Part shown: in pieces, positions 1-64,000 of the stretch
Numbering within the stretch: position 1 is the stretch's first letter
Layout: every line of letters begins with the position of its first letter
Made by a program: the position numbers and the translations under genes
Notes under the pieces: model-generated
Databases searched by the model: none
What the model saw: the letters and a program-made list of their open reading frames with translations, nothing else
Told to the model about the DNA's origin: nothing
DNA from: Tubulanus polymorphus
Taxonomy: Eukaryota > Nemertea > Palaeonemertea > Tubulaniformes > Tubulanidae
Reading direction: 5' to 3'
DNA length: 64,000 nucleotides
NCBI RefSeq assembly: GCF_964204645.1
Contig: NC_134031.1
Coordinates: forward strand, 1,488,001-1,552,000

Positions 1-1477
1 TTTAGTAATGATAATATGTTTATGTTGCTCGATGTAATGACTGATACCGATAAACAGGTAATAACTCAATCTTACCGCGATTCTAAGATTCCCTGTTCTG
101 AATTTCCATTTAATGATTCTATGCTATTCTATTTACAGGTGTTCGATTTCGACGTTAGTAAAATTGATTGGATGAAATACATTGAGACCTATTGTTTAGG
201 AACGAAGGAGTTTGTGCTGAAAGAGGATCCAAATAAAACTAATCTCGCGCGAATGGCTTTAAAACGGTTTGTACCCCCATAGATACTGAATAACGAATGG
301 TCTTCATCAATTAGCTTTACCCAAATTTATACAGTGGAACCTCGTTTTACAGCGAACTTCACGGGACCATAAAATATGTCCGTTATAACTGATAGTTTGT
401 TTTATCCAGTATGAAATCTATCAAATTGTCTCACTTGGGTCAAAGTTTATATCGGATGAATCGTTGTACCTGAGTTCGTTATAACGAGGTTCCACTGTAT
501 TATGTTGGGTCATCCATTAGTCTATGACTAATCCACTTACAAAATTGATTTGAAAATACTAATTTTGACTGAAGAATAGAGATGACTTAGACCATGTTCA
601 CTTAAACTAGATAAACTGTATTGCCATTAATTTCAAGTCAAACACCTTCATCAAGACACCTGGTTCCACAGTTATGAGTAAGAGTTAACTCATAGTTGAA
701 ATTAGTTAGTTTCCTAATCGTTGGTGGTAAGCCTTATACCAACCTTGTGGTTTGTGAGAATATCCGATCGTGAAACTAAACCACAGACAGGTTACTGACT
801 AAAGTTGAAATTAGTTCATTTACATTGCGAACTATGAATCAAATCTTATTTACGGAAGCGATAAAGGGCCTCGAGTTGTCGCGTTCAAACTCGACAAGTC
901 GCCATATTTATGTCGATATATCGCGATATATCGCGTAAAGTCGACATGAATTTGTCGACATATCGTGACTTTTTCACGACAAATTTCGCTTTTTCACCCA
1001 TTTTCCGCGGGACAAGCCGTCATTTGAAGACACGTCGAAATGTAAGATGAGGACGCCAGTGATATGACGACTGAGTTTCAAGTCGTCATGAATATGTCGA
1101 CTTGTCGCGAGGAAAGGGGTCGTGAAAACGAAATATGTCGTCAAAACGTCACGATATATCGACATATTCATGTCGACTTGACGCGATATATCGCGATATG
1201 TCGACATAAATATGGCGACTTGTCGAGTTGGAACGCGACAACTCGAGGCCCCTTATAGGGTTGCCGTAGGATCCTGTTAAATGAAAATAATCTGACGATG
1301 ATTTGTTGATTGTTTTCTAGGATGCAGAGAATAAATACGTTTTTGAACTGTGTAACTGTATTCGTTGTGTGGAGGTTATTGATGACACGGGTGAAGATCG
1401 CCAGCACTGTGTGGTATCGATTAGTGAACATCATCATGAAATTATACAATCAAATACCGAAAATATTCCTGTCCTAA
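1..1477 (+). CDS. Fatty acyl-CoA reductase, 3' end (partial gene)
   Basis: Three exons: 1-57 (continuing left of the window), 139-266 and 1321-1477. Phases join cleanly and give 113 codons ending in TAA at 1475-1477. The product is the C-terminal (FAR_C) part of an NADPH-dependent reductase that turns fatty acyl-CoA into fatty alcohol for ether lipids or waxes. Seen: the FAR_C-type motif FDFDVSKIDWMKYIETY followed by LGTKEF, then a hydrophobic segment, FLNCVTVFVVWRLL, at the position of the C-terminal membrane anchor in animal FARs. If exon 2 is read straight through, the frame stops at 282 after a short false tail. The donor GTTTGT at 267 and acceptor at 1320 restore the family's C-terminus, so the protein does not end at 282. 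The N-terminal Rossmann domain lies outside the window. FAR1 against FAR2 or a lineage paralogue cannot be settled here. Confidence 0.85.
329..501. mobile_element. Short palindromic MITE, pogo/Tc1-mariner-like ends
   Basis: Terminal inverted repeats begin TACAGTGGAACCTCG on the left and end CGAGGTTCCACTGTA on the right, with TA at both outer edges as in a TA target duplication. About 170 bp with no coding capacity, inside the last FAR intron. CAGT-started ends with TA duplications are typical of the Tc1/mariner/pogo superfamily. The family name is inference. Confidence 0.7.
861..1257. mobile_element. Long-TIR MITE in FAR intron
   Basis: About 395 bp with long inverted repeats. The left end, ATAAAGGGCCTCGAGTTGTC, is mirrored by the right end near 1235-1256. 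The arms are rich in TCGACA, ATATCGCG and GTCGACAT motifs. It lies within the 1.05 kb FAR intron, just upstream of the last exon. The short reading frames on both strands here come from the palindrome and show no protein-like features. Confidence 0.75.
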
Positions 1478-1664
1478 ACCATAAAATCAATCATCAGCAG
1501 TAGAGTAAGACACGGGTCAATACCCGTGTACCGCGTGTCGCAGGACTCTTCGGTAGGAAGTACCACATCGTTACTGTAGATCTACGATCGTGACGTCTGA
1601 AAATAACATTCACTGATCTCAATAATAAAAGTGTTCAAGAAAATCTCAACATCATCGTCGTCGA

Positions 1665-1811
1665 CATGAACAGTTTATTCAGAGCTGATTCTTCCAATGA
1701 AACTCGGGACCAGAAACTGAAATGTATAGATACTAGACAGGACTCTATCGATAAATCTGAAATAAGCGAGTTTTCTTCAAGCGATTCTGTGATTATTTCA
1801 TGTTTGGGGTA
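1665..1811 (+). other. Small open frame repeated in both duplication units
   Basis: A 48-codon frame starting MNSLFRADSSNETRDQ and ending in TAA at 1809-1811. The paralogous copy at 4490-4636 keeps the frame with changes such as F to Y and N to K. No family recognised. Conservation between two recent duplicates does not show that it is translated. Two other duplicated frames exist: 2115-2327 versus 4940-5227, hydrophobic with differing C-termini, and 4131-4316 versus 6361-6546 (61 codons each). All are treated as unproven. Confidence 0.2.
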
Positions 1812-2426
1812 AAGCTATAATTAGCCTCCGGTGATTATGTTAATGTGCTATTTTTCGTATATTCATTGTATTCGGTTTTATTTTTGTCTGCATGCGTTCT
1901 GTGGAAGTAGTCGGTGATCTACACAGTCGGCAGCCAGCGCTCAGGCAGGCGCCTAGTGTAGATAATAGTATTCTAATATTTTGTCAATGTATTTTTATAG
2001 AATTTAGAGTTATGGGTCCACTATGGAGTAAACCTTAATTGATTATGGATGAATCATTAAACTGAGTCTTCGTTAGATTAAGCCTATAATAATCAATTGG
2101 TTTGAACACTTCAGATGGTTCAATTGTATTATTTTATACAATTTGATAATTTTCCAGTATTTTTTTCATATTTGTATGATTATGATTATGATTATGTGGG
2201 TGATTACTATCTGCTATTATTCCTATTGACTTATATAATTGTTTTATCTATTCTCATAATTTGCATGCGACTGAAAGCTAGAGTATTAACTAGTGTTATA
2301 AATGTTCTCGAAGCAATAAATATATGAATATTCGATCTCAAAAGTATTTCATATTATATTTCATTGAGGCTCAATCTATCGAGTAAGTTTTTATTACGGG
2401 TTGACAATCAGTCATGTCAATCAAAC

Positions 2427-2765
2427 GTAGACTGGTTCCCTGTACTCGTCCGGTAACCAGTCAAAATAAACGCAACAAAGTGGCAGCACCATACGTTCAC
2501 CTAGCGGAGTTTCTGTGAACTAATGTAATACTGCGGAAAGGTGATATGAAATGTTTATTTAGAGCGCTGTCTGTTCTTTAATAGTTTTGAAGGTGGAAAT
2601 GGTGCGTTATTCGATTATTGTAAAGTGTATTATTAATCAATCGTGACTCCAAGGTATTACATTAGTTCACAGAAATTCCGCTAGGTGACCGTACGGTGCT
2701 GCCACCATAGACTGGTTACCGGTCTCTATCTTCCCATATTTAATGAGACAGGCAACCAGTCTATA
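2427..2765. mobile_element. Hairpin-ended inverted-repeat element, copy A
   Basis: Each terminus is itself a hairpin bounded by AGACTGGTT and AACCAGTC(T): left 2428-2463, right 2707-2763. Inside these, long inverted arms (GGCAGCACCATACGTTCACC on the left, mirrored at 2652-2705) flank a core of about 110 bp. No coding frame. Copy B is at about 5331-5670. A solo terminal hairpin of the same sequence occurs at 10769-10824. Confidence 0.7.
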
Positions 2766-2820
2766 CCGCGGCAATCTCGATGCCTTCAGGTTCGAATCCC
2801 TCCCTGGGGGAGGATGGGCA
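2766..2820 (+). repeat. tRNA-derived SINE-like fragment
   Basis: Contains GGTTCGAATCC at 2789-2799, a perfect match to the RNA polymerase III B-box of tRNA genes. It is preceded by GGCAATCTCGATGCC and followed by CTGGGGGAGGATG. A homologous 55-bp stretch occurs in unit B (5669-5722, B-box altered to GGTTCCAATCC) and in an SRP72 intron (about 19800-19856). It does not fold as a tRNA. Confidence 0.45.
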
Positions 2821-2979
2821 AAAAACCTCTACCTTTCAACTTCAAGTGAAAAGCTCGTGGTGATTTCAGCGTCTAAATCTACCAAACGATACATCAATGA
2901 AGCACAACATCTTATATTTTGTTCATAACCAGATTCATCAAATGAATGTATTCTGAGCTTAGGAGAGCAAAATTTGCAG

Positions 2980-4128
2980 GTCAGGGGCGACTGGCAGGGT
3001 CGGGTTATGGGGTGATTTACTGGAAGGTCGGGCTATGGGGTGATTAACTGGAAGGTCGGGATCATTGGTGATTTACTGCTGAATAGAGGATGTACAGGGG
3101 GGTCCCGGGTTTGAAACCTAGTAATTACTGCCGACACTGATTCAGAGTGGTCCTGGTGCTGAATAGAGGATGTACAGGGTTGTCCCGGGTTTTTGCAGGT
3201 CAGGGGCGACTGGCAGGGTCGGGCTATGGGTAATTTACTGGTAGGGTCGGGCTATGGGGTGATTAACTGGAAGGTCAGGATCATGGGTGATTTACTGCTG
3301 AATAGAGGATGTACAGGGGTGTCCCGGGTTTTTTGCAGGTCAGGGGCGACTGGCAGGGTCGGGCTATGGGTAATTTACTGGTAGGGTCGGGCTATGGGGT
3401 GATGAACTGGAAGGTCGGGATCATGGGTGATTTACTGCTGAATAGAGGATGTACAGGGGTGTCCCGGGTTTGAAACCTAGTAATTATTGCCGACACTGAT
3501 TCAGAGTGGTCCTGATGCTGAATAGAGGATGTACAGGGTTGTCCCGGGTTTTTTGCAGGTCAGGGGCAACTGGCAGGGTCGGGCTATGGGTAATTTACTG
3601 GTAGGGTCGGGCTATGGGGTGATTAACTGGAAGGTCGGGATCATGGGTGATTTACTGCTGAATAGAGGATGTACAGGGGTGTCCCGGGTTTGAAACCTAG
3701 TTATTATTGCCGACACTGATTCAGAGTGGTCCTGATGCTGAATAGAGGATGTACAGGGTTGTCCCGGGTTCGAACCCAGTAATTACTGATACTGATTCAG
3801 AGTGGTCCATATGCTGAATAGAGGATGTACAGGGGTGTCCCGGGTTTGAAACCCAGTGATTACTGACACTGATTCAGAGTGGTCCTGATGCTGAATAGAG
3901 GATGTACAGGGTTGTCCCGGGTTCGAACCCAGTAATTCCTGATACTGATTCAGAGTGCTCCAGATGCTGAATAGACGATGTACAGGGGTGTCCCGGGTTT
4001 GAAACCTAGTAATTACTGACACTGATTCAGAGTGGTCCTGATGCTGGATAGAGGATGTACAGGGGTGTCCCGGGTTCGAACCCAGTAATTACTGATAATG
4101 ATTCAGAGTGGTCCAGATGCTGAATAAA
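2980..4128. repeat. Tandem repeat block, unit A
   Basis: Alternating copies of two modules. One, of about 130 bp, carries CAGGTCAGGGGCGACTGGCA. The other, of about 77 bp, carries GCTGAATAGAGGATGTACAG, then TGTCCCGGGTTTGAAACC or GTTCGAACCC. At least ten copies of the GAATAGAGGATGTACAGG core are visible. Unit B has a shorter version at about 5873-6355. Reading frames through the block (for example 3193-3384 +, 3783-4022 -) are by-products of repetition. Confidence 0.85.
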
Positions 4129-5330
4129 GGATGTACCGTGGATTAGCGGATTTTTCATACACTAATGTGAATTGTCTCTGGCAACCTAGAGTCTACTGCC
4201 AGAGTCAGTTCGTGTTAGTTTATGCAAATCCAAGCATAGTGAATCTTAAGAATCGGCAGAACATAGCATCACAACCACTGACTGGTGAACAAATTAAGTT
4301 CAGAGTAGCTAATTAACTAAACAAACAAAGAGTTTCTAACAACTATGTTTACTCTCATACAACAATTATACGAAATGCCAGGTGTGCTCGAGGAATTATA
4401 ACTTAAGTTCCTCAAACACGTGGACTGTATTTCAAAAACAGTCTCAATAATTAAAGTGTTCAAGAAAATCTCAACATCATCGTCGTCGACATGAACAGTT
4501 TATACAGAGCTGATTCTTCCAAAGAAACTCGGGACCAGAAACTGAAATGTATAGATACTAGACAGGACTCTATCGATAAATCTGAAATAAGCGAGTTTTC
4601 TTCAAGCGATTCTGTGATTATTTCATGTTTGGGGTAAAGCTATAATTAGCCTCCGGTGATTATGTTAATGTGCTATTTTTCGTATATTCATTGTATTCGG
4701 TATTATTTTTGTCTGCATGCGTTCTGTGGAAGTAGTCGATGATCTACACAGTCGGCAGCCAGCGCTCAGGCGGGCACCTAGTGTAGATAATAGTATTCTA
4801 ATATTTTGTCAATGTATTTTTATAGAATTCAGAGTTATGGGTCCACTTTGGAGTAAACCTTAATTGATTATGGATGAATTATTAAAATGAGTCTTCGTTA
4901 GATGAAGCCTATAATAATCAATTGGTTTGAACACTTCAGATGGTTCAATTGTATTATTTTATACAATTTGATAATTTTCCAGTATTTTTTTCATATTTGT
5001 ATGATTATGATTATGATTATGTGGGTGATTACTATCTGCTATTATTCCTATTGACTTATATAATTGTTTTATCTATTCTCATAATTTGCATGCGACTGAA
5101 AGCTAGAGTATTAACTATCAGAGAACTTTATTTGGACAGGAACTTTTTTCTAATTCCTAACTTTATTTTGTATGAAATAGTGTTATATGTGGCTGTTCTA
5201 AATGTTCTCGAAGCAATAGATATATGAATATTCGATCTCAAAAGTATTTCATATTATATTTCATTGAGGCTCAATCTATCGAGTATGTTTTTATTACGAG
5301 TTGACAATCTGTCATATGTCAATCAAACGT

Positions 5331-5670
5331 AGACTGGTTCCCTGTACTCGTCCGGTAACCAGTCAAAATCAACGCAACAAAGTGGCAGCACTATACGTTC
5401 ACCTAGCGGAATTTCTGTGAACTAATGTAATACTGCGGGAAGGTGATATGAAATGTTTATTTAGAGCGCTGTCTGTTCTTTAATAGTTCTAAAGGTGGAA
5501 ATGGTGCGTTATTCGATTATTTTAAAGTGTTTTATTAATCAATCGTGACTCCAAGGTATTACATTAGTTCACAGAAATTCCGCTAGGTGACCGTACGGTG
5601 CTGCTACCATAGACTGGTTACCGGTCTCTATCTTCCCATATTGAATGGGACATGCAACCAGTCTATACCG
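5331..5670. mobile_element. Hairpin-ended inverted-repeat element, copy B
   Basis: Same architecture as the copy at 2427-2765, with scattered substitutions (for example GGCAGCACTATACG). It was probably duplicated with the surrounding 2.8 kb unit and not inserted separately. Confidence 0.65.
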
Positions 5671-6671
5671 CGGCAATCTCGATGCCATCAGGTTCCAATC
5701 CCTCCCTGGGGGAGGATGGGCAAAAATCCTCTACCTTCAAGTGAAGAGCTCGTGGTGATTTCAGCGTCTAAATCCAACAAACGATACATCAATGAAGCAC
5801 AACATCTTATATTTTGTTCATAACCGGATTCATCAAATGAACGTATTCTGAGCTTGGGAGAGCAAAATTTGCAGCAGGTCAGGGGGGACTGGTAGGGTCG
5901 GGCTATGGGGTGATTTACTGGTAGGGTCGGGCTATGGGGTGATTAACTGGAAGGTCGGGATCATGGGTGATTTACTGCTGAATAGAGGATGTACAGGGGT
6001 GTCCCGGGTTTGAAACCTAGTAATTACTGACACTGATTCAGAGTGGTCCTGATGCTGAATAGAGGATGTACAGGGGTGTCCCGGGTTTGAAACCTAGTAA
6101 TTACTGACACTGATTCAGAGTGGTCCTGATGCTGAATAGAGGATGTACAGGGTTGTCCCGGGTTTTTTGCAGGTCAGGGGCGACTGGCAGGGTCGGGCTA
6201 TGGGTAATTTACTGGTAGGGTCGGGCTATGGGGTGATTAACTGAAGGTCGGGATCATGGGTGATTTACTGCTGAATAGAGGATGTACACTAGGGGTGTCC
6301 AGGGTTCGAACCTAGTAATTACTGATACTGATTCAGAGTGGTCCAGATGCTGAATAAAGGATGTACCGTGGATTAGCGGAATTTTCATACACTAATGTGA
6401 ATTGTCTCTGGCAACCAAGAGTCTACTGCCAGAGTCAGTTCGTGTTAGTTAATGCAAATCCAAGCATAGTGAATCTTAAGAATCGGCAGAACATAGCATC
6501 ACAACCACTGACTGGTGAATTGATTAAGTTCAGAGTAGCTAATTAACTAAACAAACAAAGAGTTTCAAATAATTATATTTACTCTCATACAACAATTATA
6601 CAAAATGCCAGGTGTGCTCGAGGAATTATAACTTAAGTTCCGCAAACACGTGGACTGTATTTCAAAAACAG

Positions 6672-6795
6672 TCCAACCATGGACGTATAAACTATAAACT
6701 AGAGTTTATACGTCCATGGTCCAAGCATAGACTCTAAAACAGACACGTCTATAGCACACAACCATGGACTCTAAACTGTGAGAGTCCATGGCTCC
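6672..6795. repeat. Adjacent palindromes containing CCATGGAC
   Basis: A near-perfect hairpin at about 6674-6721 has arms ACCATGGACGTATAAACT and AGTTTATACGTCCATGGT. It is followed by a second, weaker one (ACCATGGACTCTAAACTGTG with AGAGTCCATGG) to about 6793. No coding content. Probably a short inverted-repeat element placed at the right edge of the tandem duplication. Confidence 0.6.
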
Positions 6796-6799
6796 CCGC

Positions 6800-8499
6800 A
6801 CTAAAACCAGAGATAAACCTGGCCGAATACCCTGGAAAGCGTAAGATTTAATGAATCGTTTACCTGGCCGGCCGCCTATCTACCTTAGACCTTACATTAC
6901 TTTTTTAAAAATCATGATCAAGCTAACCATAACAGACGCGGCAGATTACAAATTTCATTGATTTATGAAATGACCCGGCCGATCAGGAAAAACAAGGTAT
7001 TATCATTAGCCTTTTAATGGCTTAGATTATCCAAAATATAAGATTACTAGCTTTTAAGACTACTAGATAACATCACATATACTACATCATGGAAGGTATT
7101 TCAAGGTTTTATTCGCCAAAAACATTTCCACTGCAACTGATTCATACAATTTGAATCAATAGGAAAATAACAAAATTACACACAGAATTGTAAACCTGGA
7201 TCCATAAAACACCAACATTTAGGACTAGTCTGAAAGTCTAAGACTATTAATTTGACATTCGTGAAGTCACTGGGCATAAGTGACACTTGGTTATTTCATG
7301 AAATGTGGAGTATTCAATCATATCAACTATTCAAATGACAATGTAAGAGAGATTTAAGATATTCTGTTTATACAAAAAACTGCATAACATATCTCCAACA
7401 TATAAACATTAAAACTGGACATAAAACAAATTCACTCTCTCAAATAATCGATCCCTAATTTCATTAACATTATTTTTACAACAAAACTGAAATTTTGCAA
7501 ACTTTGCTTTGTATTCAAGGAATTATCATGTAAGTTCTTCGTTAACAAATGGGTGAACTGTATTCGAAAAACATAAAAGCATTAAAACTATAGATAAAAC
7601 CTACAGATTCACTGTGGAAAGCTTCAGATAAACTAATCAACTAATCAATCTTTATTTTCATTAACATTATTTTACAAGATAACTAGAATTTTGCCAACTT
7701 TGCCTGAGATTTTCAAACATTATCAACGTTATTTTCTCCACATTGTTTCGTTTAATGAAAAGTATTTTGAAGGTTTTTTAATTAAGATATATTGAGTATC
7801 ATGATATAAATATTGTTCAACTATCCATATGAATATAGCTAGGTAAATTACAAATAACTGATTGCTAAAGTATTTACAATTATCTACAACTTTTTTCGAT
7901 ATTTGAAATGGTCTAGTGCCTTAATTCTAAGCACTGCCAGCTGGCTAGCACTGGATCCTCTATAACCATATAGCGCACATAAAACCTGTACAACATCGTA
8001 TGCATGAGTTATGAAAAATAAATATACTATAGCCATTGTCAAACCGACAATCAAAACATAGCTAGGATAATTTACTAATCAACACTGTTCATATATCCTC
8101 ATTTATAAAAACTACTGCTCCACTTTATTTGATAGGACATCAGTTTAGTGGTTGCTATAAACTGAACTGACCAATCGAAAAGTTTTAAGATGAATAATGA
8201 ACACGTATGTGTCATTTTATTCTCAAGACAAAATTACACCTTGCTAAATGACAGGTATTTAATCGAGGAATTATCTTGTAGGTTCCTAGTAAACAAATGA
8301 ACTGCACTTTAAAAACAGCCCAACATAAAAGCATTCAAACTAGAGACAAATCCTACTAAGTCATCCTGGAAAGCTTAGTATTAACTTAACGTTCTGAATT
8401 TCATTTTCATTAACATCATTTTCTAAATTACTTGATTCTCCTCAACAACTCCTCTCCGAATTTAGCGCCGCCTGTTTTTTAGGCGTTTTTGTGGCCGAT
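6800..8499. other. AT-rich intergenic sequence without a gene
   Basis: No coding frame with recognisable content on either strand. A loosely repeated motif of the type GAGGAATTATAACTTAAGTTC followed by a TGAACTGTATT-like string recurs near 6620, 7520 and 8268, so part of this stretch is probably old repeat. Confidence 0.5.
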
Positions 8500-10570
8500 A
8501 GATCGAGGGTAGATAAGCAGTGATGATATCGCGCATGGTGAATTATATGGAAGACCTGAAGGGACATGCCAGTTGCTAGTTGCTAGTTGCCAAATACCAC
8601 TTGATAATTGTTCTCCGCCCGCTAGCGCCACCTGGGTATATACCATTTGTTATTCATTGCCGCGAAATAGCATGATCAAAAGTATGATCATGAACCCTAT
8701 AAAAGTTGGTATCATACATCGATAAAATGCAAAAATATCCCATTCAATCGGAATGATATTTTTAATGATTATTTTGGATGACACCTGGACCGGACCAGGC
8801 CAAGAGCACTGCTGATCGACCAGACTGACTGAGGCGCGTCGTACCCACGACTCGGAGCTGTCGCCCGCCCAGCGGCCGTGCTCGTTGCTATTTCATTGAT
8901 TTCTAAAACTGAAGAAAATGTTGAAATTTGGCCGATACGTCGTTCACTGCAGTCAGACTCGAGCTGCAGTTTTGGTATAACTAGTGCGCTTGCCGGTCCA
9001 TATTTGTCTTAAATCATCGTTCCTGTTTTGAAAAAGGGGACAGTCACTTAATACGTTGAATGACTAAAACGTAATTTGCGACTGCGCCCGAGTGACGCGT
9101 GTGTGCCCGAGTAAAATTCCGTGACTATTTCGTATCGGTTAACCAACGGAGGCATCATATGCCTATTTCTAGGCATATAATGCCTGTATTTAATCAATGA
9201 TTATGGGTACTACCATAAGTGCAATGGTGTTAGATGTGTAAAATCATAGTCTTAACCACTCCCCACTTCATCTCTGAGTCAGGGGTCCGCCTATGAAAAA
9301 TTTCATGCATTCTCAGTCCGCAGATCGAGACACGACCCGAGAGAGCCGCGCTGCCAGAATCCCACCTTGTAGTACCGGACCATGTGTCACAACAGGGCTA
9401 GGTGGGGAGTTTTACAGAACCTAGTGGATGACAGCAATAAAATCACGACCACCGTTGATACAATACCGGACTGCCACAATTTGTCACAATTAATTTTGAT
9501 GGAGGATGGATGATGGGCCAATATCCCTATATAAACAAGAATATTTTTCTTATTTAGGGATACTGGTATCATCCACTCCTCCATCAAATTGTGACAAGCC
9601 CGTCAGAACCCGAGCCTGACACCGACCCGCGTTGATATTATTGTTTGCGAATTTATCTGGTCAAATCAGATTTGATTTGCCTAATTATAATTTGCTAGTC
9701 ACGTGTAATCTAATCAAATAAGAGGCGAATTTATCTTGTCAAATCAGATTTGATTTTCCTAATCATAATTTGCTAGTCACGTGTAATCTAATCAAATAAG
9801 ATTTGCACAACAGGATGAATTTGACGTCTTGTTCCAAACAGCTGACAAGAAAATACTGTCCCACTTTTCAAAATATTATTTCCCATGAATGGGTTTCAGG
9901 TTTCTCTTTCAGTTTTGACATTAATATCAGTTTTTCGACAAAAAATTTGTGAGTCCACTATCTTCAAATCGCATCAAATCGCCTCCGGAGGTGATTTTAC
10001 CTAAAATCAAATTTGATTTGACGTGATAAATTCGCCTAAGATTTGCACAACAGGATGAATTTGACGACTTGTTCAAAACGGCTGACAAGAAAATACTACC
10101 CCGGTTATTGAAATATTATTTCCTATGAATGAGTTTCAGTTTTTCTTTAAGTTGTGACCAGTTATTATCAGTTTTTCGAAAATATTTGTGAGTCCACCAT
10201 CTTCATTCAAATCGTATGAAATCACCTCCGATTTGTGATTTGATGAATCGATTTGAATTTGATACCGTGTTAAATTCAAAGATTAGACCAAATCAAATTT
10301 AATTTTGCCAGGATGAATTATACGATTTTCCTTAAAATCAAATTTAATTTGACGTGATAGATTTGCCTTATGGTAAAAATCTTTAAGGAAACATATATTG
10401 AGGTGGCGCTAGCGTGAACGGATCGAAAAAATCTTCAACTAGCAAGTGGCATTTGACAACTAGCAATTAGCAACAAGCCCAACTAGCAAATGGCAACTAG
10501 CAACTGGCAGCTGGCATGCCGTCTTCCATAGAGGAATTGCCCATTGCACCTACTTGTCAGTCATGCTCCG
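8500..10570. mobile_element. Non-coding 2 kb element with imperfect inverted ends
   Basis: Sequence at about 8535-8640 (TATGGAAGACC, then AGTTGCTAGTTGC, then GCTAGCGCCACCT) returns in reverse complement at about 10398-10548 (AGGTGGCGCTAGCG, then CAACTAGCAA, then GTCTTCCATA). Inside are direct repeats: a 75-bp AAATCAGATTTGATTT module at about 9648-9722 and 9724-9800, and a roughly 100-bp TTTGCACAACAGGATGAATT module at about 9800 and 10036. There is also a palindrome at 9478-9596 built on a TTTGATGGAGGATGG arm. No transposase frame is seen, so this looks like a non-autonomous DNA transposon. Superfamily unknown. Confidence 0.55.
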
Positions 10571-10768
10571 TGTCACACGGAAGCGAATGCGTTCACGGCT
10601 TTAAACTGATTAAAATCTTTATTTGCCGAAAAAATGTCTAGCGTGTGAGAATTACAAGTGGAAGGAAAAGGCTACTTCATGTATTTCTAGTCAATGGAGC
10701 AAAGCCATTAGGTTAGTATTGACGAAGCTCCAACCCGGAGCGCTTTCCTGTTAGCGTCCAAACATTAT

Positions 10769-10824
10769 GTAGACTGGTTACCGGTCTCTATCTTCATATT
10801 GAATGGCACAGGCAACCAGTCTAC
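10769..10824. repeat. Solo terminal hairpin about 120 bp upstream of PIGS
   Basis: A 56-bp hairpin opening GTAGACTGGTTACCGG and closing CAACCAGTCTAC. It is almost identical to the right terminus of the elements at 2707-2763 and 5611-5667. It lies just upstream of the PIGS start and may overlap its promoter region. Confidence 0.7.
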
Positions 10825-10944
10825 GGCCACCAAACTCTATTGGCTATTGAATTTTTTAAGTAAGGTCGATGTGGAGTCACTTCCGGTTTGAAGCAAACAA
10901 ACTATTTTTTAGTAATTAAGAAATTGTAAACATTCTAATCGACG

Positions 10945-13900
10945 ATGAAAGAAGACGAACCAGGTAAATCTACATCAATTAGATATCTATCTCTTAAAAG
11001 GAAAACTTGTCATCATAAACCACAACAACCACTGACCACCCTCTCCGTCCGGTCGCCAGCCAGTCGGTACTCTAAACTCTTCTGACTTTTAGTCTTACGT
11101 GTACGTACTACTCACTCGGCACCTTCCCTGTGTAATCTTTAATTAGATCTGACACTGATCAGAGATAACTCAATCCAGATAGAATCAAACTTGTCTGCAT
11201 GTTTATGGATGCTGAATGAACTGTCAATCTGCATTCATCCTCATCCTGCTCTCTCATCACATCATCTCTGTATCACCCACAATTTATTTTCAGCTGCAGC
11301 AGAAGAGAAGACTCAACTGGCGTATGCCGCTATAGGTGTAGCTACAGTATGTTTATTAGTAGGAGTTCCGTTATGGTGGAAGACTACGACTGTTTATAGA
11401 GTCAATTTACCATACGATGATATGTACGCTCTCATCGAGAAGAAGGTCTGTATTTACTACTGTCTGTGAGGGTTTTAGTCAGTAACCTGTCTGTGGTTTA
11501 GTTTCACGATCGGATATTTTCACATAAGCCCATCGGATTATAGAAAGCTAACCACCAAAGATTAGGTAACTGACTATAGGCTACCGTGATTCTAATGATA
11601 TGTTTTATATCTTTCTTTTCTAGCTGGAATATACAACTCCGTTTACTGTTGTATACATGGGCGAGAACCCTAAGAAACAAGATTTGGCAACGTTTGCAAA
11701 GGAACTTCGTAAAACTATGCTATCATCAGGTATATCATATCTACATGATGAGAATATTCGTAGAGTAGCCGTGTTAACCGGGTTTAAAATAAGTAACAGA
11801 GACGAGTAGTACTGTGTAGGTTAACTATTTATTTGACGCACGAGATTTCGCTTCTAATGAATAGAAGCTTCATCAGGTGAACGACTCATTGACCTGATGA
11901 AGCTTCTACCGTATGTCGGTATGTATGTAGCTTAAAACCACTCCCTTCAGATAGACAATCTGCAGCTCTGACCATTCCCCCTTCAGGCAGTTATCCCTTA
12001 TAGTCTTGGTAGTGAAAGCGTGCTGATAAAATGTCTATGTCTGGTGTTTGCAGTTCATTTTTAATTAGAAATGTCTCCGGGTGAAGTACTGAACACATGT
12101 GAAGCGTGGACGATCAGTCTTTGAAATTGTGCTGATAAAATATCTGATGTTTGTAGTTGAAATTCAATTAAAAATGTCTCAGGTGAAGTTCTGAATACGT
12201 GTGAAGTGTGGACGATCAAAACTTGTTTTTGTGTTGTGACAGGGAGGGAGTCAGAGATCACCGCTGTGTATCGCGGTAACGTCAGACGATGGTTCGAGGA
12301 AGAGAAACAGTTATTCACGGCAGCCGTCGACGTTAATGATTTCACGGAGAAGATCGAAGCGGCGAAACTGATCGATGACATCGGACGTTATAAATTCTAC
12401 ATTTTCCCGTTGAATAATAAAATCAAACTGAGCCGATATCACATCACTAACAGACAAAATATTTATATATCTGAACCTGGTACGTAAACTAACAGTAGAC
12501 TCGGGGCCTCATGAGATCTCACCTGTGTTAGGAGGTTGCGTTTTCATTTAATACTGATAATTAAATACGTTGTTTTTAAAGATGATTGGAGCGGACTTGC
12601 TGATGAAATTAAAGTGTTAATGAATAACGTACTGGTGAATGAGGATCTGCTGGAGAATAGTTACCAAACTGCGAAAGGTCATCGATTGAGTCTAAAGGTA
12701 AAAATGGCGTAACTGTTGCATTGATTAAACTGTCCTGAATGCACAGTTAAGTTGAGGATCAGTTGCTCAATAATTGGTTAATGTTTATCAATGAATGGTT
12801 GACATATGACAATACAAAATCCACTGTTTGTCTTTATCCTATATTTGCGCAACTGACCTCTAATCGTTTGCGGTTTCTATTTTTCAGCCCGATAAAGATA
12901 GCATGAGATCAGTAGGATATCATCCTAACTACGATCTGACGTTTACATTAATCAATCCACAGCCGGACATCATTAGAGTTTCCTGGAACATCGAGACTGC
13001 TGTTAAAAGTAAGTATATTTTAGGGCCATAGAGGCCAGATATGGAGCCAATTGTGATCATGTTAAGTGAATAATAATCAACTCTCCTCAATTCTAGATTA
13101 TTTGAATCCATTTCTACAAGCGATGCAAGAATATTCGACATTTTCCGTAAAATCGCAGGTACATTTTTAGAGACGGTTTTGAATTTTTCGGTTAAAAATG
13201 TGTTTAATTAATAAATTGATGATATTGGTTTCAGGTTTTATATTATACATCGATTTCGGTTCGTCCAAGTAAAGATAATGCGGCGAACTGTTTCTATTTG
13301 AAACCACACGAACTTCCTCATTTAATTAATCCTATAGAAAGAGATTTAGGTAAGATTCAAATCAATCTTTATAAATCACGACTATTTCAAACTTCTTAAG
13401 ATCTAAAATATGTTTTTCACTTCAATTTCAGCTTCATTCGCGTCAAAAGACCCGAGTTTGAATTTTATCTTGTACATTCCGTACAGAGGACATTCACCTT
13501 TACACATCTATACAGCACAAGGTATACTACCCTTCATACTTACTAGAAATAAAATATTCTAATGGGAAAATATTCAAATTCTCCTTTTTCATTTTTCCAG
13601 GGAAACCGGCTTCTACAAATGCGTTTTTAAGTCCGCGTTGGGGAGGCGTAGTCATCGAAAATGTACCGAACCCAAAAAATCGTACACAGCTTCCGAGTCG
13701 GGAGACGTTAAATATGCAGCCGATAATGGGCAAATTTATAGAACAGTTGAGACAACTGATAGGAATTCAAACTCGTCTGCCATACGCTAATATCGAGTTC
13801 CAATCAGCGGGGATAACTGCAGTTACGCAATGGGTAAGAATATCACTACTACCCTGTTCTACAGTTGTGTAGGGTTCACTGAGATCTAGTTTCTGTAGTT

Positions 13901-15331
13901 TGTTACTTTCCAGTTCACTTTACTGTGGCTCCGGTTCACTTTACTGTGGCTCCGGTTCACTTTACTGTGGCTCCGGTTCACTTTACTGTGGCTCCGGTTC
14001 ACTTTACTGTGGCTCCGGTTCACTTTACTGTGGTTCCGGTTCACTTTACTGTGGCTCCAGTTCACTTTACTGTGGCTCCGGTTCACTTTACTGTGGCTCC
14101 AGTTCACTTTACTGTGGTTCCGGTTCACTTTACTGTGGCTCCGGTTCACTTTACTGTGGTTCCGGTTCACTTTACTGTGGCTCCGGTTCACTTTACTGTG
14201 GCTCCGGTTCACTTTACTGTGGCTCCGGTTCACTTTACTGTGGCTCCGGTTCACTTTACTGTGGCTCCGGTTCACTTTACTGTGGCTCCGGTTCACTTTA
14301 CTGTGGCTCCGGTTCACTTTACTGTGGTCCCGGTTCACTTTACTGTGGCTCCGGTTCACTTTACTGTGGTTCCTTTCCCTGTTTTTAGGAATTGAATATT
14401 TGGCTGAGAAAACGAACGATTGAAAACATAGCGACGTCAGCGGCTACCCTGAAATCATTGGCCGATCTTTTGGGTAAAATTAAAAACATGGTCATTAACG
14501 ACGACATTGGAAACGAGGTAAAGCCACAAACACGAACCTTCAGATTCAAAACTGACAGCATTCATCAGAGTTGAATCAATATTTGACTGGTTTCAGGTTC
14601 AGTTAGCAGTTGACTCAGTAACGAACGCGCATCAACACCTAAAACAAGGACTTCTACGAGACGCGTTTGAAGCATCGAAACAAGCACTGCAGGCTTCAGG
14701 TAACTATTCCTGCTAAACCTTACACAGGACCAGACACTTCACACATCAGCGTCGTATAGGAATAGTGTACATAATATATGTGGCCTTAAAGGTCCTCGAT
14801 TAATAGAACTGAAATTGCATATAGCTCCAGAGAATTTAAACAGTGAGCAGAGTATCAATAATCTACCTATATCTGTGTAAGAATCTTTCGTTTTATATTG
14901 TATCGTATCTAATTTTTAGAAAAGGCATTTTTTGACCCGTCACTGCTGGAGTTACTGTATTTCCCTGAAGATCAAAAGTATGTAATATATAATACAGTCA
15001 ACCCCCAATATTACCGCCCTCCCATTTACCGCCACCCGCCAGGTTTTCTCAATGTACATCACTATACAAATACAGAGCAAAACATCCCGATACACCGCCA
15101 TACTCTCTACATTCTGCACCGATGTGGGCGGTATATCAGGGGTTGACTGTACTTCAATCAGTATCCTCATACTTTATCCTCTTGATTGACGACAACTTGT
15201 TTTGTTTTTGTTTCAGGTTTGCTATTTATATCCCACTGTTTCTGCCGATCAGTCTCCCCATACTCACTTCGCTGTATTCCGCGTTCAAATATTTCCGAGG
15301 TAGAAATCAACAGAAACAAAAATCGAGTTGA
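10945..15331 (+). CDS. PIGS: GPI transamidase subunit S (PIG-S), complete
   Basis: Fourteen exons: 10945-10963, 11294-11445, 11624-11729, 12243-12479, 12582-12697, 12888-13008, 13097-13158, 13235-13349, 13432-13521, 13601-13833, 14389-14517, 14597-14699, 14920-14977, 15217-15331. They sum to 1656 nt, an open frame of 551 codons plus TGA (human about 555). PIG-S is an ER-membrane subunit of the complex that attaches GPI anchors to proteins. Seen: an N-terminal membrane segment ending GVPLWWKTTTVYRV, a lumenal body with the motifs RVSWNIE and FLSPRWGGVVIENV, and a C-terminal membrane helix opening FAIYIPLFLPISLPIL. The first exon is tiny (MKEDEP); its ATG is chosen because it gives the expected short cytosolic tail. 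A 460-bp minisatellite sits in intron 10 and a MITE in intron 13. The 3' end converges on SRP72. Confidence 0.97.
13911..14373. repeat. 21-bp minisatellite in PIGS intron 10
   Basis: About 22 copies of GGTTCACTTTACTGTGGCTC plus one C, with a few C/T variants. The array ends about 15 bp before the acceptor of exon 11. Because 21 is divisible by 3, the array stays open in several frames on both strands, which produces long but meaningless reading frames (13886-14395). Confidence 0.97.
14993..15152. mobile_element. Pogo-like MITE in PIGS intron 13
   Basis: Ends read TACAGTCAACCCC on the left and GGGGTTGACTGTA on the right, giving TA-flanked CAGTCAACCCC inverted repeats. About 155 bp. Inner parts also pair (ACCGCCCTCCC with GGGCGGTAT). 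The ends resemble Tc1/mariner/pogo non-autonomous elements. No coding capacity. Confidence 0.7.
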
Positions 15332-15741
15332 GGTTTTTCGATGTAACAAATAGATGGCGATAGCGTACGATCTCGGCTTTTTTCAAACCAACGAAAAACA
15401 TTCACAGCTACATTGATCACGTGCTGTAAGCTTTAGACAATGACTCGCAGCTCTAGATAAATGTTGTAATTCAAAGGAAAGTTCAATTTTTAAGCTTCTA
15501 TTGAAGTCTGCTGTAATTCGTTCCACATCGAAAAGACTCTGCCGCAAATTCATCATTGTTTTCATTCAGGGCGGTCGGGCTTTATATTCATGTACAGTAC
15601 AGTAAACTGACTTGCCTCGGTTCTCGCAGAACCAATTGGATTCCACCGAGACAGCGGCAAGTGAAAATTCCGAGACAGTCTGAGCAGTCTACTGTACTTT
15701 TCATTCATGGTTTGTTTATATTTATGTCTCGATCGATGTCA

Positions 15742-15747
15742 AATAAA
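15742..15747 (+). terminator. Candidate PIGS poly(A) signal
   Basis: AATAAA about 410 bp after the PIGS stop. On the opposite strand an AATAAA (TTTATT at 15870-15875) lies 26 bp past the SRP72 stop, so the two convergent transcripts would end within roughly 100-150 bp of each other. Confidence 0.5.
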
Positions 15748-15869
15748 ATACTGATTTTATAAGAAAAGACACAGAGCTTGTCTTCGATAAATGTAGGGTA
15801 GAGTTCATCGGAGTTTGAGAATTTCAGAAACCTGACAGAAACATCATTTACCCACAAGACATTTTGATA

Positions 15870-15875
15870 TTTATT
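15870..15875 (-). terminator. Candidate SRP72 poly(A) signal
   Basis: TTTATT on the plus strand, that is AATAAA in the SRP72 direction, only 26 bp beyond its stop codon. It would give an unusually short 3' UTR. Confidence 0.45.
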
Positions 15876-15900
15876 TCACGATTAGATTTAAAACATATTT

Positions 15901-18900
15901 CTACCATTTTGCACCTTTGCCTTTCTTCTTTTTCTTGTTGGCACCCTGAGGTTTCTGTTGTCGAGGTCCAGGGGTCGGGGTAGGTTGACTCGACTGTGAG
16001 GGTTTAGGAGAACTGATGTTACTCGCGCTCGGAGATGACATTACTCGAGTATCACTGGAAAAAAAATATGTAAAATAACATCAAGAATCAAGTGGTCAAA
16101 CGTGAGAGGAATCGATCTTGCCACAGGAGTTTGTTTACATAACTGGGAACAGTTGTATAGTCGTGATCACTTAAGTCTGAAATTGGTCTCAAAGATTGAC
16201 TATAGAATCCAAGATTAGTGTGATTAGATCTTGCAACAGGAGTGTGTTTACCGTGGGAACAGTTGTATCGTCTAGACAAAAGTCTGAAACTGGTCTGACT
16301 ATAGAACCCAAAATGGCATTAGAGTGGTCTTAAATCTAAGCCATGACTACAATTGGCCTCATTGGTTTCAGTCAATCTGAATCCCGAATCAGGTAAGGTC
16401 TATTACATCTATGTAACTAACTACAAAATGTTTATGAGCAAAACACTGTTGACAATGATGATGAAATTTACTCCAAATAAACTGTCCAAATAAATTTTTA
16501 TATCATCAACTGTGGTTTTTGCTCATTAACACTATCAGTCGAACAGTCAAAATGTTCGCTTTTCTTACCTTTCATAAGCAGACGAACCCTGGGTACCTTT
16601 TCCTAAAAACAGAACAAAATTATTTGTTAAATAATTGTAATTTGATGACGTCATAGGGGGATTGAGGAGGCAGCCATTAATAAAGTACCTATTTCTTTTC
16701 TCTTGTCTTTCCTCTTTCCGCGGTAGTAAGAACGTTCTCGTTTGGGTAACCATCGTTCCGGATCGATAACGGCGTTCGGGTCGTAGTCTTTTGGAAGTCT
16801 CTTCTTTTTCTTTTTCTTCTTTTTCTTTTCGATCAGTTCATCGCCGGCCCCACTGGAATACGAGAACACGTTATTTATCCCGGAAACAATGATGATCAAT
16901 TATATAAACGAATTGATCCAAATGATGACAAAAACACTTAGTAAATTGACTTTATCCAAATGACTTTAAAATGACTTTATCCAAATGACAACTTAACCAA
17001 GTTTTAACTAGTTTTGCCGATGTAAAATTTACCGTTCCGGAGATTTCGGTGTTTTCGGACTCTGTTCAGTTTTGCCCATTTTTTTCACGTATCTCGTACC
17101 GAGCGTAGATACTGCTGATTCTAACGCGTCAACGTCTATATCGGCGCTAGCGTCCGCTACTGACGGTAGATCTTTACTAATACTGTATCAATAGAGCGTT
17201 AAGTTGTCAAAACATTCTCAAGTTTAGTGAAAATTGCTAAGGGCACAGTTCCACAGTTCTGAATCCAGTTCAACAGATCGACTGCAAGTTTTCCTCCGAT
17301 CTCGAAATTTTCTCCGTAAAGCATCGATTGAATTCTGGGGCAGTCGGAGTCGGAGCGGGTTATTATCACATGAATTGGAGTACATCGGGAAATTTTAAAT
17401 ATTTTGCATCATATTTACGGATTTTCGATAGGCGCAACTGTGGTATAGATTTGAAAGGATACGCTTGAGCTTTCTTCTGGTCGAATTTAGAATAAGCAGA
17501 AATGAGCTGAGCCAATGTTTTCATATCTTGTGGATTCTTCCTACAAAAACAAAAACACTAAATTTGAATTTCTCTTTACGAAAACACGTTGCACAATGAC
17601 CGAAGAGCTGCCTCTGAAGATGGTCTACTCACCTGTAAACTTCTTCCAATAATCTGCTAGCGTTTTCTGGTTTGCCGTGTTTCAGATGCATATCGGCACA
17701 AATCTGTATCATGGACGCCAGATCTTTACTGTCCGACTAGAAATAATATACAATTTCATTTCAGAAAATATGAAATACCGGTACATATTATACGATCAAA
17801 TCAAAGGTTTTCCTGAAGCCTTGAAAGTTCTCCTTACATCATTTTTCTGATACCACTCGACAGCATTGTCTAAAACCTCGATCGCTTCGTCCATATCTTC
17901 CTGGTGTTTGTATAAAGTGACTAGTGATGAAACCTAAATAAACGCACAATAACAACAGAGTTTAGAAATATCACCGGTTAAAGATTTTCTCCTTTCTACC
18001 AGAACAGACCACTTGACATCTCTAATTGTAGTAATCATTACCAAAAGTAATTTGCCATCTTTAATGAAAAGATGAACTAGAAATAATTCAGATTTAATGA
18101 AAAGATGAACTAGAAATTATTCAGATCTAATGAAAAGATGAACTAGAAATTACTCAGATTTAATGAAAAAAGATGAACTAGAAATTATTCAGATTTAATG
18201 AAAAGATGAACTAGAAATTATTCAGATTTAATGAAAAAAGATGAACTAGAAATTATTCAGATTTAATGAAAAGATGAACTAGAAATTACTCAGATTTAAT
18301 GAAAAGATGAACTCGAAATTATTCAGATTTAATGAAAAAAGATGAACTAGAAATTATTCAGATTTAATGAAAAGATGAACTAGAAATTACTCAGATTTAA
18401 TGAAAAGATGAACTCGAAATTATTCAGATTTAATGAAAAAAGATGAACTAGAAATTATTCAGATCTAATGAAAAGATGAACTAGAAATTACTCAGATTTA
18501 ATGAAAAGATGAACTAGAAATTACTCAGATTTAATGAAAAGATGAACTAGAAATTATTCAGATTTAATGAAAAACGATGAACTAGAAATTATTCAGATTT
18601 TGAGAGTATTTTGATATTTTAAGTAGTAAGTTGAGCTCCTAAAAAGAAAGTGCAGAAACTACTCTCACTAATAGTAGTTGTAATCAGGTGTGTTCTACTG
18701 ATTGAATGAAATCTCTTACCACGCCAGGTCTATGATCGTCAGATCCGAGGTTTTTCAGAATATCACACGCCTTGTAAACGTGTCCTTGCGTCAGATACAT
18801 TTGAGCGAGAACGAGTTTCGTACGTAATGAAATATCTTCGTTATCATCGACCGATTTCTGTAATAATTCCGTAGCTTTTTCCGTATGTTTTTCTCTACAC

Positions 18901-21900
18901 AGTTGAGCTACTTGTATCAATCTCGGTAAATCACTGTCACGATTCTTTTCTTGTAATTCTTCGGCCATTTTAATGCACTGTTCGCCCTGTAAATAATGCC
19001 ACAGCAGCATAAAAATAAATCAAGACCCAGTTCTAGAGTCAAATCTTATAAATTGACAGCTCTGTGGAATTGGTAGTCAGTACAAGTAACCTGTCTGTAG
19101 TTTAGTATCAAGGTCAAATATTTTCACAAACCACACAGTATAAGCCAATCTGATCATAAAAGCAAACCACGGTCAACAATTAGGTAACTAAATATGGAAC
19201 TGGGTGCAGCTGCTGCAGCTGGTGTTTGTATTGTACCTGATTCATGTACATGTACAGTAAACAATGATTCATACTGATCACTTTACGCTGAGCGATCGTC
19301 AGTTTATGTTGAAGTCCGTCTGCCGTCGCGACCTTCATTTTCTTCTTCGAATCAAATACATTTTGATCCTAAAATCAATAAATATGACATCAAATATCGG
19401 AGGAGAGGAAATATACTGAAAATGTGACGATTGAATATGAATTTTACCTTGTTACAAGCGACAATGTTATTTGAGGCTACAGCAGTTAATCCAATATCAG
19501 TAGGTCTGAAACATCACACAAACAATCATTTCAAATCATCACCTTTATACTGTTAAATACTTTTACAATAATTTTCAACAAAATATTACCTTTGTTTAAT
19601 GACTTGGTTGTAAAGTTTTAACGCTTGATCATTTTTACCCATCATTTGTAAAGCACAGCCTCGTTGTACTCTGTAAAATAATTGAAATGAGTAAATCTGA
19701 AGTCGAGCTTTCATCCAAAATAAAACGGGATTTCTGATTGGCTGATAATGACATCATCTAAGCTGCGCATGTAGCTGCCACTCGGACTAGTGCGGCAGGG
19801 TTTCGTACCGTCGCAATCTCGTTGCCATTAGGTTCGAATCCCAGCCGGGGGAGGATGATCCCCACCGGACGTAGGAGTTTTAATACAATACGAACCGGAT
19901 GACTCCTAATTCAGCATCTATTTCCTCTTCAGTAACGTCGGGATCATCTTCCAAAAACTTACGACATAATTCTAAAATATGAGATAAACATCATTCACTC
20001 AATATTATCTTACTGCATGGGGGCTGATTTTTTGATGTTATAACACTATGAGAATTAGAGAAATTTCTAGGTTTATAACGTTTTAATTCATTTATTTTTC
20101 ATTCAAAGTTTTCCAGGTCAGTAGCCACACTGTCAAAGATCATCTTTAGGTCTAAGTTTTTTATTAAGTATAACAACCAAAGACTAGGGGTCAGTTGCTC
20201 AAAAGTTGGTTTAGAGTTAACCAGTGGATAGTTGGCATAGTGACAATTAAACTTTCATTGTTACTATGGTATTTATCCACTGGTTATCTTTAACCAACTT
20301 TTGAGCAACTGGCCCTAGGCTTTTGAGACTGAACTTTTAAGTCATGATTATGCAAATGGAACCTGAATTTGCTGCATTTGGGCGACTAACACAAACATGG
20401 CTTATGAGTTAAGACTGGTCTAACTGGGTGGCGTCACTTTTCACCCATTTACAAATTCCCGGATTTTTTCTGATGTTACAAGACAAAGTGAATTAGAGAA
20501 ATTTCTAGGTTTAAAACTATATTCAATTCATTCATTTTTCATTGAATCACGTATTGATAAAGAAACATGTGGTCAATTCAGTTATCTGCCATTATTTCTA
20601 GATTTTTCTGATTCCCTGAGTTTTCCAGGTTTTCCAGGCGAGTCACCACACTGTCAAAAACACTTCTGTTCTTTATTTAAGTCTAACATCCAAAGACTCT
20701 AGGCTTTTGAAACTGAATTTTTGAGTCATGATTATGCAAATGGAACCTGAATTTGCTGACTGTTAATACATAAATTCCGAACATTTCATACCTTCAGTTT
20801 CGTGTAGTTTAGCGACTGCTTCTGAGAACTTTCCGCAAGCGAGTAATTGACAAGCCGCGTTATAACTCAATTCATACGTATCCTCTCGAATCGGACAAAT
20901 CACTTCATCATCCTCTTTATCCTGCTGTAGAGCTACGACAACCGCTGATAAATTAGTCTCTCGCTCATCTTCAAAATCATCCTGAAAATCATCACGAAAT
21001 ATTGAAAATCAGTTGATTACAGGTTGAGAATCAAAAACACGCGGATGAATTCGATTCTTACCGATGAATTACGAATGAGGTCTTTATAAACTTCAAAACA
21101 TTCTTCATGTTCTTCTAATCTGTATAACTGAAAAAAATAAAAGAGGCAATTAACCTATTATCCACAACTCAGTTTTACAGGCAAAATCAGTTAATTTCCA
21201 ATGTTTCAACACTAGAGACATAGCGTCTAAATTATGTTACACTTACAACTTGAGCCAAAAGTTCTTTAATTTTCAGGCTGGGATTCTGAACGGAACGCAG
21301 CGTAGTTAAAGCTTCTTTTGTGCGATTCAAACGATATTCGCAATACGCCTGTTCGAACGACAGATCGCTGAAAAACAATTAAAACATGCATTTCATGAGC
21401 CGTTAATCAATATCTATATATAGTTATAATGAGTATTACACCGGTACTGATATAATGATGGATTAGCGGTAGTAATACTTACACATCGACAGTGGCTGAT
21501 TTACGAATCAGGTGCAGAGCATCGGTAAATCGATTTAAATGTAAAAAACAAACCACTTTACAATGAACGGCTTGAGGTTCACCGGGTAATTCATTCAATA
21601 CTGAAATATATACATTTAAACATTAATACATCGGTCAATTAGAATTACAGGTCAGGCCATATGTCAGCAGACAGGAGCCGGACCGGAGGGCCTGAAAATG
21701 ACTGCGACTGCGAGAGGTCCTATCTGGACTGTGTGCAAAGTATGGACACACTCCCAAATTGGTGTTCTGGAATTTTTTCAATACTAAAATCATTTGACCT
21801 TCATGGTGTTTGGTCTAATCATGGCTCCAACCACCCCAATAAAATTATCAAGCTGCTCCAGTCTAAAATGTATCTCTTTTATTCTTCTTCGTGGCTATTT

Positions 21901-22785
21901 CAAATCAACGACAGTAATTCCAACCCCAAATTAAGGACTTATAAACTTTTTAAAAAACGCTTTGAACTAGAAAAATATATTATTTCGAACTCTTTCCTTA
22001 AAAGACGCGAATTTTCCAAACTGCGTCTCGGTTCCCATCGGCTTAGAATCGAGACGGGGCGTCACTGTCGTCCATTTTTACCAGCCAATGAGAGATTTTG
22101 CCTCTACTGTACTGTAAATAAAGTCGTTGAGGACGAATCCCACTTTTTACTCGAGTGTCCCTCGCTTCATCCTGCCAGAGTCTCCATTTTATCCTCACTT
22201 GTATGTTTCACAGAGTTTGAGTCTTTTTGTGTTTTCGATAAATTCCTATTTTTGATGTCCTATAACAACGGAGACTATGAAATTGCCAGCCTTATGTGTA
22301 ACCTAGTTAACTCTTTATTTGCCCTCCGTTCAACACTTTGATTCTTTTATATTATATTCACTTGATTGTATCGCCACCTAGTTTCCTTGCTGTAATATTA
22401 TATTTTGTTTTACGTTTAACATATTTTATTTGTAAATATTCTCTATTCCTATGTTATCCATTATAAAAGCGATTTTAAATGTATGTCCACTCTTGTACTG
22501 TTTTCCCTGTGTCTTGATGTTAATATTTTATTGCATGTCATTTCCTATGTAACTTGTGTATTATATGGAGCAATAAAATTAAAGTTCAAGTTCAAGTTCA
22601 AGTTCAAGGTCCCTGCTCATCTGGCTTAGATTAGAATGGACCAGCAGGCAGGACACTGGTTTCTGGGAAGACTGACAGTTTTACTCACATTTATTGACGG
22701 TTTTTAAAGCGGCCTCGTAATTCTGATTCTGTCCATATTTATTCAGATCCGACCATAAACTGGCCACACCAGCAGTAGCAGCCAT
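15901..22785 (-). CDS. SRP72: Signal recognition particle 72 kDa subunit, complete
   Basis: Seventeen exons, listed in transcription order: 22689-22785, 21483-21600, 21247-21367, 21062-21127, 20792-20981, 19896-19971, 19590-19670, 19448-19505, 19237-19368, 18720-18986, 17838-17933, 17633-17736, 17463-17540, 17033-17182, 16689-16852, 16569-16602, 15901-16054. They sum to 1986 nt, 661 codons plus TAG (human 671). SRP72 binds SRP68 and 7S RNA in the particle that targets ribosomes to the ER. Seen: N-terminal LWSDLNKYGQN, TPR-type helices through exons 2-13 (AYCEYRL, ALKLYNQVIK), the diagnostic DQNVFDSKKK, and a lysine run followed by the RNA-binding signature DPERWLPKRERSYYRG near residues 567-583, ending in a basic tail KKKKKGKGAKW. 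Donor GTATCC at exon 13 is preferred over a downstream GTAAAT because it keeps phase and restores family similarity. Exon 6 has a weak donor, GTTCGT. Confidence 0.97.
18062..18600. repeat. 33-bp minisatellite in SRP72 intron
   Basis: About 16 copies of a 33-bp AT-rich unit (core AATGAAAAGATGAACTAGAA followed by ATTATTCAGATTT), with variants in A-run length and ATTACT for ATTATT. It lies between exons 10 and 11 and has no coding relevance. Confidence 0.95.
20187..20317. mobile_element. 131-bp palindromic MITE, copy 1
   Basis: Opens GGGGTCAGTTGCTCAAAAGT and closes with its complement ending GAGCAACTGGCCC, with AACCAGTGGATA mirrored by TATCCACTGGTT inside. It lies in an SRP72 intron. A second, closely similar copy is in SRPRB intron 3 (23554-23684), and a decayed one may lie near 12750-12830. 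Confidence 0.85.
21640..22608 (+). mobile_element. 5'-truncated non-LTR retrotransposon (LINE) fragment
   Basis: Inserted antisense in SRP72 intron 1. An open frame at about 21661-22341 shows the features of the C-terminal end of a LINE ORF2 protein. Basic helices with KLRTYKLFKKRFELEKYI are followed by KLRLGSHRLRIETGR, then a CLYC...H....C knuckle (C-x2-C, H, C spacing with EDESHFLLEC). The stop is at 22339-22341. The 3' region carries AATAAA and ends at about 22608 in a short TTCAAG-type tandem tail, typical of several LINE clades. The reverse transcriptase core and endonuclease are missing, so it cannot move by itself. The intact frame suggests a fairly recent insertion. Clade (CR1, L2 or RTE type) is not resolved. 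Confidence 0.75.
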
Positions 22786-23048
22786 ATTTACTACAGCAAT
22801 ACACTTTTAAACGGCGTCGAATCCGTGACGGTTAGTGTGTTAGAATCTATAGAATCGTGCTCGCTGCGGTACTCTAATACCCGGCGCCTTATCTCCTCCT
22901 TCATTTGGGCTCATTCTGTTGGTAGATTCAGACTCGATGATCAGTAGATCACGTGGTTCATTAGGGTTAGGGTTAAGGGTCCAGATTTACCAACAGAATA
23001 AGCCCCTTCAACGCGAACCAGGAAGTGAAATTCAGTAACTCCAGAATC
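22786..23048. promoter_or_regulatory. Shared SRP72/SRPRB bidirectional promoter region
   Basis: Only 263 bp separate the two divergent start codons. An imperfect inverted repeat (GGGCTCATTCTGTTGGTAGA at 22907, mirrored by TTACCAACAGAATAAGCCCC near 22987-23006) spans the middle. Close to its centre is CACGTG (22950-22955), the palindromic E-box bound by bHLH-zip factors, followed by TTAGGGTTAGGGTT. No clear TATA box was seen. Function as a shared promoter is inferred from spacing. Confidence 0.65.
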
Positions 23049-24676
23049 ATGGATGAATTAAAAGCTTCTTTCTCGCAGTTAATTAAAGATATCGACCCTG
23101 TTTTACTGGGTGTACTGACAGCTGTTGTTGTAATCTTTCTCACAATCGGTAATTATTTAAATATTTCCCCGATTTCTCCACGAAAACGTCACTTGATTAC
23201 CGACATATGTTCGTCATATAGTCTGTGCGGGCACCTTTCAACAAATTCTTTTTCACTTTCAGTTTTGCTCAAATTTGCTAAAGGAGGCAGAAAAGGTTCT
23301 CATGTTGTTTTTGTCGGTTTATGCGATGCTGGTAAAACATTGATATTCAGCAAAGTAGGTAGTTTTGAATTCAATTTCAGTAATGACACCTGTTGAATCA
23401 GTAGTCTCGAACTATTTTCTTTTTTCAATGTTTTCAGCTCGCTCATGGGAGACATATTACCACTCATACCTCAATGAAAGAAAACCTGGGAAAATATACC
23501 ATCTCAGAGAAGGTAAACTACAATGATACTGATATGATCTTATTTTGGGGACCAGGGGTCAGTTGCTCAAAAGTTGGTTACAGTTAACGAGTGGATAGTT
23601 GACATAGTGACAATTAAAAATTCATTGTTACTATGGTATTTATCCGCTGGTTATCTGTAACCAACTTTTAAGCAACTGGCCCCTGAAAGTGTCTAAATTC
23701 AGATCATTATACTTGCAGAATAAGACAGTTCAAATAGTCGATATACCCGGTCATGAAAGGAGTCGTCAAAAGTTTGTTGATCAGTATAAGAGCCTGGCAA
23801 GGTTAGTCTTAATTCTACTCCTGATAATAAACATTTATAACATTTGTAGCAAAGTAAATCTATCGCGAAAATCTTATTTACAGTAGATTTTACGATGGAT
23901 TTTTCGATGATTTTCAGAGCTATAGTATTTGTAGTCGATAGTACGACTTTCCAGAAGGAATATAAAGATGTAGCTGAGTAAGTTTAACGACACCACATTT
24001 GTTACGCAAGTTTTCACCAAACATGAAAATCAATAATTGCTCGAAATCCCTGTTTTCTAGGTATCTGTACAACTTGTTGACCGATGCAGTCATTTCTAGA
24101 AATTGTCCACCGATTCTAATGTTGTGTAATAAACAGGATTACACGCTGGCTAAAGGTGCTAAAGTCATTCAGACTCAACTTCAGAAAGAAATGTAAGTAA
24201 CCAGTTCAGTTCAGTCAAACTCAGTTTAGTCGTCATTAGATAGCTGCGTCAAATAAACTGAAATCACTTCTATGTTTAGATGCCTCACTTGATGAAATAT
24301 CTTGTTTATTATTTAGCAGTTTTCAAAACTGCTTAAAAATGAACAAGATATTTCAAAATCCAAAACTTTTGGATTTTGTCTCCAAATCCCATCATCAGGG
24401 ATCTAAATTCTGTATTCCTTCGTTACTCAAGTGACTAGTTAAAGATTCATGTTTTCTGATTTCAGAAATACTTTGCGTAAAACTCGAGCTGCCGCGTTAG
24501 ATGCGACGGACGGCGACGTCGGAAATAATAACACATTCCTCGGAAAACGCAATAAAGACTTTGAATTTACGGATATAAAACCGTTCTGTGTTGAGTTCGC
24601 TGAATGCAGCGCGGGAACCAGCGCTGATGACTCTAAGTTAGACGAATTAGAACAGTGGATCGTGAAAATATCATAA
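23049..24676 (+). CDS. SRPRB: Signal recognition particle receptor subunit beta, complete
   Basis: Seven exons: 23049-23148, 23263-23354, 23438-23512, 23719-23801, 23918-23977, 24061-24192, 24466-24676. They sum to 753 nt, 250 codons plus TAA (human 271). The product is the membrane-anchored small GTPase that holds the SRP receptor alpha subunit at the ER. Seen: a single N-terminal membrane segment (LLGVLTAVVVIFLTIV), P-loop GLCDAGKT (residues 52-59), G2-region THTS, G3 DIPGHE, G4 NKQD and a C-terminal ECSAG (G5). The ATG at 23049 is used; a GTG eight codons upstream extends the frame but is unlikely as a start. It is head-to-head with SRP72, its functional partner in co-translational targeting. 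Intron 3 holds a palindromic MITE. Confidence 0.97.
23554..23684. mobile_element. 131-bp palindromic MITE, copy 2
   Basis: Starts CAGGGGTCAGTTGCTCAAAA and ends GCAACTGGCCCCTG. It is closely related to the copy at 20187-20317 and lies in SRPRB intron 3. Confidence 0.85.
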
Positions 24677-27529
24677 ATTTTAATGATCATTTTTCAGAGG
24701 AATTATATTTATGGAAAGTGAAAATGAGATTTTGATGTTGTGGTGAAGGGTTGAAACTCAAGAGCAGCTGCGCGGCATGTCTGTTTCTCTTCAGGAAACC
24801 AGACATTTTTTGGAAGCATTTTGAGAACTATTGCTAAGACGGAAGTGTTTACACTCGTATGTTCAGTCACAATGTGTTTAGTCAGTCACTGTATGGTCTC
24901 TCTCACTGATACAACACTAAGCTTGAATCGATGTTCATTAGGTTTACAATCAACGTGGCGACATTGTGTTATTATGAATGTATCTGTTCATGATGTTTGT
25001 TTTATAACCAAAGATTTGGAAATCAATAAAATAATATATACATTAAAATATGATTTGTCTGTATTTTAATGAAGTAACCGGGTACAGCTAAGTTATTCTT
25101 TAAAATCTATGACTGCCACAGTAGGATTCACGTGGAAAAGTAATGAATAGCCACGAGCGACACGTAACAGCGTTACATAATCTAGACCTGAAATACTCAG
25201 TTGACCTGGTGGAGTCTGGATAAAGAAAGTCTTCCAAGAAACGACGGCTGTACATTGTGTGATCCATATAGGCTATAATGATATTCAAATCCTTGTAGGG
25301 TCATATATATGTAGTAGGTCCAGGAACCGAGTTCAATGTTTAGGATAGGATTAGTGTGTTAAACGTGCGTTCAGTTGAATGATGATCAGTGGATATTGGT
25401 GAAAAGAGATTGAGAAAAAACAAACATAAACAACTCAGTTATAATAACGTATAAAAGGCTAGCTGCCTGTATTTTTGGAATATGTTTGATTTTTATCCAC
25501 AAGATCTTAATATCGGAATGTCTGCATCTTACATGATTGATTGAAGAGCTGTCTCTGGTTATAACGTGTACCAAAACATCATATCAAAAATACAAAACAA
25601 TACTGAGAATTACAAATAATACAATAACAACAGATTAATTTTATATATTTATAAATATTAATATTAAAACAATAATTATAACTATTTGATCGAAGGTAAT
25701 GTCACTGGCGTCATGTCTATATACAGTACACTCCACCCAAGTCAGATCTGTTCAACCCTGATGTTTTTTAAATATTTATTGTGACGCTATATATGAAATA
25801 TTGGGACAAACTCAAGTTATTACTCAAGTTGGACATATTTTTACGGCCCCAAATGATCCAACTTGAGCGAAGTCTACTGTACATGTATTAGGATCGTTTT
25901 ATTTACAGAAGTTCAGAATAAATAAACTACACATAATTCAGAAAGTATTCTGATCGAAAAAAGATTTCAAATCGAAAGTGGCACTAATTGCTTAGTTGAG
26001 GTTAAACATCAAAAGGGTTTTGAATTGTTTAAGATTTAAAACCATCATGCATTAAGAATGGTCTCGAATCCAAGCCTCGACTGCATAACTTGCCCCATAA
26101 AAGACAAAAAGATAACCAGGGCCAGGAAAATCAAAACGCTTTCTCCGTTAGTGGCAGTCGAACTGGAAGAATTCAGCTGTGTTCAACTGTACTCGAAATG
26201 ACATACGAAACGACAAATTTAGATAAAAACCACACCAAAAATCATCAATGATCTGGTTTGATGGCGTTGGGAAAAATTGCAGGAAGAATTAAATACTAAA
26301 AGATGCTACAGTAGGTGTACACATGTACATAGTTTCTAGTACAGATGTACATAGTTTCTAGTACACATGTACATCGTTCTAAGTTAGCTGAGCTCTAAAA
26401 ACAGTAGCGATGATTATGAACTTATTTACAAATGAGACACATTAGAAGAGAGAGTAAATTACTGGATATCTATAGCACCGCAGCTTCAGTAGAGAGAAAC
26501 GGAGAGCATCGAAACCATGGATTCAACGTACTGATCTCTGGACACCTCCTCTCTCAACCATGGCTATATCGGCACTCGACATACACAGCAGTGTTTCTAA
26601 CTATATAGAAGTATCACAGACTAAAAATATCATCATTTCATTCAGCATTTTAAAATCTATTCCATGTAACAGTATTATTGCTTATCTCTATGAATAAATA
26701 TATACCATCATACGACTCGCATTGAATTTGTTGAACTGATTGTTCATTTCTAGCTAAAATTGTATGAAAACAAAACATGAAACTTTAGAACAATCAGTTT
26801 AAAAAGAGATCTTTCAGTAACATGCATGTATCCTACATCAGGAAGTAACACCTCAGGACTCAGTTCCAAGGTTTTTGAGTTAGATTTTACTCAGAGTGTA
26901 ATGAAGTATATCGTAGTAAATTGTAGAATGATATTTCAACTTACTGAGGAACCAAGTCCAGGTACATGTATATCTATAAACGAACTATTTAAAAGTAGCC
27001 CCTTGAATTCAATAGCACATTAAAACAAGGAAATCGTAAAACCCTCATGGTACAAAATGTCACCTTCATAAAAATCTTTTAAAAACGTTTATAAAATATT
27101 TGATCATCAGTCATGAAAGCACCCTTCAATTATTACTTTGTCAACAGTTTTAATGGTCTTGAGAAAAAGTAGAAACCTAAGAGCGAAATTCCAGAGTCCG
27201 ATCTGAGTTGTAAAGTCGTGACTCATGTCCTGGGACCGGTTCCATATTCAAGAGTCAAATACAAAAATTCATCATAAATTCTAACACTGATTGTCTTACG
27301 TTGTTAGATTGGCAAGTATTGAACTGAGAAGTTCTTAGACTGATCTTTAATAAGTCTAAGCCATGACTATGGAACCAGCCCCAGAAGTCGTCATCAATCC
27401 TAAGACTATAGTCTTATCTTATTTGATTGGCTATAGAACGAAATTGGTCATAGACTGGTCCTGAATCTCGAGCCATGACTGTATAACTAGTCACAGTGCT
27501 GCAATTTTCAGTATTTTTCATTAATACTT
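24677..27529. other. Convergent intergenic region, SRPRB and AKNA-like 3' ends
   Basis: Contains the SRPRB 3' UTR with AATAAA at 25025-25030, and presumably the long 3' UTR of the AKNA-like gene. At about 25725-25882 is a decayed inverted-repeat element (TACAGTACACTCCACCCAAG mirrored by ACTTGAGCGAAGTCTACTGTA-like ends). Near 26310-26365 there are three copies of a CATGTACAT-type motif. From about 27230 to 27390 there is a palindrome of the family discussed under findings. No coding frame with recognisable content. Confidence 0.5.
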
Positions 27530-30500
27530 TTAAACGTACAATTGTTGCATTGAAATCGATCGTTTGACGTCGTCGTGTAAACTATCACGTATTTTACCCG
27601 AATGTTGTTCGATATCCTTCGCTAATTTCACACAACTATCCAACAATAAACTGCTACCGGTTTTCACAGCATCTTTAGATTTCTGTAAATAGATGAAAAA
27701 TTCATCCACATTTAAACGGCACAATCGAGCACAACATTAATCGAATTCATTAGTTAATTCAACAATGAAGTCAATACATTTACAGTACCGGGTAAATTGG
27801 GTTAAGCATAAAACTATTTGTATCAAAATATTACATTTATTGGTGAATGAGAAACTAAAAGCATTCACAGCAATTTCCATTAATTCAGTCATTATTTCAA
27901 ATTAGGTGTAAATTCTACTTGTCATAGAAGGCATTTTCAAAAATCAAAATATAGTGTATGTATATGATGGTTATTTTCAAAGGGTAAATGATTACTGATT
28001 AGAAACACGAAGCAAACAGCAATGAATCATTAGAAAGAGAAAATTTAAGGGTCAGTTCCACAGTGGAGGTTCAGACCAGTCTAAGACCATCTTAGCTCAA
28101 TAAATGAAACAAGTCTTGACTGTCTGAAGATCTAAGACAACTGTGGACTCGATGATTGTGCAACTGAGCCCCAGGGCTCTTGATTCTTAGAAAGCCTGAT
28201 ATATTAGATATTAAACAACAAGTGATCTGTTTAAATGCACTAGAGAACTGCACACGCACACACACACACACTAGAGGTCGGGTATATGTACCGTACTTAC
28301 ATGTGGTTTAATATTATGGGTTACACTTTCTGAAGCAATGCTTTCATTGTCAGAAGTAACGACACCCAACGAACTTTTCTTTAAATTACGCGGTAGACTT
28401 GCGCTCCTACATGTATAGTAAAAATCTATTACATGTACTATCGATACATGTACATGTGCACAATTATTGATTGATCGAGTGTAAACCAATTTAGTATTTT
28501 ATAATTTTAGTAATTTATGTGATTGTGAATAACGTCTATCGTTTCCGTTTTTGTTTCTAAGTTACGCGGATTCTTAAGCTGTTCTATTTTTTTACCTTCT
28601 CGAACCGCGTTCGAATTTCGATCCGGTTCCCGATTTACGATCCGATCGTCTGCGATGACCGTGACCTTCGTTTTTCAACGATTCCGAATATTCGCGAACG
28701 AAATATTTCACGTCTTTTTTCTCCTCGTAAACGCGTAACGGCAACTGTATGAATTTTTCGGGTTCAGGTTTTTGAGGCGGTGCTGATTGCTGATTGGTGC
28801 TATATAAATATGCAAATTATTGATATATAAATTATTCGGGATTTAACGCATATATTATGATCGGTATTGTGTATGAAGCCGAGTATCTTACCTATGGACG
28901 GATGATTGTTGATTTAAAGATGGCTGATAGGCAGCTACGTATGATTGCATCTGTGGCTGCTGGTGCTGTGTATATGCCATTGGTACGGGCGATGCGCAGT
29001 ATAAAACCGGTTGTTGCTGCATCTGTATTGGTACCGCTTGCTGCGCCATCCGTATTGGTACTGGTTGTGCTACTGGTTCAGGTGGTATATATGGCTGTGG
29101 CGATGGTTGTGGTGCGTACGGCTGTGGCGATGGTTGTGGTATATATGGTTGTGGCGATGGTTGTGGTATATACGGTTGCGGTATCGGTTGAGGTGGTTGC
29201 GCGATAGGTTGCATCATCACCGGAGATGGCGCCATCACATGTTGAACAGGTATCATCATAGGTGGCGTTGCAGCCAGTGCCTGTGTTGTTTGTTGCGGAG
29301 ATGGTTGATAGGTCGGTATTTGATAAGCCGGTATATGTAGCGGACTCTGAGGAGGTGGATAAGGTGGATGGTAATAGTTTATTTCTGTATGCGAGTGTTT
29401 TCCCGATCCACCGCAGTGCGGACACGGTATCGATCGCGTCTGCGTCGACTGTCGACGATCACGTGATCGGCTCCGTCGTCCGTCCTCCGAGTAAGTATCG
29501 CTTCGTTTCTCAGATTTATGAATTTTATCCATTGAATACGAGCGTCTGAGATGTCGCGGGGTGCTGTGTCCCGTAATGCTGCTGTCGCGATCTCTTGATC
29601 GCCCGTCTCGTGATCGCCCATCTCTCTCCTGAGATCGCCCATCTCGTGATCGCCCATCTCTCTCCTGAGATCGCCCATCCCGATCACGTGATCGCCCATC
29701 TCTCTCCGCTCTATCGCGTGATCGCTCGTGATCTCTAGCCCGTTCATCTCGACTGCGATCTAGCGATTGCGATCGCGACAGGTACCGATCGTATTTCCTC
29801 AGATGTTCGGGAATCGCCGAACGACTCGGCGAGGGCGCCACCGGTGCGTCGTTTCGTCGAGCTCGTTCCGGCGACTCGTAACGTGTCGACGTTAGATTCG
29901 TAGCGAACGCTTTCATCGGAACACGTCTCGGCTCGCGGGACGTATCACGACCGACCGGCCCTGGTGGCGGGCTGCGGAAATAATCGAGGGAACTGTTTTG
30001 AAGTTTTTTCAACTGTCGGTGATCACGTTGCGATAAATGATCTCTGATTTTACGTTCACCTCGTTCGACTCCGGCGTCCGCGTCCTCGCTCAGATAATCA
30101 TCGTCCGACGTGATTCGACTGTCCTCCGTTATACGTCGTAACCGTGACGTCGATTTGTTATTGTTGTTATTTCTCGTCGAGTATTGATCGTACGAATCGT
30201 AATCGTCTGCCGAAGAGTGACGCCCTCTACCGCGCTGATTTTCGAACTCCGGTTTTACGTTTTCTTTGATTTGTTCCCGCGACGATCCCGGTGATTGTTG
30301 AATATTAAACCGGCCGTATTGCTCCATCAGAGCTGGATTCCAGTATGGTGGCGTCGCTGGTACCGCCACGGCCGGTATCGTTATCTTATCCTGTTTTTTC
30401 TCCAGATCTTGTTTCAACTGATTTATTTCTTCTTTCAGCAGACGGATTCTCTCACTACAAATAACAATCAATCATTCAAAAATTGTGAAATTTCATATAT

Positions 30501-33500
30501 CGGAGCAGCCACTTTGACTTCCTTCTACCCGACTATTCCCTGACATGCACATGTTGTTTTCCCTGACTTGATCTACTAAGATTCCAAGCAATGTAAGGCA
30601 GTCAAATACGTAAGACATAGACAGAAACTGTTTGATTATACGCGTGATCTAGCAATCTCAACAAGTTTCCCTGCTTTATGCATTTTAAAAGATTCCCTGA
30701 TTCTTTGGAAAGAAAATTCCCTTACTTTTCCCCCATTTCCCGGTAATTGGCCACAGTGATATATAACAGTTTACTCATAAAGTTATAAAGATATATAAGC
30801 ATAAGGATATTTCATCAGAATGTATTTTTGTTGTACCTTTTTCCGCTTCTCTGAGTTTCTGCTCCTTCGCTTTCCGAAGCGTCGCGATCGAAGTGACGCG
30901 AAGTCGGACGCGAGGCTCGTTTATGCGGAGGACTCCTCGTCGTGTGTCGATTCTTCTGACGACTCGGTGCACTTTCTGAAATCACGACGATAAACAATTA
31001 ACTATCGAAGATGGAATTGAAAACTAATCAAACAAAATGAGGACACTTTTATTTGACTTTTCCCCGACTATTTCCAGACATGCACATGTCATTTTCCCTG
31101 ACTTAATCTGTTAAGAATCCAATCAATTAACGCAGTCAAATACGTAAGACATAGATGGAAACTGATTTTATGCACAATCTATCAATCTCAACAAATTTCC
31201 TTGACTTTTCCCTTGATTTCCGATTTTTTTCCAAAATTCCCTGACTTTTTTTAAAGAAAAAAAAATCCAGATTTCCAGGCCCCCACCCTGTGAAGTTAAT
31301 TTAGAATTAGATTATTACCGGAGGCGACTGATGAGAGGCTGCGTTGTTGTTTATTGCGTTGTAACGGAGGTCGCGACGTGTGATCACGAGCAGACGACAT
31401 ATCGCTATCGGTCCATTGTTGTTGAGGTGGAGGTCGTATCGCAGCGACCGGTAGAGCAGACGGACCGGGAGGAGGAATACTCGTAGGTTCGTCAGACGCT
31501 TCTTTAATCGGCGTCGTTGGTTGAGAACCGTTTTGATGCCTGTTTTTCAAAAACAAAAAAGATATTAAGTTAAATAACAATCGAAGAAACAATTCCGAGT
31601 CCGTGTTGTAATGCTAATACAAAATCCCACATTGAGAACAAAAAGAGTTCAAAATGTTTCCTTGAGCTTTAATCAAACTTTTCATGATAACCTGAAGTCA
31701 TAGTCAGGATTTCACTTAAAGTCATCTTCAGGAATATTGTATTCCTTGAGCAAGTATTTCGTTCAAAGTTTTGACAATATCCTAATAGTCATCTTAAGGA
31801 AAACTATGAGGATATAGTGGAAAGGTCCAATTAACTATAGCTCAAGTAAACTTGTAATCCTGTAGATGAATATTAGGATCTAGTCCAAACATTGAAATAA
31901 ACTTCTAGTTCAAGGAAACATTTTCAGACTTAATTTCTTAATCTAATCAGGGGATTTTATACCATTCAGGTTTTTCAGTAAAGATTTAATTCAGGAAAGA
32001 TTTATTGATACCTTTCTTGAAGCATCTGTTGATATTTAAGTCGAGCCGATCTACTGCTCTCTGAACCGATGAATCCACTATCAGCATCCAGTTCTCCGGG
32101 TCTCAGCGTTTTCTGGCCCGGAGTTGACTGACTGAAACTATCCGGAGGACTACTGTAACTGTTACCATCACTCGTCTGAAATAAACATTTAAATAGAAGT
32201 GATCGGAAAAAAAATATAAATTCAATTCTAGACTTCGAAAGATCAACAATACCTTTGGTTTATTCTTCGTTAAACTGTCATTGCCAGGGCGACCGAGACG
32301 TTTATTCAGATGCTCCGTCGAGTACGGGTCATCGTCTATGTCATTGGCATGGTAACTCATCAGTGTTGCTCCAACCGGAATCTGCATACCGATTTCATTG
32401 CGTTGACTTGAATTCATTGAGAAATTCGGCAACTCCTACAAAATCGAAAAACGCACCCGTGAAATTAGAATCTCTCAGCTGTAGTGAATGCGTGTAATTT
32501 GTCAGTGTATGCAGATATACTATGAACAATGGTTTACGCACGTTTCCTGCCCCTAAAGGCAAATGTAAATAAATGCTGCCTAAGCCGGCATGAAAATATT
32601 TTATGAGGCTTGAAAATCATTCCGATTAAATATCTTTAAAGATATTGTATTTTTCTAATACCAACTTGATTAAAATTTTGATAAAACCAAATCCACCTTT
32701 AATAATCTAACTTTTTTAGACGAGTGAAAGATTATCGGACAACTTCAACAATATGATTTAGAATAGTTGATCATGTATGTAAGGTTGTATAGTTTATTGA
32801 GTGGAGAGGGAGTTATGGTCGACCATAAAAAGGATTAATGAAATAAACAGTTAGAGTTGATAATAGTAGGGATTGTACCTGTGGAGTTCTCACAATAGCT
32901 TATTCTAAAACAGTTCTACATTTTATATACCCCAATATAACCAGTACATCATACAATTAGAAATAATCCGCACTCATTGCTTGGATTTAAGATCAACTAC
33001 CGGTAGTTGTATAGCCAATCTAACAACTTAAGACCGCCTTTGGACTTAAGCCTCGACCATTGAACTGGCCCTGGAATCTGAATCAATTCATATCATTTTA
33101 AACTGATTTGTTTAAGTACATGTAATGCTACAAACCTCTTTATAAGACGAATCCTGGTTCAGATAATTAGATTCCGGAGGTGAGACTGCACCGGGACTGA
33201 GTTTATGATGATCTCCGGGAGTTGATTTCACCGGACTAGATGGTTCAGTCAGCGTACCAGTACTGTCAATCAAAACACAAACATAGTCAAAACTACTTCA
33301 TTCAGATTAAATCCTAATCTAGACAGTATGAACAGTCTACTGGTAGACTGGTGCATAATTATCAGCTATGATCCAGATTAAGTTGGTTTTACCCGATACA
33401 AGAAACACTAAAACAATCCAAATACTACAACATACAATGCTACTATTGTTACTTGAATTCACAGATTAAATATGAATTAGTTATGCCTCAAAATCGTCCT

Positions 33501-36500
33501 CATGTTTTCTATATATCAACCACAAAACTAAGGAGAATTTAGGGCAGGCATATACAAGATTCATATTGTCTTATTAGATATTAGGTTTGAGGCGTCTGCC
33601 ATTTTACTAGGCATACTGGGGCATGTTTGAATAGCTCTGGTTTTTTCATTCATATATTTCAGCTTCGGCGAAGTTTGTATTCGCGAAAAGCTGAAAGAAA
33701 TCTGATGCTTGTTTTAGAAGTCGTTTATCTAGTAGTACTACCCGGCGGTATCTATACACTGATTCATTGATTCAATGTCTATCCGTATAACGACATTTCT
33801 GAATAGTGAAAATATATTTGCCGAGGGAAAAAAACTTGTTTGCGCGAAATCAAGTAGGTCGCTTATAGAAACGCTCCAACAACGGATCAATTATCGAATA
33901 TAATGGAAAAACGAGCTAATTGGTGGAACGGTATAAAAGACACCGGAAACTTTCTCTTTCATAATGAAATATTAAGCAGTACTCTATCCATTGACAAGAG
34001 CTTCTCGCTGAACTGGACTAACCTTTCGTCATCAGATAGTGAAGGCAATCGGTGTAATAATGATGGATCAGGAGCCTGGTTATATAGACGCAGCAATTTC
34101 TACAAAATAGAAAACATTTCTAAAATTGCTTGGAATCAGTTTTGTTAGAACCACCTACACAATTACACAAAATTTACCAGGTGCAAGAAATTACAGAACC
34201 CGGCCGGGTATCATAAGACTGTTGCATTCAAATTTCAACCTGGCCTTAATTTTAAAGGGATCATTAATTCCAAAATCAAATTAACATGAACTGAATTCAT
34301 GAAGAAATTGAATGAATAAAAGATTTACAGGGATTGTGACAGATATGTCTAAAATAGTCATTTTGAAAATCAGTCACAATTTCTTAAAACTTTTAAAGAA
34401 CTTGGTCCAGCGCGTTCAATATGAAACGTATTCCGTTACCTTCGTCAATGCATCAATGTCTTTATCTCTTTCGGGAGTTTTCGGCATTTTCTTCATTCGT
34501 CGATACAAATCTAACAGAGCGTTATAATCTCGCTGTAACTGACGCCATTGAGGGTCAAGGTCAGCGCCGTCCATTGTCGTTTCAACGGCTGCGAAAAAAA
34601 AACAAAAGTCGAAATTCAAAATCGTTCTGACGTCTAGAATTAGAAAACGGTATCAGGTTCAAACGTCACGTACCGATACGGTCGCCATCTTGCATCACTT
34701 TATCAATGGGTGTTTGCGGTTGGCTGTACGCGGAGGTCGCCATGTTTGATTTACTAAAAGATGGCCGCTGTAGTTGCGACATCGGGCGACCCATATCCTG
34801 AAACGGTGTCCGTCGTTTCGCCAGTTTTATGTTATCTTCAACTTTCTCGTGTAAATCATCGAGTTTCATTCCCAACCTGAACAGATCACCTTGAAGTGTC
34901 TAAAAATAGAAAATGGAAAGTGCATGAGGTAAAAGTTCAGTGTTAGATCATAGTTAAGATACCCCTGTCCAAAAATTCCCTGATTAGATTATAAGATATT
35001 CTTCTCTATGGGGGCTGTTTCTTATCAAGAGGTTCTTTACCTAAGATCTAAAAGAACCCAGTAAGGTCTATTGCTAAGTCTGCTGTGATGTTTATTGTAA
35101 GGACTACTGTAGGATCTACTGTATAATCTACTGTAAGGACTACTGTAGGATCTACTATAGGATCTACTATACCTTATCATCATCGAATTCATTCTCAGGT
35201 CCCGACATATTGAGTCGTTTCAGTAAATCTGTGTCGTCTTTAGCTTGTTTGTAATCCTCTTGTAATTTCTCGTAATCGGCTTTGATTTTATCCCAAATAC
35301 GTTCTTGTTCTTCGACGGACAATTGTTCTTCCTCGAGCAAAACACGAAATGATTCCATCTGAAATAACGACAACGAATCAGTTACATTAAACGATTCATG
35401 GATTTTCCAAGAGGTCTAAATACGATTAACAAAGTCTTTCCTAGTTAGAAGCAATAAGATATTTGCAGCTTTCTGAGTCTTAAATAAGCAAAAACTGTAT
35501 AAAGCTAAGGCCTGCATATATATTAGCAGTGTACTGACTGAAAGCCCCTTTCATAATCTTGTTACTGCATTAAGAGTCAGGATTTTAAATATAGCTAATA
35601 CTGAATCTATAAAAAGACTTGTTCATCGATCAACTTGTTGTGGAGCTGTTCTCAGCTGAACTACGGTAAGAAGCTTATGAGTAATAACTGTAGCAGCTCG
35701 TTTATATTCACACACATTACCTGTTCAGCTAAACTTTGAGCCTGGAACATCAAACTCATTTTGATGCTGTCGCCACTACCGGTTACTTGAACGACGGGAT
35801 CGCTAGAGAACTCTGACGGTTCCTCTAATCCATCCATATCAAAATTCACCGGAGTCATCTGAGTGCTGTGAGATTGTGCGAAGCCGTTCTGTGACTGCGG
35901 ACGACTGCCTCCTAAAAACAACACAATCATCGTGTATTTCCTCTACATCTAGTTTAAATGGTAAAACTTAATTCCGAGATATTTTATGACTTTAAAAATT
36001 GAAATATAGCTCCATCCATTGAGCATGTGTATGTACCCAGTGTTATGCTGGAATCCTGCATTATGATATCGCGGCTGCTAAAAGAAGCAAGGCTTTCAAT
36101 CCGCCCAAAAATACAGAAACTTTAACTTAATCTTGATGTAATCTTACATTTTTCACATTAGCTCAATATATTTCAATGCAATTATCAGCATTGATTGAAT
36201 ATTGACATCCACCCTGTTAGGAGCAGCAGATATCTTATAAGAGCTGGCTGATTCTGATTCTGAGAGAGGTGGATGCAAAAATGAAAGGGGTTGCTGCCCC
36301 TTTAAAACCTGTAGTGGAAAACACTGAGCACCGGTACTGAGGGAAAACCAGGTCGATCTATGAAACCCCTTCTTGTAAAAAGCCATCATTATGTGGCCTA
36401 CCTGTAGCGGTGTGATGAATGTCACCCATTGAGAACGCTTTCTGTTTACTAGGAGTAGAAGCGATCATTCCGGCCTGCGTCATGTGACTGATATTGAACG

Positions 36501-39500
36501 CCGATACGTGGTGAGCAGACGGAACGTGACCGGTCGAGAACTGAACCGGCGTCGGAGAATCGGAATACAAGTTCAGTTTAGCACCTAATCTCAACTGATC
36601 GATCGTTACCTGAAAAACAACACAAAATTCATTTCATAATAATAATCTTACGTATATAGCTCACTCCTATAAATTATAATCAGTATGATTTACATCGGTT
36701 TTCTAGATAAACATGAGCTGATTAGAAAAATGATTTAAATAAAACACTTTGAGCATAAATAATACTTAAAATTAACAGGGCCCGTATTTATAGACTGGTA
36801 TAACTTTTAACCCGGGGGTTAATACAATTCATTGTCAATTAAGTTAGCCCCCCCCCCCCGGTTAAAGGTAATACCAGTCTATAAAACCGGGCCCAGGTGA
36901 CTAAGATTAATAACAGTCCTTTTTCTTTAAAAAAAAACTTAGTTTTCAAATTCTTCTTAAAACGTTGAATTGATTTACTTTATCTAATACTTAAGGGCAG
37001 TTGGTTCAAAAAGACAGGTGCTATAAATCTATATGCCCTGTCACCTCTTTTAGACTGGTTTAACTGGGCCTACTAAATGACTTGTCTAAAACAAACTGTG
37101 TAATTGGAATTTAACATGGATGTTGTGTATATTATTGGATGATTATGTGGAAAATTTTGTGTTTAATTAGAAATTTGATACGTGTATCAAAAAACACAGA
37201 GGAATGATAAATGAGTTTTAGAAATCAGTGATAATTTGACCTGACGACACGTGACATGTGACACACCGACCGACCGACCGTTATTAAGAATTTGTTTCGC
37301 TTGCTTGAACTAACAGTAAAATCACATAAAGTGTAGATTTAATTTTCAAAAGACGAAGACAAACTGTATGTACATATGTGATAAATGAAGCGAATGCTTT
37401 TGAAAGGAATTCGGATTATAAACGAACAATGTCGTGAGCTGCCTTATACCGACCAGTACACTGTTCACATAGCTGCCCGGTTTGTGTCGTTAGCTGGCTG
37501 AATTTCAAATTCATTTCGTCTTCGCAGCAAATGTACATTGAAATATGGGCAAAGTCATTAAATATAGCGAACACCTTACTTCAACTTATCAACACACAAA
37601 CACCATACAAACTGAATGATTTCAAATGAAATTTTTTAAATATCTAAACATAACTTGTCCCCCCTTTAACCAACTGCATCCAGTTCCACATGTCTTACCT
37701 CAGTTTGACTCTGGAGTCATGAATTTTGGAACTGAATTCCCGGGTATAAGTCTAATATGATCGATCTGATTTCTGATTGACAATGTGGGTTTTATATCAC
37801 GCTACATCAACTGCTACTAATGTCTATTTCAACTATGCTTCAGAAGACGTTGGGTGGCCCTAGCTCAGTCAGTTTTGGTGGTACGATGTACATACCTGAT
37901 ATACGTGTCAATAGGACCAGTACAATTATGGGCAGTTGAATTAAAACATCTATTCTTAATCCATTTATACTGTATTGAAGGATTGCAAAAGAGTCTTCAT
38001 TGAAAAGGGTTGAAGAGAGAAAAGTAACCCGACACCCTCTCGAGCCGGGTTGAAATAAACATTTAGTCTAAATTGATTTCGTCAGACTTACCTCGGCTAA
38101 TGCATATTTCGTAAGTAATTTATCGTAATCATCCTGTAATTGTTGAATGACTTCGTCTTGTTGTTTTCTCGTGTGACCCTCCGCTTTCAGACGTTTGCGT
38201 AAATCACGCTGCGTTACGTCTAAATCGGACTCGGAGTTTTCGCCGGCTAGCGCCGTTTTATCTAAATCTAAATTCGGAACTCGTTGCTGCGATCCGCCGC
38301 CGCCGCTGCTCCTAGTTTTCATCGGCCCCGTTTTAGATTCATTCTTCGGTTGCGATCGTATTTTATAAGACGACGGCGTCGTCAACGGGTCGGATTTCTT
38401 TTTTGGCGGAGATTTCTTCGTCGTTTTATTGTCCTTTTTCGCGCTCTTTTTCGCCGGGGTACCCTTACTACCGTCCGAGTCGGACGCGTGCGAACTCACC
38501 TGACCGCCCGCGTTCTTACCGGTTTCCGTCGGTTTCAATTTCAAATTCGGTATCAAACTATCGCGAGAACCGCGTCGAGAACCGCCGCGACTCAGGTTTA
38601 AACTCTGTTGCGAATTCGATCGCGATCTCGCCGGAGACTGACCCGGTGTACGTCGTTTCAACTGCGGGATTTTACTCAAACTCGGCGACATACGCCTGGA
38701 TCCGGGCTGCGACCCGTGCCCGGAACGCCCCGAGTGTTCGGCGGGCGACGCTGATTTCGCGTTGTTGTTGAACTCGGTGTTTTCGGTGTTCTGTAAGAAT
38801 TCTCCCAGTACGTCTGCTTCGTCGTTTAAACGTCGTCGTTCGGCCTCGATGTGACGCTGAACTTCGGTCGCTTCGAATTCGATCAACGAATGAGCGATAT
38901 CTCCGGCGTGACTGATCTCGGCTTCGTTCTCCGCGTGTTCTAACATCTGTTGTTTAATCAGCTGATCGACGGTTTCCGCGCCGTCCTCGCCGCTCTCGAT
39001 GAACGGAATCGACGCTCCGTAATCGATACTCATCGGGAACGCGGAGACCTCGGTTTTCACGGCCGCGACTCGGTCGTCGTCGTCCTCGCGGATATGACTC
39101 ATATCCTGGAATTGATACGGCGGATCTAAATCCGAAGACGGCGATTGTTTTTTCGAGCTCGTTTTCGGAGATGGCGCCACCGCTGCGTACACGCTGTCCT
39201 GCGACGGTCCTTCCACGTGGATTTCCACCGGTTGAATCATTATTTCATCCTCAGGTTCCGTCGTCGTTCTATTCGTCTCATCGTCTGCGAATTCGTTCTC
39301 CGGCTCCGACGCCGCGACTCGTTCGTTCGCGACCTCCGGCTCCGCTTCACCTTGAGAATTCAGGTATTTATCGAGGAATCCTTCGTCGCGATCGTTAACG
39401 GTAGGATTCACGTGACGACCATTCGGAACGCGTTGATCGGGCGACGGATCGCGATCGTAACGCTCGAGATTCGCGACCTCCAGATCCATCTGATCCTCGT

Positions 39501-41179
39501 CGGCCGACGTGTCGCGACCTTCCTCTGACTCGGAGCGCATATCGACGGAGACGGCCGACGATCGGATGATCGCGTCGATCACCGCCTCCGATTCACGTTT
39601 CAGTTCATCGATCGGGGAATCGAGATCGACGCGTTGTTGTCGCTGCTGCTGTAACGCCGGTACCGGCGGAGACTGCGACGCACGCGGAGATCGTATCGGA
39701 GTCCACGTCTGCGGAGTCGTCGTAGGTGGCGCCACTTCGAATACGCTATTGTTGCCGTGCGACGGCGTGCGTCGTTTCAACAATAACGGATCTAAGAAGT
39801 GATCGTCTTGCGGATCGGAATGTTCCTGCGAACTCTGCGTTTTCGTTCCGTCGCGACTATCCGGAGCAGACGCCGCATGCTGGTGCTCGAGGTAATTATG
39901 AGGATTCACAGACCTCAACGACTCTTCGAAATACGAGATTTCCTTCGTCGAGTAATCGCTGAGATTCAGACTCTTCTCGTCGAGGGGGTGCGTGCCGTCC
40001 GATAGGAACTCCGGTGCTGATAACGCCGGTTTATTAAACGGATCCGATAGTTTATTAGACGGAGTACGTCCGATACCGGAGTCGGTGTGCTGTGTTAGAT
40101 ACGGTAACGGTTGACTGCTATCCTGATATATACCATTCTCATCCAGCGGGATTCCTGCAAGGCACGACCAAATCAAATCTATCAATCAAATGTTCGAAAC
40201 CGATGGGAGATTAATGAGCTTAAGTAATTTTTGCGGCCAGAAGCAATAAATATTGGGAAATCACTATCAATTCCGTTCACATCACATCAATATTTTATAG
40301 TCATCAATAATATGAATATTTAGCAGGATATAAATGATTGCAGCGCAGGACGTTATAGATCAGAGAATCATTGAAAAACACATCGTTAATCAATCAATAA
40401 TTTCTATATGAAGTGATTTCCTATTTAATATTGATCTGTAATGAATCGATATATTCCATTAATAGCTACGTGTATTTCATGAGCAAAGAAATCTAGTTGA
40501 GACCAAAAGTAAATACGTTTTGTTTATTGACTCTGAGGTCTTATGAAAATATTCACTAATCACGGAACTGAGCCGCGCACTGAGTATACATATAATGATT
40601 ATTGTTGGAATACATGAAATTCCTGTGACGGTGCAAAACACTTGATAATGAATAGAGACCGGCGCAGGCGGAGCTAGTCTAGGTTCATCTGAGAGGAAAT
40701 AATATGTTTACGCAGGCCTCCAGTTGGGATTCCTACTAAGTTACCAAACTTCTTTGATAACAAAAACCTGTTTGTCATGACAAATATCTAAAAGTTTGAC
40801 ATAAGAAGAGTTATGGAAATAAATACCGCACATTTTTTGGAAAATCTGATCTGACTTCAAATAAATTTGAGTTTCGCTTTTCTTGAAACTGTGAATCCAG
40901 TTCTACAGTTACGAGTTTACTAAACTCTTGTTCATTTTTAGAGTTAACTCTAATTGAATTTTTAGCTCACAGCTGTGGAACAGGATCCTCATTCTGCATC
41001 AAATTTGAGTTTCCCTTGGCCTTATTCTTTAAACTCTTGATCTGATTTATTAAGTTAAAAACATTAAACTTTCCACAGCAAAGAACTCGAAACTCACCGG
41101 AACTTTGTCGACGCCGAAGATCTTGAAGAATTCCGTCTTCATCGACATCAAAGTCGTCCAGATATCGAAATGAAGCCAT
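27530..41179 (-). CDS. AKNA-like coiled-coil protein, complete
   Basis: Seventeen exons in transcription order: 41098-41179, 38092-40154, 36402-36609, 35721-35911, 35173-35358, 34674-34899, 34440-34588, 34023-34099, 33136-33262, 32253-32435, 32012-32175, 31319-31539, 30837-30975, 28892-30454, 28596-28799, 28301-28406, 27530-27682. They total 6042 nt, 2013 codons plus TAA. Seen: N-terminus MASFRYLDDFDVDEDG; a 2063-nt exon of acidic, low-complexity sequence; then a coiled coil running into LLTKYALAEVTIDQLRLGAK (about residues 706-725), the signature of the AKNA domain. Further coiled-coil segments follow, such as QERIWDKIKADYEKLQEDY. A second giant exon (about residues 1339-1860) has RD/RS-rich tandem repeats, a CPHCGG motif and proline/glutamine repeats. 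Vertebrate AKNA is a centrosomal microtubule organiser, also described as an AT-hook protein. Function here is inference. The small exon 34023-34099 was found by phase need and gives a good splice frame. Confidence 0.72.
29560..29735 (-). repeat. Coding tandem repeats (RD/RS-rich) in AKNA-like exon
   Basis: Reverse-strand codons give repeated ERDGRSRDGRSQ-type units, seen on the plus strand as repeated GATCGCCCATCTC. The antisense strand also stays open for stretches. The length is probably variable between individuals. Confidence 0.7.
30510..30745. repeat. Dispersed repeat in two neighbouring AKNA-like introns
   Basis: This stretch and about 31050-31275 share a run of motifs: a CCGACTATT-type start, GACATGCACATGT, CCCTGACTT, CAGTCAAATACGTAAGACAT, then repeated TTCCCTGACTTTT. 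They are two copies of one element in consecutive introns. Related CCTGAGTTTTCCAGGTTTTC sequence occurs at about 20440-20650, 45235-45330 and 55290-55560. Confidence 0.65.
36050..36335. repeat. Interspersed repeat, first of two copies
   Basis: Shares an ordered series of motifs with about 63308-63580: ATATCGCGGCTGCT versus ACATCGTGGCTGCT, AAAAATACAGA, TTTTTCACATT, ATATATTTCAA, ATCAGCATTGAT, AAAATGAAAGGGG and AAAACCTGT. Both copies lie in introns of minus-strand genes, close to the donor of the upstream exon. Confidence 0.7.
36777..36895. mobile_element. Palindromic MITE in AKNA-like intron
   Basis: Left arm GGGCCCGTATTTATAGACTG, right arm CCAGTCTATAAAACCGGGCCC-type, with a run of Cs in the middle. 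About 118 bp, no coding content. A related end occurs near 58640-58670. Confidence 0.75.
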
Positions 41180-43965
41180 AATTTATTTGAACCCTTTTTA
41201 TCACAACATATCATAGAACTTTACATCCTGAAATATGAATATAAAACTAATTGTCACAATCATTTAGAAAGAGTGAGTGAAATCAATGTGTGATTCAGAG
41301 TGCACAAGTTACTTGACATTTCTTGAATAAAATACATTTACATCATCTGAAAAATCAGCACTTCGAAAACTTAGATTTTACGTCTTAAGAGAAATGATTT
41401 TACCTTTGAGAAAAACAACTTTGCTCAGGAAAAACTCATTATTAATCCATTAAGAAATATTTCAATTCCATTTTTATGAATTCGCTATTTTAACGACCAA
41501 AGCGCAAATAACTGCTTAAATCGAAAAACGTTTTAAAATCGTTAATATTTCGCAGGGAACTTCGTTAATTTCCCAAATCAGTTTAATTCCACTTGACACG
41601 ACAAACAGCGCATAGCGAATAGCTGAATACCTGTGCTAGATCAGTGAAACATGAATTGACTTGCGCAGTACACTTAAAGGTTCTTTATGACACCGGGCCA
41701 CGCACATAGACAATTACACACTGGACTCCTGCCAATCAGTACATACTGATCCTGTATTGTCAAAAAATCAGTTATTTACAAATTATGATGACTACTCACT
41801 TGAAATTAGCGGTCGCTTTGTAATTAATGAAATTATAGCCATAGGGGAAATCGGTGGTTGGCCTGATGTTTGGCCTGGAGTATTTGTGGTTTTAAATCGC
41901 CCAGGGGCGATTCCGATCCATGTCAACTCATATACTATCTCGATCATAGAAAAAATAGTGTTTAAGAATTATTTGGGAAAATGAGAAATTCACAATTCAT
42001 TGAAGACAGTGAACTGTCTTGGGAGACTCGATGAAGTATTTCCCAAGAAAACTTTAGTCAACATTGTCGTGTTATGTCAAAGTTATGAGAAAAAAGTAGT
42101 GAATTGTGTAAAGATTGACAGACATGCACTGATTGAGCCAACCTACCTAGGTTAACATAATAGTGGAAGAGCCGTGTACTCAAACAGGGAGAAAAGATTA
42201 AATGATAAAAAACCCCTGATTTCTTAATAATAAATCATGCTTCTAGATTTGTACGTAATGAGTTTTTATCATATAGTTCTGTCTTCATTCTATGGGAGAG
42301 AGATTATTCAATTTCTTCTGAATTATTAATTACTCTATAAAACTGAGTTTTTATAGAACTCTAAAACGAATAGTAAATCAATGCTAATTGAATCCTATAA
42401 CCTGTGTGTTAGAATAGAAATGTTTATGACACGTTTGATTGGAACGCCTCAAAACAATTCATTCACACTTCAATCCTTTCAGACAAATACTGAACTACTG
42501 TTTAACCAGGGAAGTGTCTCATCACACTTCCCTGGTTTAACCAACAACAATATAAGGAGATTAGTTATCATTTTAACCACAACAGAAACCATAACAAAAT
42601 CATCATGATTGAGCAAAGCCAACAAGGCACCTCCCCGGTTAAAACCCCAAAATTAACACAGTTTTGCCTAAAAAAAAATCTATAAAACCTGAAGTACTCT
42701 GATTCTTAAAGGGTTGATTGCTAAATAATATAGAATTCCTCAAAATTCTTATAAAATACCTCATTTACCCAGCACAATGACAAAGTAACTTTAACCTAGA
42801 CCCATTTTCATGAAAAAGAGTTCAACTCAACTTTTGGTTCAATCATGAATTTATTAAACCAGATTAGGCCTATACGTCCATGGTTTAATTGCAATCAAGA
42901 CCTACTTCACAATGAACAATTTCAACTAAACCAATTTAAACATAAACTTTCTCATACTGAAACCCTTAACTTAAAATTCAGCGTCTAAAACAGAATAAGA
43001 CCTATTCCTATAATTTTTTTCCTTTTAAAGAACTTTTGAACCAGGCTGATTAAAATCTAAGCCTTCCTTACCCGACAAAGTATAACATTCACTCTGTCAA
43101 CAATCTATTCTCAGAGATCAAGTCTTGATTTCTGACTTAAAGAAAACAGGCAAAACTCACTCTTCAATAGAAAGCAGCTAAATTTGGCCTAATTAGTGCG
43201 TCCTGGTAGAACAGACTATGAAAACAGCTTTTCAACGCATAAAAAATACACACACACACTATAGAGGGTATACATTCTAAAGGAATTCTAATCGGAAATT
43301 CAATAGGAAAGATTTTTAATAGAATACCCGTAGAGCGCGAGTAGTCATTGTGACAGTGACGACAGCTACTAGCTTCAATAGAAAAATTCTATATATGCAA
43401 ATATCACTCAAGGGAATCCACGCTAATCTTTATCTAGGATTCTAGCTAGGGGTAGGCCGAAATATTAATTTGCATTCAGATAAACTTTAAGGTAGGCTAT
43501 CCAATCCAAGCTAAGCTGAGAAAGAATTCAACTACTTTATCAATAATTCATAATCCTTGTTCCTCTATATAAGGAATGCATTTTGAAATTGTTTCTGTGC
43601 TTTTGGCCCCAAAGTCAACGACTCGAAAGTTGAAAAAGAGAGGCTTTTTACCATTTAGTTTTTGGCCTAATCTTGTACATTATTTCTTAATTTTTAAGTA
43701 AATACGATAAGAATATACTATACCTAATCATTTCAACAGTTTTAAGACGGCAAACACATGTAAAGCGTCGTAGAATTCAAAATATATCCAATAACCCAAA
43801 TTTCTATTTTTTGATTTCCCGTCTTATACCGCATCACCACCTGGCGTCAAAAATCGGCATCACTTTATTTTCGACGATCCTGGTTCAAAAACAACTCTTC
43901 TAAATGTTTATTTTAGATTAATTTTCATCATCGTCGATTCTTACTGGTATTGATTATCAGCGAAG
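41180..43965. other. Intergenic region between AKNA-like and enolase
   Basis: About 2.8 kb between divergent genes. It holds AT-rich sequence, an inverted pair of AATTCACAATTC-like motifs around 41990-42115, a perfect 14-bp-stem hairpin at 42504-42537, and a short CA run at 43245-43257. On the minus strand, a CAG acceptor-like site at about 41230 may mark a 5' UTR exon boundary for the AKNA-like gene. No coding frame of note; frames at 41757-41984 and 42381-42608 show no recognisable features. Confidence 0.5.
42504..42537. repeat. Perfect short hairpin
   Basis: Arms AACCAGGGAAGTGT and ACACTTCCCTGGTT, 14 bp, around a 6-nt loop. It stands alone in the enolase upstream region. The stem is shorter than a typical microRNA precursor. 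Confidence 0.6.
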
Positions 43966-48051
<4,086 letters not shown>

Positions 48052-51000
48052 ATCTTCATCTCGTCGATTACTCCCTGGTACTCATAGAGTACTCACTCAC
48101 ACACAGACGAGACAGTACTCACTCATATCATCAGCTATCTAGCGATATATGTATTACAACAATACAAACTAACGTTTTTTCAGTCATTTCTAGAGATTAA
48201 TTAGAAATATGTTTAGAATGGAAGAAAAGTATTTTAAAAAATCAACTCGTTTAATTTAGATATAGTAATATTTACTACTCAGGATTTTTCTGATAAGATC
48301 GTGATGTATTTGGAATAGTTCTAGTTTCTTACATTCAGATTATTTCAATCTACTAGTAGAATGCTCAATGATTTATTTATTGAAATTCCTGGTAGCTTTA
48401 ACGTGTTGTAGTAAATTGTTTTTGAAGTTGGTAAATATCGATACTGAAGTGATGAGTGTCTCCGAAAACATTCAACAGTCGGTTGATATTAGGCCATCTT
48501 GATCTTAACATCGTAAACTGTGAAAGATCGTTGTAAGATTCTGTGATAAGGAATTTAAGATTGTTTCCATCAGAATCGTGTTGTCTATATATAGTATCTA
48601 GTTAGTAGTTAGTGCTGCTGTAGGGAGTATTTTGTATGTATATAATATGTGTTGTTTTATCCTTCAAATTATGCTTTAACGATACTATTCTTAGGGAAAA
48701 TGGTCACAAACTGTTCCATTCGTCCGCGGAAATGGTTTTCCAATGGAAAGATTTGAAATGTGCTCCGTTGAAGTTTTGAATTCACTGTTTTGGTGCATTA
48801 TAATAATGACACACAATGTTGTATAGTAATTATAATATGATTATAATTAAAGCTATTAATATAAATCAGTAATTCGTTACTGTACAGGAGGATATCTAAT
48901 ACTACCGAAATCAGAGATATAGTTAATGACCTGGATCCAGTTCCACAGTTCTGAGTTAAGATTAGACTCAGAGTTAACTCTAACTCACAACTGTGGAACT
49001 GGGTCCTGAGTTCACAGTTAACTCTAACTCACAACTGTGGAACTGGGTCCTGAGGATCATTGTTAAACCTACTCTCTACTCGACTGTCATGTGCTTATTT
49101 ACCTTTGCTTTCGAACATTTCTATATTTATGTTGCCCGTTCAGATTAATAAACTGATAAAACTTATTAAGTAGGATAAGCTTATTTTGGATTTTTTTGAT
49201 TCATCGTTGGTTTTACTGGAATCGTTGTAAAGGTGGAAGTGCTGCAACAGCTAGTGGTTGTTAGCCGAAGTTGAGAAGTTGAGAAAGATGACTATGCCCC
49301 GGATTGATGATCAAGCACTGTAGCTCAAGAGGAGGTCTGATACCCCGAAGGAATTACTGTTACAAGCTTATCACAGCAAGTGGAATTCAAAACTAAGGAT
49401 GGAGGCTTGATGGGTTGGTGCGTTATTGAACCAAACAAAAACTTCAATTATCGAAAAATGATGATAGTGATATGACAATCAATAACCTTAGATTTGAACC
49501 TCCAACCTTTAACTTGCCAGTCAAGTGTGCTAACCACTAGACCACCAAGTTGTAGCAATTGTCAGGGTTTGAAAGTTTGATTTGAATGCTAATAGTGTGG
49601 CGAGTGTTATGTCAATGACCAGTCAGAAATGACCAGTGAGGTGCGACTGCTCTACTCAATGGTGGTGTTTGGTCTCATTCAACACCACGGCACCATTCCC
49701 CTCTGGGGCCGGTTCAGACTTAACACCAAGGCCATGTTACTTCTATGGAGATTCTAATAACTGAAGACCATTCCTTAAGATTGAAGATTAATTTTGGACT
49801 AAAGTCTCAACTATGGAACAGGCACCTGAGTTTTAGAGTTGGATTCTCCTTGAATGATAGATTGAAAACAAACATGTATTACTTTTTTATCCATAAAATA
49901 ATATATGTATATTTATTTTCTCAAAGGTTTTTTTTTCATTTCAATGGCATAAACTTTTTATAACCAATAAAACAGTGAAGAGCAGTTGTCATGCATAAGC
50001 AAAAATGGCAGCAGAAGTCAGAAAAATTTCATTTTTTATAAAAGATCTTCTATATTACACGTAGGACTGAACTATCAGTATAAAATCCATCATAAATCTC
50101 AAATTACAACACCGATATAAATACTAAATTGTTTAATCTTAGAATCAAAAACTTTCAACTTTTTTATAAAAAATCTGATGCCAAACTTGTCAGAAATCAT
50201 GCAAACATTGAGAACAATATTGGAAGATTTTTTTTCAACAATAAAAACATACAAATTAAACAACAACAAAATAACGATTTCATCAAATTTCAAATTACAG
50301 GCCACGTATAGACATCAGTCGTAATTAATTGATCACCACAAAAAGGAAAGTTATTTTAGATTTTTACCTAGAATACAAAAATGGTAATTAAAAATACTTC
50401 AGCTTTTTAAACTGACAAATTTTTTGCATAGGTCGTGTAAAATACCTGGCCTCTTACTGGCCGTAGAAAACTTATATCTTTTTAATTTGTAAATATTAAA
50501 ACTACAAATATTATCCAAAGTTATCCGCGTGCAACAGTAACAGGGAATTGTTACTTCATTTAAAACTTCATAAGTTGAAATTGTTTCTATAGAACATCAG
50601 TGACGAGTATTGAAATTTTTCTGCTAATCTGGATCGTTAAAAGATTACTCATCGACTAGATTTAAAGTAGCAATGAGTATAAGGTATAAAAGTAATCTAT
50701 TATGCCTATTTACACAAGAGCCAAGTCATGTACATTGTTTAGTATTTTTCATAGTAAAGCTCTATTTTTTATCCATCAGATACTCGCTAATTAGAGACTT
50801 ATTATATTAATTCTTTCGAACAGCAACGATTAGGACCAGTTTTATAGTTCTTTAAAACTCGGGCCAGTTCTGCAGCCCAGTCCGAAACATGCTACACTAT
50901 AAAACTGAGCCCAAAGCGCGTGTCAGACATCACAGCACCAATACAAATATCAGAATAATTAATTCCTATCTTTGATAATACTTTCTATTCATATTTATAC

Positions 51001-51274
51001 ATATTTATAATATGTCTTCTCTTTTGAAACAAATTACATTATTTACATCCTGGTGGCCTATTCATAAACTAACTTGTAGAAAATTATGTACACATTCTTT
51101 GAGCAGGGAGTGACTTTATGAAAGTTATTAGTATTACTATAGTATCTTGAGTATTACTGACGTGACCTTTTGATGACCTGAACTGCTACATCATAATTCA
51201 ATCACAGCCTTATAAAAGCAAAAAAAATCAAAACAGCAAAATATCAAGATGACATAATTCCATATTCGCGATCG
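48052..51274. other. Enolase 3' UTR and intergenic region
   Basis: The likely enolase 3' UTR runs to about 49170 (AATAAA at 49147). It contains a hairpin at about 48930-49050 (CCAGTTCCACAGTTCTGAG with two mirrored copies ending AACTGTGGAACTGGGTCCTG). Further right are palindromes starting GGGGCCGGTTCAGACTTAA (about 49707) and GGACCAGTTTTATAGTTC (about 50834-50913). The remainder is AT-rich sequence and the 3' UTR side of the AFAP1-like gene. No coding frame of note. Confidence 0.5.
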
Positions 51275-54200
51275 TTAACTTTTCGACGGCTGAGGATTTT
51301 CATTTTGTTGCTGAGCAATTTTCAGTAAATGTAGTTGGTCTTCTTGTAATTTCTGTAAAGTTTTCTCACGTTTTGAAACGTGTTGATCGAGTGTTTCATA
51401 CTTCGACGCGTAATGCTCCATCATTTCATGGTCCCGAGCTTGTACTTTTTTATTTTGCGCGGCCAAACTGAAAATAGACAGCATCGACGTGAAAATCATC
51501 ATCATAGTTAAAGCTGAAGTTGAAATCATGAATTCAATGAATTACAAACCGGAGTTTCTTTAGTTGAACGATTTCGCGCTTGGTTTTTCGAATTTCCAGA
51601 TTAACATCCTCTGAAAAACATTAATTCATTACATTCAATATAATTCTCTATAAAAGTAACTTCTCACGAATTTCACACATAAGTTTCTATTGAAAGTATT
51701 CCGGTTTAGGGACATCCAATCCCGATTATAAACTCTCTACCGGGGCCGCTTCTATCAGGTTTACAGATTACAAACTCTCTACCGGGCGCTTCTATCAGGT
51801 TTACAGATTACAAACTCTCTACCGGGCGCTTCTATCAGGTTTACAGATTACAAACTCTCTACCGGCCGCTTCTATCAGGTTTACAGATTACAAACTCTCT
51901 ACCGGCCGCTTCTATCGGGTTTACAGATTACAAACTCTCTACCGGCCGCTTCTATCAGGTTTACAGATTACAAACTCTCTACTGACCGCTTCTATCAGGT
52001 TTACAGATTACTAACTCTCTACCGACCGCTTCTATCAGGTTTACAGATTATGCTATTCCTCAATAGGTAAGGTGTATTCTGGTCAAAGCAAACGATGATT
52101 CCAGAATCAGTAGAAACCGATCGAAACCTGTCATTATAAGTCTTCAACTTAATGAAACTTTACCTATTTTCTGAAGTCGTTGTTGTTTTTCTTCAGACGT
52201 TTCCTCTTCGTTTTCGAATTCACTTCCCGACGTTTCAACCGTTTGTTTTCTCGTCTCACCGGCCTCGGTCGTCACGCCGACGTTTTGCGGAAATTCGACC
52301 GGATCGTAATCGTCGGAATCTTCGGTCGTCGTCGAAGTCGTCGCCGCCGAGAAACTCGAACGCTCCGATTTCTCCAACAATGACATCTGATCGCACGACG
52401 ACGACGAATCTTCATCGAAACTTAAATCTAAATTGTTTAAAATATCCGAAGTGACGCTTCCGAAACTACAAATACTGAATTTCTTCACGAGTTTACGTTT
52501 CGGAGAATGTTGTTGTTGTTGTTGTTGATTGGAATCACTAACGGCAGACGTCGCTCCGATCAGATCATCGACGTTAAACGTATCGTCGTCCTCGGCGTCC
52601 GCGTAATCGATCTCGATCTGATCGCGATTAGTTCGTTCACTAGAGTCTTTATTCAACACGTTTAACACATTGACCGCACTATCGCGTCGCACGATAATCC
52701 CCGTAGCTTTCATCTCCGTCGTGTCATCGTTATGACGACTATTGTCTAAACTGTTCGCGTCGATATCGTCGTAATCGTGATCGGATAATTCGCTCTCTGC
52801 GATTGGAGCGACGAAACTCATCTTTCGAACCGGTTCCATCTGCTTGGAGTCCTCCTCCGTTTGCTCAGTGGTCTCTGTTATCTTGGAGTTATCCTTTGTC
52901 TGCCCAGAGTTTTCTTCCGTCTGCTCGGAGCTCTCCGAGTCTTTCTGCTGCTCACAATCTGTGGAATGATTGACTTCTACATTGTTATTTTCTACATTTG
53001 TCTCTCCCGGTTCGATCTTTCGAATGTTTCCATCCGATGGTTTCGGAGGTAAGGGTGGCACCGGCGGAGGCGGCAGACGCTTTTTCTCTGTCGAATCGAC
53101 GCTTTTCGATCGTAAATATTTCACGACGATACTCGGCTCGCTCGGTTTAACGCCACGCGGAGGTAACGCCGGCGGCGCAGACGGCGTTTTGTCCTGATCG
53201 GATTTCAGACCGCGTAGATCTTCGATCATTTCGTAATCGTCCTGGTAACAATCATCCGATTGCGCGACACAACCAGCTCCGGCGCTTAATCTATTTTCTA
53301 ATAAAGAATCATCACAATCAATGCCACTGTCTTTTTTACGACCTTCCTGATCTTTATCAACGCTGGAAGATGCAGTTTTTTGAGAATCTTCCACATTTTC
53401 TACAATTTCCACATTATTCCCATTTTTCAAATCATCCCCATTTTCTAGATTATCCACATTTTCCACGACAGTTTGATCGTGTTTATTATTATCACTGATA
53501 TCGTCCCCGGACTGATATCCGGACGCGACCGAATCTCGTTTATCGTTATCACTCGGAACCGAATCGAAAACAACATCGTCACCGACGCTATCTCGATTAC
53601 TCTCTAAAACAGCGCCATCTACGACCGGAAAATCGGTTTCCATCGGCGACGACACAGCGTCGAGATTCTCCAGCGAAAACTGGCGATGTATTTCTAAAAC
53701 GGCGTCGAGTATTTCGTCGTCCTCGGCGTCGTCAACCGCCGGAATGTCGAAATCGGAACTGACCGAAGCTGATTTACTACGAACGCTACTCGAACGCTTC
53801 TTATCAATATCTACCATCGCGTAGGGCGCAACGAGGGGGGTCATTTCAGAATCACAGGGCTCTCCGTCTGCTATGAGAGGGGTCATCTCAGAATCACCGA
53901 GATCCCCGTCTGCAACAAGAGGGGTTGTCTCAGAATCACCGCGATCCCCATCTGCAACAAGAGGGGTCGTCTCAGAATCACCGCGATCCCCATCTGCAAC
54001 AAGAGGGGTCGTCTCAAAATCACCGCGATCCCCGTCAGTTCTATCATCACAATTATCATCAGTTTGTTTTTTACTCTGCACCGCGTCGTATGGAGAAGTC
54101 GAACCAGATTTTCGTTCATCTCGTTCGTCGTCATTGTTGTCACGACGACGTTGTCGCGTTTTTTCGTAGCCGCTGTTCGTTTCATCGGTTTGTTTCGTCG

Positions 54201-57200
54201 TTGCGAACACGTCGAGATCTTTCGTCGAACTGCTTTCGGTCGACGAATCTTTCAAGAAGAATTGTTCCTCGTACGAGTTGATGCTCATTCGTTGCGCCCA
54301 CTCGTCGCTGGTCATCGACGCCGGTGATTTCGGTGAGATCGTACTCTGATTGTCATCGTCTTCGTCCGATGATTCCGGTAAAGGTTGACCGATTCCTGTC
54401 TCTTTAATCAGTATCGCGATCCATTTACCCTGTTCTATTGTATTCTGGGGCTGAAAAATAAATACGTTACATCAATAAAACCTTCAAGTACTGGACTCAG
54501 TCGTCACAAATCTCAGGTTAGAATTACAGTAAACTTCACCTAACACGGACAGACTAGGATCGAGTTTAGTGAAGTATGAATTCAGGTTCAGAAATCTGAA
54601 ATAATTTTGCTTTTGTCCAAGTTAGTGAATGTACAAATTGATCATGTTTGGCGAGGTTTATATCTGTTTATTTCATATGTATTAACATTTGAGTCAAGCG
54701 CTAACTGAAAACTGTGGCTCTGGATCGAGGGTACAATTTATAGAAAAAGTTTTAACTTAAAAACGGATCAGTTTGAATTGTTGCCAGCATTTAAAAACAT
54801 GAAACAAGCAACAGCAATCAAATTAATTCACGTTTTCACTGAAACTGGTCCCTGTTCTAAATACAGGGAAGTCCAAAAATCCATTCGCTGAAACTTCAAA
54901 CTGATTTATGGCTCTTACCTCAATAAATGCCTTCACTTTGTCGCCTTGGAATATTTTAATCGAAAGCGGACGATTCATTTCCTCCTGAGCAGACGTGATC
55001 TCGCAGCCGAGCAACGGAAAACAGAATTCGTATTTATAATCGGCGATATTACGGAAACATTCAAACAGACCGTTTTTAATGCGACAATATCGTTTACTCC
55101 AGTCGGACATGTTCGCTAAACTGCTCAATATATTCACATGACCTGAAAAATCAAACAGTTTAAATGATTAAACCAGCCTGAATTTTCGAATTACATACTG
55201 TGTTATCACTATTTCCTATGCTTTAAATTTGTTTATTTTACTGTAAGATATAGTCGAAACATCGAATAAACTACTATAGGGAGACGGCCACTTTCCACCA
55301 ATTTACCAAATCCCTCAAGTTTTCTCTGATTTTTCCATGTTATTACACAAAATTCCCCGAGTGACTCAAAGAAATTTCTAGGTTTAAGATGTTGAAATGT
55401 CGTAATTCATTCATTCTAATGAATCATGAATTGATAAAGAATCACATGGTCAATAGACTATCCGAATTCCCTGAATTGAAATTGTCAAATTTTTCCAGAT
55501 AGTTTTCCAGCGATATTTCTGATTCCCTGAGTTTCTAGGTTTTCCAGGTCAGAGGCCAGCTTGTACTACCCTGCACTACCTCAAGAAAACATGTCGAAAT
55601 AAATGTTACATATATCTGAACATTGTCGATTTTTCTACACACACACACATACCTGAAACACGAACATCGTAGAAATTCGTATCAGCCGCCACTTGTTTAA
55701 TGAGTTGAGCGCCCTCTATATTCGTAGCCGTCAGTAAACGTCGCGCTTTCTTTTTACCCCAACTGCTGAACATGTGACTGGCGCGACGCTGGAAATTATC
55801 GCTAGACGTGCGTCGCGATTTACGGTTAGTGGGCGGGAGAGTGGTCGACGCCGAACGATCGATCATGTGACTAGTCGACAATGACTTACGCTGTTCTAGT
55901 TTCTGTAGTCGTGGAGACGGCGGTTCTTTAAATCATAATACAAACAATATTAATTCAACAATTCAAACTGTTACATTTAAATATACTCGATATCTGTATG
56001 TAATATACAACTGTAACTATTTAATAGCTTCGGACAGAAAGGGTTAATTGAAAATACAGTAAACTCTGTACCGGTCAACTAGAGTTAAAATGATCAAGTC
56101 AGTGTATCTTACTAAGATCTAATGAAAAACCTATTTTATACCTGATTCTCAACTAAGGTGAAATATTTAGTCGTGAAGCTACAGACTGATTATATACTTA
56201 TAATATATAAAAGATTATAAACATAATTTCTTTGGATATAATTTCATAAATAGGTACATGTATAAGAAGGACAACCCCAAGCCCTAGGGAAAATAATGTT
56301 TCATCCGATGAACTGAGGCATAGTTAATGAACCACTGAGTAGATGTTTCATAGATAAATAGGTACATATATAAGAAGGACAACCCCAAGCCCTAGGGGCT
56401 GAACCTGACAGAGTAAGATGCAGTTTAACTGTAGAGAGTGGCTAGTTTACCTCGTAGACTATCTCCTTCACTGCTGATCTGAGATATATTCGATAACGAA
56501 TTCTGACTGGAATAGTATCGTTTTTCCGACAGCGGGCTAGGCGTCGCACCTGCTGCTGACAGCGGACTAGCCATCGCACCTGCGGGCGACTGTTCTTCCA
56601 CGTACACGTTCTGAGGAGCTATAATGCGTACCGGAGATTGACCGAAGAAAATTTTCGCAGAAGCAGCTTGAGTTAATTGCTGTAAGAAATATGAAATAGT
56701 TAGAATATCATTTGAATGGCATGTACACACTTAGAGGGGGAGAATAGATGAGATTAAGATGTACCATATACAAATTTTGAGGAAAAGAAGCGAAATTTAT
56801 TCATCAAGAAACAAAATCAAAAGTTTAAAAACACAACATTTCAGACTCTCTCTCTCCAGAGTATTACTTCAAGCCTCATAAGCTGCTAATCACCTAATCT
56901 CTCCGAAATTCACTCAAGTTCCCCCTGTATAAGTGTACCCCTCATTTGTAGTTATTTCTTTGCACCTGATGATGGTCTCTGAGTCCAAAAATTTAGTGCC
57001 TTTTTACTTTTGTTTTCATTTCTTGATAAATGAATTTCGCTGATTTATAAATGAGTTCATTCTAACGTTTCGAGGTTTTAACTAAACTTCATCGGCAGAG
57101 AATCGAAAATGATTATCATGAAGATTAGTCAAACCCTTGAAACATTGGAATAATAGATTTATTAATAAATCATTATTCCAAATCCTTAATTATTGTTTCA

Positions 57201-60200
57201 CACCTGCCAAAATGGTCTCTAGAGAGAGTTTGAAACATCGTGTCGTTTCACTTTCACTTTTGTGTCATTTCACTTTTGATTTCATTTCTTGATAACATTT
57301 TTTGTGGGTTTAATCTTATCAATTGAAATATTGGTAATAAGGGGATGAAACGTTGACAATTATACAAATGTTGTACTTACATCGATCCACATGATAGCTC
57401 GATCGTGAGTTTCCGTGCTGAACAGATACGTTTTATACCCGGGTTTCGACATGCGTATAACGTGACTTCGTTTCAAATCGTTTTCGATATATTCCAAGTC
57501 GAATCCGTCGAGACGAATATCGAACTGCGGATGACTGTCGCGTTCCGATTTATAAATCACCATCCGACTCGGCGCGATCACGCAGAAACGTCTGCTCCAC
57601 GTTAATTTACCTTTGAACGTTAATTCACCGGAAAATAAAACGTTTCGCAGGAAATCCAACGAGAACTCGTCGTCGAAAGATTTATCTTTGTCGCGATCTT
57701 TTTCGCGTTCTTTTCTTCGTTTCGTTTTACTTCGTCGTAAACTTCGAAATCTGAAAAAAAAGAAATCAAAAATAGGTCGCTACAAACAACTCACAATCCG
57801 TGTCCGCAGTTCTAGGCTAAAGATTGACTCCTGTTGACCAGTTCCATTAGAACCAATCCAACTCCCTATCAGTTCTATAGACAATCCATCAGTTTAAAGA
57901 TCGTGATTTCAGTCTAAAAGTGGTCTTTAATCATAAGACTATTCAGAAGTTTTGTTAGAATATATAACTAAGTTGGTCTTAGACTTGAATCTAGGCTATA
58001 ACTGCAACTGGCCCCTGGGGCTAGTTGCACAGTTGTGACTTAAGTCCAAAAGTGGTCTTAAATCTTAAGACTGGTCTTAAGTTGTTAGATTGGCTCTAGA
58101 ACTAAGTTGGTCTTAGACTGGTCTTAAGTCTAAGCCATGACTATGCAACTGGCCCCTGGGGTTTAAGATCAGCCTAAGCTCATCTTATTTCTATAGCCAA
58201 TATAACAGCTTAAGACTTATTGGTCACAAGTACGCAACAGGGTTTAGGGTTAAATGAAACATTGGAAATCAACTACCGGCCGGGTAAATGTAAATGAGTG
58301 GAATTGTGGAACCTGCAGTCAGAATATTTTACCTCGTGAAAGTAGAAGTTAGTGAACTGGTGCTTTGTCCTTCCTTTAAGTTGTGTGACGGGTCTAATAA
58401 ATCCTCGCGACTACTCGTGTTTCCTCTATTCTCATCATATTCCTCATATGAAGTATCATCTGTAACAACATGAAACCCATGAATAACATTGGTCCAAATC
58501 AGGGTTGGGTTTCATAGATGTGGAAGAAAGATAGTCCCTGGGAACATTTTGAAATTTGTCAGTTATATCCATGGTTTCTCATTGTTATTATGGTGGTTGT
58601 CACCCAAATTGAGGATTTACCCCTAGGGATAACTTGGATACCCAGTCTATAAAACCAGGCCCTGGGGATTTGCTGCTTTATTGTGAACAGCAATATTCTA
58701 CAATTAATCATAAATTACGCGGTAACGGAATATTCAACTACGAATATCTGTTACACTGAGGCATGCTTCTTGTGGCTACCCTCATCCCCTCCTCCCTTCC
58801 TCCTCCACCCCCTCTTTCACTACTCCCTTCTACCCGTCCTCTTCGTAACTCTAGCATTACCTGATTGTTCGTCGATTGAAGGCGTTTTAGTTCGTCCGTT
58901 GATGAAATCGTCGGGATCTTCGGGAATTTCATAAACTTTAAACTCATCGTCGTCATCATCGTCATCTTCATCACCATTCTTCACCTGTACAGCCTCAGCA
59001 AACATACCATTCCTGAAATACACACAGCAACACATCATTAGATATTAATGAATTATCGTGTTATTAGTACGAGGAGCTGTCCATAAAGTACATATACAAA
59101 TTGTTGCTGATTTTCATCTGTATAGGGAGAAGCAGAGCCCCCCTTGAATCGCTCCGAGGTTTCTTACAAAAACTCATTATCTTAAAGAACCGCAAATTGC
59201 GCAATTTATCAACATGGATTTGAAGAGCCTCGGAATTTTAATATCGTGTTGTAAAATTTCATAATGTTTAATGTTACGTATGATTGCGGTCGGATTGTAC
59301 GTTATCGTAACTATGATAATGTCGACGATCTCCTTGACTTTATACGTCAAATAAATTCACCTGAATAAATTATATCTACGCAACCCTATATATATGTATA
59401 TGTATATATATATATTGCCAAATAGATAATTTGACAATGATGAATTGCTAGTGGAAAATCTAATGTTCATAATCATCTAAACATATACATTTTGACATTT
59501 AAATAAATCATCGTTATATATTAACTATGTATACTTTTATATTAGTCGATTACTTGACTACCGCAGTATGCTCTATAGATGAACAATAAACATCGAACCA
59601 GGACGGCAGCTTCAATGCAGCTAACTTTCACTTTCACATTTTTGATTGTGAAAGGGAAATCTTTTCGATCGTTTTGGATCATCGCGGTCGTTATAGGTGA
59701 AAGTAAGCCAGAGAATTTTGAACACTTTTTTATTAGTATTTTATGTATATGTAGGTTTTATGTTTACAGCGCGAGCAATTAGTAACACATGATCGTCTGT
59801 CAAATCCTAGAAACGACATTAAATATTATAAACAAAACATAATACACTCAGTGTAATGGTCAAATAATTATGTGAAAGGCTGGAGAGCTGTTTGTGACTG
59901 TAGTTACTCTGTGTAATTACGTCCAAACTGCAAACATGAATAATAACTCAGAAATAGATGCATTTGATTTGGGGAAAGCACTCGAAAAGGTTTCTAGTCT
60001 GAGCAAACATATGATAGAGACCACTTCAGACACTGTATGACCGACAGTTGACAACCTCATAACCACCACTAGTATGTCGAGATTCAGATGGGAACTCAGT
60101 TATTTTTTTTGGAAAAGACGTCAATGACTAATCTACTCGTGCTAAACGTCACCTTTTGAACTTTTTAAGTGAACTCCGAGATACAGTGGAGACCAAGATT

Positions 60201-61449
60201 CCTGATTTACCCCCCAATAAATGACAATATTGTCAGTGTTAGAATTGCGAAATTCTATTATATAACAAAATATATCCAGGGCCTTAAACAAAAGTATAGT
60301 TCACCGAGCAACACCTCCCCGATATTACTGCCTATAATAACATGACATTTCATATATATAGATCGAGGCACTTGATCAATGTCTCATGTCTTCATGTTAA
60401 GATTCACGCAGACATGTATTTAACAGAAGAGGTTTCTACTTTCACTACAAATAGATGAATTTATATCTATGTATATCGAACATCGGTGAATTACCAGGTG
60501 TTGATTTAAGTTTCGTGATTCCGAAGTTCAAAATTCCACATTTTTTCAGCGCGACAAATCAACAACAGGAAGATTAAAACGACAAAGTGACATTTTAATG
60601 ACGAAATGTACATATTTTTATCGCTGGAAACCAAATTCAAAATATTGAAGAAAATGATGAATAGCGTCCAGTGACAGTTCCAGTTCGGTCCACTGTTCAC
60701 GCTGCCGAAATAGAAGTCAAATTGTTTTCTTTAAAGTCATAGGTTAATTGTTTTCTATCCACTACAGACAAACAGATGACGATGCTAAAAACATCCAAAT
60801 ATTTTGATATGCCCAAATTGAACTCGGTGAACAAATTTCTATCTGTTTGTAAGTCATAAATTACACTCAGCACCGAGACAGAATAGGCAGAATATTCGTG
60901 AAAAACAATCCTGAAAATATACGATGACGATGATGGTCTGGGTGCAGACATAGACTGGGTCGGGGGTCTTAACGATTAACAGTATGTACACAGATCATTA
61001 TGCGTTTATTCAGTACTAAGCAAACGAATATGAAAAATGGAAAAAACCCCGATGAATAGATTAATAACAGTACGATATAATCATAATGGCTGACAGGAGA
61101 TCGAGGACTATAGTGTGTAGTGAACCGGCGTACAATCAGAGGTCAAACTCAATACATCCATACAGAATAGCTGATCATATTCAAGTACATGCTTTCATAT
61201 TTTTGGTAAAATACAAGTTCTCCGTCTATAGAAATAGCCTCGATGAAGCTATTTTTTATGAAGTATTTTGACCACGAGTAGAAAGAGTTGTTTGACCGTG
61301 ATCATAATACACGATCGTAGTAATTTCAATGAGTGAATGGTCATACACTACTACACGTATCTTCAATAGCGGTTACTTTATAACTTGAACTGTGCGCGAC
61401 GAGGACAAAAGTTCACATACTGAACATTTGAACACTTTATTACTGGTGG

Positions 61450-61485
<36 letters not shown>

Positions 61486-63705
61486 ATTGATTGAAAAAGG
61501 TATAGAAAAGGTGGCAAAGTTTGGTGCCATAAATGACTCATTTGAATTATCAAAAAGAACATTCTCTTACTTTTCATCCTCACCATCACAGGAATCATAA
61601 TCACCTTCTTCCTGAAAGAAATTATAAGAAAAAAACATAAATCATCAAAACTAAAAAACCTACTGAACATACTTGAAGACCCTGAAAATATTGTGGAAAA
61701 ATGAATGCACATTTATTATTGACATCTTGAAAATGACTCATTCAGGTTTTCGGGAATAATTCGAATGAAAAAATGTTCTACTTCTTTAAACGGGTAGTCT
61801 AATGATTTGAAGGAGCTGGAGACACGCGTCAGACTAGATCAATCAATAAATGTTTCCGCGGAATTTCGAATGAAAATATTCAATAGTAAAAACAGCAATA
61901 ATCGCAATGAATCGTCGAAGAAATCTTTGAGGAAATCTTTAGAAAAACGAGTTGTAGAATGAACCGCAGACATGTCTATTGATTACGTGGTATTCCTTTC
62001 ATTAAATGTTTCAATAAACAACATTTCCTTTTGAAATCATATTTTGCGCAATCAAAATTAAACCAGATGAGTTTCACATTTGAGTGAGTGATGTAGCTGT
62101 ATAATACAAGCATAGATTTTCAGTAGATATGTGTTTAACAACACTAAATATCACTGATAATTGTTATACATATTTCATCTATATTTCGTATTTCTTTATT
62201 GTTTTATGTCTCCATCTTATTACTCATTGTCTTCTGAGACTGTTTGTCTGTGTCGGAATGTGTTAATTGTTGTTTGTCTCACTGTCATGTCACTACTCGT
62301 CACCTTTGTTTTTGTATCATTTTCCATGTCTCAACTGTCTGAATCTGTGTTATATAAATAGCTATGTGTAAAAATAAAGTCAGTTCCAGTTTTGGTATTC
62401 CAAACTGATAGTTCGCTCACTCGTTACTCTTTCGTTCTGCTCCGGATTTCCGACGTCGACCATTCTTCGAGAATAGGACAGAATATAGCTTTGCTAAATG
62501 TGTAAATCATTTCCTCGAGTGAATCCCAGTTACTTCAAGATCTCTGGAGATATCACATAGATAAGCATTCACGAAACACTCCGAGTTCGTGTAGTAACAA
62601 GAACATTGAAAATCTCAGCAAACTAAGAAAGAAAAGTCTGAAATATCTCATTGAGCTTATAGTTTATTGAATATCGATTTCATAAACTACAGCTCAAGGA
62701 AACATCTGAGACTATATCCTCAGTGCTGGGATTTTGTACCACATTACCGAGAAATTAAGGTTATAAGTAATTAAGAGAATGATTAATTGTAGAATCTTAT
62801 ACGAAATGATTAGATATTTTTTAAATTGACACGTACAAACGTTAGCTATAAATAATTATTCAATTATCCATTCTACTAGAGTGAGAGAGGGAGAGAGAGG
62901 GTGAGGCCGCTGTTCTTTTGTTCGAGATTTTTTATTGGACGTGTGGAATTTTTTCTAAATAGATCTAAGGTCGAATATCAACTTCTATAATATACATATT
63001 CCCATTCAGAATTTATTACTATATTAGATTCATCGTGAAGGTCATGAACATTGTTTTTGTCACCTCACTTGAGTTAAGCAGTAAATGTACATGTAATAGA
63101 GAATAGTATTGCGTACTGAAATTGGCATTGGACGTGTAATTGTATTGTAATTATATGGTTGAATAGTCCGGACATTCAAATATGAGTTGCTGGTTTAGCA
63201 ATAAGGTTTTTAGTTAGGAGACATGTCATAATGATTTGATTCATAAGAGGTCAATCGGAATTTTCGATTGTAAAATCAGAATTATCCATATGCTGTAATT
63301 GTAAAGGGGCTGCATTCATTGTTAAATGACATCGTGGCTGCTGAAGTAGCAACGCTTTCGATCCCCCCCAAAAATACAGACGAGACAATAAGCTTCATTT
63401 TGGTGTTATCTTCTATTTTTCACATTGCTGAATATATTTCAAAGCATTACTATCAGCATTGATAGAACATTGATATTTCGTAAGGGGGTGCTGATTTTCA
63501 GAGGGATGGATGTAAAAATGAAAGGGGTATAAGCCGCCCCTGTAAAACCTGTTGCGGAGAACACTGACTGAGAACAGTGAAAGGTATATACTGACCTCAT
63601 CAGCCTCTAGTGGTTTCCTACGCGATGAAATTGTTATATTCGTTCGTGAGATTTGTCTTTGTCGCGCTGCAAATACAGTCTCCTCCTGAGGTATCGGAGG
63701 CAAAG
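51275..63705 (-). CDS. AFAP1-like actin-binding adaptor with two PH domains (5' end outside window)
   Basis: Eleven exons in transcription order: 63596-63705, 61571-61611, 58861-59012, 58333-58459, 57381-57750, 56451-56679, 55653-55925, 54919-55142, 52164-54450, 51550-51610, 51275-51467. About 1354 codons plus TAA are visible. Seen: an acidic N-terminal part; PH1 (ELTFKGKLTWSRRFCVIAPS to HDRAIMWID); a basic linker; PH2 (SDWSKRYCRIKNGLFECF, LLGCEI, then KWIAILIKETG); a 762-codon low-complexity exon with proline motifs RLPPPPVPPLPPKP and PPALPPRG; and a C-terminal coiled coil (EIRKTKREIVQLKKLRLAAQ). Two PH domains with LLGCEI and a C-terminal coiled coil fit the AFAP1/AFAP1L1/AFAP1L2 family of SH3-binding actin adaptors. 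The huge exon between PH2 and coiled coil is unusual. The start codon lies beyond the right edge. Confidence 0.8.
51724..52050. repeat. 40-bp minisatellite in AFAP1-like intron
   Basis: About eight copies of a 40-bp unit with ACAGATTACAAACTCTCTAC followed by CGGGCGCTTCTATCAGG-type sequence. It sits about 110 bp from the donor of the giant exon. Confidence 0.95.
53853..54045 (-). repeat. 42-bp coding minisatellite, five copies
   Basis: Within the giant AFAP1-like exon, five in-frame copies of a 14-residue unit of the type DGDRGDSETTPLVA, with L/R, E/S and M/T variants. The unit length is a multiple of three, so copy changes leave the frame intact. Confidence 0.9.
57835..58160. mobile_element. 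Pair of adjacent palindromic repeats
   Basis: Two back-to-back inverted repeats, about 57835-58015 and 58017-58160, in an AFAP1-like intron. Their arms carry GACTTAAGTCCAAAAGTGGTC / GACTGGTCTTAAGTCTAAGC-type sequence and end in CAACTGGCCCCTGGGG. Members of the dispersed family described under findings. Confidence 0.7.
61450..61483. repeat. (TA)n microsatellite
   Basis: An uninterrupted alternating TA run of about 32 bp in an AFAP1-like intron. A shorter interrupted TA/TATG run lies at about 59388-59416. Confidence 0.9.
63308..63580. repeat. Interspersed repeat, second copy
   Basis: Homologous in motif order to about 36050-36335. It ends about 15 bp before the AFAP1-like exon at 63596-63705. 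Confidence 0.7.
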
Positions 63706-64000
63706 CTGAAAGAAAATAAAATTTTATGAAAAAAAAAAAAAGATTTTCGGCAGAAAATTGTTCACCTTTTTAATATAACCTCACAACCTGGAAATTATTG
63801 AAACACTTCATCTATTTTTACGAATGGCTGAGATTTAGGGCACGAAGGCTATCGGTGATTCTATCAGGTAGAACAGTAGAGCAGCAGCGATGATGTATAA
63901 GAGTTCTTGAAAAATTACATCAAACATAGTTGGAACAAAGAAAAACCACAGGAAAAAAAGTCGAATGATCATTAGCTGATATCAGAGACAACTGTTTAGT

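Follow-up and report, generated by a model that had tools for sequence, protein, structure and literature searches.

SRP72 and SRPRB form a head-to-head gene pair across a 263-bp putative promoter in the nemertean Tubulanus polymorphus

Results

The SRP72 and SRPRB genes

Two adjacent protein-coding genes of the signal recognition particle (SRP) pathway, SRP72 on the minus strand and SRPRB on the plus strand, lie head to head within the window, by which we mean the whole 64-kb stretch of DNA analysed. Their products carry out successive steps in bringing newly made proteins to the endoplasmic reticulum (ER). Both models were rebuilt from splice signals.

15901-22785, minus strand: SRP72 gene, 17 exons, 669 aa; splice-signal model, with Pfam SRP72 and SRP_TPR_like and PDB SRP72 matches
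22689-22785, 21483-21600, 21247-21367, 21062-21127, 20792-20981, 19896-19971, minus strand: SRP72 exons 1 to 6
19590-19670, 19448-19505, 19237-19368, 18720-18986, 17838-17933, 17633-17736, minus strand: SRP72 exons 7 to 12
17439-17540, 17033-17182, 16689-16852, 16569-16602, 15901-16054, minus strand: SRP72 exons 13 to 17
23049-24676, plus strand: SRPRB gene, 7 exons, 250 aa; splice-signal model, with Pfam SRPRB and PDB SRPRB matches
23049-23148, 23263-23354, 23438-23512, 23719-23801, 23918-23977, 24061-24192, 24466-24676, plus strand: SRPRB exons

Every intron of both genes is GT-AG, and SRP72 runs from an ATG at 22785 to a stop codon that ends at 15901. Near-equal splice alternatives at the exon 6 donor (GTTCGT) and the exon 14 acceptor of SRP72 would shift the protein by 2-3 residues. 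The original prediction had named both genes and claimed that both models close in phase; Pfam and PDB matches bear out the names, and the rebuilt 669-aa and 250-aa frames do close, with all introns GT-AG.

The SRP72 product contains both a TPR region (PF17004) and the C-terminal SRP72 RNA-binding domain (PF08492, E=1.2e-16). The SRPRB product matches PF09439 (SRPRB, E=4.7e-49) and also PF00025, and its translation holds the motif GLCDAGKT, of the GxxxxGKT type, in the SRPRB/Arf-type GTPase domain that these two families mark. A hydrophobic stretch near residues 18-37, read from the translation, is the putative N-terminal transmembrane segment. Both products match their mammalian orthologues over their full length, SRP72 at residues 6-665 (7obq_z, E=8.6e-183) and SRPRB to 7nfx_v (E=1e-61). 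Judged by sequence, the identity of both proteins is beyond doubt. Each gene is single copy in the 267.8-Mb assembly.

In-frame stops lie upstream of both start codons, TAA at 22807-22809 for SRP72 (21 bases upstream) and TAA at 22974-22976 for SRPRB (72 bases), with no earlier in-frame ATG between either stop and its start. At the protein level both starts therefore hold, unless an earlier one lies in a 5' exon. We found nothing in favour of an assembly join or a mis-annotation, and such an error is extremely improbable: both genes are continuous with all their splice sites, the gap between them is unique in the assembly, and the upstream stops fix both starts. A scan of prokaryote and virus contig collections for stray animal relatives found none, and Rfam gave no match in the 64-kb window.

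Several introns contain repeats. Intron 1 of SRP72 is largely occupied, at 21643-22608, by a LINE-like fragment that carries an (AAGTTC)n tail and an open frame of 232 codons; by eye, the frame resembles the C-terminal part of a reverse transcriptase and a zinc-binding region. Intron 10 holds a 33-bp minisatellite of about 16 copies (18060-18600). A palindromic MITE-like element of about 122 bp (CAGTTGCTCAAAAGTTGGTT...AACCAACTTTTGAGCAACTG) is present both in SRP72 intron 5 (20191-20312) and in SRPRB intron 3 (23559-23679), with a partial third match at 12759.

The interval between the start codons

The ATG-to-ATG interval is exactly 263 bp, and both this figure and the divergent orientation agree with what had been predicted. 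If the 5' UTRs are unspliced, the two transcription starts would be within 1,000 bp of each other; a non-coding exon may, however, lie further upstream.

22786-23048, no strand: putative bidirectional promoter, the ATG-to-ATG interval; GC 0.449, CpG observed/expected 1.06, no TATA box
22950-22955, no strand: CACGTG E-box between the arms of an inverted repeat; sequence match only
22961-22978, plus strand: telomere-like TTAGGGTTAGGGTTAAGG; 0.11 expected in the window by shuffling
23018-23026, plus strand: ETS-like CCAGGAAGT, 22 bp before the SRPRB ATG; sequence match only

GC content and CpG ratio are ordinary for the 64-kb window, in which the gap is no CpG outlier, and a search of the 263 bp for a TATA box found none. 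(TTAGGG)2 lies inside the gap.

The very short gap and the lack of a TATA box make a shared promoter plausible, and on geometry alone it is likely. Two TATA-less core promoters, facing outward, would occupy one 263-bp interval of open chromatin. Activator sites are probably common to both, so that the two genes would likely share their basal activation. The alternative is two independent promoters that stand side by side without shared regulation. In its favour, short gaps between divergent genes are frequent (PMC2670823), and not all divergent pairs are co-expressed. However, 263 bp should force the 5' UTRs and core promoters of the two genes to overlap or abut within one nucleosome-free region, and we regard full independence as unlikely. 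A dedicated co-regulation of the particle and receptor genes is putative.

An inverted repeat in the gap

The E-box is flanked by two inverted arms, each with a 21-nt core and an extension to 29 nt.

22907-22935, plus strand: left arm of the inverted repeat, GGGCTCATTCTGTTGGTAGAT(TCAGACTC)
22977-23005, minus strand: right arm of the inverted repeat, GGGCTTATTCTGTTGGTAAAT(CTGGACCC)

The cores, at 22907-22927 and 22985-23005, are complementary at 19/21 positions (90%). Extended inward to 29 nt, the arms pair at 23/29, and by eye the differences are all transitions. The observed 19/21 is far above Markov simulation, whose best was 16/21, but it is equalled in 8 of the 243 real windows of gap size in the same 64 kb, or about 3% locally. 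Inverted repeats occur commonly across the genome, so the one in the gap is only suggestive.

The two gap arms are the only copies of the exact 21-mer core in the whole assembly, and the 116-bp inverted-repeat unit occurs once. A recent dispersed MITE or DNA transposon was considered as the source of the repeat and rejected, the unit being single copy with no target-site duplication visible by eye. It may have originated as an old transposon relic.

Relatives of the arm were found by similarity to the gap site, and only some of them were read. Several of the nearest lie close to the starts of conserved genes, with similar arms beside four other loci. On contig C1 (3545812-3545953) an inverted arm pair surrounds CACGTG before an LTO1-like first exon, and at C3:2125783 an inverted pair precedes a FAM185A-like gene. 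One arm with CCCTAA repeats lies in the short divergent gap of condensin-H-like and DDX56-like genes (C2:31131627), and one arm with CACGTG and TTAGGG repeats in that of a Spindly-like gene and EMC3 (C8:16603206). PDB or Pfam matches back the names EMC3 and condensin-H, and the Spindly-like gene has a weak PDB match (E=0.0087); the names LTO1, DDX56 and FAM185A are tentative, with weak or general Pfam support.

We treat the shared promoter module that these sites suggest as a lead and no more. A looser arm pattern gave 30 matches against 6 for a reversed-pattern control, the matches coming partly from one repeat family and one minisatellite, and the exact arm pattern alone showed no real excess (9 against 7). 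We think it distinctly unlikely that the gap is one case of a recurrent lineage module, in which two inward-facing GGGCTnATTCnGTTGGTAAAT around CACGTG, with telomere-type repeats, would drive both SRP72 and SRPRB, recur at further genes of ER biogenesis and housekeeping, namely the EMC3/Spindly-like, condensin-H/DDX56-like, LTO1-like and FAM185A-like genes, and co-regulate SRP72, SRPRB and EMC3.

The pattern CACGTG-N20-50-ACCAACNNAAT was also tried as a promoter signal and set aside. It matched 18 times against 7 for the reversed-pattern control, an excess that is not usable because at least one match lies in a high-copy dispersed repeat and three lie in one tandem array. By eye, a second match resembles the one in the dispersed repeat. 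The dispersed repeat (C6:8995927 and many other places) holds CACGTG and ACCAACCAAAT about 50 bp apart; there are 575 candidates, with 94-100% identity among the 40 scored.

Neighbouring genes and other SRP genes

PIGS (11143-15331, plus strand) lies upstream of the pair. With its last exon ending near 15331, it converges tail to tail with SRP72 over about 570 bp. PIGS is a subunit of the GPI transamidase in the ER membrane, and as it converges on SRP72, three neighbouring genes act at that membrane. The PIGS gene contains a 21-bp tandem repeat of 22 copies (13909-14373) in which several frames are open. Downstream of the pair are a long low-complexity gene (minus strand), enolase (plus strand, 44.8-47.4 kb) and a PH-domain gene (minus strand).

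Matches to SRP54-family GTPases (SRP54 or SRPRA) fall on C1 and C6, and SRP68 is on C4. Because the other SRP genes sought sit on other contigs, there is one pair and no pathway cluster. SRP68 itself (C4:23589606) probably shares a short divergent gap with a GGH-like gene, whose Pfam match is weak (E=0.09).

Discussion

The SRP72-SRPRB pair adds a new case to a well-known type of divergent arrangement. It resembles HSPD1-HSPE1 and the human DPGs in that housekeeping protein-coding genes lie head to head, with start codons less than 1 kb apart, no TATA box and functionally related partners (PMC2871058). It differs from known divergently paired genes in that our full-text literature searches found no description of this combination, and in that its gap is no CpG outlier in the genome. 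The human genes, at 4q12 (SRP72) and 3q22.1 (SRPRB), are on different chromosomes, whereas in T. polymorphus they are adjacent.

In divergent metazoan gene pairs the share of functionally related partners grows with conservation, and the conserved pairs show an enrichment for related function (PMC2871058), which raises the prior of selection for a matched pair such as this one. SRP72 and SRPRB are both single copy and the gap is very short, which would also suit an ancient or lineage-conserved functional pair, selected for co-expression of SRP with its receptor and lost in vertebrates. Yet the direct partner of SRPRB is SRPRA, not SRP72, and we know of no need for SRP72 and SRPRB to be matched in dosage. 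The pair is not known from human, fly or worm. The scatter of the other SRP genes sought and the silence of the literature also argue against such a pair, and we consider it possible but rather doubtful. As functional relatedness is commoner among conserved metazoan pairs, conservation is the test that matters. If the adjacency is conserved, a single promoter would serve the genes of both particle and receptor in one targeting pathway, which would be rare, and the pair would offer a ready way to test dosage coupling in secretion. If it is not, the pair would usefully illustrate the frequency with which chance brings functionally matched genes into divergent pairs in compact animal genomes.

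The reading that we favour, with some reserve, is an ordinary compact bidirectional pair of two housekeeping genes with a TATA-less promoter, whose functional match most likely arose by chance. That partners in the same pathway came to share the interval would be an accident of gene order where divergent pairs are many; no ancient dedicated unit would be needed. Of all genes, 31.6% in Drosophila melanogaster and 6-55% across eukaryotes belong to divergent pairs less than 1 kb apart (PMC2670823); in human the share is about 12% (PMC12672016). Named alone, SRP72 and SRPRB would be adjacent by chance with a probability of about 1e-5. This pair had not been singled out beforehand, however, and once corrected for looking elsewhere its adjacency is unremarkable: by arithmetic that assumes 25,000 genes, 0.4-1.1 divergent pairs per genome are expected to join two members of one 8-protein module. 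The other divergent neighbours that we met, condensin-H-like with DDX56-like, Spindly-like with EMC3 and probably GGH-like (a weak match) with SRP68, join unrelated genes.
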